64,000 bases of DNA from the NCBI RefSeq assembly GCF_007845645.1, contig NZ_VCQV01000002.1, positions 175,702 to 239,701 on the forward strand, in the 5' to 3' direction. Positions 1 to 64,000 of this stretch are shown here, piece by piece; positions within the stretch are counted from its first letter, which is position 1; each line of letters opens with the position of its first letter. A program made the position numbers and the translations under genes. The notes beneath the pieces were generated by a model. That model searched no databases, was not told the DNA's origin, and saw nothing but the letters and a program-made list of their open reading frames with translations. Source of the stretch: Leekyejoonella antrihumi. GTDB lineage: Bacteria > Actinomycetota > Actinomycetes > Actinomycetales > Dermatophilaceae.

Positions 1-1275
1 AGCGCTGCGGGCAGTCATCCGGGAGTCCTTCGCGAAGTAGGACCGCCCCCCGACCTCGAGTATCTTCTCATCGAGCCGGTCCAGCAGCATGCCTGTCGCG
101 GGGTCGCCCGCGGGGATGTCAAGGGTCAGCGTCCATCCCGGCCGCGGAAATGACAGGTACCCCGGGTTGCCCGACCCCATCCGCTTCAGGACGGACAGGA
201 ACGAGGCGAGCCCATTGCTACTGAACGACGCCACCACCTGACGGATGGCGTCGGGCGAGTCCAGCGGCACCAGCACCTGGTACTGCAGGAACCCGCTGCT
301 GCCATAGATCCGGTTCCACCCGGCGACACCGTCCAGCGGATGGAAGAATGCGCCAACCGACTGCGGTTGCCCCATCCGTGCCCTGGGCGCCTTTCGGAAC
401 CACGCCTCGTTGAACGCGCCGACGCTGTACCGGTTCAACAGCCCATTCGGCCACCCGGGCGGCGCCGCCAGCCGAGTGCGGGACGTGAAGGTCAACGGGT
501 GATCCCGGCGGGGAGCGGGCAATTCATCGACCGTCGCGAACCGGCCGCGAGTCAGCACCGACCGTCCGAGGGCTGCACCACGGGCCAGGCAGTCCACCCA
601 CGCGACCGAGTAGTCATACCGGTCATCGTCTTCCATTTGAGCGAGCACGTCGTCCAGGTTGGCGCACCGCCGCGTGTCGACCAGCAGGGTGGACGTGCGC
701 ACGCACTTCATCCGGATCCGGGCACGCAAGATCACCCCGGTCAGACCCATGCCACCGACGGTGGCCCAGAACAGCGGCTCGCCCGCGACGACGCGACGCA
801 CCCGGCCATCTCCGGTGACCAGCGTCAACTCCTGCACATGAGCCCCGAAGCTCCCATCCCGATGATGGTTCTTACCATGCACGTCCGCGGCGATCGCGCC
901 GCCGACGGTGACCTGCCGGGTGCCCGGGCTCACCGGGACGAACCACCCCAGCGGCAACAGCTCACGGATCAGCTGGTCCATGCTGACGCCGGCCTCTACC
1001 TCCACGACCCCGGTCGCCTCGTCGACCTGCAGAATCGCCCGCCGAGCGGTCATATCGAGCACCAGGCCCCCCGCGTTCTGGGCGGCGTCCCCATAGCTGC
1101 GGCCCAACCCTCGGGCAAGTACCCCTCGCCGACCCGCGCTGCCGACAAGCATTGCGACCTGCTCATCATCGTCGACGGTGAACACGTCGGCCACCGACGC
1201 GGCCGTACGGCCCCAGCCCGTCAGGCTCCTGCGTACACCGGCCCGAGCCGGGTCACCGGCACGGGCCGAAGTCAT
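1..1275 (-). CDS. FAD-linked oxidase, DprE1-like (3' end outside window)
   Basis: The 425 visible residues form a FAD-binding type 4 / D-arabinono-lactone oxidase-like protein resembling DprE1, the decaprenylphosphoryl-ribose 2'-oxidase that helps make the arabinose donor of actinobacterial cell walls. The FAD-binding signature RGLGRSYGD lies at about residues 55-63. A GGAIAADVHGKNHH motif lies at about 125-138, closely matching the DprE1 family motif around its active-site histidine. The frame is open to the left edge, so the C-terminus is missing. The ATG start is preceded by TACAGT with a 6-nt gap (1276-1287), which suggests a leaderless transcript. The partner reductase DprE2 would be expected beyond the left edge and is not visible. 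Family assignment is firm; the exact substrate is inferred. Confidence 0.85.
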   Translation of the reverse strand, partial: MTSARAGDPARAGVRRSLTGWGRTAASVADVFTVDDDEQVAMLVGSAGRRGVLARGLGRSYGDAAQNAGGLVLDMTARRAILQVDEATGVVEVEAGVSMDQLIRELLPLGWFVPVSPGTRQVTVGGAIAADVHGKNHHRDGSFGAHVQELTLVTGDGRVRRVVAGEPLFWATVGGMGLTGVILRARIRMKCVRTSTLLVDTRRCANLDDVLAQMEDDDRYDYSVAWVDCLARGAALGRSVLTRGRFATVDELPAPRRDHPLTFTSRTRLAAPPGWPNGLLNRYSVGAFNEAWFRKAPRARMGQPQSVGAFFHPLDGVAGWNRIYGSSGFLQYQVLVPLDSPDAIRQVVASFSSNGLASFLSVLKRMGSGNPGYLSFPRPGWTLTLDIPAGDPATGMLLDRLDEKILEVGGRSYFAKDSRMTARSA

Positions 1276-1827
1276 ACCGACACTGTAAACGACGCAGCTC
1301 GCACTGCTCGCCCACGCCACACCATTCGCTCTCCGAGCATCGCCCGCGCGCATCCCTTCGCCCGCAGTTGGCGCGAGCTCAAGGCAGCCGTGGGGTTGGC
1401 AATCACCGGCAGCCAGAACACTGCCGTGCACACCGTGACCCGAGCCGTCCGGTTCGCGCCCGCAGTGAAGACCGGTAGACGCTGCTTCTAGATGGCGATC
1501 ATCTGGTCGTCTGGCCACCGGACCCGAAGGAGTCGGCGTGATTGGCCACCACGCCAGCGGCCGCTGGCGGGTCCGAGTCACGTACCGAGGTGTGGTCGGC
1601 GCTGACCGATTTTCGAATACCGCACCGACGCTGTGCAGTGGACTCTCGGCACGGCATGGCGACGGCTGCTGCTCGTGCGAATCGCTCAGCCCACCGTGGC
1701 GCATGGCTTCGACAGCGTGTGAGCTTCCACAGGGCTGGTCCCGTGTCCGAGTCGGCAAACCGAGGGGCTTTGCTCCGGCCACTACGTCGATGGTCCCGCG
1801 CAAGCCGCTGACCTGCGGTTTTGTGTG
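1276..1827. other. Gene-poor gap downstream of tRNA-Arg
   Basis: No convincing gene was found in these 552 bases. A GTG at 1538 has a good Shine-Dalgarno (AAGGAG, 1527-1532), but its frame runs on through the tRNA and then antisense to the MerR gene, so it is not credible as a whole. A perfect 18-bp palindrome (CGCCAGCGGCCGCTGGCG) lies at 1552-1569. Lying just 3' of a tRNA gene, the gap could hold decayed remnants of an integrated element, but no integrase or att repeat was seen. Confidence 0.4.
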
Positions 1828-1900
1828 TGCCCTCGGGCAGATTCGAACTGCCGACACCCGCTTTAGGAGAGCGGTGCTCTATCCCCTGAGCTACGAGGGC
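1828..1900 (-). tRNA. tRNA-Arg (CCT)
   Basis: The 73-nt minus-strand sequence folds as a cloverleaf. The acceptor stem is GCCCTCG/CGAGGGC with discriminator A, the anticodon stem is CCGCT/AGCGG, and the 7-nt loop CTCCTAA gives anticodon CCT (reads AGG). The T arm contains GTTCGAATC. CCA is not encoded. Confidence 0.95.
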
Positions 1901-2062
1901 GGAGACTGGTTGGCGCCCCGGAGACCTGAGGCTCCCGAGTGGTGCTTTCCCGGTCTGCGTGCATCAGCACTCACCGGGCCACGAAGGTGGTGGCGTGCGA
2001 GCGCGGACGCGAGATATACCGTACCCGAGCGCGGCGGGCACCCTGGCATCCCGGTCGGCCAC

Positions 2063-2812
2063 TCAGGCGGTGGTGATCCCGTCCGCGTCGTCGGACGTGC
2101 GCCGGGCAGCGGCCTCGCGTTTGGTCTCGTTGACCGCGGTCTCGTAGGCCGTGACCAGCGCGGCGATCGTCAGGGGCTTGAAGCGTTCGACCGTCTCGCG
2201 CAGCTGATCGGCGGGCACATCCGCCTGTTTGTATACGGGCCACACGAGTGTGCGGAACACTTCCGTCAGCTCGTCCGCGATGGCCCGACCGTGGGCGGTG
2301 AAGATGGCCTGCGCCGCGACAGCGGCCGACTTCGGCAGCCCGAGGTCGAGGATGGACACCGCGACGGACAGGTGGGCGACGGCGACGTGGTAGCGATCGC
2401 CTTCGGGCTGCACGATGCCGAGGGCCTGCAGCGTGTCGAGGTCGTCCTGGCTCAGCGAGCGTCCGGCGCGCTCCTCCAGCTGAGGAAGAGCCAGGATCTC
2501 CGGAAGGTCGGGCATCCACGGGGCCAGCAGGGTGCGATGCAGCGCGATGGTCTCGGGGCTGGCGTCCTGGGGGATCCGGGCCAGATAGCTCTCGATGGCG
2601 GCGAGGGTGAATCCGTGGGCCTGCAGCTCACGCACCAGTTCGAGACGTGCGAGATGGTCGGCGGTGTAGTAGGCCGACCGGCCGCGCCGGATCGGTGCGG
2701 GCAGCATTCCGCGGCCCGTGTAGAACCGAATTGTCCGGACTGCGAGGCCGGACCGTGCGACGAGCTCGTTGAGTGTGAGCTCGGGCATCGGAGTCTGCGA
2801 CATGAGCGACAT
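2063..2812 (-). CDS. MerR family transcriptional regulator
   Basis: A 249-residue one-component regulator. The N-terminal winged helix-turn-helix (about residues 12-80) shows the MerR pattern: SGLAVRTIRFYTGRGMLP, then a YYTADHLARLELVRELQAHGFTL stretch. The remaining 170 or so residues form an effector domain with no cysteine pattern typical of metal sensors. The gene is divergent from a secreted lipase, and a 17-bp palindrome lies between them, 39 bp upstream of this start, so autoregulation and control of the lipase are likely. Neighbouring genes are all for fatty-acid use, so an acyl-CoA or fatty acid ligand is a reasonable inference, by analogy to LiuR-type MerR regulators of acyl-CoA catabolism. 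Start could be M1 or M4 (2803). Confidence 0.85.
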   Translation of the reverse strand: MSLMSQTPMPELTLNELVARSGLAVRTIRFYTGRGMLPAPIRRGRSAYYTADHLARLELVRELQAHGFTLAAIESYLARIPQDASPETIALHRTLLAPWMPDLPEILALPQLEERAGRSLSQDDLDTLQALGIVQPEGDRYHVAVAHLSVAVSILDLGLPKSAAVAAQAIFTAHGRAIADELTEVFRTLVWPVYKQADVPADQLRETVERFKPLTIAALVTAYETAVNETKREAAARRTSDDADGITTA

Positions 2813-2850
2813 CGTCGCACAGGTCGCGGCTAAAAATGAGACGACTATTG

Positions 2851-2867
2851 CAACAGTGACACTGTTG
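2851..2867. promoter_or_regulatory. 17-bp palindromic operator between merR and lipase
   Basis: CAACAGTGACACTGTTG is a perfect inverted repeat with a single central base. It overlaps a plausible lipase promoter (GTGACA at 2856, 16-bp spacer, TATGGT at 2878). Its core ACAGTGxCACTGT recurs at 5935-5947 in the fadD/thiolase promoter region, so it is probably the binding site of a lipid-catabolism regulator. The adjacent MerR protein is the prime candidate. Confidence 0.6.
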
Positions 2868-2957
2868 CTGTCACTCTATGGTGATCCGCGTCACCTCGGA
2901 ACCCGGTCCGGGATGTGCACGCATCACCTCGAGAGCAACGAACCCACGGAGGTTCCC

Positions 2958-3899
2958 TTGAAGCGCAAGATGTCTCGCAAAGCCACCGTCCGCACGGCGG
3001 CAGTCGCCGCGATGGCAGCGGGTGGCATGTTGGCCACTGCGGCCGCGCCGGCGCACGCCGCCACCCTGCCCGAAGGCAATCTGGCCAACGCGCTCGTCAA
3101 CTACGTGGCCGCCCCGAACGCCCTCGCCGGGGGCAACGACTGGTCCTGCAAGCCCACCGCGATCCACCCGAACCCGGTCATCCTGGTGCCGGGGACGCTG
3201 GACAACATGGGCTCGACCTTCGTCAAGACCGCGCCGGCGCTGAAGAACGCCGGCTACTGCGTGTACTCCCTCAACTACGGCTTCGACGCCCTGTCCCTGG
3301 GCCGAGCCTCCGGACTGGCCCCCGTGCCGACATCGGTCCAGCAGCTCGCGAACTTCGTGACGAAGGTGCGGGCCTCGACGGGCGCGGCCAAAGTCGACCT
3401 CGTCGGGTGGTCACAGGGCGGACTGCTGCCAATCGACTACATCAAGCGCTACGGCGGCAACACCCAGGTCGCGCACTACGTCGGCTGGTCCCAGAGCAGC
3501 AATGGGACGACCGTTGACGGGTTCACCTCGCTCGCCAGCGCCATGGGTGTCGCAGGCTTCCCTGGTCTCGCGTTCGGCACGCTCGATATGCCGGGTGTGC
3601 GGGACCAACTGGTCGGCAGCGCCTACCTCAAGGGGCTGGACGCCGTTCCGCTGCCCACTGGACCGAAGTACCTGTCGATCCTGACCACGCAGGACGAACT
3701 GCTGACGCCCTACACGAATGGGGCTTTGCCGGCGCCTGCGACCAACGTCACCATCCAGAACTACTGCCCGGCCGACCAAACCGGTCACATCGGGCTGACC
3801 CTCGACGACCCGACACTGCAGCTCACGATGAACTTCCTGAACAACGGCTCGAGCAGCTTCAAGCCGACGTGCACAGGGTTCGGCATGCCCGACCTCTGA
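2958..3899 (+). CDS. Secreted lipase/esterase (alpha/beta hydrolase)
   Basis: An exported triacylglycerol lipase-like enzyme of about 313 residues that would release fatty acids outside the cell. The N-terminus is a classic signal peptide: KRKMSRK, a hydrophobic alanine-rich stretch, and cleavage near PAHA-ATLPEG (about 31-36). The oxyanion region VILVPGTLDN is at about 74-83 and the nucleophile elbow GWSQG at about 150-154 (Ser152). Candidate acid and histidine residues sit in TTQDELLTP and QTGHIGL near the C-terminus. The TTG start at 2958 was chosen because GGAGG at 2948-2952 is 5 nt upstream, while the next ATG (2970) lacks a site. Its link to the downstream beta-oxidation genes comes from the shared palindrome. 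Confidence 0.85.
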   Translation: MKRKMSRKATVRTAAVAAMAAGGMLATAAAPAHAATLPEGNLANALVNYVAAPNALAGGNDWSCKPTAIHPNPVILVPGTLDNMGSTFVKTAPALKNAGYCVYSLNYGFDALSLGRASGLAPVPTSVQQLANFVTKVRASTGAAKVDLVGWSQGGLLPIDYIKRYGGNTQVAHYVGWSQSSNGTTVDGFTSLASAMGVAGFPGLAFGTLDMPGVRDQLVGSAYLKGLDAVPLPTGPKYLSILTTQDELLTPYTNGALPAPATNVTIQNYCPADQTGHIGLTLDDPTLQLTMNFLNNGSSSFKPTCTGFGMPDL

Positions 3900-3919
3900 T
3901 CCGTCCACCCAGGAAGCAG

Positions 3920-3957
3920 AAGGAGCGGGTGTCGGCGACTGCCGGCACCCGCTCCTT
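3920..3957. terminator. Bidirectional terminator hairpin, lipase/fadD
   Basis: AAGGAGCGGGTG pairs with CACCCGCTCCTT, and the inner TCGGC/GCCGG extends it to a 17-bp stem with a GACT loop. It lies between the convergent lipase and acyl-CoA synthetase genes and is nearly symmetrical, so it can serve both. Confidence 0.8.
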
Positions 3958-3970
3958 CAGGGTTTCGCGA

Positions 3971-5821
3971 TCAGGAATCGGCGTAGTGCGCGTCCAACTC
4001 GGCGCCGAAGGTCTCACCGACGACCTTGCGTCGCAGCTTCAGGCTCGGGGTGAGTTCGCCGTGCTCGACGGTCAGGTCTCGACCCAAGATGGTGAACCGC
4101 TTGATCTGTTCCCACCGGTTCAGGCCGTCGTTCAAGGTGTCGACGTAGGACTGCACGAGCTCACGTGCCTGCGGCGAGGTGACGATCTCGGCATACGACC
4201 CATGGGCCAGACCCTGCTTCGCCGCCCAGCCGGTGATCGCGTCGGCGTCCAGGGTCACCAGGGCCGAGACGAAGTTGCGGTTCGGGCCATGCACGAGGAA
4301 GTTGCTGACGTAGGGGCAGATCCCCTTGAACTTCGCCTCGATCAGCGACGGTGCGACATATTTGCCGTTGGATGTCTTGAACAGCTCCTTCTTGCGGTCG
4401 GTGATGCGCAGGAAGCCGTCGTCGTCGATCTCGCCGATGTCACCGGTGTGCAGCCAGCCGTCCTCGTCCAGCGCCTCGGCGGTGGCCTCGGGATTGTTGT
4501 GGTAGCCCGACATGACACCGGGCCCGTGGATCAGCACCTCGCCGTCGTCGGCGATCCGCACCTCGGTGCCGGACAGCGGCCACCCGACCTTGCCGATCCG
4601 GAACCGATCAATGCGAGTCACCGTGCTCGCGGCACCCGACTCGGTCATCCCGTAGCCCTCGGCGATGAACATCCCGGTCGCCGCGAACCAGCGGGCGACG
4701 TCGGTGTTGAGCATCGCGGATCCGGACAGGAAGAACCGGACCCGGCCGCCGAACCGCTGACGGACCTTGGCCATGACCAGCCGGTCGGCGAGGAGGTGCT
4801 GGGCCTTCAGTCCCGGCCCCGGCCGCCTGCCCGCCTCCTGCGCGTCGACCCAGCGACCGCCCACGCCACTGGCCCAGTCGAACAGCTTGGCCTTCGCGCC
4901 GCCCTCGTCCGCCATCATCGTGGCGATCCCGCCGTAGGCCTTCTCGAAGATGCGCGGAGCGGCACCCATGAAGGTGGGCCGGATGACCGGCAGGTTGTCG
5001 ATGATCTTGTCGACCCGCCCGTCGATGGCGGTCTCGAAGCCCACCTGCAACGGAACGAGCAGCAGGATCTTGCCGAAGGCGTGGGCCATCGGCAGCCAGA
5101 GGAACTGCAGGTCGTCCGGGCGCAGGATGCCCATGGCGGCGCAGGCCGCCGCCTCATAGGTCCATGACCTGTGCGGCAGGCGCACGCCCTTGGGCCGGCC
5201 GGTGGTGCCGGACGTGTAGATGAGGGTGGCGAGGTGCTCCTCGGTCGTGCCGTCGATGCGATCGTCGACCAGGTTCGCCTCCCGCGCGAGCCGGCGCAGC
5301 CCGCGCGCTCGCAGGTCGTTCAGCGAGATCACCCAGTCGCCATCCGCGGTGCCCTCGAAGGTCACCACCTGGGCCACCTCCGGCAGCTCGTCGCGGTGCT
5401 CGCGCAGCTTGGCGATCTGGGCGTCGTCCTCGGCGAAGACCACCCGGCAGCCGGAGTCGCGCACAATGAACGTCACGTCCTGGGCGATCGACGTCGGATA
5501 GACCGTGGTGGTCGCCGCACCCGCGCACATGATCGCCAGATCGGCAACGGCCCACTCATACCGCGTGCTGGAGGCAATGGCCACTCGATCCTCGAGCTCG
5601 AGACCCAGGTCGATCAAGCCCGCGGCAAGGGCGTAGACCTGCTCCTTCGTCTGCGACCAGGTGACCGACTCCCAGGCCGACCCGACGAGGTAGCGAAACG
5701 CCGGTCGGTCGGGCGTCTGCCGGGTGCGCCACCGGAACAGCTCGCTGACGGTCCGCTGTCGTTGATCGATGACCTCCGCTCGGATGTGCTCGACGGGGTG
5801 CTGCCCGGTGGTTGTGCTCAT
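3971..5821 (-). CDS. fadD: Long-chain acyl-CoA synthetase (AMP-forming)
   Basis: Activates long-chain fatty acids to acyl-CoA using ATP, feeding beta-oxidation. The ANL superfamily P-loop YTSGTTGRPKG is at about residues 202-212, YGMTESGA at about 390, and GWLHTGDIG plus the DRKKELFKTSNGKYVAP hinge follow in the C-terminal third. At 616 residues it matches the FadD15 subgroup. The start MSTTTGQHPVEH was chosen because AAGGAA lies about 8 nt upstream; an in-frame upstream extension lacks such a site. It is divergent from the thiolase operon, and the palindrome at 5935 lies in the shared upstream region, so the two may be co-regulated. Confidence 0.92.
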   Translation of the reverse strand: MSTTTGQHPVEHIRAEVIDQRQRTVSELFRWRTRQTPDRPAFRYLVGSAWESVTWSQTKEQVYALAAGLIDLGLELEDRVAIASSTRYEWAVADLAIMCAGAATTTVYPTSIAQDVTFIVRDSGCRVVFAEDDAQIAKLREHRDELPEVAQVVTFEGTADGDWVISLNDLRARGLRRLAREANLVDDRIDGTTEEHLATLIYTSGTTGRPKGVRLPHRSWTYEAAACAAMGILRPDDLQFLWLPMAHAFGKILLLVPLQVGFETAIDGRVDKIIDNLPVIRPTFMGAAPRIFEKAYGGIATMMADEGGAKAKLFDWASGVGGRWVDAQEAGRRPGPGLKAQHLLADRLVMAKVRQRFGGRVRFFLSGSAMLNTDVARWFAATGMFIAEGYGMTESGAASTVTRIDRFRIGKVGWPLSGTEVRIADDGEVLIHGPGVMSGYHNNPEATAEALDEDGWLHTGDIGEIDDDGFLRITDRKKELFKTSNGKYVAPSLIEAKFKGICPYVSNFLVHGPNRNFVSALVTLDADAITGWAAKQGLAHGSYAEIVTSPQARELVQSYVDTLNDGLNRWEQIKRFTILGRDLTVEHGELTPSLKLRRKVVGETFGAELDAHYADS

Positions 5822-5931
5822 CTGGCGAGATTCCTTGTCAGGTCGGGGTCTGGACACGACCACTCGCGGCCATCATTGCTGTTATGGACCAGCGTGATCG
5901 TCGTCCGCGGTGTGCGGTCACCCTAGCGCCA

Positions 5932-5959
5932 TTGACAGTGTCACTGTAAGTGTTACTGT
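5932..5959 (+). promoter_or_regulatory. Promoter with overlapping operator for the beta-oxidation operon
   Basis: TTGACA (5932-5937), a 16-bp spacer and TACTGT (5954-5959) form a good sigma-70-type promoter about 70 bp upstream of the thiolase. The palindrome ACAGTGTCACTGT (5935-5947) covers the -35 and part of the spacer. A second palindrome, GTAAGTGTTAC (5946-5956), reaches the -10. This layout suits repression by a protein that releases DNA when an acyl-CoA is bound; the identity of that protein is inferred. Confidence 0.65.
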
Positions 5960-6028
5960 GGGGTAGCCGACGCACGCCGTCGGATGCCCCGGCTGCGGAG
6001 CACCGACGCAAACCCAGGAGCTTTGAAC

Positions 6029-7249
<1,221 letters not shown>

Positions 7250-7275
7250 ACACCCAACGACTTCAAGGAAATTCA

Positions 7276-9462
7276 ATGACTCAGACAACTGACCAGCAGA
7301 CCGCTGTCCGCTACGACCGGGATGCCGACGGCATCGTGACGCTGACCCTGGACGACCCGCAGGCCAGCGCCAACACCATGAATGAGCGGTATGCAGCCGG
7401 GATGGGCGCCGCGATCGACCGCCTCGAGGCCGAGCGCGAGGAGCTCACCGGTGTCGTGCTCGCGAGCGCCAAGAAGACCTTCTTCGCCGGGGGCAACCTG
7501 AGCAAGCTGCAGGCCGTGCAGCCCGACGACGCCAAGGCGTTCTTCGAGGAGATCGAGAAGATCAAGTCGCAGCTGCGTCGACTCGAGCAGATCGGCAAAC
7601 CCGTGGTTGCCGCCCTGAACGGCACCGCGCTCGGTGGCGGCATGGAGATTGCTCTGGCCGCGCACCACCGCATCGCGGTCGACGGCGCCAAGACGAAGTT
7701 CGGCTTCCCCGAGGTCACCCTCGGGCTGCTCCCCGGTGGCGGCGGAGTCACCCGCACCGTCCGGATGCTCGGACTGCAGTCGGCACTGATGGACTGGCTG
7801 CTGCAGGGTCAGCAGCGCGGCCCGGTCCAGGCGAAGGAGAAGGGCCTGGTCGACGAGGTCGTCGAGACCCAGGACGAGCTGCTGCCGGCAGCGCGAGCCT
7901 GGGTGCTGGCCCACAAGGACGACGCGGACGCGGCCACCCAGCCCTGGGACCGCAAGGGCTACCGGATGCCCGGTGGCACGCCGGCCAGCCCCAAGCTGGC
8001 CCAGTTCCTGCCGGCCTTCCCCGCCAATCTGCGCAAGCAGCTCAAGGGTGCCGCCTACCCGGCCCCCCGCGCGATCCTGTCGGCTGCCGTCGAGGGCGCG
8101 CAGGTGGATGTCGACACCGCCAGCCGGATCGAGTCGCGCTACCTCACCGGCCTGGTCACCGGCCCGATCGCCAAGAACATGATCCAGGCGTTCTTCTTCG
8201 ACCTGCAGAAGATCAACTCGGGTGCGTTGCGGCCCAAGGAGATTGAGCCGTCGAAGGTCGGCCGGGTCGGAGTGCTCGGGGCCGGAATGATGGGTGCCGG
8301 GATCGCCTACGCGTGCGCCACCCGAGGCATCGACGTCGTCCTGAAGGACGTCTCTGCCGAGGGCGCCGACAAGGGCAAGGCCTACAGCAGCACGCTGCTG
8401 GACAAGAAGGTCGCCAAGGGCCGGATGACGCAGGAGAGCCGCGACGAGATCCTGGCTCGCATCACGCCTACCGCCGATGCCGCCGACCTTCGTGGCTGCG
8501 ACGCGGTCATCGAGGCTGTTTTCGAGGACGGCGACCTGAAGGCGAAGGTGTTCACCGAGGCGGAGCAGGTGCTCGGTGACGACGCACTGCTGTGCTCGAA
8601 CACCTCCACGCTGCCGATCACCTCGCTCGCCAAGAACGTCTCACGCCCCGCGGACTTCATCGGTCTGCACTTCTTCTCGCCGGTCGACAAGATGAAGCTC
8701 GTCGAGATCATTCGTGGCAAGCAGACCTCCGATGCGGCGCTGGCCCGCGCCATCGACCTCGTGCAGCAGATCGGCAAGATCCCGATCGTCGTCAACGACA
8801 GCCGCGGCTTCTTCACCAGCCGTGTCTTCGGCACCCTCATCATGGAGGGTGTGGCACTGGTCGGCGAGGGCGTGGACCCGGCGACCGTGGAGCGCGCCGC
8901 GACGATGGCCGGTTTCCCTGCAGCGCCGCTCACCATGCTCGACGAGGTGTCCCTGACACTGCCTCAGCACGTGCGTGCCGAGGCAGAGAAGGCGGCGAAG
9001 GCAGCCGGCGAGGCGCTGCCCGACCAGCCGGGCAGCGCCCTGATCGACCAGATGGTGGACGAGTTCGGCCGTAAGGGTCGCGCCGCGGGAGCGGGGTTCT
9101 ACGACTACCCGAGCGATGGTCCCAAGAAGCTGTGGCCCGGTGTGCGTGAGCACTACACGAAGGCCGGGCTCGAGATGCCGCTGCGCGACATCGAGGACCG
9201 TTACCTGTTCGTCATGGCCCTGGAGACCGCGAAGTGCTTCGAAGAGGGTGTGATCGACTCCGCTGCGGCCGCCAACATCGGGTCGATCTTCGGCATCGGC
9301 TTCCCGCCGCTCTACGGCGGCGCCGTGCAGTTCATGGAGGGCTACGCGGGCGGCCTGTCCGGATTCGTGGCACGGGCCCGCGAACTGGCGAAGGCCTACG
9401 GTCCCCGCTTCGAGCCCAGCGACTGGCTCGTCGCGAAAGCAGCTTCGGATGAGAGCTTCTAG
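7276..9462 (+). CDS. fadB: 3-hydroxyacyl-CoA dehydrogenase / enoyl-CoA hydratase, FadB type
   Basis: A multifunctional trifunctional-protein alpha-like subunit of 728 residues. The N-terminal crotonase domain (about 1-190) has the oxyanion-hole segments FFAGGNLSKL and ALNGTALGGGMEIALAAHHRI and the PEVTLGLLPGGGGVTR active-site region. The Rossmann domain begins at about residue 329 with RVGVLGAGMMGAGIAYACA. The dehydrogenase catalytic region GLHFFSPVDKMKLVEII lies near 463, and the C-terminal helical 3HCDH domains follow. It catalyses hydration of trans-2-enoyl-CoA and NAD-dependent oxidation of L-3-hydroxyacyl-CoA, passing product to the thiolase encoded just upstream. Confidence 0.95.
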   Translation: MTQTTDQQTAVRYDRDADGIVTLTLDDPQASANTMNERYAAGMGAAIDRLEAEREELTGVVLASAKKTFFAGGNLSKLQAVQPDDAKAFFEEIEKIKSQLRRLEQIGKPVVAALNGTALGGGMEIALAAHHRIAVDGAKTKFGFPEVTLGLLPGGGGVTRTVRMLGLQSALMDWLLQGQQRGPVQAKEKGLVDEVVETQDELLPAARAWVLAHKDDADAATQPWDRKGYRMPGGTPASPKLAQFLPAFPANLRKQLKGAAYPAPRAILSAAVEGAQVDVDTASRIESRYLTGLVTGPIAKNMIQAFFFDLQKINSGALRPKEIEPSKVGRVGVLGAGMMGAGIAYACATRGIDVVLKDVSAEGADKGKAYSSTLLDKKVAKGRMTQESRDEILARITPTADAADLRGCDAVIEAVFEDGDLKAKVFTEAEQVLGDDALLCSNTSTLPITSLAKNVSRPADFIGLHFFSPVDKMKLVEIIRGKQTSDAALARAIDLVQQIGKIPIVVNDSRGFFTSRVFGTLIMEGVALVGEGVDPATVERAATMAGFPAAPLTMLDEVSLTLPQHVRAEAEKAAKAAGEALPDQPGSALIDQMVDEFGRKGRAAGAGFYDYPSDGPKKLWPGVREHYTKAGLEMPLRDIEDRYLFVMALETAKCFEEGVIDSAAAANIGSIFGIGFPPLYGGAVQFMEGYAGGLSGFVARARELAKAYGPRFEPSDWLVAKAASDESF

Positions 9463-9463
9463 G

Positions 9464-10342
9464 GTGAGCGACCTTCCCCTGGCTGACGTTCGGGTCGTCA
9501 GCCTGGCGATCAACCTGCCTGGTCCGGCGGCCGCAGCCAGGCTGTGTGCCCTCGGCGCCCACGTCACCAAGATCGAGCCGCCGAACGGCGACCCGCTTGC
9601 CTTCGGCGCCGCTGCCTACTATGCGCAACTGGTCGACGGGCAGGACGTCGTGACCCTGGACCTCAAGGACGGTGCCGAGCGGGAGAAGCTCTGGACTCTG
9701 CTGAGCCAGACCGACCTGCTCGTCACGTCCAGCCGGCCCTCGGCGCTCGCCCGACTCGGACTCGACTGGCCGACGCTGCACGCGCGGGCTCCGCAGCTGT
9801 GCGCCGTGTCGATCGTCGGTCATCCGGGCGAGCAGGCCGAGGTCGCGGGACACGATCTGACCTATCAGGCGAGTGTCGGCACCTTGCAGCCACCGCAGAT
9901 GCCTGCCGTGCTCATTGCCGACCTGGCCGGCGCCGAGCGGGCGGTCGCCGACGGGCTCGCGACGCTGCTGCAGCGCGCTAGCACCGGTGAGGGCGCGCAT
10001 CGCGAGGTCGCGCTGAGCGACGTCGCCGAGTCGATGGCACAGCCCAGGGTCCACGGCATGACCGCGTCGGGTGGATTCCTCGGCGGCGGCCTTCCCGCCT
10101 ACGGGATCTACCCGACGGCAGCGGGATTCATCGCTCTCGCCGCAATCGAGAGCCACTTCTGGAAGAACCTGACCGAGCAGCTTGGAGTCGAGGGGAGCCG
10201 GGAGGACCTCGAGGCGGCGTTCAGCAGGCGCACGGCCGACGAATGGGAGACCTGGGGTCGCGAGCACGGCCTGCCGATCGCCGCAGTGCGCGGTCCGCAG
10301 GCCCCGGCCGCAGACTCCACGACGCAGAATGACGAGGACTGA
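9464..10342 (+). CDS. CaiB/BaiF CoA-transferase family protein, short form
   Basis: Family III CoA-transferase or alpha-methylacyl-CoA racemase-like protein, likely handling branched acyl-CoA. The N-terminus (LADVRVVSLAINLPGPAAAA, then LGAHVTKIEPP), the VAGHDLTYQASVG aspartate motif and the GEGAHREVALSDVAESM segment are family hallmarks. At about 292 residues it is shorter than the usual 360-400, with the deletion after the central motif, so activity is uncertain. The start may be the GTG at 9464 or an ATG at 9449 that overlaps the end of fadB; neither has a strong Shine-Dalgarno. It sits between fadB and the acyl-CoA dehydrogenase with almost no gaps, implying one transcript. Confidence 0.75.
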   Translation: MSDLPLADVRVVSLAINLPGPAAAARLCALGAHVTKIEPPNGDPLAFGAAAYYAQLVDGQDVVTLDLKDGAEREKLWTLLSQTDLLVTSSRPSALARLGLDWPTLHARAPQLCAVSIVGHPGEQAEVAGHDLTYQASVGTLQPPQMPAVLIADLAGAERAVADGLATLLQRASTGEGAHREVALSDVAESMAQPRVHGMTASGGFLGGGLPAYGIYPTAAGFIALAAIESHFWKNLTEQLGVEGSREDLEAAFSRRTADEWETWGREHGLPIAAVRGPQAPAADSTTQNDED

Positions 10343-10344
10343 CA

Positions 10345-11499
10345 ATGCAACTGACCAGCACCTACCGCTCACCGTGGATGACCGAAGAGCTCGACGATGT
10401 GCGCGATCTCGCTCGCACGTTCTTCGAGAAGGAGTCGGTCCCCAACCACGACCGCTGGGCGGAGCAGCATCAGGTCGACCGTGAGTTCTGGAACGCTGCG
10501 GGGCAGGCAGGCCTGCTGTGCATGGCGATTCCCGAGGAATACGGCGGCGGTGGCGGAACCTTCGCCCACGAAGCCGTCGTCATGGAGGAGCAGGCCGCAG
10601 CAGGGGACGACGCCTTCGGCTACAGCGTGCACAGCACGATCGTCGCGCCGTACATCTACAGGTACGGGACGGAGGAGCAGAAGCAGCGGTGGCTGCCGAA
10701 GCTGGCCACCGGCGAACTCGTGGGAGCCATCGCCATGACCGAGCCCGGCGCCGGATCTGATCTGCAGAATCTGCGCACGTCCGGCCGCCTCGACGGCGAC
10801 CACTACGTCATCAACGGTTCAAAGACGTTCATCACCAATGGAAGTCACGCGAACCTGATCATCATCGTCACCCGCACCGGGGACGAGGGCGGCAAGGGCC
10901 TGTCGCTCGTCGTGGCCGAGACCGACGGTCTCGACGGTTTCGAGCGCGGACGGGTCCTGAAGAAGATCGGGATGCCCGGCCAGGACACCCGGGAGCTGTT
11001 CTTCGCGGACATGCGCGTCCCGAAGGACAATGTGCTCGGCGGCGAAGAGGGTCAGGCGTTCATCCAGCTGATGGAGCAGTTGCCGCAGGAGCGGCTCATC
11101 ATTGCGGTCGCCGCGGCCAAGGGCATGGAGGTCGCGGTCGAGCAGACCGTCGCATACGCCAAGGAGCGTCAGGCATTCGGCCGGGAGCTGATGAAGTTCC
11201 AGAACACCCGCTTCGTGCTCGCCGAGTGTGCGACCGAAGCCCGCGCGGTGCGCACACTCGTCGATCACTGCATCCAGCAGCACCTTCTGGGCGAGCTCGA
11301 CGCGTCGACTGCGTCCATGGCGAAGTGGTATGCCACGGAGAAGCAGTGCGAGGTCATCGACCGTTGCCTGCAGGTCTTCGGCGGGTACGGGTACATGCTC
11401 GAATACCCCATCGCCAGGGCGTACGCCGCCGCACGCGTGCAGAAGATCTACGGAGGCACCAACGAGATCATGAAGGAGCTCATCGCCCGCACCCTGTAG
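10345..11499 (+). CDS. Acyl-CoA dehydrogenase, long-chain type
   Basis: FAD-dependent first oxidation step of beta-oxidation. The 384 residues include AMTEPGAGSDLQ (signature 1, about 130-141), a YAKERQAFGREL flavin/tetramer segment and the C-terminal QVFGGYGY plus KIYGGTNEIMKELIAR. The usual MCAD catalytic glutamate in IYEGT is glycine here. The alternative LCAD-type base is present as LPQERL (Glu249), so the enzyme is probably active and prefers longer substrates. It begins 2 nt after the previous stop codon in the same operon. Confidence 0.92.
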   Translation: MQLTSTYRSPWMTEELDDVRDLARTFFEKESVPNHDRWAEQHQVDREFWNAAGQAGLLCMAIPEEYGGGGGTFAHEAVVMEEQAAAGDDAFGYSVHSTIVAPYIYRYGTEEQKQRWLPKLATGELVGAIAMTEPGAGSDLQNLRTSGRLDGDHYVINGSKTFITNGSHANLIIIVTRTGDEGGKGLSLVVAETDGLDGFERGRVLKKIGMPGQDTRELFFADMRVPKDNVLGGEEGQAFIQLMEQLPQERLIIAVAAAKGMEVAVEQTVAYAKERQAFGRELMKFQNTRFVLAECATEARAVRTLVDHCIQQHLLGELDASTASMAKWYATEKQCEVIDRCLQVFGGYGYMLEYPIARAYAAARVQKIYGGTNEIMKELIARTL

Positions 11500-11591
11500 T
11501 CACGGGCGAGATCTCCGCTGCCCAGTATCGCGCTTTGCCCAGGACCGACCATCGCGCCGTGGACCACGGTGCGTCACCTCCCGGAGGACAC

Positions 11592-13238
11592 ATGTCGCAC
11601 TACGTCATCATCGGCGGCGGAAGCGGGGGTGCGGTGCTGGCCGCACGCCTCACCGAGGACCCGGCCACCACCGTGACCCTGTTGGAGGCCGGACCCTCCT
11701 CGGATGTCGACGAGGTCAATATCCCGGCAGCGTTCTACACCACCTGGCGCAGCAAATGGGACTGGAACTACCAGATCACCGAGCAGAAGCAGCTGGCCGG
11801 ACGCCGAGGCTCATGGCCGCGGATGAAGGCACTCGGCGGGTGCTCCTCGATGAACGCGATGATCTACATCCGGGCGAACCCCGTCGACTTCGACGGGTGG
11901 CGTGACACCTACGGTGCGCAGGGTTGGGCGTATGAGGATGTCCTCCCGTATTTCATCAAGGCGGAGCACAATTCGCGTCTGAGCGGTCCCTACCACGGCA
12001 CGCAGGGTCCGCTGCGCGTCGAGGACCGACGCACGACTCATCCGCTGTCGCATGCATGGGTCGAGTCGGCGGTCGAGTCCGGGATGCGACGCACCGATGA
12101 CTTCAACGGCGCGGAGCAGGAAGGTGCCGGGCAGTATCAGGTCACCTGCCACAAGGGGCGCCGCTGCTCGACCGAGAAGGCGTATCTGCAGCCGGCGCGT
12201 GGGCGTGCGAACCTGACGGTGATCACCGATGCGCTGGCGACCAGAATCGTCATGGCAGGCGGTCGCGCCGTCGGTGTCGCCTATCGTCACCAGGGCGAGG
12301 ACCACACGGCATACGCCGAGGCCGAGGTGCTGCTGTGCGGCGGAGCCATCAACTCGCCCCAGCTGCTGATGCTCTCGGGCATCGGCCCCGGCGCGCACCT
12401 GCGCGAGACGGGGGTCGACGTCGTCGCCGACCTTGCCGGCGTGGGCCAGAACCTGCAGGATCATCCGCTGGTCCCGCTGATCTGGAAGACGACGGGCACG
12501 ACCGACCTCCTCGATCTCAACACTCCGGCGAACCTTGCACGAGCCAAGTTCCTCGGCAGGGGACCGCTGGTCTCGAATCTCGCCGAGGCAGGCGGATTCT
12601 GGCGCAGCCGCGAGGATCTGCCGGCTCCGGATCTGCAGTCCGTCATCGCCCCGACCGGCTACTGGGACAATGCCGAGCGCGAGTCCAACCAGCGCCTGGT
12701 CACCGTCGGCACCACGTTGATCAACGTCGCCAGCCGCGGCCAGATCCGCCTGCGCTCGACGGACCCGCGGTGGCACCCGGAGATCGACCCGGCCTACTAC
12801 GACCGGGGTGAGGACCTCGATGCCATCACGCTCGGCGTGCGGCAGACCTTCGACATCGCCACGTCCGGGCCGCTGGCACGCATGCTGGGGCCGGCCTTCA
12901 TGCCGAGCGCGGACGACGGGAGGCGGGTCAGTGACCAGGACCTCGAAACGCACATTCGAGCCACGACGCAGACGCTCTACCACCCGGTCGGCACCTGCGC
13001 GATGGGCACCGGGCCCGACGCGGTCGTCGACGCGCAGCTGAAAGTGCACGGCATCGACGGTCTGCGGGTGGTCGACGCCTCCGTCATGCCGGAGGTCCCG
13101 CGCGGCAACACCAACGCACCCACCATCATGATCGCCGAACGTGCCGCCGACCTGATCCGTGGGCGCGCGCCGCTTCCGCAGATCGCACTGGCGCGACCGA
13201 CGACCCGCACGGCGGCCACGGCAGGAGCATCTCGATGA
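11592..13238 (+). CDS. GMC family FAD oxidoreductase (alcohol/choline dehydrogenase-like)
   Basis: A 548-residue glucose-methanol-choline oxidoreductase. The FAD Rossmann motif YVIIGGGSGGAVLAARL starts at residue 4, GMC signature 1 (PRMKALGGCSSMNAMIYIR) lies at about 75-95, signature 2 (GGAINSPQLLMLSGIGP) at about 250, and the catalytic HPVGTCAMG histidine near 464 pairs with an asparagine in RGNTNAPTIM near 506. GGAGG sits just upstream of the ATG. Although BetA-like, the adjacent beta-oxidation operon and the coupled aldehyde dehydrogenase make a fatty or aliphatic alcohol a plausible substrate; choline remains an alternative. Confidence 0.87.
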   Translation: MSHYVIIGGGSGGAVLAARLTEDPATTVTLLEAGPSSDVDEVNIPAAFYTTWRSKWDWNYQITEQKQLAGRRGSWPRMKALGGCSSMNAMIYIRANPVDFDGWRDTYGAQGWAYEDVLPYFIKAEHNSRLSGPYHGTQGPLRVEDRRTTHPLSHAWVESAVESGMRRTDDFNGAEQEGAGQYQVTCHKGRRCSTEKAYLQPARGRANLTVITDALATRIVMAGGRAVGVAYRHQGEDHTAYAEAEVLLCGGAINSPQLLMLSGIGPGAHLRETGVDVVADLAGVGQNLQDHPLVPLIWKTTGTTDLLDLNTPANLARAKFLGRGPLVSNLAEAGGFWRSREDLPAPDLQSVIAPTGYWDNAERESNQRLVTVGTTLINVASRGQIRLRSTDPRWHPEIDPAYYDRGEDLDAITLGVRQTFDIATSGPLARMLGPAFMPSADDGRRVSDQDLETHIRATTQTLYHPVGTCAMGTGPDAVVDAQLKVHGIDGLRVVDASVMPEVPRGNTNAPTIMIAERAADLIRGRAPLPQIALARPTTRTAATAGASR

Positions 13239-14737
13239 GCACTACCTTGCAGTCCATCAACCCGACCACCGGCGACGTGGTGGCCAGCCCGCCGGTCGAC
13301 GACGCATCGCGCGTCGCCGAGGCCGTGGCGCGTGCCCGGGAGGAGGTCGACTGGTGGGAAGGGCTGGGTTTCGCCGGGCGCAAGGAGGTCCTCGATCGCT
13401 GGCGCGGGCTGCTCGCTCGCCGTGTGCCCGAGCTTGCCCGGATCGTCCATGACGAGACCGGCAAGCCGATTGCGGATGCGCAGCTGGAGATCGGTCTGGC
13501 GATCGAGCACCTGGCCTGGGCCACCCGGCATGCGGAGAAGGTGCTCGGCCGCAAACAGGTGTTCAGCGGGGCGCTCATGATCAACCAGGCGGCGAGCCTC
13601 GAGCGTCGACCGCTCGGGGTGATCGGCGTCATCGGCCCCTGGAACTATCCGGTCTTCACCCCGATGGGCTCGATCGGCTACGCCCTCGCGGCCGGCAACA
13701 CGGTGGTCTTCAAGCCGAGCGAGCTGACTCCCGCCACCGGACGGTGGCTCGCCGACACGATGGAGCAGGTCCTGCCCGGCCGTCACCTGGTGCAGGTGCT
13801 CTTCGGCGGTGGTGACGTCGGAGCGGCCCTGTGCCGGGCCGGCGTCGACAAGCTCGCCTTCACCGGGTCGACGGCAACGGGCAAGAAGGTGATGGCGACC
13901 TGCGCCGAGACCCTGACCCCGGTCATCATCGAGGCCGGCGGCAAGGACGCGCTGCTCGTCGATGAGGACGCCGACCTGGACGCCGCCGCCGAGGCCGCCG
14001 CCTGGGGCGCCTTCTCGAATGCCGGCCAGACCTGCCTCGGCGTCGAGCGGATCTATGTGCACGAGCGGGTCTACGACGACTTTCTGGCCAGGCTGACCGC
14101 CATCGCTCGCGAGATCCGGCACGGCGACCGACAGGACGCGCAATACGGCCCGATGACGCTGCCCAAGCAGATCGACGTCATTCGCGATCATGTGAACGAC
14201 GCCCTCCGCCGGGGCGGACGCGCGGTCCTCGGCGGCGCGGAGGCCGTGGGGGAGCGCTTCGTGGCCCCGACGATCCTCGTTGACGTGCCTGAGGACTCGA
14301 CAGCGGTCACTGAGGAGACCTTCGGGCCGACAGTGACCGTGACGAGGGTGTCGTCGATGGACGAGGCCGTCGAGGCGGCCAACGCCGGGCGTTACGGGCT
14401 GGGCTCCACCGTCTTCTCCGCGGCGCGGGGACCTGAGCTGGCGCACCGGCTACGCTGCGGCAGCACCGCGATCAACGGCATCATCACCTTTGCCGCGATT
14501 CCGGCACTGCCGATGGGCGGCGTCGGGGACTCGGGGTTCGGACGCATTCATGGCGCCGACGGTCTGCGGGAGTTCACCTATGCCAAGGCCGTTGCGCGGC
14601 AACGTTTCTCTCCGGCACTGGCCCTGACGACCTTCGCTCGCACGGAGAAGGCCGACACCGCCTTCGCCCAGCTGATCATGGTGCTGCACGGCGGCAAGAA
14701 CCTCCTGCCGGCCAAGGCAGGGCGCCGCCGCCGCTGA
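13235..14737 (+). CDS. NAD(P)-dependent aldehyde dehydrogenase
   Basis: Oxidises an aldehyde to the acid. The 500 residues contain the cofactor motif GPWNYPVFTP, FTGSTATGKKV, the general-base glutamate in IIEAGGKDALLV (about 233) and the nucleophilic cysteine in GQTCLGVERIYV (about 267). The base motif reads EAGGKD rather than the common ELGGK. It overlaps the GMC gene by 4 nt (ATGA), so the two enzymes are co-translated, and the alcohol-aldehyde-acid sequence is a direct inference. The C-terminal tail has a hydrophobic segment and ends in RRRR, resembling membrane-associated succinate-semialdehyde/fatty aldehyde dehydrogenases of actinobacteria. Confidence 0.9.
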   Translation: MSTTLQSINPTTGDVVASPPVDDASRVAEAVARAREEVDWWEGLGFAGRKEVLDRWRGLLARRVPELARIVHDETGKPIADAQLEIGLAIEHLAWATRHAEKVLGRKQVFSGALMINQAASLERRPLGVIGVIGPWNYPVFTPMGSIGYALAAGNTVVFKPSELTPATGRWLADTMEQVLPGRHLVQVLFGGGDVGAALCRAGVDKLAFTGSTATGKKVMATCAETLTPVIIEAGGKDALLVDEDADLDAAAEAAAWGAFSNAGQTCLGVERIYVHERVYDDFLARLTAIAREIRHGDRQDAQYGPMTLPKQIDVIRDHVNDALRRGGRAVLGGAEAVGERFVAPTILVDVPEDSTAVTEETFGPTVTVTRVSSMDEAVEAANAGRYGLGSTVFSAARGPELAHRLRCGSTAINGIITFAAIPALPMGGVGDSGFGRIHGADGLREFTYAKAVARQRFSPALALTTFARTEKADTAFAQLIMVLHGGKNLLPAKAGRRRR

Positions 14738-14768
14738 GCCCGCACCCAACCGGGGAGTGGCAGCCGTG

Positions 14769-16052
14769 TCAGTCGCTCCGGTCGTGCGCCCGCATCTCGA
14801 GCCCGCGTCGCACACTCGACGCGGCGGCATACTGCCCCTCCGGCGTCATCGACTCCACCTCGACCAGCTGCAGGTCGCCGGTGCGCAGGTCGATCTGCTC
14901 GCCGAGATAGCGCAGCAGCACGGCGACTATCGCGACCACCGGCACCGCGAAGAACGCTCCCATGATGCCGAACTCGTCACCACCAAGGGCAATCGACAGC
15001 AGCACGAGCGCGGGGTGCAAGCTCATCGAACGGCTCTGCAGCAGCGGCGAGAGGATGTGCCCCTCCAGTTGCTGCACGAGCACGATGATGATCAGCACGA
15101 TGATCGCGGTGGTCACCGACTTGGTGACGAGGGCGACCAGCACCGCGAGGACACCGGCGACGAACGCTCCCACGATCGGGATGAACCCGCCGAAGAACGT
15201 GATGATCGCCAGCGGCGCGGCGAGCGGCACCCCCAGGACGACCAGCCCGATGAAGATGCAGGTCGAGTCGACGGCGCTCACGATGGCCTGGGTGCGAATG
15301 AATCCGCCCAGAGTGGCGTAGGCACGCGAGAGCGCCTCGGTCAGGTGCGCCCCGGCGTGCCGGCCGGTGATCAGCCGCAGCCACGGCAGGAACCGGGGGC
15401 CGTCCTTGATGAAGAAGAACGTGAGAACGAGCGTGACGATCAGGTCGATCAGCACGTGACCCGCGACCGAGACGCCGGAGAAGACGCCGGACGCGATCTG
15501 GTTGCCGCTCTGCTGGATCTTGTCCGTGATCGTCTGGCCGAAGCTGTTGATCTGGTGATGGCTGACGTGGAACGGCGGCCCCTGCAGCCAGGTCTGCACC
15601 TGGTCGACGCCGGAGATGGCCTTGTCGGTCAGGTTGCTCCACTGGGAGCTGACCGACGGCGCGATCGCCGCGATGAGACCGCCGATGACGAGGAAGACGC
15701 CGACCATCGAGGCAACCGCGGCGAGCGCGGGTGGGAAACCCTTCGAGCGCAGCCAGCGCGCCAGCGGCCACAGGACGGTTGACACGACGAGGGCGAGCGC
15801 GACCGGCAGCAGCGCCGACCAGAAGAAGGTCAGCACCTGCAGGACCCCCCACAGGGCGGCCAGGATGACGATCGTGCGCAACGACCAGCTGGCGGTCCAG
15901 CGCAACCCGTGGCTGATGACCTTGCTCCGGTCCATGGCCAGGTTCGCCGGATGCGGCACGGAGGGCGGGCCCTGGCCGTGGTCCTTGCGCGCCTTCGGGC
16001 CGGCGGGCGGCGTGGACTCCTGCGTCGGCGTGCGCTGCCAGAACCAGGTCAT
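14769..16052 (-). CDS. AI-2E family transporter (PerM-like membrane protein)
   Basis: A polytopic inner-membrane protein of 427 residues. After a 55-residue cytoplasmic leader come two hydrophobic hairpins (about 57-115), a soluble region (about 130-195) and a block of five or so helices including the family hallmark FFGGFIPIVGAFVAGVLAVLVAL and the EGHILSPLLQSRSMSLHPALVLLSIALGG region. Members are annotated as exporters of autoinducer-2 or as Na+/H+ antiporters, so the substrate cannot be given. AGGAGG lies close upstream of the ATG. It converges with the aldehyde dehydrogenase gene with a 31-nt gap. Confidence 0.9.
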   Translation of the reverse strand: MTWFWQRTPTQESTPPAGPKARKDHGQGPPSVPHPANLAMDRSKVISHGLRWTASWSLRTIVILAALWGVLQVLTFFWSALLPVALALVVSTVLWPLARWLRSKGFPPALAAVASMVGVFLVIGGLIAAIAPSVSSQWSNLTDKAISGVDQVQTWLQGPPFHVSHHQINSFGQTITDKIQQSGNQIASGVFSGVSVAGHVLIDLIVTLVLTFFFIKDGPRFLPWLRLITGRHAGAHLTEALSRAYATLGGFIRTQAIVSAVDSTCIFIGLVVLGVPLAAPLAIITFFGGFIPIVGAFVAGVLAVLVALVTKSVTTAIIVLIIIVLVQQLEGHILSPLLQSRSMSLHPALVLLSIALGGDEFGIMGAFFAVPVVAIVAVLLRYLGEQIDLRTGDLQLVEVESMTPEGQYAAASSVRRGLEMRAHDRSD

Positions 16053-16226
16053 CGGGTGTCCCTCCTAGGATCTCTTGGTGCCGGTGACACCGCGTCGACG
16101 GGCGTTGCGAGCGGTGCTGACGGCATACGTCCGCAGGCTCAGCCAATCAGGTTGCGTGGCCTCTCAGGCACCGACAGGCCGGTTAAGTTGTGCAGGTTCT
16201 TCGAACGGTTGGCCCCGGGGGCGAAC

Positions 16227-16247
16227 TGGCCGGTAACCTACCGGCCA
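16227..16247. repeat. 9-bp inverted repeat at the start of the VWA pseudogene
   Basis: TGGCCGGTA and TACCGGCCA flank a 3-nt centre and end 2 nt before the ATG at 16250, where a Shine-Dalgarno would normally lie. It also covers a TAACCT -10-like box (16234-16239). It could be an operator or a translation-blocking hairpin. Confidence 0.5.
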
Positions 16248-16249
16248 CT

Positions 16250-17439
16250 ATGGGCAGACACACCGAGACCGCGTCGTTGCGCACAAATCGGCGGTATGCC
16301 GTGGCGGCCGGTGCCGTCTGCGTCCTGATCGTGGCGGGCGTGGCCGGTGCCAAGGCCTTGACCGGCGGCGGCCCGAGCACCGCCGGCGAGTGCGACAAGC
16401 CGCCTGCAGACCCTCGAGGCGAAGGCCACCGACTCGCCCGACTCCGCCCGGCTCTTCCCGGTGTCCGAGCATGAGCTGGTGAGCTTCAACGCGGCCCACC
16501 CCAAGACGCCGCTGAGCGCGCTGCAGCCCGCTCCGGCGACGCCGCAGCTGCAGTATCAGTGGGTCACTCCCGTCAAGGGGTCGACGGCGCCGGCCGGCGC
16601 GATGAACGCGCTGCAATATGCCCTGACCTCCACCTCGGGCCAGGCCACCCTGCACCGGGCGGGATTCCGGGTGCCCACCGGTGGCACACCGGCCGCCGCT
16701 GAGCCGGCCGGGCAGTCCGCTGCGCACGGCGGTCGCCCTGGCGCGGACACCGGACGGCAAGGCGTCCGTGGCGACCCTCTGGACCTGGCACAACCTGGCC
16801 AAGGACGCCAGGATGCTGGTCCTCGTCGATGTCTCGGGGTCCATGAGCGACCAGATGGACCCGAACAGGCCCGGCACCAGCCGCATCGACGTGTTGCGGG
16901 GCCTCGAGCTGGGTGCGCTCAGCACCATGCCGCGCAGCACCGAGATCGGGGCGTGGGCCTTCTCGACCAACCTGCGCGGACCCGGCAAGGACTGGAAGCC
17001 GCTGTCGAAGGGCATCCACCCGGTCGGCCCGCCCGGCCGGTCCAACACGTTCCGGCAGGCCCTGGTGGGCGCGGTGGGCGAGATGCCCAAGCTGGTCGCC
17101 CGAAACGGCGACACCGCCCTCTACGACTCGGTGTGGGCCGCCTACGCCGAGGTGAGCAGGACCTACGACCCCGCGTTCGTCGACTCTGTCGTGGTGCTCA
17201 CCGACGGCAAGAACGAGGACCCGAACGGCGGCCTGGATCTCAGCCAGCTGCTGACCAGGCTGAAGACCGCGTACAACCCGCAGAAACCGGTCAAGATCGT
17301 CACCATCTCGATCGGCGACGGCACCGACCCGGCCGCGCTGCAGCAGATCGCGACGACCACGAATGGCCTGTCCTACCGGCCGAGAAGTGCGGATCAGATC
17401 ACCTCCGTGTTCATCGACGCCTTCCTGCATCGCAACTGA
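16250..17439 (+). pseudogene. VWA / solute-binding-domain membrane protein, frameshifted and internally deleted
   Basis: Coding potential moves through three frames. Frame 2 from the ATG at 16250 gives a basic leader, a membrane helix (AVAAGAVCVLIVAGVAGAKAL) and an extracytoplasmic cysteine (AGECDKP). From about 16400 to 16690 frame 3 gives LQTLEAKATDSPDSARLFPVSEHELVSFN and onwards, typical of the end of a solute-binding domain. From about 16690 frame 1 gives a complete von Willebrand A domain with the MIDAS motif LVDVSGSMSD (about 16815) and VVLTDGKNED. Intact relatives run about 530-600 residues; only about 396 codons fit here, so most of the binding domain is deleted. Two independent lesions argue for a true pseudogene, although assembly error is possible. 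Confidence 0.75.
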
Positions 17440-17464
17440 TGGCCCGGCCGGTTAGCCTTGCCTG

Positions 17465-20400
17465 ATGACGACCTCCACCGAACCAGTGCAGTTGGAGGCC
17501 CAGGGGGCGAACGTGTCACGCGCGGATCGGGTCGCTCGCAGCGTCACGACCTGGCAGCGGCACCTGAGTGACCTCGGCGGCCGCAACGCCCTGCTCTGGT
17601 TTCGAGACCTTCCCGACACCACCCTCGACCTGACCGGCGCGCACCCGGCCGGGCAGGCCAAGCTGTTCTCCGCCGGCGCGGCCCCGCTGTCCGAGCTGGT
17701 GCGGCAGCCGACGATGCTCACGGATGCCACCCGGCGGGCTCGAGCGATCCGCGACAAGGCGGGCGAGCTGTATGCCGAGCGCGGCATCACCACCTGCTAC
17801 CTCGCCTCCGGGATGGCCCGGTGGCGCATCCCCGGCTCCTCGCGCACCCCGGTGGCCCCGGTCCTGCTGCGACCGTGCGTGATTCGCCCCACCGGCAGGG
17901 ACGGCCGGGACCTGGCGATCGAGCTGGGAGACCGGCTCGAGGTCAACGCGGCCCTCGTGGCGTACCTGACCAGCGAGTGCGGCATCTCACTGGACACGGC
18001 GCAGATCTGTGCCCTGGCCTCCCGAGGCAGCGGGTCCGACCCGGCTGCCGCGTTTCAGGCCGTTCGGCAAGCCTGTGCGGACGTGGCGGACTTCCGGATC
18101 GACCCGCGACTGGTCGTCGGGCTCTTCGCGACCGTCAAGCTGCCCCTGGTGCGCGACCTGGCCGACCAGCGAGACGGCCTGGCCGCGCACCACGTCGTGG
18201 CAGCGCTGGCCGGTGACCCGGAGGCGGCCCAGCAGGTCGGCGCCGAACCGCCGCAGACCGGGGTGGTCGACCTGGACCGGGAGCACCTGGCGGTCGACGC
18301 GGACCGCGAGCAGCAGGATGTCGTCGAAGGCGTGCGCGCCGGGGCGCACATGGTGGTCGAGGGCCCGCCCGGCACCGGCAAGACCCAAACCGCGGCCAAC
18401 CTTGTCGCGGCGCTGACCGCCGACGGCCGGCGGACCCTCTTCGTCGCGCACAAGCGCGCGTCCATCGATGGCGTGCGCGAGCGGCTCGAGCAAGCCGGGC
18501 TGGGCGACCTGCTGCTCGACCTGTACGCCGAGCATGCCGCTCCGGGCCGATTCGCCGGCTATCTGGTGCGGCTGCTGGACGAGCGGTGCGCCGCACCGGT
18601 GATGGGCAACCAGGCCCCGTCGAACCTGGTGTCCCGCCGGGAGCAGCTGCAGGCGCACGCGCGGGCCATGCACCGGGTGCGCGGTCCGTGGGGCATCTCG
18701 CTCGACGAGGCACAGTCTCGCGTGAGCGAGCTGGAGGAACGCAAGCCCGCGCCGCGCTCTCGGGTGCGGCTGCGTGGCGACGACCTTGCCGGCATCTCGC
18801 GGGCCCGCCGCGACGAGCTGCGCACCGCCCTGCACGAAACCGCCGGTATGGGCGCGTGGACCGTCGGCGGCGACCCGGACCCCTGGTTCGGTGCCCGCGT
18901 CGTCGGCGAGCATCAGGGCGGCCGTACGCGAGAGCTGGTCGAACGACTCGCCGGCGGTGGGCTCAAGGATCACCGTCGGGTGCTCGAGGAGCTGTGCGAC
19001 ACGGTCGGACTTCCCGCGCCACACACCATGCGGCGGGCCGAGGAGCAACTGGAGCTCATGGGCCAGGTGCACAGCACGTTGGAGACCTTCCGGCCGGCCG
19101 TGTTCGATGCGCCGATCGCCGACCTGGCCGCGGCCACCGGCGGCCGCGACTACCGCACGGAGCACGACATCGACCAGGGCAGTCTGGAGCGTCGCCGACT
19201 GCGCAAGCAGGCCGAGTCGCTGCTGCGGCCCGGCCCGCCGCCGCGCGGCATCCACGGCGTGCTGGTGCGCGCCGCGGCACAACAAGCACGCTGGCGGGAT
19301 GCGGCCGGCGCCGGCTCCAGGCCGGCCGCCCCGGTGAACCTGCCGGAGATCGCCCAGAGCCACGAGCGGCTGCGGCTCGAGCTGGAGTGGCTCGGCGCGC
19401 GGCTGACCGGCACCGCCGAGGGAGGTGACCTGCTCGATGCCGACCTCGACGTGCTGGAGCGCCGGTTGACTGCCCTCGCGGGCGCGCCCGATCGGCTCGC
19501 CAAGGTGCCCGAGGTGATTGGTGCGCTCGACAAGCTGCGGGCCAACGGGCTCGGCCCGTTCATCGACGATGTCGCTGCACGGCACCTGAGTGCCGAGCAG
19601 GTCGCGGCCGAGTTCGAGTTCGTGTGGTGGACCTCGTTGCTGGGGCATGTCGGCGGCACGGATCCCGTCTACGAGGAGCACGACGGGGCGACCTTGCGGC
19701 GCATCGCCGGGGACTACCTCGACGATGACACGGCGCAGGTCCGCCGGTCGGCGCAGCAGGTGCGAGATGCCCTGGTGCGCCAGGCCCAGCGGACCGACCG
19801 GGACCTGCCCGACCAGAGCGAGGTGCTGCGCGACGAGGCGGCGTCGCGGGCCTACACCACCCCACGTGAGTTGCTGGGCGCGGTTCCCGAGATCGTCGGT
19901 GCCCTCGCCCCGTGCTGGGCGATGAGCCCCCTCGAGGTGCCGGTGCACGTGCCGGCCGGGATGTGGTTCGACGTCGTGATCTTCGATGAGGGTTCGCAGG
20001 TCGACCTGGCCACGGCCATCCCCGCGATATCCCGTGCCAGCCAGGTCGTCGTGCTCGGCGACAGTCAACAGCTGCCGCCGGCGCCCCTGCGGATGACCGC
20101 GGGCGACGACGAGCAACTGCTGGCGCGCACCGAGCCCGAGTCCCTGCTCGACGTGCTTAGGCCGCTGGTGCCGGTGAGATCACTGGCGACGCACTATCGT
20201 TCGCACGACGAGCGGTTGATCGCCTTCGCCAACGCCCAGATGTATGCCACCGTGCTGGAGACCTTCCCCGGCACCGCCGATGACGGCGTCCTGCGACTCG
20301 ACGTCGTTTCCGGCAGCAGCACCGGCGGCGAGTCCGCGGCGCCGGAGGTCGACCGAGTGGTGCAGCTGGTGCTCGACCACCTGCGCAAGCAGCCCGGCGA

Positions 20401-21352
20401 GTCACTTGGTGTCGTCACCCTCGGCGTGCGGCATGCGCAGCGCATCCAGGACGCGCTGCGTGCGGCGCTCGCCGGTCAGCCCGATCTGCTCGAGGCCGTC
20501 GGCGACGACCGACGAGAACCCTTCTTCGTCAAGAGCGTCGACCAGGTCCAGGGTGACGTGCGTGATGCGATCATCTTCACGGTCGGCTACGGCCGTGGGC
20601 CAGGTGGTGAGGTGCAGCACCGCTTCGGAGCGCTGAGCGCCGCAGGCGGCGAGCGTCGGCTGAACGTCGCCATGACGCGTGCGCGCCGCCGGATGGTGGT
20701 CGTGTCGTCGTTCTCCGGTGGCGAGCTCGACCCCAGCCGGCTGCGCTCTCGCGGAGCCACCATGTTGCGGGACTTCCTGCTGTATGCCGCGTCCGGCGGC
20801 TCCGCACGGCGGGTTGCGGGCGGTGTCGCCCCGATGGATCGGCAGGAGGCGTCGAGCGGGCCCGAGGCGGTGAGTGAGACCGGTCGAGGTGACCGCCGGC
20901 CGGATGGCGCGCCGCTGGTGGGTCCGAGCGGACGTCGACGTCGGATGGCGTCCACCGGCAGTGTGCTCGACCGGCCGACCCTGCCGCCGGCCGAGGTGGC
21001 CGCGGTGACCCCCCTCGTCACGGACCTGGCCAGGCGGCTACGGGCCGAGGGGCTGGTGGTCCGCACCGGCCACGGCGCCGGGCGGCACCGCATCGACATT
21101 GCGGTCGAGGACCCGAGGCGGCCGGGCTCCCTGCTGGTCGCCATCGAGACCGACGGCCCGGCCTACGGCGCGATGGAAGCAACGCGCGACCGGGACAGGC
21201 TGCGGGTGCAGCAGTTGCAGCGGCTGGGCTGGACGTGCGAGCGCGCCTGGACCCGCGACCTCTTCCGCGACCCGGCGAAGGAGCTGTCACGGCTGGTGTC
21301 GGCGGTGCACTCCGCCTCCTGTGCACGTGCGGCGGGGCACCGGGACGGCTGA
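17465..21352 (+). CDS. SF1 (UPF1-like) helicase with C-terminal Vsr-like nuclease domain
   Basis: A 1295-residue predicted DNA/RNA helicase-nuclease. The N-terminal 280 residues resemble the DUF4011 region of such proteins (RNALLWFRDLP). Walker A GPPGTGKTQT is at about 300-309, Walker B FDEGSQVD at about 839, motif III GDSQQLPP at about 864, then THYRSHDERLIAFAN. SVDQVQGDVRDAIIF lies at about 1022 and RRLNVAMTRARRRM at about 1063. The C-terminus (about 1180-1280) has the PD-(D/E)xK-like pattern HRIDIAV, LVAIETDG and RDRDRLRVQQLQRLGW, as in Vsr/MTES_1575 REase domains. Such architectures occur both as housekeeping and as anti-phage genes; which applies here is unknown. TAGCCT at 17453, 6 nt before the ATG, indicates a leaderless mRNA. 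Confidence 0.85.
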   Translation: MTTSTEPVQLEAQGANVSRADRVARSVTTWQRHLSDLGGRNALLWFRDLPDTTLDLTGAHPAGQAKLFSAGAAPLSELVRQPTMLTDATRRARAIRDKAGELYAERGITTCYLASGMARWRIPGSSRTPVAPVLLRPCVIRPTGRDGRDLAIELGDRLEVNAALVAYLTSECGISLDTAQICALASRGSGSDPAAAFQAVRQACADVADFRIDPRLVVGLFATVKLPLVRDLADQRDGLAAHHVVAALAGDPEAAQQVGAEPPQTGVVDLDREHLAVDADREQQDVVEGVRAGAHMVVEGPPGTGKTQTAANLVAALTADGRRTLFVAHKRASIDGVRERLEQAGLGDLLLDLYAEHAAPGRFAGYLVRLLDERCAAPVMGNQAPSNLVSRREQLQAHARAMHRVRGPWGISLDEAQSRVSELEERKPAPRSRVRLRGDDLAGISRARRDELRTALHETAGMGAWTVGGDPDPWFGARVVGEHQGGRTRELVERLAGGGLKDHRRVLEELCDTVGLPAPHTMRRAEEQLELMGQVHSTLETFRPAVFDAPIADLAAATGGRDYRTEHDIDQGSLERRRLRKQAESLLRPGPPPRGIHGVLVRAAAQQARWRDAAGAGSRPAAPVNLPEIAQSHERLRLELEWLGARLTGTAEGGDLLDADLDVLERRLTALAGAPDRLAKVPEVIGALDKLRANGLGPFIDDVAARHLSAEQVAAEFEFVWWTSLLGHVGGTDPVYEEHDGATLRRIAGDYLDDDTAQVRRSAQQVRDALVRQAQRTDRDLPDQSEVLRDEAASRAYTTPRELLGAVPEIVGALAPCWAMSPLEVPVHVPAGMWFDVVIFDEGSQVDLATAIPAISRASQVVVLGDSQQLPPAPLRMTAGDDEQLLARTEPESLLDVLRPLVPVRSLATHYRSHDERLIAFANAQMYATVLETFPGTADDGVLRLDVVSGSSTGGESAAPEVDRVVQLVLDHLRKQPGESLGVVTLGVRHAQRIQDALRAALAGQPDLLEAVGDDRREPFFVKSVDQVQGDVRDAIIFTVGYGRGPGGEVQHRFGALSAAGGERRLNVAMTRARRRMVVVSSFSGGELDPSRLRSRGATMLRDFLLYAASGGSARRVAGGVAPMDRQEASSGPEAVSETGRGDRRPDGAPLVGPSGRRRRMASTGSVLDRPTLPPAEVAAVTPLVTDLARRLRAEGLVVRTGHGAGRHRIDIAVEDPRRPGSLLVAIETDGPAYGAMEATRDRDRLRVQQLQRLGWTCERAWTRDLFRDPAKELSRLVSAVHSASCARAAGHRDG

Positions 21353-21570
21353 TGCCGAAGGATGAACTGGCCGGGCAACGACGGCGTCGGCACCGTCGAG
21401 TGAGTCGGCCCGCGACCGGGGGAGATCCGCAGCGGGCGCTGCAGCGTCTCGACGAGGCCGAGACGACGGACGCCGACTGGGCAGGCGCCGGTGGCACCGA
21501 CGACCCACGCACCAAGGCGGTGGAGCGCGACCGGTGGTGGCAGGAGCAGCGCCCTCCGCACTGGGAGTAG
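21352..21570 (+). CDS. Small basic/acidic protein coupled to the helicase
   Basis: A 72-residue protein of unknown function. Its ATG shares one base with the helicase stop (TGATG), so translation is coupled. The N-terminal half is strongly basic (GQRRRRHRRVSRP) and the C-terminal half acidic, ending in VERDRWWQEQRPPHWE with a tryptophan-rich tail. No signal peptide or membrane helix is visible. The composition and coupling suggest a partner of the helicase or of its nucleic acid substrate; this is inference only. Confidence 0.65.
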   Translation: MPKDELAGQRRRRHRRVSRPATGGDPQRALQRLDEAETTDADWAGAGGTDDPRTKAVERDRWWQEQRPPHWE

Positions 21571-21656
21571 CGCTGCGCACAACTCCTCGAATTGCCGACA
21601 TTTCCCTGTTGGCGAGTGCCGAATGTGCGTGATCGGAAGATAGTCGTCCGGCACCC

Positions 21657-21684
21657 GATTCAGGTGCTATTCCTTACCTGAATC
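21657..21684. terminator. Hairpin downstream of the helicase operon
   Basis: GATTCAGGT and ACCTGAATC form a perfect 9-bp stem with a 10-nt loop. It lies about 90 nt after the small gene and before the mscL terminator. It has no following T run, so it is a weak terminator candidate. Confidence 0.45.
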
Positions 21685-21701
21685 TAGGCAAAGAAACGGG
21701 A

Positions 21702-21740
21702 ATCCCGCCCGGAAATGTTCATGCCATTTCCGGGCGGGAT
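21702..21740 (-). terminator. mscL terminator
   Basis: A perfect 16-bp stem (ATCCCGCCCGGAAATG with CATTTCCGGGCGGGAT, 7-nt loop) is followed on the minus strand by a T-rich stretch (CCCGTTTCTTT). It lies 40 nt past the mscL stop codon. Confidence 0.85.
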
Positions 21741-21779
21741 GCCCGTGCGTTGAGCGAGACGCTCAGATTGTCCGCAGGA

Positions 21780-22151
21780 TTAGAACTTCTGCTGCGGTGC
21801 GGCGCCGCCCCGCAGTGCATCGCGGATCTCGGTGAGGAGATCGACTTCGGTGGCCTCCGCATCTTCCTCCTTGGAGAAGTGAGCCTTTGCAGCCTCGTAG
21901 GGCTTGACCACGAAGAAGTAGACCACGGCTGCCAGGATGATGAAGGCGACGACTGCAGTGATGAACGCTCCGACGTGCACGCCGCCCGGGAGGTAACCGG
22001 AGAAGTTCGGGGTGCCGCCGGCCTTGCCGATCAGGTCCAGGATGATCTGGACGAAGGCCTTGACGACGGTGCCGAACGCAGCCGCCATGACGAAGGCAAC
22101 GGCCAGTTCAACCAAATTGCCTTCCATGATGAAGTTCTTGAAGCCCTTCAT
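21780..22151 (-). CDS. mscL: Large-conductance mechanosensitive channel
   Basis: Pentameric membrane channel that opens under osmotic downshock. The 123 residues begin MKGFKNFIMEGNLVELAVAFVMAAAFG (N-terminal amphipathic helix and TM1 with the pore glycines/alanines). TM2 is AFITAVVAFIILAAVVYFFVV (about 65-85), and a charged C-terminal helix follows with EEDAEATEVDLLTEIRDAL. The length is typical. AAGGAAC upstream of this ATG decides the start over longer in-frame options. Confidence 0.96.
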   Translation of the reverse strand: MKGFKNFIMEGNLVELAVAFVMAAAFGTVVKAFVQIILDLIGKAGGTPNFSGYLPGGVHVGAFITAVVAFIILAAVVYFFVVKPYEAAKAHFSKEEDAEATEVDLLTEIRDALRGGAAPQQKF

Positions 22152-22250
22152 GGGCGTGTTCCTTTCGATGATGTGTGCAATCGGGATGACCCTAGCCGAA
22201 ATCCTCGACATTGCGAGAACCAAAACACCCACGGCGGGGTCACTCTTGTG

Positions 22251-22937
22251 TTACGGAGCCGGATGCAACGCCAGAAAGATGTTCTTATCGCCGCCCGGTG
22301 TGAGCTGTGTCGCCTGGGCCAGGCGGGCGGCGGTCTGGACGGAGCAGGCCACCAGCAGGGCCGGCGGCGACTCCGCGCCGCCAGCGCCGACGAGGGGAGA
22401 GCGGTCGGTCGCGCCCGCCGCATGCCGGGTGGTGGAGATGACCAGCAGATCCGTGCCGATCGGGCTGGTCTTGCCGCCGGCGAAGACGTCGACGTGGTCC
22501 CCGGGTCGGGTGACGGCGGCAACGGTGGGGTTCGAGACCGGCACACCGACCAGCACCTGACCGGCGGAGGCGCCCGGCCAGGTCCGCGCGGCCCTGACCC
22601 GACTGCGGGTCACCGGTTCGCCGTGGCCCACCGGCGCGGTCAGCGCCTGACCGGCGGCGGCTCGCGCGGTGATCGCGCCGGGCAACTGCACGGACTCCGG
22701 CCACTGCGCGGTGGTCAGGTCGGCGCGGGTCAGCACGTGCCCGGCGGGGAGGTCATGGATCGCGACGGTGATCGACCTGGTGGCTGAGGCACGTGGTGCG
22801 AGGGCATTCCACCCGACCAGTACGGCGCCGGCGGCCACCCCCGCGGCCAGCACCCGTCGGGCGCGCGACCGGCGCCAGCGTGCCTCCCGGCTGCGGCCCT
22901 GCCAGCCATCGGGCAGCAGCCGGTCCAGCCGGTTCAC
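22251..22937 (-). CDS. SAF-domain protein, CpaB/RcpC-like
   Basis: A single-pass membrane protein of 228 residues. After an arginine-rich leader (GWQGRSREARWRRSRARR) comes a membrane helix (VLAAGVAAGAVLVGWNAL), then a SAF domain: VAIHDLPAGHVLTRADLTTAQWP, then a GQALTAPVGHGEPVTRSRV segment and a CpaB-like VGVPVSNPTVAAVTRPGDHVDVFA module. Relatives help assemble Flp/Tad pili, but no pilus genes are visible here. The GTG start at 22937 overlaps the MTA phosphorylase stop by 4 nt (GTGA), so it is preferred over an upstream ATG at 22988. Confidence 0.8.
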   Translation of the reverse strand: MNRLDRLLPDGWQGRSREARWRRSRARRVLAAGVAAGAVLVGWNALAPRASATRSITVAIHDLPAGHVLTRADLTTAQWPESVQLPGAITARAAAGQALTAPVGHGEPVTRSRVRAARTWPGASAGQVLVGVPVSNPTVAAVTRPGDHVDVFAGGKTSPIGTDLLVISTTRHAAGATDRSPLVGAGGAESPPALLVACSVQTAARLAQATQLTPGGDKNIFLALHPAP

Positions 22938-23755
22938 GGCAACGTGAGCGGCAGGGCCTGCCCGTCGAGGGCGCGGCGGCAGGGGCACGATGCGCTCTGG
23001 TCGTCCTCGTGCGCCGGGAGTCGCCCGATGGCATCACGCAGTACGGCCTTCAGCCGGTCGATGTTGTCGGCGAAGACCCGCATCACCTCGGCGTGCGACA
23101 CCGACGGGCCACCCTCGACGCCGGCATCGTGATCGGTGACCAGGCACGCGGTGGTGAAGCACAGTGCCAGTTCTCGCGCGATCGAGGCCTCCGGCATCCC
23201 GGTCATGCCCACGACGTGCCATCCGGCGCCCTGGTGCCACTGGGACTCGGCCCGGGAGGAAAAGCGCGGACCGTTGATGACGACCATCGTGCCGCCGTCG
23301 ACGACTCGGTCGATCCGGGTGCGGGCGGACTCCAGCAGCACGCCGCGCCCGCGCGGACAGTACGGGTCCGCGAACGAGACGTGGACGACCGGCCCGACCT
23401 CGTCATACACGGTGTGGGCGCGCCCGAAGGTCCGGTCGACCACCTGGTCGGGGACCACGACGGTGCCCGGTCCCTGATCGGGTCGCAGGGAACCGACCGC
23501 GCAGGGCGCGATGATCTGGCGCACCCCGACCGAGCGCAGCGCCCACAGGTTGGCCCGGTAGTTGACCCGGTGCGGCGGGAATCGGTGCCCCTGACCATGC
23601 CGGGCCAGGAAGGCCACCCGTCGGCCGTCGACATCGCCGATCATGATGTCGTCGCTGGGCTCGCCGAACGGGGTGACGACGCGCACCCGCTCCGCATCGT
23701 CCAGGAAGGAGTAGAAGCCCGACCCGCCGATCACGCCGATCTGTGCAGTGCTCAT
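22934..23755 (-). CDS. mtnP: S-methyl-5'-thioadenosine phosphorylase
   Basis: Cleaves 5'-methylthioadenosine with phosphate to adenine and methylthioribose-1-phosphate (polyamine/methionine salvage). It starts MSTAQIGVIGGSGFYSF with the phosphate-binding GGSG loop. RHGQGH(R)FPPH (about 54-64), GSLRPDQGPGTVVVPDQVVDRT (about 92-112) and the base-binding GMTGMPEASIARE with VTDHDAG are all present. The family's MTA-selective threonine in GTMVVINGPRFSSRAES is replaced by typical MTAP variants. At 273 residues it is usual in length. An in-frame ATG four codons upstream (23767) is possible. It is translationally coupled to the SAF gene. Confidence 0.9.
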   Translation of the reverse strand: MSTAQIGVIGGSGFYSFLDDAERVRVVTPFGEPSDDIMIGDVDGRRVAFLARHGQGHRFPPHRVNYRANLWALRSVGVRQIIAPCAVGSLRPDQGPGTVVVPDQVVDRTFGRAHTVYDEVGPVVHVSFADPYCPRGRGVLLESARTRIDRVVDGGTMVVINGPRFSSRAESQWHQGAGWHVVGMTGMPEASIARELALCFTTACLVTDHDAGVEGGPSVSHAEVMRVFADNIDRLKAVLRDAIGRLPAHEDDQSASCPCRRALDGQALPLTLP

Positions 23756-23853
23756 ACGGGTGACCATAGCCAGCGGTCACCCGTGGACGAGCAGGACCGT
23801 GTGCACGATGTGGACCGGCGAGCGCACCGGAACCGGGATGTGGAGGGGCGTCC

Positions 23854-24237
23854 CTACGCGGCAGAGCCGGAGTCCGAGGACGACGAGCTCGAGCCGATGG
23901 ACTTCGACGAGCTCGAGTCGGACTTCTTGCCCGAGTCGGACTTGCCGGCGTCGGACTTGCCGGCGTCGGACTTGCCGGCGTCGGACTTGCCGGAATCCGA
24001 CTTGCCCGCCGAATCGGTCTTGCCCGACTTCTCTGCCGCCGGGCTGCTGCTGGTCGTCGTGCTGCGGCTGTCGTTGCGGTAGAAGCCGGACCCCTTGAAG
24101 ACGACGCCGACCGACCCCCAGACCTTCTTCAGCGTGCCGCCGCACTCCGGGCACGAGCTCAGCGTGTCATCGGTGAAGGCCTGGACGATGTCAAAACGGT
24201 GCCCGCAGTCCTTGCAGGCATAAGCGTAGGTGGGCAC
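23854..24237 (-). CDS. FmdB-family zinc-ribbon protein with a repetitive tail
   Basis: A 127-residue protein with a conserved N-terminal FmdB domain: MPTYAYACKDCGHRFD (C8-x2-C11) and SSCPECGGTLKKVWG (second CxxC pair), which would bind zinc. VFKGSGFYRND closes the conserved part at about residue 55. The rest is a low-complexity, lysine/serine/aspartate tail built from AGKSD pentapeptides, likely disordered. The domain is widespread and usually called a putative regulatory protein; its real role is unknown. The gene ends 98 nt before the mtnP start. Confidence 0.88.
   Translation of the reverse strand: MPTYAYACKDCGHRFDIVQAFTDDTLSSCPECGGTLKKVWGSVGVVFKGSGFYRNDSRSTTTSSSPAAEKSGKTDSAGKSDSGKSDAGKSDAGKSDAGKSDSGKKSDSSSSKSIGSSSSSSDSGSAA
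23926..24000. repeat. 15-bp tandem repeat in the fmdB tail
   Basis: Five 15-bp units, three of them identical (CTTGCCGGCGTCGGA at 23941, 23956 and 23971), encode the AGKSD/SGKSD repeats of the FmdB tail on the minus strand. Such in-frame repeats are prone to length variation. Confidence 0.85.
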
Positions 24238-24354
24238 GGCGCAGATTGTACGACGTCTGGCGGCCCGCCTGCGACTCGATCCACCAGGTGGCCGGTTCGG
24301 AGCACGACAAACTCAGCTGTAGATGGGCACGTTTACACCGTGGCAAACTCACCG

Positions 24355-24465
24355 ATGCTGCGAGTGAGGGAACAGACCAGGGCGCGAGTCATGCGCATCG
24401 AGCAGGACGAGCTCGCCGACGCGGATGCGCCGATCGGCGACGAGTGGGTGCGGAGCAACGAGTGA
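24355..24465 (+). CDS. Putative short antitoxin upstream of mazF
   Basis: A 36-residue reading frame (MLRVREQTRARVMRIEQDELADADAP and onwards) whose stop codon overlaps the mazF start by one base. Position, coupling and the basic-then-acidic composition suit a MazE-like antitoxin or its C-terminal toxin-binding part. It lacks a recognisable DNA-binding domain and is shorter than known MazE proteins. A GTG at 24340 would add five residues. No clear Shine-Dalgarno is seen. It may be a truncated or unusually small antitoxin. Confidence 0.45.
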   Translation: MLRVREQTRARVMRIEQDELADADAPIGDEWVRSNE

Positions 24466-24803
24466 TGCGGCCGCCGATCGAGCCCGGGCAGGTATGGTTC
24501 GTCGACTTCGAGGCCGTCCGCGGACGAGAGCAGCGCAAGGGCCGCCCGGCACTCGTGGGCTCCTCGCGCTTCCACCTTGATCTGACCATGAGCCGACTGG
24601 TCAGTGTGCTGCCGCTGACCACCGTCGAACGGTCGCGCTGGCTGCATCGGGTCAAGATTGCCGCGGGCGGCGGCTGGGTCATCACCGAGCAGATTCGCAC
24701 CGTTTCCGCGGACCGGTTCCGTCGGTACGCGCCGCAGATCACGCTGTCTCAGGACGAGCTCGGCGAGGTGCGGCAGGTCCTCGGGCAGCTGCTGATCGGG
24801 TAG
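24465..24803 (+). CDS. mazF: PemK/MazF family toxin endoribonuclease
   Basis: A 112-residue mRNA interferase. The fold's first strand motif is EPGQVWFVDFEAVRGREQRKGRPALVGSS, which carries the catalytic-region arginine. It is followed by SVLPLTTVERS and the GGGWVITEQIRTVSADRF stretch typical of MazF. It cleaves RNA at short sequence motifs when not held by its antitoxin. The ATG overlaps the upstream stop (TGATG). It converges with the antiporter gene with a 13-nt gap and no obvious terminator. Confidence 0.88.
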   Translation: MRPPIEPGQVWFVDFEAVRGREQRKGRPALVGSSRFHLDLTMSRLVSVLPLTTVERSRWLHRVKIAAGGGWVITEQIRTVSADRFRRYAPQITLSQDELGEVRQVLGQLLIG

Positions 24804-24816
24804 TCCCGGGGCCGCG

Positions 24817-26406
24817 TCAGCTGGCCTGGTCGTCATCCGGTGCGGGCTGCGGATCGCGGCGCCAGCCGGCGAGGCGGCCCGCCTTGCTGATGCTCCGGAT
24901 GCGCCGGATCGCGGCCCCCCTGGCCCCGGCCGTGGTGACGACCAGGAGCCGGTCGCCGTGTCGCATGACGTCGCGGTTCTGCGGCACGAACCCCTTGCCC
25001 TCCCGCACGACCAGCGTGACATTGGCGCCTTCGGGCAGGCGCAGCTCGTGCACCGCCACCCCGTGCAGCCGCGACGCGTCCCCGATGCGCACCTGCAGCA
25101 CGTCGGCATTCAGCTCCTCGAGCGGGGTGGCCTCCAGCTCGAGGTCGACCGTGTGTGACTCGTCGACGATGTGCAAGAGCGCCGCCAGCCGCGGCAGGGT
25201 CGGTGCCTGCACCAGGGTGAAGACCACCACCAGCACAAAGACCAGGTCGAAGATCCACTCGGTATGCGGCGTGCCCACGGTCAGCGGCACCGTCGCCAGG
25301 ACGACCGGCACGGCGCCCCGCAGGCCGGCCCAGGACAAGAAGGCCTGCTCCCGCAACGAGAACCCGAACCACGACATGCTCAGCAGGACCGAGGCAGGGC
25401 GCGCCAGCAGCAGCAGGACGAGGCCGATCACCACGGCCGGCCAGATCTGGTGGATCAGCCGGACGGGGGAGGCGAGCAGCCCGAGCAGCACGAACAGCCC
25501 GATCTGCGCGAGCCAACCAAGAGCCTGCGCGAACCCGCGGACCGCCGAAAAGTGTGGCAGGTGCAGGTTGCCGAGCATCAGAGCGCACAGGTAGGCCGCG
25601 ATGAACCCGCTCGTGTGGGCGAGGTCCGCCACGGCGTACGCCAGGACGACGACGGACAGCACGCCGATCGAGAACAGACCGGATGACCCGGGCGCGGCTG
25701 ACTTCATCAGCCGACCCAGCACATAGCCGAGCACCAGGCCGATGACGGCGCCGCCCGCCAGCTCGATGACTGCCTCCACCACGACGACCCACCACGCGTT
25801 GTCTGCACCGCCGGGCGCGCCCGCCTGGGCCAGCGCAATCACCAGCAGCACCACGGGCGCGTCGTTGAAGCCGGACTCCGCCTCGAGCACCGAGGTCAGC
25901 CGCGGCGGCAGCGGCACGCGCCGGAGCACCGAGAAGACCGCCGCCGCGTCGGTGGAGCTGACGATCGCGCCCAGGAGCAGTGACACCTGCCAGGAGAGGT
26001 TCGGGAGCAGCAGGTAGGCGCCGACGCCGACCACACCGACGGACACGAGCACCCCGAGCGTCGACAGGATCGCCGCGGGAAGGACGGCAGGTTTGATCGT
26101 CTGCCAGTTGGTGGTGATGCCACCCTCGGCCAGGATCAGGATGAGGGCCGCATAGCCCAGGACCTGTGTGAGGGTCGGGTCGCTGAAGGTGATGCCGAGC
26201 CCGGCCTCGCCGATGGCGACGCCGATGCCGAGATAGATGAGCAGGGTGGGCAGTCCGGACCGGTTGGCCAGGCGCACCGCGGCCACCGACACGAGCAGCA
26301 CCGCCGCGCCGATGAGCAGCGCGCGCGCCAGATCGGTGGGAGTGAAGCCGCTGCCGACCAGCGGCTGAGCCTCCTGCAGGGCATGCATGCCAATGAAGCC
26401 GGTCAT
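24817..26406 (-). CDS. Potassium/proton antiporter, NhaP2/CvrA type
   Basis: A CPA1 cation:proton antiporter of 529 residues. About 13 membrane helices span residues 28-410 and include LLIYLGIGVAIGEAGLGI, the SSTDAAAVFSVLR and EAESGFNDAPVVLLVIAL ion-binding segments, and SWAGLRGAVPVVLAT. A cytoplasmic RCK_C (TrkA-C) domain follows at about 440-500 (LHGVAVHELRLPEGANVTLVVREG), which usually gates by ligand. The role would be K+ efflux and pH/osmotic homeostasis. The start is uncertain by a few codons; a GGAGGGA sequence lies upstream of the chosen start. Confidence 0.9.
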   Translation of the reverse strand: MTGFIGMHALQEAQPLVGSGFTPTDLARALLIGAAVLLVSVAAVRLANRSGLPTLLIYLGIGVAIGEAGLGITFSDPTLTQVLGYAALILILAEGGITTNWQTIKPAVLPAAILSTLGVLVSVGVVGVGAYLLLPNLSWQVSLLLGAIVSSTDAAAVFSVLRRVPLPPRLTSVLEAESGFNDAPVVLLVIALAQAGAPGGADNAWWVVVVEAVIELAGGAVIGLVLGYVLGRLMKSAAPGSSGLFSIGVLSVVVLAYAVADLAHTSGFIAAYLCALMLGNLHLPHFSAVRGFAQALGWLAQIGLFVLLGLLASPVRLIHQIWPAVVIGLVLLLLARPASVLLSMSWFGFSLREQAFLSWAGLRGAVPVVLATVPLTVGTPHTEWIFDLVFVLVVVFTLVQAPTLPRLAALLHIVDESHTVDLELEATPLEELNADVLQVRIGDASRLHGVAVHELRLPEGANVTLVVREGKGFVPQNRDVMRHGDRLLVVTTAGARGAAIRRIRSISKAGRLAGWRRDPQPAPDDDQAS

Positions 26407-26436
26407 CGGTGCACTCCCTCCGGGGATCGAGCCTCA

Positions 26437-26478
26437 CCCCACGAAGTCCGCTCCTTCGCCGCTCGGTCCGTCGCGGGG
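26437..26478. repeat. Palindromic element, copy A (intergenic)
   Basis: A 42-nt element between the antiporter and 5-formyl-THF cyclo-ligase genes. It begins CCCCACGAAGTCC and ends GTCCGTCGCGGGG, with the outer ends complementary except one A/C mismatch. It shares its ends and preceding TCA with the copies at 49531, 50523 and 53604. Confidence 0.6.
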
Positions 26479-26491
26479 CCCCAGTAGTTTT

Positions 26492-27091
26492 TCAGGTCAG
26501 CCCACCCTCGTGCTGCACCTTCCGCCGGATGGGCAGGTCGATGACCCCGTGCTGCGGTGTCAGGACGGCGTCCACCGGCAGATCGTGCGACTCGCAGGGC
26601 ACCTCCTGCGTCAGCTCGTCGTCGTGCACGACCGCGACGATCCAGGAGCCGGGGGACCGGCGCGCCAGCGCGCGGTCATAGCTTCCGCCGCCCTGACCCA
26701 GCCGCATACCGTGCCGATCGACGGCCAGCGCGGGGACCACCACGACCGACGCGTCACGGATCGCGCCGGTGCCCAGGTCACGGCCCGGGTCGTCATGTGG
26801 GGTCCACGTCAGATCCTTGTCGGCCAGCAACTCCGGCAGGATCACCAGCCAGCCCAACCGATTCGCGGTCTCGATGATCCCGTCCGACGGTGGCTCCGTG
26901 GGCAGGGAGCGGTATGCCGCGAGCACACCGGGTGCCCCGCCTCGCCGGGCCAGGCGATCGGCGAGCGCACCTGCCAGCCGGTCGCTCTCGGACTTCCGGC
27001 GGTCGGCGTCATGCCGCTCGGCGCGGGCCCGCCGGGCCGCGCGGATCACTGATCGGGCGGCGCGTTTGTGCTGGGGCAGATCACGCCACAT
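26492..27091 (-). CDS. 5-formyltetrahydrofolate cyclo-ligase
   Basis: Converts 5-formyl-THF to 5,10-methenyl-THF using ATP, keeping the folate pool usable. The 199 residues contain LAAYRSLPTEPPSD, the substrate region LADKDLTWTP, VVVPALAVDRHGMRLGQGGGSYDRAL (family signature with the GxGGGxYD loop) and a C-terminal PVDAVLTP. GGAGG lies 9 nt upstream of the ATG. It is divergent from galU, the usual order in actinobacteria. Confidence 0.92.
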   Translation of the reverse strand: MWRDLPQHKRAARSVIRAARRARAERHDADRRKSESDRLAGALADRLARRGGAPGVLAAYRSLPTEPPSDGIIETANRLGWLVILPELLADKDLTWTPHDDPGRDLGTGAIRDASVVVVPALAVDRHGMRLGQGGGSYDRALARRSPGSWIVAVVHDDELTQEVPCESHDLPVDAVLTPQHGVIDLPIRRKVQHEGGLT

Positions 27092-27202
27092 CGCTGGACA
27101 CCTCCATCCGGGCCGCCGCACGCTCGATCGCCATGCGCAAGATCCTCGCAGGTCTTTGCCATCCGCCGTCGCACAGCGCGCTACAGCAGATAACCTTCGA
27201 AC

Positions 27203-28156
27203 ATGAGAAATGAACCGTTCAGGGCTCCGGTTCGCAAGGCCGTGATCCCGGCCGCAGGGCTGGGCACCCGCTTCCTTCCGGCGACCAAGGCCATCCCCAA
27301 GGAGATGCTGCCCGTTGTCGACAAACCGGCCATCCAATATGTCGTCGAGGAGGCGGCCCGTGCCGGGATCCTCGACGTACTGACCGTCACGGGGCGCAAC
27401 AAGGCCGCACTGGAGGACCACTTCGACCGGCACTGGGAGCTGGAGCAGGCGCTGGAGCGCAAGGGGGACCAGGTCCGGCTGCGACGGGTGCACAAGTCGG
27501 CCAACCTGGGCAACGTGCACTTCATTCGGCAGGGCGAACCGCTCGGCCTGGGGCATGCGGTGCTGTGCGCCCGCTCGCACGTGGGTGATGAGCCGTTCGC
27601 GGTGCTGCTCGGCGACGACCTCATCGATGAGCAGGACCACCTGCTGGAGGACATGATCGCGGCCCGATATCGCTACGGCGGCTCGGTTGTCGCGCTGATG
27701 GAGGTGCCGGAGAACCAGATTCACCTCTACGGCTGCGCGCAGGTCGAGGCGATCGAGGGGGACGGCGATGTCGTGCGAGTCACGTCGCTGGTGGAGAAGC
27801 CGAATCCCGGTGAGGTCAACAGCAACCTGGCGGTCATCGGCCGCTACATCCTGGACCCGTCGATCTTCCCCGTGCTGGAGAAGACCCCGCCGGGCCGCGG
27901 CCACGAGATCCAGCTGACCGACGCGTTGGTCGAGCAGGCTGCGTCCGACGGAGAGGGCGGCGGTGTCACCGGAGTCATCTTCCGCGGCAACCGGTACGAC
28001 ACCGGCGATCGGCTCGACTACCTCAAGGCCATGGTGCTGCTCGGCACCCGCCACCGCGAGCTGGGCGCCGACTTCCACGCGTGGTTGCTCAGCTGGGCGC
28101 GGTCCGAGGAAGCGAGTGACGGCACCCTGACCCGTCACGCCGATCTGGCGCGCTAG
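27203..28156 (+). CDS. galU: UTP-glucose-1-phosphate uridylyltransferase
   Basis: Makes UDP-glucose, the donor for cell-surface glycans. The nucleotide-binding signature AVIPAAGLGTRFLPATKAIPKEMLP lies at about residues 12-36, DKPAIQYVVEEA follows, and FAVLLGDDLIDEQ and SLVEKPNPGEVNSNLAVIGRYIL are family-typical. It has 317 residues. TAACCT at 27191-27196 lies 6 nt before the ATG with no Shine-Dalgarno, indicating a leaderless transcript. It is first of a tight run (1-nt overlap with the next gene). Confidence 0.96.
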   Translation: MRNEPFRAPVRKAVIPAAGLGTRFLPATKAIPKEMLPVVDKPAIQYVVEEAARAGILDVLTVTGRNKAALEDHFDRHWELEQALERKGDQVRLRRVHKSANLGNVHFIRQGEPLGLGHAVLCARSHVGDEPFAVLLGDDLIDEQDHLLEDMIAARYRYGGSVVALMEVPENQIHLYGCAQVEAIEGDGDVVRVTSLVEKPNPGEVNSNLAVIGRYILDPSIFPVLEKTPPGRGHEIQLTDALVEQAASDGEGGGVTGVIFRGNRYDTGDRLDYLKAMVLLGTRHRELGADFHAWLLSWARSEEASDGTLTRHADLAR

Positions 28157-29409
28157 TGCTCACCGTCCCCGCCTACCAGGAGCGGCTGCTCGAGGCAGTC
28201 GCTCCGCTGACACCTGTCGCGGTGAGCGTCCTGGACGCCGGGCAGCTGCTGGGCCTGGTCACGACGGACGAGGTGCGCGCCGTCGCGATGCTTCCGGGTT
28301 TCACCAACTCCGCCATGGACGGGTATGCCGTGCGCGCCGCCGACGTCTCTGACGCGCCGGTGACGCTGCCGGTCAGCGGTGACATCGCGGCCGGTGACAC
28401 CCGCCGGCTCCGGCTCGAGCCCGGGACCTGTTGGCGGATCATGACCGGTGCGCCGTTGCCCGACGGTGCCGACTCCGTGGTGCAGGTCGAGCTGACCGAT
28501 GGCGGCACGACGGACGTGCGCATCGATGCACGCGTCGAGTCCGGTGCATCCGTGCGGTATCCGGGTGAGGACGTGCAACCGGGGCAGGTGGTCCTTGCGG
28601 CCGGCACCCAGCTCGCCGCACAGCACGTGCCGGTGCTGCTGTCCGCCGGTGTGCAGTCCGTGCGGGTGCGGCCACGGCCACGGGTGGCCGTCGTCAGCAC
28701 CGGCGACGAGCTGCGACCGGCAGGCTCCGAGCTCGAGCACGGTCAGGTCACCGACTCCAACGGGCCGATGCTCGCCGCGCTCGCCGTGCAGGCCGGGTTC
28801 GACGTCGTGGCCGTGCAGCACGTCGGTGACTCCGGTCCCTCGACCCGCGCCATGCTGCACGGGCTCGCGGATGCCGCCGACGCGATCATCACGTCCGGTG
28901 GGGTGAGCGCCGGCGCGTTCGAGCCACTGCGCCTGGCGTTCGAGGACGACCAGTCGTTGGAGTTCGTCAAGGTCGCCATGCAGCCGGGCAAGCCGCAGGC
29001 GTTCGGGTCTCTGGGCGGCACACCGGTCTTCGGGCTGCCAGGCAACCCTGTGAGCTCGTTCGTGTCGTTCCTGGTCTTCGTTGCTCCGGCCCTGCGCAAG
29101 ATGGCGGGACGGCCCGTCGATGCGCGCACGGTGCGCTGCGAGGTCGCCAGGGGATGGCAGCCCGCGGCGCCGGGGCGCACTCAGGTGGCGCGCATCCGCA
29201 TGCGTCCGGACGGTCGCATCGAGCAGGCGGGTGGTCCAGGTTCGCACCTGATGGGCGGGTTGGCGACCGCGGAGGGCCTGGCGTTCGTGCCGGCCGACCT
29301 GAGGGTCGTGCGCGAGGGCGAGGTGCTGGAGGTCATCGAGTTTCATCCCGACGAGGGCCCCCGGTCGCAAGCTCTCGTCGATACTTCGCGGGGGCCTCGA
29401 AATGCCTGA
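28156..29409 (+). CDS. moeA: MoeA-family protein (molybdenum insertion / Glp gephyrin-like)
   Basis: Molybdopterin molybdenumtransferase fold of 417 residues. GFTNSAMDGYAVRAADV (about 48-64), the ASVRYPGEDVQPGQ domain, VVSTGDELRPAGSELEHGQVTDSNGPML, SGGVSAGAFEPL and PGNPVSSFVSFLVF are all present. The GTG start shares one base with the galU stop. In Corynebacterium the MoeA homologue at this position (Glp) pairs with the membrane protein GlpR in cell division. Here a GlpR/SepX-like gene follows three genes later, so this protein may have that role as well as, or instead of, cofactor synthesis. Confidence 0.9.
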   Translation: MLTVPAYQERLLEAVAPLTPVAVSVLDAGQLLGLVTTDEVRAVAMLPGFTNSAMDGYAVRAADVSDAPVTLPVSGDIAAGDTRRLRLEPGTCWRIMTGAPLPDGADSVVQVELTDGGTTDVRIDARVESGASVRYPGEDVQPGQVVLAAGTQLAAQHVPVLLSAGVQSVRVRPRPRVAVVSTGDELRPAGSELEHGQVTDSNGPMLAALAVQAGFDVVAVQHVGDSGPSTRAMLHGLADAADAIITSGGVSAGAFEPLRLAFEDDQSLEFVKVAMQPGKPQAFGSLGGTPVFGLPGNPVSSFVSFLVFVAPALRKMAGRPVDARTVRCEVARGWQPAAPGRTQVARIRMRPDGRIEQAGGPGSHLMGGLATAEGLAFVPADLRVVREGEVLEVIEFHPDEGPRSQALVDTSRGPRNA

Positions 29410-29893
29410 GCAGACCACCGATCATCTGACTCACGTCCGCAGCGACGGCAGCGCGCACATGGTGGACGTCAGCGCCAAGCGGATCACGGCCCGCGTCGCG
29501 CGTGCCGCCGGGCGAGTGCTGCTCTCGCCGCAGGCGATCGCGGCTCTGCGGGACGACACCGTGCCGAAGGGGGATGCGCTCGCTGTGGCACGGATAGCCG
29601 GCATCCAGGGCGCGAAGCGCACCCCCGAACTGGTGCCGCTGGCCCACCCGGTGGCTGTGCACGCGGCGTCCGTGGACCTGACCGTCGCCGATGACGGCGT
29701 CGACATCGAGGCGGAGGTGCGCACCGCCGACCGGACCGGCATCGAGATGGAGGCGCTCACCTGTGTGACCGTTGCGGCCCTCGCGCTCATCGACATGGTC
29801 AAGGCCGTCGACAAGCACGCCCGCATCACCGACGTGCGGGTCACGGCCAAGTCCGGTGGGCGATCCGGCGACTGGGCCGAACCGCATGCGTAG
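29402..29893 (+). CDS. moaC: Cyclic pyranopterin monophosphate synthase
   Basis: Second step of molybdenum cofactor synthesis (converts 3',8-cyclo-7,8-dihydro-GTP to cPMP, with MoaA). The 163 residues include MVDVSAKRITARVARAAG, GDALAVARIAGIQGAKRTPELVPLAHP (active-site KRT and H) and EMEALTCVTVAALALIDMVKAVDK. It overlaps moeA by 8 nt and the next gene by 8 nt. moaA is not in the window. Confidence 0.95.
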   Translation: MPEQTTDHLTHVRSDGSAHMVDVSAKRITARVARAAGRVLLSPQAIAALRDDTVPKGDALAVARIAGIQGAKRTPELVPLAHPVAVHAASVDLTVADDGVDIEAEVRTADRTGIEMEALTCVTVAALALIDMVKAVDKHARITDVRVTAKSGGRSGDWAEPHA

Positions 29894-30359
29894 GGCCGCG
29901 GTCATCACCTGCTCCAACCGGGCTGCCGCCGGCACGTATGCCGATCGGTCCGGACCCGTGATCGTGGCGGCGCTGCGGTCGTGGGGCTTCGAGGTCGAGG
30001 ATTCGGCCGTTGTGTCCGACGGTGATCCGGTGGGGGAGGCTCTGCGCTCGGCGCTGGCCTCCGGCGTCGACCTGGTGCTGACCACTGGAGGCACCGGGCT
30101 GACTCCGACGGATCGGACCCCCGAGCAGACCCGGCCGCTGCTGGACCGGGTGGTGCCCGGCCTGGCCGAGGCGATCCGTGCCGCCGGTGCCGCCAAGGGA
30201 GTGCCGACCGCGGTGCTGTCCCGCGGACTCGCGGGATGCGTTGGGCGCACGCTAGTGGTCAACCTGCCCGGATCCACTGGTGGCGTGCGCGATGCACTCG
30301 CAGTGCTCGAACCCGTCGTGGAGCACGCCCTCTCACAGCTGGCCGGTGGCGACCATTGA
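29886..30359 (+). CDS. mog: MogA/MoaB-type molybdopterin adenylyltransferase
   Basis: Binds molybdopterin and adenylates it before molybdenum insertion. The 157 residues show AAVITCSNRAAAG, DLVLTTGGTGLTPTDRTPEQTRPL (the TGGTG substrate loop with downstream acidic residues) and VVNLPGSTGGVRDAL. MoaB and MogA cannot be told apart reliably by eye. The ATG overlaps moaC by 8 nt; translation is coupled. Confidence 0.9.
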   Translation: MRRAAVITCSNRAAAGTYADRSGPVIVAALRSWGFEVEDSAVVSDGDPVGEALRSALASGVDLVLTTGGTGLTPTDRTPEQTRPLLDRVVPGLAEAIRAAGAAKGVPTAVLSRGLAGCVGRTLVVNLPGSTGGVRDALAVLEPVVEHALSQLAGGDH

Positions 30360-30970
30360 GCGCGACCTGGCCGGTGAGCGTCGAAGGACAGTGGGCGGGT
30401 TCGACGGTGCGACTGCGGCCGCTGCGAGCTCGCGCCGACCGCAAGGAGTTCCTCGCTCTGCGGGCGGACAACGCCGACTGGACGCGCCCCTGGGACTCGA
30501 CCTCACCGCATACGCCGAGCCAACGGCTGTCGTTCGCGCAGCTGGTCCGTCAGCAGGACCGAGAGGGTCGGGATGGTCTGGCCCTGCCGTTCGCGGTCGA
30601 GGTCAACGGCGCACTGGCCGGCCAGATGCACCTGTTCAGCGTCGTGCACGGTGCGCTGATGTCGGGGGCTGCCGGCTACTGGATCAGCAAGCGCCTTGCG
30701 GGCCAGGGGATCACACCGTTCGCGCTCGCCATGCTGATCGACCACGCGTTCGGTCGCTGCGACCTGCACCGGGTGGAGGTCAACATCCGGCCGGACAATC
30801 CGGCGAGCCTGCGCGTTGTCGACAAGCTGGGGCTGCGCGACGAGGGAGTGCGTCGGGCCTACCTGCACATCAACGGCACCTGGCACGACCACCGCACGTT
30901 TGCGATCACGGTGGAGGACCTGCAGCGCGAGAGCGCTGTGCAGCGGTTGGAACGCCTGACGCGGGAGTGA
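30356..30970 (+). CDS. GNAT N-acetyltransferase, RimJ/RimL-like
   Basis: About 204 residues of the Acetyltransf_3 family. VRLRPLRARADRKEFLALRADN starts the fold, LAGQMHLFSVVHGALMSGAAGYWISKRLAGQGITPFAL contains the acetyl-CoA loop (RLAGQGI), and HRVEVNIRPDNPASLRVVDKLGLRDEGVRRAYLHINGTWHDHRTF is typical of RimJ. The likely substrate is a protein N-terminus or small amine. The TTG at 30356 overlaps the mog stop by 4 nt; a GTG at 30374 is the alternative. RimJ lies next to glp/glpR in many actinobacteria. Confidence 0.85.
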   Translation: MSATWPVSVEGQWAGSTVRLRPLRARADRKEFLALRADNADWTRPWDSTSPHTPSQRLSFAQLVRQQDREGRDGLALPFAVEVNGALAGQMHLFSVVHGALMSGAAGYWISKRLAGQGITPFALAMLIDHAFGRCDLHRVEVNIRPDNPASLRVVDKLGLRDEGVRRAYLHINGTWHDHRTFAITVEDLQRESAVQRLERLTRE

Positions 30971-31111
30971 GATTCGCGGCATTCCGAGGTCGTGCGTGCG
31001 GCCGTCCACGGCGGGCCCAGCACTTCGTGGGGCCAAACTCACCTGAGTCACTTGCGTGACACGCCGACTACGTCCGACATGTCGTCGAAGAGAACGGTTA
31101 GCGTTTTGCCT

Positions 31112-32053
31112 GTGCACCCGAGCAGCCTGATCTTCGTTCTCATTGTCGCCGTTTGGGCTGCCTATCTGCTGCAGCACTGGATTCGCCGCAGGGAGGCCTT
31201 GGTCACCGCACGATCGGTCGACCAGTTCTCCGAGGCGATGCGGGTGCTGGAGCACCGTGGCACGGCCCCGGCGCACGACGACACGGTCGCCGTGAAGAAG
31301 AGCTCGACTACGACGCCCGCGCAGGTCAGCACTCCGCTGCCGCGTACCTCTCTGCGAGCAGGATCCGTCATGACAAGCGACACCCCGACAGAGCAGACCC
31401 GCACCCCCATCGACGAGCCCGTCCATGAGCTCGACGCCGTCTCGGCGCCGGTGCGTGTCGGCAGCCACGTCATCCGTGCCCTCGCCGCCCTGAACTCCCG
31501 CCGGGTGCGCGGGATCGCGCTGCTCGCCTCGCTCGCGCTGCTGGCGTTTGCCGTGGTGCTTGCGCCGTTCGGGATGCTTCCCTGGTGGAGCCCGGTCGTG
31601 AGCCTGGTGCTGGTCGGCGGGGTCTTCGCCTGGTTGCGCAAGGAGGCCGTTGCCGAGCAGTCCGCCCGCGGCGAGGACCGCGAGGCCACTGTGTCGACGA
31701 CGCGTCCCGTCCAACGCCCGGCTGTTCACAGCGGCCCGCAGCTCGGCGGCGCCCAGCGGGTGGCGATGCCCAGCCGCGACCTGGTCTTCGACAATGCGCA
31801 GCCCGCCCCGTCCGCCACCGCGAAGCCGACCCCGCAGGCCGAGCAGGTGGAGGGTTCCTGGTCGCCCGTCCCGGTGCCGCGCCCGACCTACACGATGAAG
31901 GCGAAGGCGGAGCCCACCGCGCCGTCGCTGCCCGAGAGCTCGCAGAGCACCGCCGCCCGGCACGCCGACACCCCGATCGACGAGCTGCCCTTCGACGGGC
32001 TGGCGCTGGACGAGGACCTCGAAGAGCTGCCCTCGGTTTTCCGCGCCGGCTGA
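31112..32053 (+). CDS. sepX: SepX/GlpR-like divisome membrane protein
   Basis: A 313-residue membrane protein. A single N-terminal helix (SSLIFVLIVAVWAAYLLQHWIRRRE) is followed by a disordered region, then two further helices (about 133-178: GIALLASLALLAFAVVLAPFG and WWSPVVSLVLVGGVFAWL) and a proline/alanine-rich cytoplasmic tail. The N-terminus (LIFVxIVxxWAAYL...WxRRR) and the neighbourhood with moeA/glp and rimJ match GlpR of Corynebacterium and SepX of Streptomyces, which act at the division septum. The GTG start was chosen because TAGCGT at 31099-31104 sits 7 nt upstream (leaderless). An ATG at 31079 is in frame. Confidence 0.75.
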   Translation: MHPSSLIFVLIVAVWAAYLLQHWIRRREALVTARSVDQFSEAMRVLEHRGTAPAHDDTVAVKKSSTTTPAQVSTPLPRTSLRAGSVMTSDTPTEQTRTPIDEPVHELDAVSAPVRVGSHVIRALAALNSRRVRGIALLASLALLAFAVVLAPFGMLPWWSPVVSLVLVGGVFAWLRKEAVAEQSARGEDREATVSTTRPVQRPAVHSGPQLGGAQRVAMPSRDLVFDNAQPAPSATAKPTPQAEQVEGSWSPVPVPRPTYTMKAKAEPTAPSLPESSQSTAARHADTPIDELPFDGLALDEDLEELPSVFRAG

Positions 32054-32089
32054 GCCACACCCGGCACACCTGCGAGATAGCCTGCCGGT

Positions 32090-33064
32090 ATGACGCAGAT
32101 GACGTATCGCCCGCTTGGGGCCTCCGGCCTCATGGTCAGCGCTGTTGGAGTCGGCTGCAACGCCTTCAGCCGCCGCGTCGACCAGGAGGGCGTGCGCGAC
32201 ATCCTGGCCGCCGCCCGCGACGTCGGGGTGACGCTGCTGGACACCTCCGACACCTATGGCGTGGAGCCGGGTGCCAGCGAGACCATGATCGGCGAGGCGC
32301 TGCAGGGGCAGCGGGACGAGTTCGTGGTTGCGACGAAGTTCGGCATGGACATGCGCGGCACCCTCGGCGCCGATCACGGTGTGCGCGGTTCGCGGCGGTA
32401 TGTGCGCCGCGCGGTCGAGGCGAGCCTGCGCCGGCTGCAGGTCGACCACATCGACCTCTACCAGCTGCACGCCCCCGACCCGATCACCCCGATCGAGGAG
32501 ACGCTCAGTGCTCTGACCGACCTGGTCCGGGAGGGCAAGGTGCGCTACGTCGGGTGCTCGAACTTCGCCGGCTGGCAGATCGCGGACGCGTCCTGGACGG
32601 CGCAGACCGCGGGGCTGGAGTCGTTCATCTCGGTGCAGAACCGCTACTCGCTGCTCGATCGCACGGTCGAGGCAGAGGTGGTGCCGGCCGCCGAGACGTT
32701 CGGTCTCGGGCTGCTGCCGTTCTTCCCCTTGGAGTACGGCCTGCTCGCGGGCAAGTATCGCCGCGGTGAGGCGCCGCCGGAAGGCTCACGGGCCGCGCTG
32801 GACCCGGCCCGAGCCCAATGGCTGGAAGGTGCCGACTGGGATCGGATCGAGGCGCTCACGGCATACGCCACGGCTCGTGAGCTGTCACTGCTCGAGGTGT
32901 CCATCGCCGGTCTGGCGGCGCAGCCGGCCGTGGGATCGGTGATCTCCGGCGCCACGTCCGGTGACCAGGTGCGCGCGAACGCCGAGGCCCTGCGGTGGCA
33001 GCCGACCGCGCAGGACCTGGCCGACCTGGATGACGTCTGCGGGGCCGCCGACCTGCGCGACTGA
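32090..33064 (+). CDS. Aldo/keto reductase
   Basis: NADPH-dependent TIM-barrel reductase of 324 residues. The catalytic tetrad can be read: LLDTSDTYG (Asp and Tyr, about 47-55), VVATKFG (Lys, about 83) and IDLYQLHAPD (His, about 127). Cofactor-binding VISGATSGDQVRANAEAL lies near 283. It resembles the YajO/oxidoreductase group acting on unknown carbonyls. TAGCCT at 32078, 6 nt before the ATG, indicates leaderless expression. Confidence 0.92.
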   Translation: MTQMTYRPLGASGLMVSAVGVGCNAFSRRVDQEGVRDILAAARDVGVTLLDTSDTYGVEPGASETMIGEALQGQRDEFVVATKFGMDMRGTLGADHGVRGSRRYVRRAVEASLRRLQVDHIDLYQLHAPDPITPIEETLSALTDLVREGKVRYVGCSNFAGWQIADASWTAQTAGLESFISVQNRYSLLDRTVEAEVVPAAETFGLGLLPFFPLEYGLLAGKYRRGEAPPEGSRAALDPARAQWLEGADWDRIEALTAYATARELSLLEVSIAGLAAQPAVGSVISGATSGDQVRANAEALRWQPTAQDLADLDDVCGAADLRD

Positions 33065-33136
33065 GCCGCCCGGCGCTGCATTCCGACGCCGATTCGGAGC
33101 CGAGCGGGGTGCGGTGTTATTGTTGCTCACGCTTCT

Positions 33137-33209
33137 GGGGCTGTGGCGCAGTTGGTAGCGCGTCTCGTTCGCAATGAGAAGGTCAGGGGTTCGATTCCCC
33201 TCAGCTCCA
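33137..33209 (+). tRNA. tRNA-Ala (CGC)
   Basis: A 73-nt cloverleaf: GGGGCTG/CAGCTCC acceptor with discriminator A, GCGCAGTTGGTAGCGC D arm, anticodon stem TCTCG/TGAGA with loop TTCGCAA (anticodon CGC) and a GGGGTTCGATTCCCC T arm. CCA is not encoded. Confidence 0.95.
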
Positions 33210-33210
33210 C

Positions 33211-33259
33211 AGATGTCGGGAAGGGCCAGGTGTAGTTTGCCTGGCCCTTCCCGACATCT
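33211..33259. terminator. Long hairpin after tRNA-Ala
   Basis: A perfect 20-bp stem (arms 33211-33230 and 33240-33259, beginning AGATGTCGGGAAGGGCC) with a 9-nt loop starts 2 nt after the tRNA. No T run follows on the plus strand. It is probably the tRNA terminator or 3'-processing barrier. Confidence 0.75.
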
Positions 33260-33444
33260 ACGGGGACTCAGCGAATCGAGTGGGCCCACGCCGAGCGAAC
33301 AGGACTCGGCAGCCTGGCGCCGCCACATGTCGCGAATCTGCGGGCCGGCACCACGTCGAGTCCTGTTGGCGGTGCGGTCGACGACCCGGCGCCACGCGCG
33401 AGGCGGCCGCTGACCTCCGGCCGATCCCGGCTAGGTTGGAAAAT

Positions 33445-34098
33445 ATGTACACACCCCCGTTCAACGTCGTATCTGACGAAGCCGACGTGCGGGCGATGGT
33501 GACCGCCGCCCGCACTGCGTGGCTGGTGACCACCGGGGAGGACGGAGTGCCGATGGCAACGTCGGTGCCCGTGATGTGGCGCGGCCAGAAGGTGATTGCG
33601 CACGTGGCAAAGGCCAATTCGCACTGGAAGCAGATAATCGACGGCACCCCGGCGCTGCTGATCGTCGGTGGTGCGCAGGCCTACATCTCCCCGTCCTGGT
33701 ATGCCGCGAAGGCCGAGCACGGCAAGGTCGTGCCGACCTGGAACTACAGCGCCGTCCACCTCACCGGCACGGTCACGGTGCATCACGACCGCGAGTGGTT
33801 GCGGGCGGCGGTCACCGAGCTGACCGACACCTATGAGGGTGGCCGCGACCAGCCGTGGCAGGTGACCGATGCGCCGGCGCAGTACATCGACGGTCAGTTG
33901 GGCGGCATCGTCGGCATCGAGGTCACGGTCACCCGTGTCGAGGGAAAGGCCAAGCTGAGCCAGAACCGGTCCGAGGCGGACCGGCAGGGCGTCGTCGACG
34001 GCCTACGCGCTGAGGACCTCTCCGACGCAGACCACGCCCAGGCGCTCGAAGTGGCCGAACGGATGGCAGACATCCTGAGGGCGTCGCGAGTCGAATAG
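33445..34098 (+). CDS. PaiB-like FMN-binding protein
   Basis: A 217-residue protein of the FMN_bind_2/PaiB family (split-barrel flavin fold). MYTPPFNVVSDEADVRAMV, AWLVTTGEDGVPMATSVPVMW, HVAKANSHWK, the AYISPSWYAAKAEHGKVVPTWNYSAVHLTG block and the C-terminal KAKLSQNRSEADRQGVVDGL are typical. PaiB in Bacillus is described as a negative regulator of sporulation and protease genes; the biochemical activity here is unknown. TAGGTT at 33432, 7 nt upstream of the ATG, indicates a leaderless mRNA. Confidence 0.9.
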   Translation: MYTPPFNVVSDEADVRAMVTAARTAWLVTTGEDGVPMATSVPVMWRGQKVIAHVAKANSHWKQIIDGTPALLIVGGAQAYISPSWYAAKAEHGKVVPTWNYSAVHLTGTVTVHHDREWLRAAVTELTDTYEGGRDQPWQVTDAPAQYIDGQLGGIVGIEVTVTRVEGKAKLSQNRSEADRQGVVDGLRAEDLSDADHAQALEVAERMADILRASRVE

Positions 34099-34264
34099 CC
34101 GCGCGGCGTGGTGTCCGACGCCGAGTTTCCTTGCCGTGCCCATGAGTTGAGGCATTCCTCCATCGATGGACGATTCTGGCGAATATCCGTGATGCGGCAG
34201 CGACGACGGCCCGTTGAGGTTAGGCTCCCGGGACTGGCGTGCGCAATGGATCTTGGAGGACAGC

Positions 34265-35653
34265 GTGCTCAGACGACTCATGGTGGCCGTCGCCGTGTGC
34301 ATGGCATCACTCTTCGTGTCATCGGGCGCTGCCGTGTCGGCGGCCGGCATGGACGACGCGAGTTCTCCGGTCGCGGCGAAGGACTCCACGAGCCAGTCGA
34401 TCTTCGGCACGGTGCGCTCGCCCGCCGGAAAGCCGTTGGCCGGGCTCACGATCACCGTCACGCGCGGCGGCAAGAAGGTGGGCTCGGCGACCACCGACAA
34501 CAAGGGCAGCTGGAAGATACCGGTGCCAGGCCACGGCACCTACGTGGTCGCCCTGGATGTCGGCACGCTGCCGAAGGGGTTGCAGGTGCGCACCAAGGGC
34601 GGCGAGACGCTCGGTCACGTGGACGTCAGCACCGGGGAGGACCAGCCGGTCCTCTTCGGGCTCGCCGCCGCGGGTGCGCCGCAGGAGAAGTCCACCCCCG
34701 GTGCGACCAGCGCGCCCGCCTCCGCCGCACCGACCTCCGAGGCCTCCGGTGGTGATCGGACCAGCGGATTCGGGTCCCGGGCGATGCAGCTGCTCATCGG
34801 CGGCATCGAGTACGGCTCGATCATCGCGATCACCGCCGTCGGCCTGTCGCTGGTTTTCGGCACCACCCGGCTGATCAACTTCGCGCACGGAGAGATGGTC
34901 ATGATGGGCGCCGTCGTGGCGTTCATCATGTCCACCGGATCGGGTGGTCTGCCACTGGCTGCGGCCGCCGTGGTCGCGATGATCGCGGTCGGGGCGCTCG
35001 GCGCGGGCTTCGAGCTGGTGCTCTGGCGTCCGCTGCGCAAGCGGGGCGCCGGGCTGATCCAGATGTTCATCATCTCGATCGGGTTGTCCCTGTTCGTGCG
35101 GCATGTGGTCCTGGCGTTCTTCGGCGGCCGTCGCCGACAGTACGACCAGTACGCCGTGCAGGACTCGATTCGGCTGGGCGCGATCGAGATCACTCCGCGC
35201 GATCTGACCATCACCTTGATCTCCTTGGCCATCCTGGTGGGCGTGGCACTGGTGCTGCAGCACACCCGGATCGGGAAGGCGACCCGGGCGGTGGCCGACA
35301 ACAAGGACCTGGCCGAGGCCTCCGGCATCGACGTCAACCGGGTGATTCTGGTCGTCTGGGTCGCCGGCGGCGCGCTGGCAGGTCTGGGTGGCGTGTTCTT
35401 CGGTCTGTCCGAGGCGGTGTTCTGGAACATGGGTTTCAACCTGTTGCTGCTGATGTTCGCCGGGATCATCGTCGGTGGGCTCGGCAGCGCATACGGGGCA
35501 ATCATCGGCAGCCTGCTGGTCGGCCTGGTGGCGCAGCTGTCGACCCTGTGGTTCTCGCCCGAGCTGCAGAGCGCGTGGGCGCTGCTCGCGCTGATCGTCG
35601 TGCTCCTCTTCCGCCCCCAGGGCATCCTGGGGCGTGCCGAGCGGGCCGGGTAG
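34265..35653 (+). CDS. livH: Branched-chain amino acid ABC permease LivH, with a signal peptide and an extra N-terminal domain
   Basis: The C-terminal 300 residues are a LivH permease: IEYGSIIAITAVGLSLVFGTTRLINFAHGEMVMMGAVVAF, the ADNKDLAEASGIDVNRV loop, MLFAGIIVGGLGSAYGAIIGS and the end FRPQGILGR. In front are an N-terminal signal sequence (LRRLMVAVAVCMASLFVSSGAAVSA) and a carboxypeptidase-regulatory-like beta domain (IFGTVRSPAGKPLAGLTITVTRGGKKVGSATTD, about residues 44-140), followed by a Ser/Ala/Pro linker. The total of 462 residues compares with about 290 for usual LivH. GTG at 34265 is preceded by TGGAGGA. A -10 (TAGGCT) lies at 34221. The extra domain should be outside the cell. Confidence 0.9.
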   Translation: MLRRLMVAVAVCMASLFVSSGAAVSAAGMDDASSPVAAKDSTSQSIFGTVRSPAGKPLAGLTITVTRGGKKVGSATTDNKGSWKIPVPGHGTYVVALDVGTLPKGLQVRTKGGETLGHVDVSTGEDQPVLFGLAAAGAPQEKSTPGATSAPASAAPTSEASGGDRTSGFGSRAMQLLIGGIEYGSIIAITAVGLSLVFGTTRLINFAHGEMVMMGAVVAFIMSTGSGGLPLAAAAVVAMIAVGALGAGFELVLWRPLRKRGAGLIQMFIISIGLSLFVRHVVLAFFGGRRRQYDQYAVQDSIRLGAIEITPRDLTITLISLAILVGVALVLQHTRIGKATRAVADNKDLAEASGIDVNRVILVVWVAGGALAGLGGVFFGLSEAVFWNMGFNLLLLMFAGIIVGGLGSAYGAIIGSLLVGLVAQLSTLWFSPELQSAWALLALIVVLLFRPQGILGRAERAG

Positions 35654-35666
35654 GCAGGGGAGCGCC

Positions 35667-36659
35667 ATGGACATGATGAAGATCCTTTCCGACGCGATCG
35701 CCGGGATGCTCGGGCCGGAGGCGGCCATATACGCACTGGCCGCGATCGGCTTGAACATCCACTTCGGCTACACCGGGCTGCTCAACTTCGGGCAGGTCGC
35801 CTTCATGCTCGTGGGCGCCTACGGGCTGGCGGCCGGCGTGGTCACCTTCGGGCTGCCCTTCTGGGCAGGGATACTCATCGGCATCGCCTGTGCGGTCGTG
35901 CTCGCGCTGATCCTCGGCATCCCGACCCTGCGACTACGGGGCGACTATCTCGCCATCGCCACGATCGCGGCGGGGGAGGTGCTGCGCTATGTCTATCGCT
36001 CGGGGTATGCCGAACCGGTCACCAACGGCGTCTTCGGCCTGCGCCAGTTCGCCGACCCGTTCTATGCGATGAGCCCACTGCCCGACCACGACTTCGACCT
36101 CGGCATCACGACCTTCTCGGCCCGGAACCTGTGGGTGATGATCGTGAGCTGGAGCCTGGTGGCTCTGGCGTGCGCGCTGGTCTATCTGCTGATCCACAGT
36201 CCGTGGGGCAGGGTGCTGCGCGCGGTGCGCGAGGACGAGCTGGCCGCTCGCAGCCTGGGCAAGAACGTCTACGGGTTCAAGCTGCAGAGCCTCGTGCTGG
36301 GCGGCGTCCTGGGCGCCATCGCCGGCGCGCTGCTCGCGATCAACACCCAGTCGGCCTACCCGGACACCTACGACCCGAAGGTCACCTTCTACCTCTACGC
36401 AATCGTGATCCTGGGTGGCGCCGCTCGGGTCCTCGGCCCGGTGCTGGGGTCATTGATCTTCTGGCTGATACTCGCCTTCCTGGGCTCGTTCCTGCGCGCC
36501 GCGAGCGACGCCGGCGTGATCCCGGCGGAGGTGCTCGGGTCCTCGGCGATCGGCGCCCTGGTGATCGCGTTCGTGGGCCTGGGCCTGTTGCTGTTGATGG
36601 TGTTCCGGCCATCAGGAATCCTCGGCAACAGCAAGGAGATGCGTCTCGATGTCCGATAA
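35667..36659 (+). CDS. livM: Branched-chain amino acid ABC permease LivM
   Basis: Second membrane subunit, 330 residues with about 9-10 helices. AAIGLNIHFGYTGLLNFGQVAFMLVGAYG, LRGDYLAIATIAAGEVLRYVYRS, REDELAARSLGKNVYGFKLQSLVLGGVLGAIAGALLA and the C-terminal MVFRPSGILG are family hallmarks. The start at 35667 follows AGGGGAG. The end overlaps livG by 11 nt. Confidence 0.94.
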   Translation: MDMMKILSDAIAGMLGPEAAIYALAAIGLNIHFGYTGLLNFGQVAFMLVGAYGLAAGVVTFGLPFWAGILIGIACAVVLALILGIPTLRLRGDYLAIATIAAGEVLRYVYRSGYAEPVTNGVFGLRQFADPFYAMSPLPDHDFDLGITTFSARNLWVMIVSWSLVALACALVYLLIHSPWGRVLRAVREDELAARSLGKNVYGFKLQSLVLGGVLGAIAGALLAINTQSAYPDTYDPKVTFYLYAIVILGGAARVLGPVLGSLIFWLILAFLGSFLRAASDAGVIPAEVLGSSAIGALVIAFVGLGLLLLMVFRPSGILGNSKEMRLDVR

Positions 36660-37545
36660 CGCGGCGCGGGTCCGGTCGACCGACGGGGGCGAGGCCGGCG
36701 GGCATCGACCCGGCCCGTTGGCGACGGTCCCGGCGGAGCCGGGGTCGGCCAAACCCGACCCGATCCTCGTGGTGGACCACCTGACCAAGAGCTTCGGTGG
36801 CCTGCGCGCCGTCCGGGTGGACCACCTGGAGGTGCAGCGCGGCACCATCACGGCGCTCATCGGTCCGAACGGGGCCGGCAAGTCCACCTTCTTCAACCAG
36901 GTCTCGGGATTCGACCGGCCCGACTCGGGCGGCTGGACCTTCGAGGGGCACCCGCTTGCCGGCAAACCGGCCTACCAGATCGCGCGGATGGGGATGGTGC
37001 GCACCTTCCAGCTCACCAAGGCGCTGATGCGCCTGACCGCCCTGGAGAACCTCATGCTCGGGGCCACCGGGCAGTCCGGCGAGCGGTTCCTGCCCGCGAT
37101 CGTGCGGTCCTGGCGCAGCCAGGAGAAGGACGTCCAGCGGCGCGCCGAGGAGCTGCTGGATCGGTTCAACCTGACCCGGATGCGGGACGAGTTCGCCGGC
37201 TCCATGTCCGGCGGCCAGCGCAAGCTGCTGGAGATGGCCCGCGCCCTGATGGTGCATCCCACGATGATCATGCTGGACGAACCGATGTCCGGCGTGAACC
37301 CCGCCCTGACCCAGTCCCTGCTCGGGCACATCCAGGCGCTGCGCGACGACGGGATGACCATCATCCTGGTCGAGCACGACATGGACGTCGTCATGGGGAT
37401 CAGCGACTGGGTGGTGTGCTTCGCCGAGGGTGAGGTCATCGCCGAGGGCAGGCCGCGCGACATCCAGTCGACCCAGGCCGTCATCGACGCCTACCTCGGG
37501 TCGCGGACCGGCGACCAACATGACGTGCTGGAGGCCGAGCAATGA
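36649..37545 (+). CDS. livG: Branched-chain amino acid ABC ATPase LivG
   Basis: ATP-binding subunit of 298 residues. A 40-residue Asp/Pro/Gly-rich leader precedes the ABC core: GPNGAGKSTFFNQVSGF (Walker A), SGGQRKLLEMARALM (signature), TMIMLDEPMSGVNP (Walker B) and VEHDMDVVMGISDWV (H loop). The PTMIMLDEP and the C-terminal IDAYLGS are typical of LivG. Energises uptake together with LivF. Confidence 0.94.
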   Translation: MSDNAARVRSTDGGEAGGHRPGPLATVPAEPGSAKPDPILVVDHLTKSFGGLRAVRVDHLEVQRGTITALIGPNGAGKSTFFNQVSGFDRPDSGGWTFEGHPLAGKPAYQIARMGMVRTFQLTKALMRLTALENLMLGATGQSGERFLPAIVRSWRSQEKDVQRRAEELLDRFNLTRMRDEFAGSMSGGQRKLLEMARALMVHPTMIMLDEPMSGVNPALTQSLLGHIQALRDDGMTIILVEHDMDVVMGISDWVVCFAEGEVIAEGRPRDIQSTQAVIDAYLGSRTGDQHDVLEAEQ

Positions 37546-38282
37546 CCGATCCCATGCCACTGCTGCTTGGGCGCGACCTGGTGGCCGGCTATGTCCCGGA
37601 TGTGGACATCCTGCGGGGGTGCCACGTCGAGGTTCACCGCGGCGAGCTGATCGGCATCATCGGCCCGAACGGCGCCGGGAAGTCCACCCTGATCAAGGCA
37701 ATGTTCGGCCTGGTGCCCATCCGCAGCGGCGAGGTCCTCCTGGGCGAGAAGGACATCACTTCGCTGCCCGCGCACACCCTGGTCGCCCACGGCCTGGGCT
37801 ACGTGCCGCAGAACGACAACGTGTTTCCCTCGTTGACGATCGGCGAGAACCTGGAAATGGGCATCTATCTGCGCCCGAAGGAGTACGACCAGCGCAGCGC
37901 GGTCGTCACCGAGCTGTTCCCCTTGCTGGCCGACCGGAAGTCCCAGAAGTGCGGGTCGCTGTCCGGCGGGGAGCGGCAGGTGGTGGCGATGGGCAGAGCC
38001 CTGATGACCGACCCCCAGGTGCTGTTCCTCGACGAGCCGTCGGCCGGACTGTCGCCGATCATGCAGGACACCGTCTTCGACGCGATCCGCCGCATCAACG
38101 AGGCCGGGGTGTCGATCCTGATGGTGGAGCAGAACGCGACGCGCTGCCTGGAGATCTGCCACCGCGGCTACGTGCTGGACCAGGGTCGAGACGCCTACAC
38201 CGGCACCGGGCAGGAGCTGCTGCGCGATCCCAAGGTCATCGAGCTCTACCTCGGGACCCTGGCCAAGGCCGGCACCGGCTGA
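37542..38282 (+). CDS. livF: Branched-chain amino acid ABC ATPase LivF
   Basis: Second ATPase, 246 residues: GPNGAGKSTLIKAMFGLVP, GYVPQNDNVFPSLTIGENL, LSGGERQVVAMGRALM, VLFLDEPSAGLSP and VEQNATRCLEICHRGYVLDQG. It overlaps livG by 4 nt. The operon ends here at a hairpin, with the binding-protein gene on the opposite strand rather than in the operon. Confidence 0.94.
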   Translation: MTDPMPLLLGRDLVAGYVPDVDILRGCHVEVHRGELIGIIGPNGAGKSTLIKAMFGLVPIRSGEVLLGEKDITSLPAHTLVAHGLGYVPQNDNVFPSLTIGENLEMGIYLRPKEYDQRSAVVTELFPLLADRKSQKCGSLSGGERQVVAMGRALMTDPQVLFLDEPSAGLSPIMQDTVFDAIRRINEAGVSILMVEQNATRCLEICHRGYVLDQGRDAYTGTGQELLRDPKVIELYLGTLAKAGTG

Positions 38283-38308
38283 GGTGCCGCACCCGCCAGC
38301 ACGAAGGA

Positions 38309-38332
38309 CGCCGCACCCAAGTGAGTGCGGCG
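38309..38332. terminator. Hairpin between livF and the binding-protein gene
   Basis: CGCCGCAC and GTGCGGCG form a perfect 8-bp stem with an 8-nt loop between two convergent genes; it can act on both. Confidence 0.6.
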
Positions 38333-38354
38333 CCCCGTCGGCATACGGTGGTGC

Positions 38355-39628
38355 CTAGCTGATGCTGGACTCCTTGGTGCTCAGCGTCTTGAGCTTGCCC
38401 AGCTTGTCGTAGCCGAAGACCTCGATCGTGGTCTTGCCGGGCTCACCAGACTCCTGGAAGTCCAGCGGGCCACTGACGCCGTCGTAGTCGATGTCCTTGC
38501 CGTCGTCGAGGAGCTTCTTGCAGGTGGCGAAGGTGTTGCACTTGGTGCCGTCCTTGGTCACCTCGTTCATCTTGTCCTTGAACACCTTCGGGTCGGTGCT
38601 GTGCGCGGCCTCGGCCGCCAGTGCGGTGGTCATGACGCAGTCGTAGACCTGCGGTGCGTACTGCACCCCTTCAGGTCCGGCGCGAACGCCTTGAGACTCT
38701 TGATGAACTCCGGGTTGTCCGCCGAAGCCGGCGCCGTCCCCTTCATACCCGCGAGCACGCCGGCGTTCTTGGGCGACACCAGCTTTGGCAGCTCCTCGCT
38801 GCGTAGGCCGTCGGTGCCGTAGAGCTGGTCGGCCCTGATGCCGCTCTCGATCAGGCCCTTGATGACCTGCTTGCCCTCCTCGAACGTCACCAGTGCAACC
38901 GCATCCGGATTTGCCGCCTTCGCCGTCGCGACGGTTGCGGAGAAGTTGGGTGCCTTCGGGTCGTAGATCACCGTGGTCGCAACCTGGGCTCCGGCATCCT
39001 TCAGGGCCTTCACCGTTGCGTTGACCAGGCCCTTGCCGTAGTCGTCACCGCGCCCGATCAGCGCGATTCGCGAATGGCCGTCCTGGATCATCAGGTTGGC
39101 CAGAACCGGTCCCTGCATGGCGTCGGACGGTGCGGTGCGGAAGTAGTAGCCGCCGTCCTTGTAGGTGGTGAAGGTAGGCGCGGTGTTGGAGCCCGAGCAC
39201 TGCACCACATTGGATTTGGTGACCTTGTCGATGATCGCGAGCGACATGCCGGAGGCGGCTGCGCCGATGATCGCGTCCGCCCCGGCACCGAGGACCCGGT
39301 CGGCCGACTGGGAGGCGATGGCCGCGTCGTTGGCCTCGTCACCGCCGACCAGCTTGGGCATCTGCTTGCCGAGCACACCACCGTTGTCGTTGATCACGCT
39401 ACGTGCGTATTCGGCCGCCTTGATCTGTGGCGGTCCGAGATAGGCCAGGTCACCGGTTTCCGGCAGAACGTAGCCGAGCTTCAGCGCTTCTTGACCGCCG
39501 CCGTCCGATCCGGTGGATCCGCCGGCGGATTGACCACTCTTACTGGAGTCGTCGGAGCCGCACGCGGTGGCAGCCATCAGGGCGGCCGCGAAAAGCCCAA
39601 CTCCGCGAAGGGTATTGCCTGCTCTCAT
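38355..39628 (-). pseudogene. Branched-chain amino acid ABC substrate-binding lipoprotein, frameshifted
   Basis: Type I periplasmic-binding (Peripla_BP_6) protein in two frames. The N-terminal frame starts MRAGNTLRGVGLFAAALMAATACGSDD (lipobox ATAC, Cys23) behind GGAGGGAATC. It continues through ALKLGYVLPETGDLAYLGPPQIKAAEYA and RIALIGRGDDYGKGLVNATVKALKDAG to FAPDLKG. The rest (VQYAPQVYDCVMTTALAAEAAHS to the natural end at 38355) lies in another frame. One base is missing in the G run at 38666-38669 (CCCC on the plus strand): five Gs would restore DLKGVQYAPQVYDC. Everything else is intact at the usual length (about 424 residues), so it is either a sequencing error, a recent mutation or phase variation. 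It probably serves LivHMGF. Confidence 0.85.
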
Positions 39629-39744
39629 GATTCCCTCCTCCAAGGGGGTACGCACATGAGGGTGTGACGACCCCCACCGATACCGTTGGCAGTGTGATGC
39701 GCGCCACGCTAGCAGCCAGATCCGCTCCCCGTAGGCAGGATTGA

Positions 39745-39760
39745 GCAAGTCGCGACTTGC
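39745..39760. promoter_or_regulatory. 16-bp palindrome upstream of the binding-protein gene
   Basis: GCAAGTCGCGACTTGC is a perfect palindrome, 117 bp upstream of the binding-protein ATG, in the gap after the CBS gene. It could be an operator; no regulator gene is adjacent. Confidence 0.45.
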
Positions 39761-39855
39761 CGCAATACGGGGGCCAGTCCGGCTGACATCGCGCATACTG
39801 CCCGGCGCAGCCCGAGCCGAGCCCACGACAGGAACGTCCGCCGGCGACCCGCCGA

Positions 39856-40284
39856 TCAGCTGCCCGCGATGTAGCCCTCGAGCTGGTTTCGCTCGAACTC
39901 GAGCTCGCCGATGCGGGACTTGACCACATCGCCGATGCTCACGATGCCGGCGATCCGATCGCCTTCGAGGACCGGGACGTGGCGGATGCGGTGCTCGGTC
40001 ATCACCCGCGCCAGCTCGTCCACGGTGTCTGTCGGCTTGGCACTGAAGACAGTGCTTGTCATGATCGTGTCGACCCGGTTCTGCAGCACATCCGTGCCCG
40101 CCCGCAGCGAGCGCACGACGTCGCGTTCGGACACGATCCCGTCGATCGCGCTGCCGTCCTGGCTGACGATCGCGGCGCCGATGTTGTGTCGCGCGAACAG
40201 GTCGACCAGCTCGGAGATGGCTGCATCCGGCGTGATCGTGACCACCTGGCCGCCCTTGGAGCGGAGGATCTCGTTGAGGCGCAT
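39856..40284 (-). CDS. CBS-domain pair protein
   Basis: A 142-residue stand-alone CBS pair. The first repeat (about 9-65) includes ELVDLFARHNIGAAIVSQDGSAIDGIVSERDVVRSL. The second (about 75-130) includes DELARVMTEHRIRHVPVLEGDRIAGIVSIGDVVKSRI. Such proteins bind adenosine nucleotides and often sense energy state; the target is unknown. GGAAAGGAG sits just upstream of the ATG, which decides the start. Confidence 0.92.
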   Translation of the reverse strand: MRLNEILRSKGGQVVTITPDAAISELVDLFARHNIGAAIVSQDGSAIDGIVSERDVVRSLRAGTDVLQNRVDTIMTSTVFSAKPTDTVDELARVMTEHRIRHVPVLEGDRIAGIVSIGDVVKSRIGELEFERNQLEGYIAGS

Positions 40285-40494
40285 GTCGGTCTCCTTTCCG
40301 TCCGGACACACTCCCGGCCGATGAGGGCACCGGCCCGCCGTGCGGACGTTGTCATCGCAGACTAACCGGGGGCACCACCGCAGGGAACCTTTCCGATGCA
40401 TCGACTTGGTACACGCACGGACTATGGTGCGCCGGGCCGTCGACGACCCGAGGGTGAAAGATGGACGGCATGTCACGTGAGTCGAGGTGCACCA

Positions 40495-41754
40495 GTGTCT
40501 GAGCGTCACGACATCGTGGTCGTCGGTGGCGGCATCGTCGGGTTGGCGACGGCGCGCGCGCTGCTGGCCGCGCTCCCGCATACCTCGGTGGCGGTGCTCG
40601 AGGCGGAGCGCCGGTGGGGCGCGCATCAGTCGGGGCACAACAGCAACGTGATCCACAGTGGCATCTACTACGAGCCCGGCAGTCTGAAGGCCGCGATGGC
40701 GCGCGTGGGCGGTGAGCTGATGATCCGCTACTGCCAGGAGCACGGGCTGCCGGTGGCCAGGACCGGCAAGCTGATCGTGGCGACCGCGGACTCACAGCTC
40801 GCGCCGATCGCCGAGCTGGCCCGCCGCGGCCGGCAGAACGGGGTGACGCTGCGCGAGATCGGCGGCGCGGAGGTGAGCGAGCTCGAGCCGAGTGTGCGGG
40901 CGATCGCCGCGCTGGACGTCGCCGACACCGCCATCACCGACTTCGGTGCAGTGACCCGGTCGTATGCCGAGGAGCTGGCTGAGCAGGGCGGGGCCGCCCG
41001 GCTCGGTGCTCGGGTGCTGGCCATCGAGACCCGCGGCGACGGCATCGTCATACGCACCGAACAGGACGAGCTCGAGGCAGCGGTGCTGGTGAACTGTGCC
41101 GGGCTTGCGTCGGATCTGGTGGCCCGGATGAGCGGCACCGACCCCGGTGTGCGCGTGCAGCCGTTCCGGGGGGAGTACTCCAGCCTCGCGCAGCGCGCCG
41201 GCACGACCGTGCACCGGCCGATCTATCCGGTGCCGGACCCGGAGCTGCCGTTTCTCGGCGTGCACATCACACCCGGCATCGACGGGAGTGTGCATGTCGG
41301 ACCGAACGCGGTGCCGGCGTTCTCGCGGGCCGGATACCGCTGGCGTGACATCGATCCGGGGACGACCGCCCAGTGGGTGCGGGATCCCGCGATGCGGAGG
41401 CTGGCGCGGTCCTACTGGCGCGACGGTGCCCGCGAGATGCTGCGCTCGCTGGCCAAGCCGATGCTGGTCGCGGACGTGCGAGCGATGCTGCCCGGCGTGC
41501 GCAGTGGCGACCTGCACCGCGACGGTGCCGGCGTGCGTGCGCAGGCGGTCGACGACAGCGGGCGGCTGGTGGACGATTTCGTGGTGCGCACCTCGCCGCG
41601 GGCGGTGCACGTGCTCAACGCGCCGTCACCCGCGGCCACGTCCAGCCTGCTGATCGGGCGCTACGTCGCCGCGCTGGCGCGGGAAGCCTACGACGGCACG
41701 CCGGCGCCCAACCTACGCGTGCTGATCGAAGCGTTCGGCTCGGAGTCGCCATAA
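40495..41754 (+). CDS. lhgO: L-2-hydroxyglutarate oxidase family FAD protein
   Basis: DAO-type FAD oxidoreductase of 419 residues. The Rossmann motif DIVVVGGGIVGLATARALL is at about 6-24, and GAHQSGHNSNVIHSGIYYEPGSLKA (about 43-68) and LGVHITPGIDGSVHVGPNA are characteristic of LhgO/YgaF. It would oxidise L-2-hydroxyglutarate to 2-oxoglutarate, passing electrons to the respiratory chain. The GTG at 40495 has GAGG about 6 nt upstream; upstream in-frame starts lack one. Confidence 0.88.
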   Translation: MSERHDIVVVGGGIVGLATARALLAALPHTSVAVLEAERRWGAHQSGHNSNVIHSGIYYEPGSLKAAMARVGGELMIRYCQEHGLPVARTGKLIVATADSQLAPIAELARRGRQNGVTLREIGGAEVSELEPSVRAIAALDVADTAITDFGAVTRSYAEELAEQGGAARLGARVLAIETRGDGIVIRTEQDELEAAVLVNCAGLASDLVARMSGTDPGVRVQPFRGEYSSLAQRAGTTVHRPIYPVPDPELPFLGVHITPGIDGSVHVGPNAVPAFSRAGYRWRDIDPGTTAQWVRDPAMRRLARSYWRDGAREMLRSLAKPMLVADVRAMLPGVRSGDLHRDGAGVRAQAVDDSGRLVDDFVVRTSPRAVHVLNAPSPAATSSLLIGRYVAALAREAYDGTPAPNLRVLIEAFGSESP

Positions 41755-41793
41755 GCGAACGGGGCAGGTTTGAGACCCCTCGACGGGGCGGGT

Positions 41794-42246
41794 CTAGCTG
41801 CCGGGCCGGTAGACCATCAGCACGACGATCACCACGAAGATGATGCCGATCACGCCGCCGCTGCCCGCGACCTTGCCCTTGAGGGAGTCGATGGCCTGAC
41901 CGTCGCCGATTGAGACGGTGGCCTTCTGCAGGCTGGGCACCGTCACGGCGAGGCTGATGGCCACGCCGATCAGCCACAGCAGCACGGACAGCCAGATCCA
42001 GGTCTCGCCGAAACTCGCCACGGCCTTGTGTGGCGGGTAGGGCGTCTTCGCCGACATCAGCCCGAAGCCGAAGATCACGACCAGCAGGGACGCGTAGGAG
42101 TATATGGTCGCCATCCGCGCGGAGGAGGCGGTCGCGGCGGCGTCGCCGGTGCGCAGCCCGCGGGCGGCAGTGGTCACGGCATGGACCAGCGGACCGATCG
42201 CGAAGATGGCGGCGAGCAGGTGCAGGAGCAGCATGATCTTGAACAC
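41794..42246 (-). CDS. Four-helix integral membrane protein (DUF2269-like)
   Basis: A 150-residue protein with about four membrane helices: IMLLLHLLAAIFAIGPLVHAV, ATIYSYASLLVVIFGFGLM, WIWLSVLLWLIGVAISLAV and the C-terminal GVIGIIFVVIVVLMVY. The first-helix H/G pattern resembles DUF2269 and haem- or quinone-linked membrane families, but no firm assignment is possible. On its strand TAGCCT (42254-42259) lies 7 nt before the GTG at 42246, giving a leaderless start. Confidence 0.7.
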   Translation of the reverse strand: MFKIMLLLHLLAAIFAIGPLVHAVTTAARGLRTGDAAATASSARMATIYSYASLLVVIFGFGLMSAKTPYPPHKAVASFGETWIWLSVLLWLIGVAISLAVTVPSLQKATVSIGDGQAIDSLKGKVAGSGGVIGIIFVVIVVLMVYRPGS

Positions 42247-42406
42247 GGCCACGAGGCTATCCTGAGGACTTTTCGAGGAGGGCGGCGCAGTCTCCCGCTC
42301 CGCGTGGCCCGGCGGGACGACCATGAGGTGCGGTGCGCACGACGCCCGCCGCGCGGCATGCTCCTGGACGACGCCCTCGGTCGGCGCATCGTGAGAAGGT
42401 ATCGCT

Positions 42407-42889
42407 ATGGAGTTGCGCGACCCCGCGAATTTGGTGTCATCACGGGCCAGGACGTATTGGGCCACGCAGTATGGTGTGCTCGGCGTGATCCTGCTGGCCG
42501 CGGCGACAGCCGGCTCGAGCGTCGGCCGGCTGACCGGCGAGTGGAGGTGGCTCGCCTTCCTGGCGGTGGCACTGGTGCTGGTGGTCGGCGTCGGAGTCAT
42601 CCCGATCTGGCGCTACCGAGTCCACCGGTGGGAGGTCACGTCGACGGCGATCTACACCAAGCGAGGCTGGATCGTTCAGGAACTGCGCATCGCCCCGCTG
42701 TCGCGCGTGCAGACCGTCGACACCGAGCGCGGCCCGATCGCTCAGCTGTTCAAGCTGTCCACCGTGACCGTGACGACCGCATCCGCCAAGGGCGAGATGA
42801 AGATCGAGGGGCTCGACCGGGAGACCGCCGATCGGGTCGTGCAGGAGCTGACCGCGGCGACGGCGACCGGTGCGGACGACGCAACATGA
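42407..42889 (+). CDS. PH-domain membrane protein, YdbS-like
   Basis: A 160-residue bPH_2 (DUF304) protein. Two membrane helices (YGVLGVILLAAATAGSSVG and WLAFLAVALVLVVGVGVIPIW) precede a pleckstrin-like domain (RWEVTSTAIYTKRGWIVQELRIAPLSRVQTVDTERGPIAQLFKLSTVTV). It pairs with the next gene, 13 nt downstream, as in the ydbS-ydbT arrangement of Firmicutes and actinobacteria. The function is unknown. Confidence 0.88.
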   Translation: MELRDPANLVSSRARTYWATQYGVLGVILLAAATAGSSVGRLTGEWRWLAFLAVALVLVVGVGVIPIWRYRVHRWEVTSTAIYTKRGWIVQELRIAPLSRVQTVDTERGPIAQLFKLSTVTVTTASAKGEMKIEGLDRETADRVVQELTAATATGADDAT

Positions 42890-42902
42890 ACGTCACCCCG
42901 AC

Positions 42903-44525
42903 ATGAACGATCGAGACCCGCGGACGGAGGCCGGCGTTGACGGCGAGCCGGCACTGGGCGCGGAGGTCATGGCGGAGGTCGCGCAGGACTTCCCGGCCGA
43001 CGAGCAGTGGCGGCGGCTCAGCCCTCGCATGCTGCTGGTCCACCCCGTGCGCGAGGTCATCCGGTTCCTGCCGGTGCTGATCGGTCTGCTGATCGCGGGA
43101 AGCGCTGGTGGCGGACAGAACTGGTGGAGCCTGATCGGTACCGGCGTTGCGGTGGCGCTCGGACTGCTGCGCTGGTTCACCACCACCTATCGGTTCAACC
43201 AGGCGCAGGTGCAGCTGCGACGAGGTCTGCTCAACAAGACCACGATCTCGGCGCCGATGGACCGCATCCGCTCGGTCGACGTGACCGCGACGATCCTGCA
43301 CCGTGCGCTGGGCCTGGCGGAGGTCAAGATCGGCACCGGCGCGGGGGAGTCCGAGCTCAAGCTCGACGGGCTGTCCGCGCCGCATGCCGCCGCGCTGCGG
43401 GAGGACCTGCTGCATCGACGGGGAGCGGGCGCCCCCACAAGCGATCCCGGCCCCGCCGCGGACGGTGCGGCGGCGCCGGTCGGTGACGGCACGGCAGAGG
43501 GCGTGTCGCTGGTGAAGAACCGGGCAAGCCAGGACGAGCTGATCTATGCGCTGGATCCGGCGTGGATCCGATATGCGCCGTTCAGTCCGGCGGGGCTGAT
43601 CGCGGCGCTGGCGATCTTTGCGGTCGGCGGGCAGATCATCCGTGACTCGGGTCTGAACGTGGAGAACAACGCGCAGGTGCAGAGCACGTGGAGCTCGTTG
43701 GAGGGCTTGGGTGTCGCGCTCGCGGTGATCGTCGGGATCGTGGTTCTGCTGCTGGTCATGGTGATCTTGTCGGTCGGCGGATATGTGTTGTCGTTCTGGG
43801 GTTTTCGGCTGGCACACAACGAGGCCGGTGGGTCGTTCCACACCAGCCGTGGGTTGCTCACGACCCGCGCGACCTCCCTCGAGAAGCGGCGGTTGCGGGG
43901 AGTCGAGCTGCACGAGGCGGTGCCGCTGCGCTGGGCGCGGGGCGCGACGCTGCGGGCGATCACGACCGGCGTCAAGGACGAGGGCCGCGGGATGAGCTCG
44001 ACCCTTGCACCGTCGTCGCCGCGGGATGTCGTATGCCGCACGGCCGACCTGGTGCTCGGCACCCCGGGTGCGCTCGCGACGCCGCTGCAGTCGCACGGTG
44101 CGGCGGCGACACAGCGGCGGTATACGCGTGCACTGGGGACGTGCGCGGTGCCGGCGGTTGCGCTGATCGCGCTGGCGTTCATGGTCGGCCGGGCCTGGAT
44201 CGGCGCGCTTGCGGTGCTGCCGCTGCTGCTCGGCATCGCGCTCGGCCGTTCGCGCGCGAACGCGCTGGGTCACGCGATCACCGCCCGCTTCCTGGTGGCC
44301 CGTTCCGGCGCGATAACCCGGCGCACGAGCGTGGTGGAGCGTGACGGGGCGGTGGCGGTCGGCATCCGGGCCTCGTTCTTCCAGCGACGTGCGGGGGTCG
44401 CCACGGTGCAATTGGCGACCGCCGCGGGCCGCCAGCGGTATGACGTGCTGGACGTGCCGTCGCACGCTGCGGTCGACCTCGCCGAGCAGATCCTGCCCGG
44501 CTACGTCGCCCAGTTCCGCGAGTAG
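42903..44525 (+). CDS. Large PH-domain membrane protein, YdbT-like
   Basis: A 540-residue protein with three bPH_2 units and paired helices between them: RFLPVLIGLLIAGSAGGG...RWFTTTYRFNQAQVQLRRGLLNKTTISAPMDRIRSVDVTATILHRALGLAEVKIGTG, a second around FRLAHNEAGGSFHTSRGLLTTRATSLEKRRLRGVE, and a third around ITARFLVARSGAITRRTSVVERDGAVAVGIRASFFQRRAGVATVQLATA. It is probably a partner of the YdbS-like protein. The role is unknown; the family has been linked to envelope stress. Confidence 0.88.
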   Translation: MNDRDPRTEAGVDGEPALGAEVMAEVAQDFPADEQWRRLSPRMLLVHPVREVIRFLPVLIGLLIAGSAGGGQNWWSLIGTGVAVALGLLRWFTTTYRFNQAQVQLRRGLLNKTTISAPMDRIRSVDVTATILHRALGLAEVKIGTGAGESELKLDGLSAPHAAALREDLLHRRGAGAPTSDPGPAADGAAAPVGDGTAEGVSLVKNRASQDELIYALDPAWIRYAPFSPAGLIAALAIFAVGGQIIRDSGLNVENNAQVQSTWSSLEGLGVALAVIVGIVVLLLVMVILSVGGYVLSFWGFRLAHNEAGGSFHTSRGLLTTRATSLEKRRLRGVELHEAVPLRWARGATLRAITTGVKDEGRGMSSTLAPSSPRDVVCRTADLVLGTPGALATPLQSHGAAATQRRYTRALGTCAVPAVALIALAFMVGRAWIGALAVLPLLLGIALGRSRANALGHAITARFLVARSGAITRRTSVVERDGAVAVGIRASFFQRRAGVATVQLATAAGRQRYDVLDVPSHAAVDLAEQILPGYVAQFRE

Positions 44526-44654
44526 TCACTCGCAACCCCCGAGAAGTCACTCCCAACCGCCGAGAGGTCACTCGCAACCCTCGAGAGGTCACTTCCGCAC
44601 GGCAACGCTGCGATTAGTGACTACTCGGGTGCGATTCGTGACTTCTCGGTGGGG
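44526..44654. repeat. 21-nt tandem/inverted repeat cluster between convergent genes
   Basis: From 44526 three units of exactly 21 nt follow one another, each containing TCACTCGCAACC or a close variant and then CCGAGAAG or CCGAGAGG. After a short spacer (about 44590-44608) the pattern returns in inverse orientation (GTGACTACTCGGGTGCGATT and onwards), so the whole gap can fold back on itself. It fills the entire space between the YdbT-like gene and the convergent mannosyltransferase gene and may act as terminator for both. Confidence 0.75.
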
Positions 44655-46307
44655 CTAGACCCAGCTGGGGAACCACATACGCCACTGCCACTGGCTGTAG
44701 GGGATGACCTGCGCGGTCCAGATCGGCCAGAAGAACACGAAGAGCGCGACGGTGAGGATGGTGAACGCCCCGACTAGAGCGGCGCCGATCTGCCGCCGAC
44801 GCGGCGTGGCGTGCGCCGGTCCCAGGGTCAGGCCGAGCACGAAGACACAGGCGAGCACGACATACGGGGCGAATGCGACCGTGTAGAAGGTGAAGATGGT
44901 GCGTTCCTGGTAGGCGAACCACGGCAGCCAGCCGGCGGCAATCCCGCCGAGGATGGCGCCCGCCCGCCAGTCGCGCCGCAGCACCCAGTGGAAGAGTAGG
45001 AAGACGAGTGCGATGGTGCCCAGCCACCAGATCGACGGGGTGCCGAGCGAGGTGATCGCCTTGCTGCACTGGGCGACGGTGCACCCCTCGTGGCCCTTCG
45101 TCGGACTCTCGTAGAAGAACGACGTCGGGCGGGTCTGCAGCATCCACCCCCACGGGTTCGACATGTAGGGATGGGTCGACGTGATGTTGGCCGCCGACTG
45201 GTACATCTGGATCTGGTACTCCCACAGGGAGCGCATCGAGTCGGGCAGCCAGCCGAACCACGAGCTGTCCGGTGACAGCCCGGAGCTCAGCACGGCCGGG
45301 TGCGACTTCGCCCAGGTGCGGTCGTAGGCCCCAGAGCTGGCGAACCAGCCCCACCAGGTCACGATGTAGACGCCGATCGACAAGCAGACGATGGTCGCCA
45401 GGGCCTGCAGCGAGTCCTTGAGGAACGTCGCCGCGATCCAGTGTCGGGCGCCCACCGCGCGCCGCGCGCCCAGATCCCACCACACGGTCATCAGGCCGAA
45501 CACCACGATGAAGTAGCCGCCGGACCACTTCGTGCCCAGATCGGCGCCGAGACAAAGGGCCGCCACGATGCGCCAGGGCCGTATGCCGAGCCACGGGCCG
45601 GCCAGGTCATGCCGCGCCCAGGTGCCGGCGGACCGCAGCACCGCCACCTTGTCGGCGAGGATGCGCCGCGATCTGTCGCGGTCGGCAAGCAGCGCCACAA
45701 ACGCGGCGAGCGCCCAGAACATCACCATTTCGTCGAGGATCCCGGTGCGGGACATGACGAATGCCTCACCCTCGACGCACAGCAGCAGCGCGGCGAGCGT
45801 GGCCAGCAGCGCGGACCGGAACAGGTGCCACGCGGCGCGGCCGACCAGGTATACAGCGATGGTGCCGCACACGGCGACCGCAAAACGCCAGCCGAACGAG
45901 CTGTTGATGCCAAAGAGGTGCTCCCCGAAGCCGATCAGCCACTTGCCGCCCGGCGGGTGCACCACGAAGTCGGTCTGACTGCCATAGATGTGGAAGTTGC
46001 CCATGGTGAACAGCGAGTCGGGATTCTCCACCGCGTTCGGCGGTTTCCTGGCGTAGCCGTAGAGCATCTGCGACCAGCCCTGCTTGACGTAGTACGTCTC
46101 GTCGAAGATGAGCTGGTGGGGGCGCCCGAGGTCCCAGAACCGCAGGACCCCGCCGATCACGGTGACCAGTGCCGGGCCGAGCCAGGCCCACAGCTTCTCC
46201 TGCGCGGAACGCGGCCTACCCAGCAGGCGATGCCGCAGCTCGCTGCGGATGGAGGTCTCCGCGCCCGGCTGCGCACCGGACGCAGAACGCGTCAGCGTGG
46301 CTGTCAC
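44655..46307 (-). CDS. pmt: Dolichyl-phosphate-mannose-protein mannosyltransferase (GT39)
   Basis: Polytopic membrane glycosyltransferase of 550 residues that O-mannosylates exported proteins, using a polyprenyl-phosphomannose donor. The catalytic DE motif is in LIFDETYYVKQGW (about 68-80). HPPGGKWLIGFGEHLFG and the large loop with STHPYMSNPWGWMLQTRPTSFFYE are Pmt hallmarks. About 11 helices are visible. The GTG start is preceded by GAGGGGGA. It is divergent from rsmI, the conserved actinobacterial order. Confidence 0.93.
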   Translation of the reverse strand: MTATLTRSASGAQPGAETSIRSELRHRLLGRPRSAQEKLWAWLGPALVTVIGGVLRFWDLGRPHQLIFDETYYVKQGWSQMLYGYARKPPNAVENPDSLFTMGNFHIYGSQTDFVVHPPGGKWLIGFGEHLFGINSSFGWRFAVAVCGTIAVYLVGRAAWHLFRSALLATLAALLLCVEGEAFVMSRTGILDEMVMFWALAAFVALLADRDRSRRILADKVAVLRSAGTWARHDLAGPWLGIRPWRIVAALCLGADLGTKWSGGYFIVVFGLMTVWWDLGARRAVGARHWIAATFLKDSLQALATIVCLSIGVYIVTWWGWFASSGAYDRTWAKSHPAVLSSGLSPDSSWFGWLPDSMRSLWEYQIQMYQSAANITSTHPYMSNPWGWMLQTRPTSFFYESPTKGHEGCTVAQCSKAITSLGTPSIWWLGTIALVFLLFHWVLRRDWRAGAILGGIAAGWLPWFAYQERTIFTFYTVAFAPYVVLACVFVLGLTLGPAHATPRRRQIGAALVGAFTILTVALFVFFWPIWTAQVIPYSQWQWRMWFPSWV

Positions 46308-46435
46308 GCGGGTCCCCCTCTGGCGTCTGCTGGTCGTGGCCGGGGCTCAGGTTATCCGAGCAACCCGTGGCGGCGGCGTGCAGCGCCCCGGATGTCAGAT
46401 GGCGGGCGATCGCCGCCGCATGCGACAGTGTCGAC

Positions 46436-47308
46436 ATGACCGACCCCCGCCTGGAAGAGCCGACCGCGAGCGAGGGTGTGCTCGTCCTGGCGGCGACCCC
46501 GATCGGTGACCCCTTGGACGCCGCGCCGCGGCTGGCGCAGGAGCTGGCCGGCGCCGATGTGGTGGCGGCCGAGGACACGAGGCGCACCAAACGGCTCTGC
46601 GACGCGCTCGGCGTGACCGTGGGCGGGACGATGCTCAGCTATCACGAGCACAACGAGGCCAGGCGCACCCCGGAGCTGGCGGACCGCATTGCCGCGGGGG
46701 AGCGGGTCCTGCTGGTGACTGACGCCGGTATGCCGTCCGTGTCGGACCCGGGATACCGCCTGGTGGTCGCTTGCACCGAGCGCGACCTGCGGGTCACCTG
46801 CGTGCCGGGGCCGTCCGCGGTGCTCATGGCGCTCGCGGTGTCCGGGCTGCCGGTGGACCGGTTCTGCTTCGAGGGCTTTCTGCCGCGCAAGCCGGGTGAA
46901 CGCGGTCGGGCGCTGGGCGCTCTGGCGACCGAGCGGCGCACGATGGTCTTCTTCGAGGCGCCGCATCGCCTGGCGAGCACCTTGGCGGCGATGGCCACCG
47001 CATTCGGGCCGGATCGCCGAGCCGCCGTATGCCGAGAGCTCACCAAGACCTACGAGGAGGTGCGCCGGGGCGGGCTCGGCGAGCTGGCCCAGTGGGCTGC
47101 CCAGGGTGCGCGCGGCGAGATCACCGTGGTGGTCTCGGGTGCGAGTGCCGCGGGCGGCTCCGTGGCGGAGCTGGTGCCGCAGGTCCTTGAGCGGGTGGCC
47201 GACGGCGAGCGGATGAAGCAGGTCTGCGCGGAGATCGCGGAGGCGACCGGATGCGCGAAGAAGACGCTGTACGACGCGGCGCTGGCGGCACGGCATACGG
47301 CGGGCTGA
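46436..47308 (+). CDS. rsmI: 16S rRNA (cytidine1402-2'-O)-methyltransferase
   Basis: SAM-dependent methyltransferase acting on C1402 in the ribosomal P site. The 290 residues show VLVLAATPIGDPLDAAPRLAQELAGADVVAAEDTR (family N-terminus), SYHEHNE, VTDAGMPSVSDPGYRLV and PGPSAVLMALAVSGLP. The start is the ATG at 46436. No strong Shine-Dalgarno is seen and the leader is short. Confidence 0.94.
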   Translation: MTDPRLEEPTASEGVLVLAATPIGDPLDAAPRLAQELAGADVVAAEDTRRTKRLCDALGVTVGGTMLSYHEHNEARRTPELADRIAAGERVLLVTDAGMPSVSDPGYRLVVACTERDLRVTCVPGPSAVLMALAVSGLPVDRFCFEGFLPRKPGERGRALGALATERRTMVFFEAPHRLASTLAAMATAFGPDRRAAVCRELTKTYEEVRRGGLGELAQWAAQGARGEITVVVSGASAAGGSVAELVPQVLERVADGERMKQVCAEIAEATGCAKKTLYDAALAARHTAG

Positions 47309-47317
47309 CGTCGGCGG

Positions 47318-47668
47318 TTAGGTCTGGTCGCAGAGCGGGTCGGTGGGCAGTCGCAGCTTGGTCTTGCCGGTGTCGCCGGGAGACTGCGGGTTGTAACAGA
47401 CCCAGACCACTTTGCCGTCGGAGTGGAACCGGACGGCGCCGACCTCACCGGTGGTCTGGTGCTTGGTGCCGTTGACCGTGTAGTCGACGGTTAGCTTCAG
47501 CCGGTTGCCGGATGGCTGCGTCTTGACCACGGTGCCACCGGTCATTCCGGGGCTCTGGATGCCGGCGGGGTGCTCGACGTGCCACCAGTAGCCAACGACG
47601 ACGGCGATCACGACGAGCGTCACGGCCGCCTTGATCCAGTCGCGCTGCTTACGGGAGATTCTCGACAT
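47318..47668 (-). CDS. DUF3592-like single-pass membrane protein
   Basis: A 116-residue protein with an N-terminal helix (WIKAAVTLVVIAVVVGYWWHV) and an extracellular beta-rich region (GTVVKTQPSGNRLKLTVDYTVNGTKHQTTG, then GKVVWVCYNPQSPGD) typical of DUF3592. The function is unknown. The ATG lies inside the end of the next gene upstream on the same strand (20-nt overlap), so the two are coupled. Confidence 0.75.
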   Translation of the reverse strand: MSRISRKQRDWIKAAVTLVVIAVVVGYWWHVEHPAGIQSPGMTGGTVVKTQPSGNRLKLTVDYTVNGTKHQTTGEVGAVRFHSDGKVVWVCYNPQSPGDTGKTKLRLPTDPLCDQT

Positions 47669-48248
47669 ACCTCTGGTTCCTGGCGTAGGTCCTCACTCGA
47701 CGAATGATGGTCCATGACGCGCACGCGAGCGCAATCAGGGCGAGGATCACCAGGACGGGCAGGAACACCGCGATCAGGCTCAGCCCCATGGATGCGGTGT
47801 CCTCCACCGTCGACAGGATGGGGGCGGCGACGCCGAAGGAGGCGATGTTGGCGACCGGCCGCGCGGCCGACTTGGCCCCATGCACGAGCCCGGCGATGAC
47901 GAGGCCGCCGACGGCGCCGATCCAGACGTGCTGCTGCATGAACGAGCTGTGGTCCAAGGTGCCCGCGGACTGGGTCGCTGCCCCGATCAGGCCGCCCGTC
48001 GCCGGCCGGATGGCCGTGCCGACCAGGTCGTTGACGCTGTCGACGGCCGGGATCTTATCCAGTACGAGCTCGCTGACCAGCAGTAGGACGCCGATGCCGA
48101 TCGCCCACGGCGACTCGATCCAGTGGTATGCCGGGGGCAGGTTGATCACGTCGGTGAACCGAGCGAGCAGCGCCACCAGCAGGAACGGGATGTAGGCGTT
48201 GAGCCCGGCTGCGGCGGACAGGCCGGCGCCGGTGAGTGCAGCGAACAT
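47649..48248 (-). CDS. DUF4126 membrane protein
   Basis: A 199-residue integral membrane protein with about five helices: LTGAGLSAAAGLNAYIPFLLVALLARF, PWAIGIGVLLLVSELVLDKIPAVDSVNDLVGTAIRPATGGLI, HVWIGAVGGLVIAGLVHGAKSAARPVAN and LSLIAVFLPVLVILALIALACASW. The GLNAYIP and VDSxxD(L)xxTxIRPxxG motifs identify DUF4126; function unknown. GGAGGACACC directly precedes the ATG. Confidence 0.85.
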   Translation of the reverse strand: MFAALTGAGLSAAAGLNAYIPFLLVALLARFTDVINLPPAYHWIESPWAIGIGVLLLVSELVLDKIPAVDSVNDLVGTAIRPATGGLIGAATQSAGTLDHSSFMQQHVWIGAVGGLVIAGLVHGAKSAARPVANIASFGVAAPILSTVEDTASMGLSLIAVFLPVLVILALIALACASWTIIRRVRTYARNQRYVENLP

Positions 48249-48290
48249 GGTGTCCTCCATGCAGGTCGGGTGAGGTGCATCGTTGCAGAC

Positions 48291-48340
48291 CCAACCCCCG
48301 AGAGGTGAGGTGCGAACCCCCGAGACGTGAGCTATCGACA
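48291..48340. repeat. 21-nt family repeat, two units
   Basis: Two units with cores CCCCCGAGAGGTGAGGTGCG and CCCCCGAGACGTGAGC lie 21 nt apart just upstream of the DUF4126 gene. They match the units at 44526 and 48481. Confidence 0.6.
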
Positions 48341-48350
48341 CCGGCACCGG

Positions 48351-48470
48351 TCAGGGGCTGTCCGTCCTCCGAAAGGTCGCCGGGATCACCGACAGCAGCC
48401 GAGTGAAGTGGCGGTGCAGATGGGACTGGTCGTGGAACCCACCGAGCGTGGCGGCCTGCGCGATCGGCTC
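48351..48470 (-). pseudogene. C-terminal remnant of an AraC-family regulator
   Basis: On the minus strand 39 codons ending in TGA (48353-48351) read EPIAQAATLGGFHDQSHLHRHF, then TRLLSVIPATFRRTDSP. This is the second helix-turn-helix of an AraC regulator (consensus GFxDQSHLxRxFxxxxGxTP). The frame has no start, and the similarity begins inside a 17-bp sequence (48460-48476) repeated at 48649. The rest of the gene is gone and its place is filled by the repeat field, so it is a clear deletion remnant. Confidence 0.8.
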
Positions 48471-48665
48471 GCACCTGCATACCCGAGTCGCGAGAGGTCA
48501 CAGATAACCCGCGAGAGGTCACATATAGCACTCGAATAGTCAGTGCGTGACCACTCGGGTGCTATTTGTGCCCGCTCGGGTGCTATTCGTGACTTCTCGG
48601 GTGTGATTCGTGACGTCTCGGGGGTGCGAGGGATATCCGGTCGATCCGGCGATCGGCTCGCACCT
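48460..48665. repeat. Repeat field bounded by a 17-bp direct repeat
   Basis: GCGATCGGCTCGCACCT occurs at 48460-48476 and 48649-48665. Between the copies lie 172 bp of repeats: forward units with CGCGAGAGGTCACAGATAAC and CGCGAGAGGTCACATATAGC (about 48487-48530), then inverted units (about 48545-48625) with ACTCGGGTGCTATT spaced 21 nt. The second copy of the direct repeat runs into the metG -10 box (TAGGAT, 48665-48670). The structure suggests insertion or expansion of the repeat with duplication, or recombination, at the expense of the AraC gene. Confidence 0.7.
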
Positions 48666-48678
48666 AGGATTGCTGGTC

Positions 48679-50580
48679 ATGAAGGTTCTGTCCGCTGTCG
48701 CCTGGCCATACACCAACGGTCCGCGCCATATCGGCCACGTCGCCGGTTTTGGTGTGCCGTCCGACGTCTTCAGTCGTTACATGCGGATGGCGGGCCACGA
48801 CGTGCTGATGGTCAGCGGCACCGACGAGCACGGCACCCCGATCCTGGTCCTTGCCGAGCAGGAGGGCCTGAGCGTCCAGGAGGTCGTCGACAAGTACAAC
48901 GCCGTCATCGCGCAGGACCTGACCGATCTCGGCCTGTCCTACGACCTGTTCACCCGCACCACGACCCGCAATCACTACACGGTCGTGCAGGAGATGTTCC
49001 GCACGATCCACGCGAACGGCTACCTGGTCGAGCGGACCGCCCTCGCGGCAATCAGCCCGTCGACCGGTCGCACTCTGCCGGACCGCTACCTGGAGGGCAC
49101 CTGCCCGATCTGCGGGTTTGGCGAGGCGCGCGGTGACCAGTGCGACAACTGCGGAAACCAGCTGGACCCGAGCGACCTGATCGATCCGCGCAGCAAGATC
49201 AACGGGGAGATCCCGAAGTTCGTCGAGAGCACGCATTTCTTCCTCGACCTGCCGGCGCTCGCGGGCGAGCTGCAGCGCTGGCTGGATGAGGTCGACGGCA
49301 CCGGACTGTGGCGCCCGCACGTCATCAACTTCGCCAAGAACCTCGCCAAGGACATGCACCCGCGAGCGATGACTCGCGACATCGACTGGGGCATCCCGAT
49401 CCCGGTGGACGGCTGGGAGTCCAAGCGCTTCTACGTCTGGTTCGACGCGGTCATCGGCTACCTGTCGGCGGCGATCGAGTGGGCGCGCCGCACCGGCGAC
49501 CCGGAGCGGTGGCGCGACTGGTGGAATACGCCCCAGGAAGTTCTCCGCTCCGCAGGCTCCGCTCCGATACTTCCCGGGGACCCCGAGGAGACGCCCGAGG
49601 TAGCCAGGTCGTACTACTTCCAGGGCAAGGACAACATCACCTTCCACGCCCAGATCTGGCCTGCCGAGCTGCTCGCCTACGCCGGCCGCGGCGACAAGGG
49701 CGGTCAGCCCGGCCCGTATGGCGTGCTGAACCTGCCGACCGAGGTCGTCGCCTCGGAGTTCATGACCATGGAGGGCAAGCAGTTCTCGACCTCCCGCGGC
49801 CACGTGATCTACGTGCAGGACATGGTTGCCCGCTACGGCCCGGACGCCGTGCGCTACTTCATCAGCGCCGCCGGTCCCGAGAACCAGGACAGCGACTTCA
49901 CCTGGGCCGAGTTCGTGCAGCGCAACAACTCCGAACTCGTCGCGGGCTGGGGCAACCTGGTCAACCGCACGGCGTCGATGATCGCCGGCCGGTTCGGTCA
50001 GATCCCGCAGCCGGCGCAGCTCGAGCCGATCGACGAGGCGCTGCTGGCCCAGGTGCACGGCGCCTTCGCGACCGTAGGCGCGCTGATCGAGCGGCACCGG
50101 CAGAAGGCGGCGCTCGCCGAGGTGATGCGGGTGGTGCGCGAGGCCAACAAGTACGTCTCGGACACCGAACCGTTCAAGATGAAGGCGGACGACCAGCGCC
50201 AGCGGCTGGCGACGGTGCTGCATACGCTGGTCCAGGCCGTCAGTGACCTCAACCGGATGATGGCGCCGTTCCTGCCGCACAGCGCCAACAAGATCGCGGC
50301 GGCCCTCGGCGCCGAGGGGCAGTTCATGCCGATGCCAAGGCTGGAGCGGGTGCGCGACCTCGACGACGACTCGCGGTCCTACCCGATCATCACGGGGGAG
50401 TATTCCAAGACGCCCGCCTGGGGGCCCGTGGATGTGATCATCGGCACACCGATCGCCAAGCCGACACCGGTCTTCACCAAGCTCGACCCGTCGGTGGTCG
50501 ACGAGGAGCGTGCACGGCTAAACCCCACGAAGTCCTCGCTTCGCGGGGACTCCGAGCAGGACAGCACGGTGGATCGGTGA
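48679..50580 (+). CDS. metG: Methionyl-tRNA synthetase, with an unusual insertion
   Basis: Class I synthetase of 633 residues. The N-terminus [20 protein letters not shown] carries the HIGH motif. A zinc knuckle ([18 protein letters not shown], about 142-159) follows, then NRTxS-type anticodon region residues, and the KMSKS-equivalent loop is GKQFSTSRG (about 367). Between WWNTP and [11 protein letters not shown] (about residues 290-311), where relatives have a few residues, there is an extra segment of about 20 residues ([20 protein letters not shown] and onwards) encoded by a palindromic element. A second element encodes part of the C-terminal tail. TAGGAT at 48665, 8 nt before the ATG, indicates a leaderless mRNA. 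Confidence 0.93.
49531..49579. repeat. Palindromic element, copy B (inside metG)
   Basis: A 49-nt element with arms CCCCAGGAAGT and ACTTCCCGGGG (one mismatch), in frame within metG. It encodes the extra segment between the catalytic-fold elements and is related by its ends to the copies at 26437, 50523 and 53604. Confidence 0.65.
50523..50548. repeat. Palindromic element, copy C (3' end of metG)
   Basis: The shortest copy, 26 nt, with arms CCCCACGAAG and CTTCGCGGGG (single A/C mismatch) and a 6-nt centre. It is read as PTKSSLRGD in the MetG tail, just before the tatD start. Confidence 0.7.
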
Positions 50581-51434
50581 GCACGGAGCGTGACAGCGGC
50601 GGGCATCGCAGCCCGCCGCCGGCGCCAGACCGGCTGCCGATCCCGGTGGTCGACAACCACACCCATCTGGACATCGCCCGCGACGGCGCCAACCCGGTCG
50701 ATCCTGCGCTGGCCATCGAGGCGGCGGTCGCGGTAGGCGTCGATCGGATGGTGCAGGTCGGCTGCGACCTGGCCGGCGCCGAGTGGACGGTGCAGGCGAT
50801 CGACCGGCACCCGCAGCTGCTCGGCGGCATCGCCATCCACCCCAACGAGGCACCCGGTCACGACGAGCGCGGGGACGTCCCTGAGGCGCGGGCGCGCATC
50901 GAGGAGCTGGCCGCGCACGACCGCGTCCGGGTGATCGGTGAAACCGGACTCGACTACTTCCGCACAGGCCCGGAAGGCGTTGCCGCGCAGCAGGACTCAT
51001 TCCGCTGGCACATCGACCTGGCGAAGCGCACCGGCAAGGCGCTGCAGATCCACGACCGTGACGCCCACGACGACGTGCTGCGCATCCTGCGGGAGGAGGG
51101 CGCACCGGCGAAGACGGTCCTGCACTGCTTCTCCGGTGACCTGCAGATGGCGCGCGAATGTGTTGCGCGCGGCTACTACCTGTCGTTCTCGGGCACCGTG
51201 ACCTTCAAGAACGCGCGCGGTCTGCGGGATGCGCTGGCGGTGACGCCGCTGGAGCACCTGCTGGTGGAGACCGACGCGCCCTACCTCACGCCGGCACCGC
51301 ACCGCGGCGCCCCCAACGCGCCCTACCTGGTGCCGGTCACGGTGCGGGCAATGGCAGGGGTCCTGGGGGTCGCCGTGCCGCAGCTGTGCACCGCCCTTTC
51401 GGACAACAGTGAGCGGGTCTACGGACCCTGGTGA
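50577..51434 (+). CDS. tatD: TatD-family metal-dependent DNase
   Basis: TIM-barrel hydrolase of 285 residues (3'-5' exonuclease activity in E. coli TatD). Metal ligands are visible in VVDNHTHLD (about 26-34), VIGETGLDY (Glu, about 120), [19 protein letters not shown] (His, about 182) and [11 protein letters not shown] (Asp, about 232). The GTG start overlaps the metG stop by 4 nt. Confidence 0.94.
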
Positions 51435-51528
51435 CCTCGGTCACAGCGGTCCGCACATTCACAGCGGAGACACACCCGTTCGTTACCAAAATTTGACCTT
51501 TGGGGTATTGATCCATCACGGTAGGTGA

Positions 51529-52515
<987 letters not shown>

Positions 52516-52520
52516 TCCAG

Positions 52521-52611
52521 CAACCCGCCCGCCGAGAGGTAAGCAAACCCACCGAGCGGCATACAAAATAGGTGGGCCGCTCGGTGTGGAGGTATGCCTC
52601 TCGGCGGGTTG
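52521..52611. terminator. Large nested hairpin after rpfB
   Basis: CAACCCGCC...CCGAGAGG (from 52521) pairs with CCTCTCGGCGGGTTG (to 52611), and an inner stem CCGAGCGGC/GCCGCTCGG (52552-52584 region) lies inside it. Each arm contains two CCGAG(A/C)GG cores about 20 nt apart, as in the 21-nt repeat family. It probably ends rpfB transcription. Confidence 0.7.
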
Positions 52612-52644
52612 GGGCAGAGCGGGCGCGGCTATAGGGTGCACGTC

Positions 52645-53583
52645 ATGACCTGTGACGAGTCCTCGAGCGCGCAGCCCGCGGACTCCTCGAAAGGATCCGA
52701 GGCGGGCCGTATGCCGCACGCGGGCGACCCGGCGCGGATCTCGCCGACCCTCGGGGCCGGCGAGATCCGGGCGCTCGCGGCACGCCTCGGCCTCCGCCCG
52801 ACCAAGGGGTGGGGTCAAAACTTCGTCATCGACGCCAACACCGTGCACAAGATCGTGCGCGCGGCGCAGGTCGGTTCCGACGACCACGTCATCGAGGTGG
52901 GCCCGGGCCTCGGATCCCTCACGCTGGCCCTACTGCCACGGGTGGGTCGAGTCACCGCGATCGAGATCGACCCGGTGCTGGCCGGCGAGCTGCCGCACAC
53001 CGTCGCCCGGCACGCCCCCGAGTCCGCCGATCGGCTGGAGCTCGTGCACGCCGACGCCCTGCAGGTCACCGAGCTCGCCGGGCCGCCGCCGACCGCGCTG
53101 GTGGCCAATCTGCCCTACAACGTGTCGGTGCCCGTGGTCCTGTCGTTCCTCGAGCGGTTCGAGTCGATCGAGCGGGTGCTGGTCATGGTGCAGCTGGAGG
53201 TCGCCGAACGGCTCGCCGCGACCCCGGGCAGCAAGATCTATGGCGTCCCGAGCGTCAAGGCCGCGTGGTATGCGCAGGTGCGGCTGGCCGACCGGGTGGG
53301 TCGCAATGTCTTCTGGCCGGCGCCCAAGGTCGACTCCGGCCTGGTCGAGATGCGGAGACGGCCCGCGCCCGTGACGACGGCGTCCCGAAAGGACGTGTTC
53401 GCCTGCATCGACGCGGCGTTCGCGCAGCGGCGCAAGACCCTGCGCGCGGCCCTTGCCGGATGGGCCGGATCGGCCCAGCATGCCGAGCAGGTCCTGCGTG
53501 CGGCCGGCGTCGACCCGCAGCTGCGCGGCGAGCGTCTCGGCATCCAGGACTTCGCCGTCATCGCGGCAGCGCGTTCGGCATAG
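52645..53583 (+). CDS. ksgA: 16S rRNA (adenine1518/1519-N6)-dimethyltransferase
   Basis: Dimethylates two adenines near the 3' end of 16S rRNA. The 312 residues include [19 protein letters not shown] (about 55-73), [29 protein letters not shown] (SAM motif I) and [20 protein letters not shown] (catalytic NLPY). The first 40 residues are a non-conserved Ser/Ala/Pro leader. The ATG is set by TAGGGT at 52632, 7 nt upstream (leaderless). Confidence 0.95.
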
Positions 53584-53592
53584 GGTGACGAC

Positions 53593-53715
53593 ATGAGTTC
53601 TCACCCCGCGAAGTCCTCACTCGTACCTCGTTCGGTACTTCGCAGGGGCGCCGGAGCCTCCGACCCCGGACTTTGGAGTGCGCGGTATCTGCTGCTGTGC
53701 GAGAGTCTCATATGA
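53593..53715 (+). CDS. Possible 40-residue leader peptide upstream of ispE
   Basis: An ATG at 53593 lies 6 nt after TAGGGT (53581-53586), the leaderless-start arrangement seen for many genes here. The frame (MSSHPAKSSLVPRSVLRRGA and onwards) ends in TGA, overlapping the ispE ATG by 4 nt (ATGA at 53712-53715). It spans palindromic element copy D. It may be a coupled leader that lets ribosomes reach ispE, or a chance frame. Confidence 0.4.
   Translation: MSSHPAKSSLVPRSVLRRGAGASDPGLWSARYLLLCESLI
53604..53648. repeat. Palindromic element, copy D (ispE leader)
   Basis: A 45-nt element with arms CCCCGCGAAGT and ACTTCGCAGGGG plus an inner GTACC/GGTAC stem. It shares TCACCCC(A/G)CGAAGTCC with copy A at 26437. 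It lies 64 nt before the ispE start and could fold in the mRNA. Confidence 0.7.
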
Positions 53716-54644
53716 GCTCGGTGCGGACGATTCTCGGCGTCACGGTGCGCACGCCCGCCAAGGTCAACCTGGAGCTGCGGGTGGGCCCGCTGCGTGACCA
53801 CGGCTACCACGACCTGTCGACCGTGTTCCATGCCGTGGACCTGACCGACAACGTGACGGTTTCCGAGGCGGGTGACTGGGGCTGCACCGTCGTGGGGCCG
53901 TATGCCGACAACGTGCCGACCGACGCGTCCAACCTGGCAGTGCAGGCCGCACGGATGGTCTACGAGCGCTATGGCTTCACCGGCACGGCACACATCACCA
54001 TCGACAAGTCGATCCCCGTTGCCGGCGGTATGGCGGGTGGTTCCGCCGACGGTGCCGCCGCGCTTGTCGGCGTCGACGCGCTGCTGGACGCCGGACTGAG
54101 CAAGCAGGAGCTGCAGAGCCTGGCCGCCGAACTGGGCAGCGACGTGCCGTTCGCCCTCTTCGGCGGCACCGCGCTCGGATCCGGTCGTGGTGAGCAGCTC
54201 GCGCCGATCCTCACCCAGGGCCGCACCGAGTGGGTCTTCGCGCTGCGGCACGAGGGTCTGTCGACCCCGGCGGTGTATGCCGAGTGCGACCGGCTGCGTG
54301 GCACTGCGCCGGTCTCGACGCCGGAGCCGTCGCAGAGCCTCATGGCCGCCCTCCGCGCGGGCGACGTGCACGGCATCGCCCGCTGTCTGCGCAACGACCT
54401 GCAGGACGCCGCGTTCTCGCTGATGCCCGACCTGGAGCAGACCCTGGACCTGGGACTCGACAATGGCGCTCTGGGCGGTATCGTCTCGGGGTCGGGGCCG
54501 ACGGTGGCCTTCCTGTGCGCCGGCCGCGCCGACGCGCTCGAGCTGATGGTGGTGCTGGCGGCCTCGAAGTCGTGCGACGAGGTCGTGCGTGCCACCGGCC
54601 CCGCCCACGGTGCACATGTCGTGCACGACGTCCGCATGAGCTGA
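53712..54644 (+). CDS. ispE: 4-diphosphocytidyl-2-C-methyl-D-erythritol kinase
   Basis: GHMP kinase of the MEP isoprenoid pathway, phosphorylating CDP-ME. The 310 residues show VRTPAKVNLELRVGPLRDHGYHDLSTVFHAVDL (family N-terminus), the P-loop IPVAGGMAGGSADGAAAL (about 110-127) and GGIVSGSGPTVAFLC. ATG at 53712 overlaps the leader frame. The ksgA-ispE order is conserved in actinobacteria. Confidence 0.95.
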   Translation: MSSVRTILGVTVRTPAKVNLELRVGPLRDHGYHDLSTVFHAVDLTDNVTVSEAGDWGCTVVGPYADNVPTDASNLAVQAARMVYERYGFTGTAHITIDKSIPVAGGMAGGSADGAAALVGVDALLDAGLSKQELQSLAAELGSDVPFALFGGTALGSGRGEQLAPILTQGRTEWVFALRHEGLSTPAVYAECDRLRGTAPVSTPEPSQSLMAALRAGDVHGIARCLRNDLQDAAFSLMPDLEQTLDLGLDNGALGGIVSGSGPTVAFLCAGRADALELMVVLAASKSCDEVVRATGPAHGAHVVHDVRMS

Positions 54645-54672
54645 CGGCTGACTACTACCTGTCTTTGGAGCT

Positions 54673-56493
54673 ATGGCCAACCTGCTTGCTGCTGAGTGTA
54701 TTTCGCTCGCCCTCGGTACATCACAGCTGATCGATGACGTCTCGTTCGGTGTCGGTGGTGGCGATCGCATCGGCGTGGTGGGTCGCAACGGCGGCGGCAA
54801 GTCGACCGTCATGCGCGTGCTTCAGGGTGACCAGCCGGTGGACTCGGGGCGGGTGACCAGGGTCGGGGGCCTGACCATCGGGCTGCTGAGCCAGGAGGAC
54901 CGCATACCGCCGCAGTCGACCGTCCGGGAGGCGGTGCTGGGCGACCGGCCGGAGCACCAGTGGGCCGGTGACCCCCGCGTGCGGGACGTCCTGGACGGCC
55001 TGCTGGGTGGCGTCTCGCTCGGCGGGGTGGGTGGTCCGGACGCCCTGGTCGGGCCGATGTCGGGTGGCGAGCGGCGCCGGGTTGCGCTGGCCCGGCTGCT
55101 GGTCGATGACCCGGGGCTGCTGCTGCTGGACGAGCCGACCAACCACCTGGACGTCGAGGGCGTGCAGTGGCTGGCCGACCACCTGGTGCAGCGCCGTTCG
55201 CGCGGCGACAACGCGTTCGTCGCGATCACCCACGACCGGTGGTTCCTCGACGCCATCGCGACGATGACGTGGGAGGTCATCGACGGCAAGATCGAGCAGT
55301 ACGAAGGCGGCTACGCGGCCTACATCCTGGCCAAGAACGAGCGTGCGCGGGTCGCGGCCGTCACCGAGGAACGGCGCAGCAACCTGCTGCGCAAGGAGCT
55401 GGCGTGGCTGCGCCGTGGGCCGCCGGCCCGCACCAGCAAGCCGAAGTTTCGCATCGATGCGGCGAACGAGCTGATCAAGGGCGAGCCGGAGCCGCGGGAC
55501 GGTGTGGAGCTGATGCGCTTTGCCACCACCCGGCTGGGCAAGGACGTCGTCGACCTGATCGACGCGTCGGTCACCCTCGGCGACCGGCGCATCATTGACC
55601 GGCAGACCTGGCGGCTTGCGCCGGGGGAGCGGACCGGGATCGTCGGTGTCAACGGCGCCGGGAAGTCGACGCTGCTGCGCGCCCTCGAAGGCACGCAGGA
55701 GCTCAGCGCGGGCAAGCGCAAGCAGGGCAGCACCGTGCAGATCGCCTTCCTCAGCCAGGAGGTGCGCGAGCTGGAGCAGGTTGCCGGCATGCGCGTCATC
55801 GACGCCGTGACGCAGGTGAAGTCGTTCACGATGCTGGACGGCAAGGAGGTCAGCGCAAGCACTCTGGCCAAGCGGCTGGGCTTCTCCGGACCGCGGCAGC
55901 AGACCAGGGTCAGCGACCTCTCCGGTGGCGAACGGCGGCGGCTGCAGTTCCTGCGGCTGCTGATGGCCGAACCGAACGTGCTGCTGCTGGACGAGCCGAC
56001 CAACGACCTGGACATCGAGACGCTGACCTCGCTGGAGGATGTGCTCGACGGGTGGGCCGGCTCGCTGGTCGTTGTTTCGCACGACCGGTATCTGCTGGAG
56101 CGCATGTGCGACCGGCAGATCGCGCTGTTGGGTGATGGGCGAATCCGGGACCTGCCCGGGGGAGTCGAGCAGTATCTCGAGCTGCGGCACGCGGCGCCAG
56201 CCGGCGCCCGTCCGGAGCCCGACCCGGCGCCGCGTGCGGCCGAGCCGGAGACGGCGGCCGGTGGTGCGGCATACGGCCCGGCGCAGCTGCGGGCCGCGCG
56301 CAAGGACATGGCGCGGGCCGAGCGTGGCCTGGCGAGACTGGCCGAGCGCGAGGAGAAGCTCCACACGCAGCTGGTCGCGGCGGGCGCCGACCACGCAGAG
56401 GCCACCCGGCTGGACGCGGCGCTGCGACAGGTGCACGCGGAGCGTGCGGGCCTCGAGGAGCAGTGGATGGCGGCCGCGGAGATCGTCGAGTAG
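54673..56493 (+). CDS. ABC-F family ATPase
   Basis: A soluble protein of 606 residues with two ABC domains and no membrane segments. Domain 1 has GRNGGGKSTVMRVLQG, MSGGERRRVALARLLV and LLLLDEPTNHLDVEGVQWL; domain 2 has GVNGAGKSTLLRALEG, LSGGERRRLQFLRLLM and LLLLDEPTNDLDIETLTSL. A C-terminal coiled region (AARKDMARAERGLARLAEREEKL) follows. ABC-F proteins act on ribosomes as translation factors or antibiotic-protection factors; the position after ksgA-ispE matches the widespread housekeeping type. GGAG precedes the ATG. Confidence 0.92.
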   Translation: MANLLAAECISLALGTSQLIDDVSFGVGGGDRIGVVGRNGGGKSTVMRVLQGDQPVDSGRVTRVGGLTIGLLSQEDRIPPQSTVREAVLGDRPEHQWAGDPRVRDVLDGLLGGVSLGGVGGPDALVGPMSGGERRRVALARLLVDDPGLLLLDEPTNHLDVEGVQWLADHLVQRRSRGDNAFVAITHDRWFLDAIATMTWEVIDGKIEQYEGGYAAYILAKNERARVAAVTEERRSNLLRKELAWLRRGPPARTSKPKFRIDAANELIKGEPEPRDGVELMRFATTRLGKDVVDLIDASVTLGDRRIIDRQTWRLAPGERTGIVGVNGAGKSTLLRALEGTQELSAGKRKQGSTVQIAFLSQEVRELEQVAGMRVIDAVTQVKSFTMLDGKEVSASTLAKRLGFSGPRQQTRVSDLSGGERRRLQFLRLLMAEPNVLLLDEPTNDLDIETLTSLEDVLDGWAGSLVVVSHDRYLLERMCDRQIALLGDGRIRDLPGGVEQYLELRHAAPAGARPEPDPAPRAAEPETAAGGAAYGPAQLRAARKDMARAERGLARLAEREEKLHTQLVAAGADHAEATRLDAALRQVHAERAGLEEQWMAAAEIVE

Positions 56494-56499
56494 CCCCAG

Positions 56500-56571
56500 C
56501 GAGTTGTGCACTTTCGCTCCAAACAAAGGCGCACCTAGGGCTGCGCCTTTGGAGCGAAAGTGCACAACTCG
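56500..56571. terminator. Large hairpin between convergent ABC-F and HAD genes
   Basis: Arms of exactly 21 bp (CGAGTTGTGCACTTTCGCTC at 56500 and its complement ending at 56571) are perfect. An inner 9-bp stem AAAGGCGCA/TGCGCCTTT follows after a 4-nt bulge, with loop CCTAGGGC. It starts 7 nt after the ABC-F stop and forms the 3' end of the opposite reading frame. Confidence 0.85.
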
Positions 56572-57404
56572 GTGGGGGGATATTCGCCTCGTGTGCCGGG
56601 CAGCGGTTTCGATCCGTTCCTCGGGTGGGCACCCAATGTCAGTCGGTCGAGGATGGCACGCACGTATTGCAGGCAGGCCTGCGCGTTCTCCACCTGGAAC
56701 GTGGAGACCCCCAGCGCCTTGACCGGGTAGTCGTTCCCGCCGGGGTCGAGCCGGTCCCCGACGAAATGCATTGCGGACAGCTCGATCCCGAGCACCTGGC
56801 TGAGCATCTGCAAGCCGTGGGACTTGTCGATGCCCTTCCGGGTGATGTCGATCGAGGTGGATCCTCCCGATCGCACCTCAAGGTCGGGCAGTAGGCGCTG
56901 CACCGCGACCCGAAGCCTGTCCCGCTTGTCGCCACCGGGGTCCCAGAGCTTTTTCAGGCCGGTTGGTGCCGACTGCCCAAGCCCGGAGAACGTCATCTGC
57001 GACCCGCGATCCTCGATGCGCGGCCCGAAGACGTTCTCCTGCGGTTCCCACACTCCCAGCGCACGGGCCTCCTGCTCGAGCACCTTGGCGACGGTGCGCC
57101 GCTGCCCAGGCTCGAGGTCGTGAGAGTACTGCTCGGTCCAGCCATGTGCCGGGTCCCAGCGCAGGTAGCGCGTGCCGCAGGTCGGCATGAGATGCAGGTT
57201 CGACAGATCTGCGGATCGGGGAAGGTGCTCGACAACCTGTGTCTCGAACTGGTTGTATGTCCCGCCGGAAATGATCAGAACCTGGACCTGCCCGAGGAGG
57301 TCCGAGAGAGCCGACCCCATCTGGGGGGAGATGGGGCACTTCGACTCCGCCAAGGTGTCGTCCAGGTCGAATGCAAGAACGCGAAGGTTCTTTGGCACGT
57401 CCAC
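56535..57404 (-). CDS. HAD-superfamily phosphatase, phosphomannomutase-like
   Basis: A 289-residue HAD hydrolase. Motif I is VLAFDLDDTLAESK (about 9-22), motif II VLIISGGTYNQFE (about 43), the lysine motif DITRKGIDKSHGLQML (about 196) and the acidic motif FVGDRLDPGGNDYPV (about 217). The cap and order resemble type IIB HADs such as eukaryotic PMM or trehalose/mannosyl-glycerate phosphatases. The substrate is probably a sugar phosphate. GTG at 57404 has GAGGA upstream. The last dozen residues (TELCTFAPKAQP) are encoded by the terminator hairpin, so the natural C-terminus may have been extended by it. Confidence 0.8.
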   Translation of the reverse strand: MDVPKNLRVLAFDLDDTLAESKCPISPQMGSALSDLLGQVQVLIISGGTYNQFETQVVEHLPRSADLSNLHLMPTCGTRYLRWDPAHGWTEQYSHDLEPGQRRTVAKVLEQEARALGVWEPQENVFGPRIEDRGSQMTFSGLGQSAPTGLKKLWDPGGDKRDRLRVAVQRLLPDLEVRSGGSTSIDITRKGIDKSHGLQMLSQVLGIELSAMHFVGDRLDPGGNDYPVKALGVSTFQVENAQACLQYVRAILDRLTLGAHPRNGSKPLPGTRGEYPPTELCTFAPKAQP

Positions 57405-57584
57405 GGCTGTGTCCTCTCTGTTTTGGTTGAGTTGACTGGCGGTGCGCGCTACCCGGGCGAAGCTGGGCAGGGCGGGTTTGGGTCACCTCGGTTCCGGGAT
57501 GATACCCGGTAATGCAACGACCCATACCGCGAAAGCTGAGATTCACCTGAACGTGGCGTCTATCACAATTACCGTCAGTTGCCG

Positions 57585-60101
57585 ATGGCGCAGCCCTACT
57601 CTTTATGGACATTAACGCTCGTGGGAGGGGCGCTTCTGGTCGTCGGTGGCGCCTTATTGAGTTGGGGGCTGTGCATGGACAGCGTCGAAGATGACCTCGT
57701 TTCTCGCCGCGCCGAGGCGTGGGATCCGCCTAGGGCACCGACCAGCGTTCCGTGCGTGATCATCCCGACCCGCAACGAGGCCCACAACGTCGAGCCGCTG
57801 GTCGCGAGACTGAGCGCAGCGTTCGGGTGCGGTCAGGTGCAGGTCCTCTTCGTCGATGACAGTGACGACGAGACACCGGTGGTGATCTCGAAGGTGGCGT
57901 CCCGCGCCGTCGTTCCCGTGCGGCTGATCCACCGGGAGCCCGGTGAGCGCGGTGGGGGGCTCGGCGCCGCCGTCTTGGCCGGACTACGGGACGCCGCCGA
58001 TCGGGGCGCCGAATGGGCCGTGGTCATGGATGGTGACCTCCAGCACCCGCCAGAGGTGGCACCAGCCCTTCTCGCCGAGGCAGTACGCACAGAGGCGGAC
58101 CTGGCAGTGGCCAGTAGGTACATCGGGAATGGCACTGCCGAGGGCCTGTCCGACCGTGCCCGGGTGGTGGTATCGCGCAGTGCGACGAGTTTGAGCAAGG
58201 CCGTGTTTCCTCGAAAGCTGCGGCAGTGCAGTGATCCAATGAGCGGATTCTTCGCAATCCGGTTGGCGTCCGTGGATCTTGATCGGCTGCGCCCGCAGGG
58301 GTTCAAGATCCTGCTCGAGATCGTGGCGCGCTCCAAGCGGTTGCGGATCGCGGAGCAGCCCTTCACCTTCGCTGAGCGGCACAGCGGCAACAGCAAGGCG
58401 TCCTGGCGGGAAGGCGTGGTCTTCCTGCACCGGTTGAGCGGCCTGCGTCTCGCGACCATCCTGGGCCGGCACAGCGCACGGGCGGCAACGGTCGTCGGGT
58501 TTGCTGCGGTGGGGGCGTCTGGACTGCTCGTCAACAGCGTGGCGTTGTGGTTCTTCGTCGCGGGGTTGGGTGTCGGGTTGCTGTGGGCGGCCGTCCTGGC
58601 AACGGAGGTGTCGACCATTTGGAACTTCGCCTTGACCGACGGTCTGGTGTTCCGCGGTCACAAGGCGCGTCCCTGGTGGCAGCGCTTTGTCGGTTTCGCC
58701 CTTGTCAACAACGCCGTGCTGCTGCTGCGACTACCGCTCTTGTACTGGCTGATTCGTAGCCTGGGCGTTCACTACATCGCGGCCAATGTGATGACGCTCC
58801 TGGCCGCTTTTGCCTTGCGCTTCCTGGTCGCCGACCTCTATCTATTTAGTTCAAGGAGAGACATGTCCATTACATCGCGCCGTCAGGGCGTTACCCCAAC
58901 CGACCACCGTCCGGTCAGCATCGAAGAATCTTCTGCGCCGTGCCGTAGCGGCCCCACCGACTTGGTGGTCGACCTACGCGATCACGGGCTCCCGTCCGTT
59001 CGGGTGACCAGAAGCGCGCCCGTGTGGCACTACGACATCCACGGGTTGGTAACGCTCTCCTCGGTGGTCCAGTTGCGCGAGCTGGAACACTTCGCAACTG
59101 ACCACGACGGACCCTGTGACATCGAGATCCGCGGGGGTGATTTCGGCAACCGGCAGGCTCGGACTCGGGCCCGAGTCACTCAGTATGCGGCGATCCCGGC
59201 GGTCTCGTACGAGGAGCACTCCGGGCGGCGCGGCGCGGACTTCCTCGTCGACATGACCGAAAACATTTGCGTGACAGTGGGCCCCATGCTTCTGACCTCG
59301 CCGCATGTGCTCTACACGAACGTGGTGGAAGCACTGCTTCGCTTCGTGCTCGTGTCACGGGATCGGGTACTGCTGCACTCGGCATGCCTCGAACTCGACG
59401 GCATGGGGGTGTTGCTGTCAGCGCGGACCGATACCGGAAAGACCGGAACGGTACTTCGCCTGGTGCGTGAGAGTCGCGCCAGATTCCTTTCGGATGACAT
59501 GACGATCCTGTCGGCAGACGGTGCCGCGCTCTGCTTCCCGAAACCACTCACGATCAGCCAGCACACTCTGCGGGCCGTCGACGCCGGGGAGTTGACTCCA
59601 TCCGAGTGGCGATGGCTGCGGGTTCAAAGCCGACTGCACTCCAAGGGCGGACGAGGCATCGGAGCCCGACTCGGAGAGCTGAACGTGCCGATCATGTCCC
59701 TCAACGCCTTGACGCAGCACATGGTCCCGCCACCGAAGTACGTGATTCAGCGACTGGTTCGGTGCGAGGAATCCACCAGCGTATCCGTCAAAGACCTGTT
59801 CATCATCGAACGCCAAAGCTACGGGCTCGAGGATGTCGATCCCGACACGTTGATCGACGAACTGATCGACAACACCGATGACGCCTATGGGTTCCCACCC
59901 TTCCGGTACTTCGCGCCCGCCTTGGTGATCGATGGGCAAGGTTACGACCAGTTGCGCGTCCGGGAACGCGCGATCTTGACCCAGGCAGTCAGCGGTGTTC
60001 GGGCCCGACGGCTTGCCACCCCCGACTTCACCTGGGCCGATCACATTCCGTCCCTGATCGGCGCCACTGACACGGACCGCGTGGTCGACGGGACTGAATA
60101 G
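57585..60101 (+). CDS. GT2 polyprenyl-phosphate glycosyltransferase - GtrA - HprK-like fusion
   Basis: A membrane protein of 838 residues with three parts. After an N-terminal helix comes a dolichol-phosphate-mannose synthase-like GT2 domain (about 55-280: CVIIPTRNEAHNVEP, VLFVDDSDDETP, VVMDGDLQHPPEVAP). Then a GtrA domain with four helices (about 300-430: ATVVGFAAVGASGLLVNSVALWFF). The last 410 residues hold an HprK-like P-loop domain: LLHSACLELDGMGVLLSARTDTGKT (Walker A, about 600-620), FLSDDMTIL. At 58863 an in-frame ATG behind AAGGAG could start the last part as a separate 412-residue protein. The 57585 ATG was chosen over TTG 57579. The exact product is unknown. Confidence 0.8.
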   Translation: MAQPYSLWTLTLVGGALLVVGGALLSWGLCMDSVEDDLVSRRAEAWDPPRAPTSVPCVIIPTRNEAHNVEPLVARLSAAFGCGQVQVLFVDDSDDETPVVISKVASRAVVPVRLIHREPGERGGGLGAAVLAGLRDAADRGAEWAVVMDGDLQHPPEVAPALLAEAVRTEADLAVASRYIGNGTAEGLSDRARVVVSRSATSLSKAVFPRKLRQCSDPMSGFFAIRLASVDLDRLRPQGFKILLEIVARSKRLRIAEQPFTFAERHSGNSKASWREGVVFLHRLSGLRLATILGRHSARAATVVGFAAVGASGLLVNSVALWFFVAGLGVGLLWAAVLATEVSTIWNFALTDGLVFRGHKARPWWQRFVGFALVNNAVLLLRLPLLYWLIRSLGVHYIAANVMTLLAAFALRFLVADLYLFSSRRDMSITSRRQGVTPTDHRPVSIEESSAPCRSGPTDLVVDLRDHGLPSVRVTRSAPVWHYDIHGLVTLSSVVQLRELEHFATDHDGPCDIEIRGGDFGNRQARTRARVTQYAAIPAVSYEEHSGRRGADFLVDMTENICVTVGPMLLTSPHVLYTNVVEALLRFVLVSRDRVLLHSACLELDGMGVLLSARTDTGKTGTVLRLVRESRARFLSDDMTILSADGAALCFPKPLTISQHTLRAVDAGELTPSEWRWLRVQSRLHSKGGRGIGARLGELNVPIMSLNALTQHMVPPPKYVIQRLVRCEESTSVSVKDLFIIERQSYGLEDVDPDTLIDELIDNTDDAYGFPPFRYFAPALVIDGQGYDQLRVRERAILTQAVSGVRARRLATPDFTWADHIPSLIGATDTDRVVDGTE
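58853..58865 (+). promoter_or_regulatory. Internal ribosome-binding site and start codon
   Basis: AAGGAG (58853-58858) lies 4 nt before an in-frame ATG at 58863. The GtrA domain ends immediately before it, at YLFSSRRD, which is where stand-alone GtrA genes usually stop. It suggests that the HprK-like part is also, or only, made on its own. Confidence 0.6.
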
Positions 60102-60138
60102 CCACCCGGGGGGCGCAGTCGGATGGGAACACACACTG

Positions 60139-62688
60139 ATGAGGTCCTGGGTTGCCGCAGCAGCGGCAGCGGTCGTCCTGATGGTCGCCGGTGCCGTTAT
60201 GCCCGCAGAGGCTTCCGGCATGTCCAGTGGGTCCGCCGCGAGCAGCGCGTTCGATGCACACCTGACGCGGGCGCCGTACCTCACCGATCTGGTGGGGCTG
60301 CACGTGGCGGTCAACTTCGCGACGGACCAGTCCGGGCAGTCCGCCAACGTGACCGTCGGGGCGGTGACCGGCGGAGGTTGCACCCCGAACCAGTCTGTGC
60401 CGGCAAGCCGGCGGACGGTCACGGTCGGCACAGTGAGTGAGTATCAGTGGACCTCCGAGGTCACCCTGCCCAGCCCCGGGACCTACTGCTACCGGGCCTA
60501 TCTGGGGAACACCGACCTACTGGCCGGTGTGTCGTCTCCGCAGTTCACCACCCAGCAGCAACCCGGAGACACGACCCCGTTCTCCTTCGACGTGATGGGC
60601 GACTGGGGCAGTGTTGATGCCACCGGCCAGAACCCCGGCCAGGCCGCGGTGATGCAGCAGATCGCTGCCAGCAACGCGCGGTTTCTGGTGACCGTGGGCG
60701 ACAACGGCTATCCGAACGGGAGCCAGATCAACTACGGGGACCTGCAGCAGAGCGGCGCAAATACGAGCGCCGTATTCGGTCCGCAGTTTTGGACCGTGCC
60801 AGGACTGACCACCCCGATCTTCACCGCGGCGGGCAACCATGGCCTCTCCGGGGTCGCACACACCGACATCACCACCTGGACCCAGAACACCGCCGTGGCG
60901 GAGTCCGGCGGCCGCTACCAGGACGACGTGTACTGCTGCGTCAACGGGACACGATCGACGCACTACGCCAGCGAGTGGTATGCCTTCACCGCGGGAAACG
61001 CGCGGTTCTACGTCTTGGACGCGGCCTGGGGAGACACCAACGCCGGGGATGCGACACCGTATGCCGCTGACGCCGCCGCGCACTGGGCGCCCGGGGACCC
61101 GGAGTACGAGTGGTTGCTGGCCGATCTTGCGGCGCACCCCACCCAGCTGAAGTTCGCGTTCTTCCACTACCCCCTCTATGTCGACAACCCGAGCGAAGCG
61201 TCCGACACGTACCTGAGCGGCCCGAACAATCTTGAGGGCCTGCTGGCAGGTTACGGAGTGCAAATGGTCTTCAACGGGCATGCTCATCTCTACGAGCGCA
61301 ACCTGCCCAGCGCCGTGGGTATGCCGGTGACCTACGTGACGGGAGGTGGTGGCGGCACTCCCGAGCCAGTGGGCCCGTGCACAGCACTGGATGCGTATGC
61401 AGTGGGCTGGTCTCCGACGAAGCTTCGGGGATCCGCATGCGGGGCCGCGTCGCCGCCAACCTCCGCGTCGGACGTCTATCACTTCCTCAAGGTCACCGTC
61501 TCGGGCTCACAGGTCACGGTTGCACCGACCAACTCGCTCGGACAGACCTTCGACGTGCAGACCTATCAGTTCAACGTTCCGGTCGACACCTGGATCGACA
61601 GCGGGCCACCGCCCGCCACCGCAAGCAGCTCGGCCACGTTCACCTTCCACGCCAGCAGCGCGGGCGCGACCTTCGCCTGCACGCTCGACGGCGGCGCGGC
61701 CAGCACGTGCACCAGCCCGGTCAACTACACCGGACTGGCGTCCGGGACGCACACCTTCACCGTCGCCGCGACCGACGACGGCGTACCCGACCCGAGCGCG
61801 GCGAGTCAGACCTGGTCGGTGGACTCGTCACCGCCGACCGCCCCGACCGCGTTGACCGCATCGGCCCCGTCCGCCTCCGAGGTCGACCTGGCCTGGAGTG
61901 CGTCGACCGACGATGTCGGAGTCACCGGATACCGCATCTACCGAGACGGGTCGCTCGTCGGGACGGTCCGTGCACCGGACACCACGTACGCCGACGACAC
62001 GGCCCAGCCGGCGACGGACTACACGTATACGGTCACCGCCGTGGACGCGGTCGGCAACGAGTCGCCGACGAGCGACCCGGTGACGGTGACGACCCCTCAG
62101 CCGACCGTTCCGCTCTTCGCTGACGGGTTTGAGTCCGGGAACCTGTCCGCGTGGAACAGCACCGGCGGGTTGAGCGTCGAGGGCGTCGTCGTGCACAGCG
62201 GCGCCTATGCGGCTGAAGGGAACACCACCAACGGTGCGACGTACGCCAAGAAGACGTTGCCGTCGACCTACCCGGATGCCTACGCCGCAGTGTCCTTCAA
62301 CGTGCTGTCCCAGTCCGCGCAGGTCAACCTGCTGCGACTGCGCACTGCGAGCGGTGCCTCACTGGGCTACGTATTTGTCAGCAGCACCGGGAGGCTCGGT
62401 GTGCTCACCGACGCGACCAAGACGACGACAACCAGCGGACTGTTCGTCTCGCCCGGCTGGCACTCGCTTCAACTCCGCCTTGCCGTGGACTCCGCGCCTG
62501 GGACGCCGACCGGGGTGGTGCAGGTCTGGCTGGACGGGACTCTGGTCGACGCCTTGTCCAACACCGCCACCGACACCGGCAGCACACCTGTGGGGGCGAT
62601 GCAGATCGGCGAGACCCAGACCGGCCGCAGTTACGACGTCGTGTTCGACGATGCGGCCTTCGCCACCAACCGGCTTGGCACTCCCTGA
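60139..62688 (+). CDS. Secreted metallophosphoesterase with Ig/FN3 and jelly-roll C-terminal domains
   Basis: An exported protein of 849 residues. The signal peptide is MRSWVAAAAAAVVLMVAGAVMPAEA. An N-terminal purple-acid-phosphatase-like beta domain (about 40-145) precedes the calcineurin-like catalytic domain: FDVMGDWG, LVTVGDNGYPNG, FTAAGNHG and MVFNGHAHLYERN give the metal-binding D, D/N, NH and HxH sites. Then follow an Ig-like domain with two cysteines (about 490-560), a fibronectin type III domain (SSPPTAPTALTASAPSASEVDLAWSASTDDVGVTGYRIYRDG, about 575-655) and a LamG-like C-terminal domain (FADGFESGNLSAWNSTGG, about 660-849). It probably dephosphorylates an extracellular substrate. No sortase motif is seen. 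Confidence 0.88.
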   Translation: MRSWVAAAAAAVVLMVAGAVMPAEASGMSSGSAASSAFDAHLTRAPYLTDLVGLHVAVNFATDQSGQSANVTVGAVTGGGCTPNQSVPASRRTVTVGTVSEYQWTSEVTLPSPGTYCYRAYLGNTDLLAGVSSPQFTTQQQPGDTTPFSFDVMGDWGSVDATGQNPGQAAVMQQIAASNARFLVTVGDNGYPNGSQINYGDLQQSGANTSAVFGPQFWTVPGLTTPIFTAAGNHGLSGVAHTDITTWTQNTAVAESGGRYQDDVYCCVNGTRSTHYASEWYAFTAGNARFYVLDAAWGDTNAGDATPYAADAAAHWAPGDPEYEWLLADLAAHPTQLKFAFFHYPLYVDNPSEASDTYLSGPNNLEGLLAGYGVQMVFNGHAHLYERNLPSAVGMPVTYVTGGGGGTPEPVGPCTALDAYAVGWSPTKLRGSACGAASPPTSASDVYHFLKVTVSGSQVTVAPTNSLGQTFDVQTYQFNVPVDTWIDSGPPPATASSSATFTFHASSAGATFACTLDGGAASTCTSPVNYTGLASGTHTFTVAATDDGVPDPSAASQTWSVDSSPPTAPTALTASAPSASEVDLAWSASTDDVGVTGYRIYRDGSLVGTVRAPDTTYADDTAQPATDYTYTVTAVDAVGNESPTSDPVTVTTPQPTVPLFADGFESGNLSAWNSTGGLSVEGVVVHSGAYAAEGNTTNGATYAKKTLPSTYPDAYAAVSFNVLSQSAQVNLLRLRTASGASLGYVFVSSTGRLGVLTDATKTTTTSGLFVSPGWHSLQLRLAVDSAPGTPTGVVQVWLDGTLVDALSNTATDTGSTPVGAMQIGETQTGRSYDVVFDDAAFATNRLGTP

Positions 62689-62704
62689 GGGGCGTGGACA
62701 GCGC

Positions 62705-64000
62705 ATGGTGACCTCGCTCGTGGATGAGCCCACCAGAACGCGGACATCTGTGTCGCGGCTGATGATTCGAGCACGTCGGCACCTGCCCGCGGGCGTAGCC
62801 GCCTCGAGAGACCCGGTTGCTTCCGGCCTGCTGGCGTTGGCGCTCGTGGTCGGATCGGCGCTGCGTTTCACGGCGCTCGGCAGCGTCGGGTTGAACAGCG
62901 ATGAGGCGGTGTATGCCGCGCAAGCCGGATCGTTGGCGGGCAACCCGCACTTCAGCTCACTCTTTCCGATCGTCCGTGCGCACCCGCTGCTGTTCCAGAT
63001 GCTCCTCTCTCCGCTCTATCGGCATGGAGTCCCCGATGTGCCCGGACGGTATGTTGCCGCTGCCTTCGGGGTTGGCACCCTGGCCCTCACCTACCTCCTC
63101 GGGCGCATCCTCTTCAACGCTCGGGTCGGAGCGCTCGCGGCCCTGCTGCTCGCGGTCATGCCCTACCACGTCGTGTTGAGCCGGCAGATCATGCTCGACG
63201 GGCCGATGACCTTCTTCGCGACGGGGGCACTGGTGTGTGTAGCGATTGCCGCTCGGCGACGAGATGGCCTCTGGTTGTTGGCTGCTGGGGCGCTGCTCGG
63301 CCTGGCTGCGTTGTCCAAGGAGCCCGCGATCATTTTGCTCGGCTCAGGATTCGCGTTCGTGGCACTCACCAGCCGGATCCGCAGGTCGCTTCGCTACTCG
63401 ACGGCGGGCGCAGGACTGGCCATAGCTCTCATACTGGCCTATCCCTTGTTGACGGCCATCTCCGGCGGTTCGCGAGGCGGCCAGTCCTACCTCGCGTGGC
63501 AGCTGGCACGCGAGCCCAACCACACCCTGACCTTCTACTTCACCGCTGTCGGGGCAGCGATGGGTTTCGTCCTGCTTGCTGTCGCAGGGCTGGGCCTGAT
63601 GATCTTCCACCGGCGCTGGTCCTGGCGCGAGACCCTGCTGGCTTCCTGGCTCGTGGTTCCGTTTGTCTACTTCGAAGCCTGGCCGACGAAGGGTTTCTCC
63701 TACCTGCTGCCGCTGGCCCCAGTGGTCGCGGTGCTTGCCGCCGTCGCTCTCGTTCGACTGGCGGGGGACGGTCACTGGTGGCGGCGGGCGCTGGTCGCCG
63801 GGCTCGCCGGTGCCTGTGTCATCTCCCTGCTCGTGCCCTCCATGGATGGCATCGTCTCGCCGACAACCTCCGGCCTGGCGGGCGCCGGGGGGATACCGGG
63901 GGGCCGCGAGGCGGGGCGCTGGGTGGCGAACCATGCCCCGCCGGGTGCTCAGTTCATGACGATCGGCCCATCGATGGCGAACATCATCCAGTACTACGGT
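62705..64000 (+). CDS. Membrane glycosyltransferase, PMT/ArnT-like (3' end outside window)
   Basis: The first 432 codons of a GT-C glycosyltransferase, in frame to the right edge. A basic cytoplasmic leader precedes the first helix (ASGLLALALVVGSALRFTALG). The catalytic acidic motif is LNSDEAVYAAQAG (about 63-75). About ten helices follow, with RQIMLDGPMTFFATGAL and SKEPAIILLG matching the PMT_2/ArnT pattern. It would move a sugar from a polyprenyl-phosphate donor, such as the one made by the upstream GT2 protein, to a cell-surface acceptor. It starts 17 nt after the phosphoesterase, so it is likely in the same operon. Confidence 0.88.
   Translation, partial: MVTSLVDEPTRTRTSVSRLMIRARRHLPAGVAASRDPVASGLLALALVVGSALRFTALGSVGLNSDEAVYAAQAGSLAGNPHFSSLFPIVRAHPLLFQMLLSPLYRHGVPDVPGRYVAAAFGVGTLALTYLLGRILFNARVGALAALLLAVMPYHVVLSRQIMLDGPMTFFATGALVCVAIAARRRDGLWLLAAGALLGLAALSKEPAIILLGSGFAFVALTSRIRRSLRYSTAGAGLAIALILAYPLLTAISGGSRGGQSYLAWQLAREPNHTLTFYFTAVGAAMGFVLLAVAGLGLMIFHRRWSWRETLLASWLVVPFVYFEAWPTKGFSYLLPLAPVVAVLAAVALVRLAGDGHWWRRALVAGLAGACVISLLVPSMDGIVSPTTSGLAGAGGIPGGREAGRWVANHAPPGAQFMTIGPSMANIIQYYG

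Follow-up and report, generated by a model that had tools for sequence, protein, structure and literature searches.

A dispersed, mostly stop-adjacent palindromic element with a copy inside metG of Leekyejoonella antrihumi

MIRUs serve to type tuberculosis strains and are described as mycobacterial, and Supply et al. reportedly found in 1997 that they insert at 'DTGA' sites. In the literature they are described as interspersed and tandem repeats of 40-100 bp (PMC2734929) that are apparently mobile, lie at start codons and carry within them an ORF whose coupling to the gene that follows is at -4 nt (PMC12548453), with a range given as M. leprae and the M. tuberculosis complex only (PMC4213456) or as many mycobacteria (PMC12548453). 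Papers on other systems describe the Rickettsia palindromic elements (RPE) as palindromes of 105-146 bp in frame inside conserved genes, found in 19 reading frames in the original report (PMC2229807), and REP/BIME elements as many short palindromes outside genes (PMC2817692). The element family described here resembles MIRU most closely when judged by these descriptions, and appears to work like it, yet with a covarying hairpin and with placement behind any stop codon.

The window analyzed is a stretch of 64,000 nucleotides from Leekyejoonella antrihumi (contig NZ_VCQV01000002.1, positions 175,702 to 239,701), and coordinates in the window are given below. It contains metG (48679..50580, + strand), which is a genuine methionyl-tRNA synthetase gene (Pfam PF09334, tRNA-synt_1g, E 6.7e-131; alignment with 22 homologues) with the element inside it and, at its 3' end, what is probably another copy in shortened form. 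The internal copy, as matched by a covariance model, spans 49531..49586 (+), and its arms CCCCAGGAAGT (49531-49541) and ACTTCCCGGGG (49569-49579) pair at 10 of 11 positions. It is enclosed by two ACGCCC direct repeats, a putative target duplication, of which the left (49528..49533, +) shares its last three bases with the CCCC of the element and the right (49591..49596, +) lies 63 bp downstream. The repeats delimit an in-frame insert of 63 bp, or 21 codons, and the distance from WW to YYF is 29 residues in this MetG versus mostly 7 in relatives. An earlier note on this DNA had described about 20 extra MetG residues encoded by an in-frame palindromic mini-element of 49 nt (49531-49579). The residues and the arms are where it placed them and the insertion is borne out by the ACGCCC flanks and by the homologues, while the element itself is longer than proposed, at about 49531-49586. 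The note had also suggested aligning homologues and searching the genome with the element, and rather than close relatives that all share a diverged segment lacking other genomic copies, we found the opposite on both counts. None of the 109 other MetG regions that were extracted has the segment (80 come from named and 29 from unnamed loci, with some species present in both collections; Intrasporangium, Janibacter, Phycicoccus, and Nocardioides are among the named relatives), although loop length is somewhat variable among them. It appears as a gap in the alignment with the 22 homologues, and in several relatives (e.g. G026) residues 1-286 and 309 onward are matched on contiguous DNA. In an AlphaFold model of MetG (23 sequences; mean pLDDT 80.2), the insert-encoded residues ~284-304 fall in a stretch with pLDDT below 50 (285-307). 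Values below 50 are also given to residues 615-633, which form the C-terminal tail where the probable second copy lies, and to residues 360-376, which are unrelated to either copy.

The probable second copy (CCCCACGAAGTCCTCGCTTCGCGGGGACTCC; 50523..50553, +) has one mismatch to the 5' pattern of the family and lies in the variable C-terminal tail, shortly before the metG/tatD overlap. The window as a whole reached two such 5'-pattern matches in 2 of 100 shuffles, and this copy is absent from the list of covariance-model matches in the genome. Among named relatives, the MetG tail beyond the match is 0-12 residues long in 27 of 31 and 24-55 residues in 4 of 31 (reading as far as the stop codon covered 34 of the 80 named loci, 3 of which were dropped with the match running past a stop or the reading plainly off). 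The idea that the C-terminal tail is unique among all homologues was rejected, because the four relatives with 24-55-residue tails include near ones; that first impression came from alignment ends, which are match ends and not protein ends.

A DNA search of the same genome with the metG segment gave at least 60 matches, itself included (40 of 82 candidates scored), and about 50 other sites match at E <1e-5 with 78-90% identity. Alignment of 40 copies yielded the consensus CCCCACGAAGTTCTCCGCTCGCAAGCTCGCTCCGATACTTCGCGGGGACCCCGA and a covariance model (R1) of 54 positions, corresponding to an element of ~54 bp. Searching the genome with R1 gave at least 139 matches at E<=0.1 and at least 127 at E<=1e-4, with 150 of 3494 candidates scored, E-values that are rough, and the model's own 40 copies counted. 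The metG copy matches R1 with E 8.3e-11 and 68.8 bits, being itself one of the 40 copies from which the model was built, and in stem columns 6/45 both of its bases are switched, from C-G to G-C. The outer stem comprises 12 pairs, with 94.6% of cells paired, and changes on both sides occur in 7 of 14 stem pairs of the 40-copy alignment. Cells changed on both sides number 28, compared with 7.0 ± 2.0 in shuffles and with 0 of 500 shuffles as high; further pair types, one of five measures of covariation, do not exceed shuffles (9 versus 9.7). Taken alone, the metG hairpin is not beyond chance, with 85 arm placements in the window pairing at 10 or more of 11 positions across loops of 20-35 nt, and it folds with unremarkable energy (z +1.05; family consensus -1.81). 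The hairpin was therefore rejected as stand-alone evidence, and what proves the element real is the repeat family with its DNA and covariance-model matches in the same genome. An Rfam search returned a single sub-threshold match (E 0.71), and no paper recognizable as dealing with this family was among the titles listed by a literature search. Three copies (L173, L168, and L190; C51:97812, C74:164452, and C107:67077 of the host genome, G000) reach 96 bp through a second palindrome (about CCCGCTGGCTGAAGCCAGCGTGCCAGCGGGAGGTACCCCC) nested in the loop; C74:151035 has a shorter relative. At L042 (C55:76845) the element is followed by a partial inverted copy, GAGAACTTCGTGGGG.

Two more copies lie in the window. 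One is between ksgA and ispE (53604..53653, +; R1 match E 9.7e-5), the gene names being presumed from the Pfam matches RrnaAD and GHMP kinase. It is spanned by a mini-ORF of 40 codons (53593..53715, +) whose TGA stop (53713-53715) overlaps the ATGA start of ispE (53712). The other is a decayed copy at the moeA/moaC junction (29347..29400, +; R1 match E 3.5e-4; identified from sequence and ORFs, with Pfam MoeA and MoaC), which supplies the codons for the C-terminal end of MoeA and leaves a single base between itself and the moaC ATG (29402). The last MoeA residues (EGPRSQALVDTSRGPRNA) come from this decayed copy, which reaches the moaC start (29347-29409).

Placement directly behind a stop codon is the commonest site of the family. 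We read 136 of the 139 copies with their flanks (3 were not fetched) and merged them into 102 arrays, of which 23 are tandem, calling genes with a simple home-made codon score. The upstream stop codon starts 3-10 nt before the element in 50 of the 102 arrays, or 50 of the 64 with a scorable upstream gene. The other 14 have the stop 19-81 nt away, several with partial element sequence in between, and 38 of the 102 arrays have no scorable upstream co-oriented ORF. A stop at such a distance is found at 96 of 19784 random positions (0.5%, counting all positions and not intergenic ones only), versus 50 of 102 arrays, and the opposite-strand control gave this placement in 2 of 102. Element orientation follows the upstream gene. 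The stop types TGA/TAG/TAA number 37/8/5 at arrays versus 181/51/24 in the background, and since the two mixes match, the placement rule is 'a stop codon' and not one motif. In other genera, 36 of 40 scored arrays have an adjacent upstream stop, or 32 of 36 after removal of repeated junctions. The loci for this replicate were hand-picked from the best matches, and for 25 of 65 no upstream ORF reached the required score; L159 and L315 represent a single site, while L163/L233, L165/L296, L228/L304, and L280/L320/L324 look orthologous and were counted separately. In a relative, G128, copies lie behind a gene that we take from its translation to be rplR, in the ribosomal operon, and between what are presumably nuoG and nuoH.

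Many arrays sit between overlapping genes. A downstream start codon is abutted by 34 of the 102 arrays, and 31 of these 34 starts are ATGA or GTGA. An ATGA/GTGA overlap lies just left of the element in 28 arrays, 27 of which have one on both sides (6 of the 34 have no left overlap). A mini-ORF that begins there ends on the next overlap in 24 of the 28, at the next gene in 16 and at the next tandem unit in 8; of the remaining four, two are fused in frame, one of them (C35:54814) containing an assembly gap, and two end otherwise. The same holds for 16 of 19 arrays in other genera, where two of the misses are one site fetched twice and orthologous sites were counted separately. For single copies at overlaps, the spacings 53, 59, 62, 65, and 104 are all 2 mod 3 and account for 15 of 17 copies, the exceptions being two single-copy sites with spacings of 52 and 61. 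The binomial P of 4.5e-6 takes copies as independent and is too small, because 7 of the 17 share the spacing 65. Behind plain stops the spacing phases are 10/10/8, with no frame rule. The peptide of the mini-ORF differs between subfamilies and is thus not conserved as protein. A conserved encoded peptide was likewise rejected, as metG uses another frame than the glycosyltransferase copy described below and the mini-ORFs, and mini-ORF ends differ between subfamilies.

These features recall MIRU, which is also a short interspersed repeat, partly tandem with varying copy number, and whose internal ORF is stop-start coupled to the downstream gene. Compared with the DTGA sites attributed to MIRU, the adjacent starts here are ATGA or GTGA in all but three cases, and 8 of the 50 stop-adjacent arrays follow TAG and 5 follow TAA. 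Set beside the descriptions of MIRU are also the covarying palindrome, the copies behind plain TGA, TAG, and TAA codons, and those sometimes found in genes. We infer that the mini-ORF is translated. Insertion would duplicate a few bases including the stop codon, so that the upstream gene would keep its stop and the downstream gene its start. A bare hairpin behind the stop would make it hard for a ribosome that terminates there to start again on the following gene, and in a synthetic operon structure behind a stop codon reportedly hinders restart (PMC7518266). A ribosome finishing the upstream gene could restart at the left ATGA, translate the mini-ORF through the hairpin, terminate at the right ATGA, and restart there on the next gene; with the hairpin read through in this way, the element would avoid blocking restart. 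We consider it probable that the metG segment is a copy of a dispersed, mobile palindromic element of ~54 bp that is mostly stop-adjacent and preserves coupling at overlaps. The metG copy would be a rare in-gene insertion, and its tolerance would be due to a length divisible by three, the lack of an internal stop, and a site in a loop of variable length.

The preference for stop codons could also arise if insertion were random and copies survived only where harmless, without any targeting of stops. Sites behind stops are harmless and duplication of the ATGA would spare both genes, which gives this explanation an appreciable though minor probability. However, harmless intergenic sites farther off would then be expected to carry copies as well, whereas in 50 of the 64 scored arrays the stop is no more than 10 nt away, and the stop-adjacent arrays that use TAG or TAA also argue against it. 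Somewhat more doubtful is a link between insertion and translation termination itself, in which any stop site would be recognized via RNA or the terminating ribosome and not via a DNA motif, with the hairpin and mini-ORF hiding the element from translation of the operon.

Copies inside genes bear on a third explanation, a selfish, protein-coding palindromic element of the Rickettsia type that spreads mainly by in-frame insertion into genes. The metG copy fits it, being an in-frame palindrome in a conserved gene that other MetG regions lack, and so does a copy in a glycosyltransferase, which occupies a variable-length linker and has no counterpart peptide in the 17 relatives read. These two are the only ones of the 102 arrays to pass the in-gene test, though, and the strong placement behind stop codons and the length of ~54 bp, against 105-146 bp for RPE (PMC2229807), set the family apart from RPE in size and in spread over many genes. 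We therefore regard this explanation as improbable. The likeness to Rickettsia elements drawn by the earlier note holds for the metG copy, whereas the closest analogue of the family is MIRU, and the protein-coding repeat family that the note envisaged is not mainly coding.

Mobility is what we infer from flanks, from sites filled in one genome and empty in another, and from spread. The left and right flanks of the same single copy are more alike than flanks of different copies, beating 4999 of 5000 permutations. The duplications are short, imperfect, and variable in length, many copies are without them, and they are visible mostly at ATGA sites, where start-codon selection would keep them anyway. 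The family has the terminal inverted repeats of MITEs in its paired outer stem. MITEs also have a target duplication of fixed length, to which the shared flanks here, in excess of permuted pairs but varying in length, can be compared. All 7 G128 sites that were queried are empty in one or more sister genomes. The same junction is filled in G128 and empty in G026 at L230 and L236, and empty in G069 at L229; the bases duplicated there start at the stop codon and read, left/right of the element, TGACCA/TGATCA, TGATCA/TGAGCA, and an identical TGAGCACCA on either side. At L229 there are two tandem units in G128 versus one in G026. Presence and absence could in part reflect loss. At another G128 site (L237; C1:1963700-1965300), 22 identical bp (TACGGCATCCCCGACCGTATGA) flank the element inside a longer similar stretch, the longest duplication among the sites seen. 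At L228 (C1:472600-474200), the sequence right of the element starts ATGACCATCCCACACAGTTCTCCGCTC, and the N terminus of the downstream gene appears, from its sequence, to be made from a truncated element copy.

The spread of the element across the bacterial family is patchy. In the host's GTDB family, whose named MetG relatives include Intrasporangium and not mycobacteria, it is present in 66 of the 186 genomes, own genome included, and in 25 of the 53 genera (31 candidates scored per genome, with stricter filters), whereas MIRU is described as mycobacterial (PMC4213456, PMC12548453). A class-wide sample had the element in 13 of 394 genomes, 8 of the 13 lying outside the family with weaker matches (three of the 8 inspected). 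At L282 and L284, from two genomes of a different bacterial family (f38), a longer inverted repeat seen on both sides encloses the core. In three genomes of two genera (L280, L320, and L324, in G031, G228, and G227), the same junction is filled, after a gene whose product has AMEDRKKEGYF or KKQGYF as its last residues, which means that some insertions may be ancient and retained.

These observations also bear on whether the copies are non-mobile hairpins for ribosome or transcription termination, which arose and were kept behind stop codons. One study reports stable structure behind stops on average in 128 bacteria, and behind any stop type in E. coli (PMC7518266). Such ribosome termination structures (RTS) lie immediately behind stop codons (PMC7518266), in agreement with the placement here. 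In contrast, the element is a repeated sequence, near-alike at many unrelated junctions in many genera, with filled and empty orthologous sites between species, flanking duplications, and copies inside genes. Its 34 arrays that abut a start codon also differ from RTS, which the same study reports as depleted where genes overlap or lie close together (PMC7518266). We think it quite unlikely that non-mobile hairpins account for the family, though a termination role may be retained after insertion.

That the family is a REP/BIME element moved by the REP-associated Y1 tyrosine transposase is very improbable. The element shares with REP/BIME its small palindromes, high copy number, and extragenic sites behind genes, but the units of its tandem arrays all point the same way, as direct head-to-tail and not alternating repeats. 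The Y1/RAYT transposase domain (PF01797) was found in 0 of 42 family genomes (its own and 41 relatives), including the high-copy genomes G000, G004, G011, G026, and G033, while 5 of 14 control genomes were positive. A RAYT mobilizer was therefore rejected for the genomes examined. Finally, it is scarcely credible that the MetG segment is ordinary loop-length variation plus a chance palindrome, for although the MetG loop varies in relatives and equally good hairpins are common in the window, this is refuted by the ~50 close matches elsewhere in the genome.

With the metG segment read as one copy of a mobile, coupling-preserving element, an essential enzyme, MetG, contains an element-derived segment, as does MoeA at its end. 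The family would give material on how such elements move, on the effect of a hairpin behind a stop codon on restart, and on the tolerance of operons for insertions. If insertion is linked to termination, the element would be a mobile one whose target is the end of translation. A second MIRU-like family, of different make-up and spread over 25 genera of a different bacterial family, would mean that intercistronic elements which preserve coupling form a general class.
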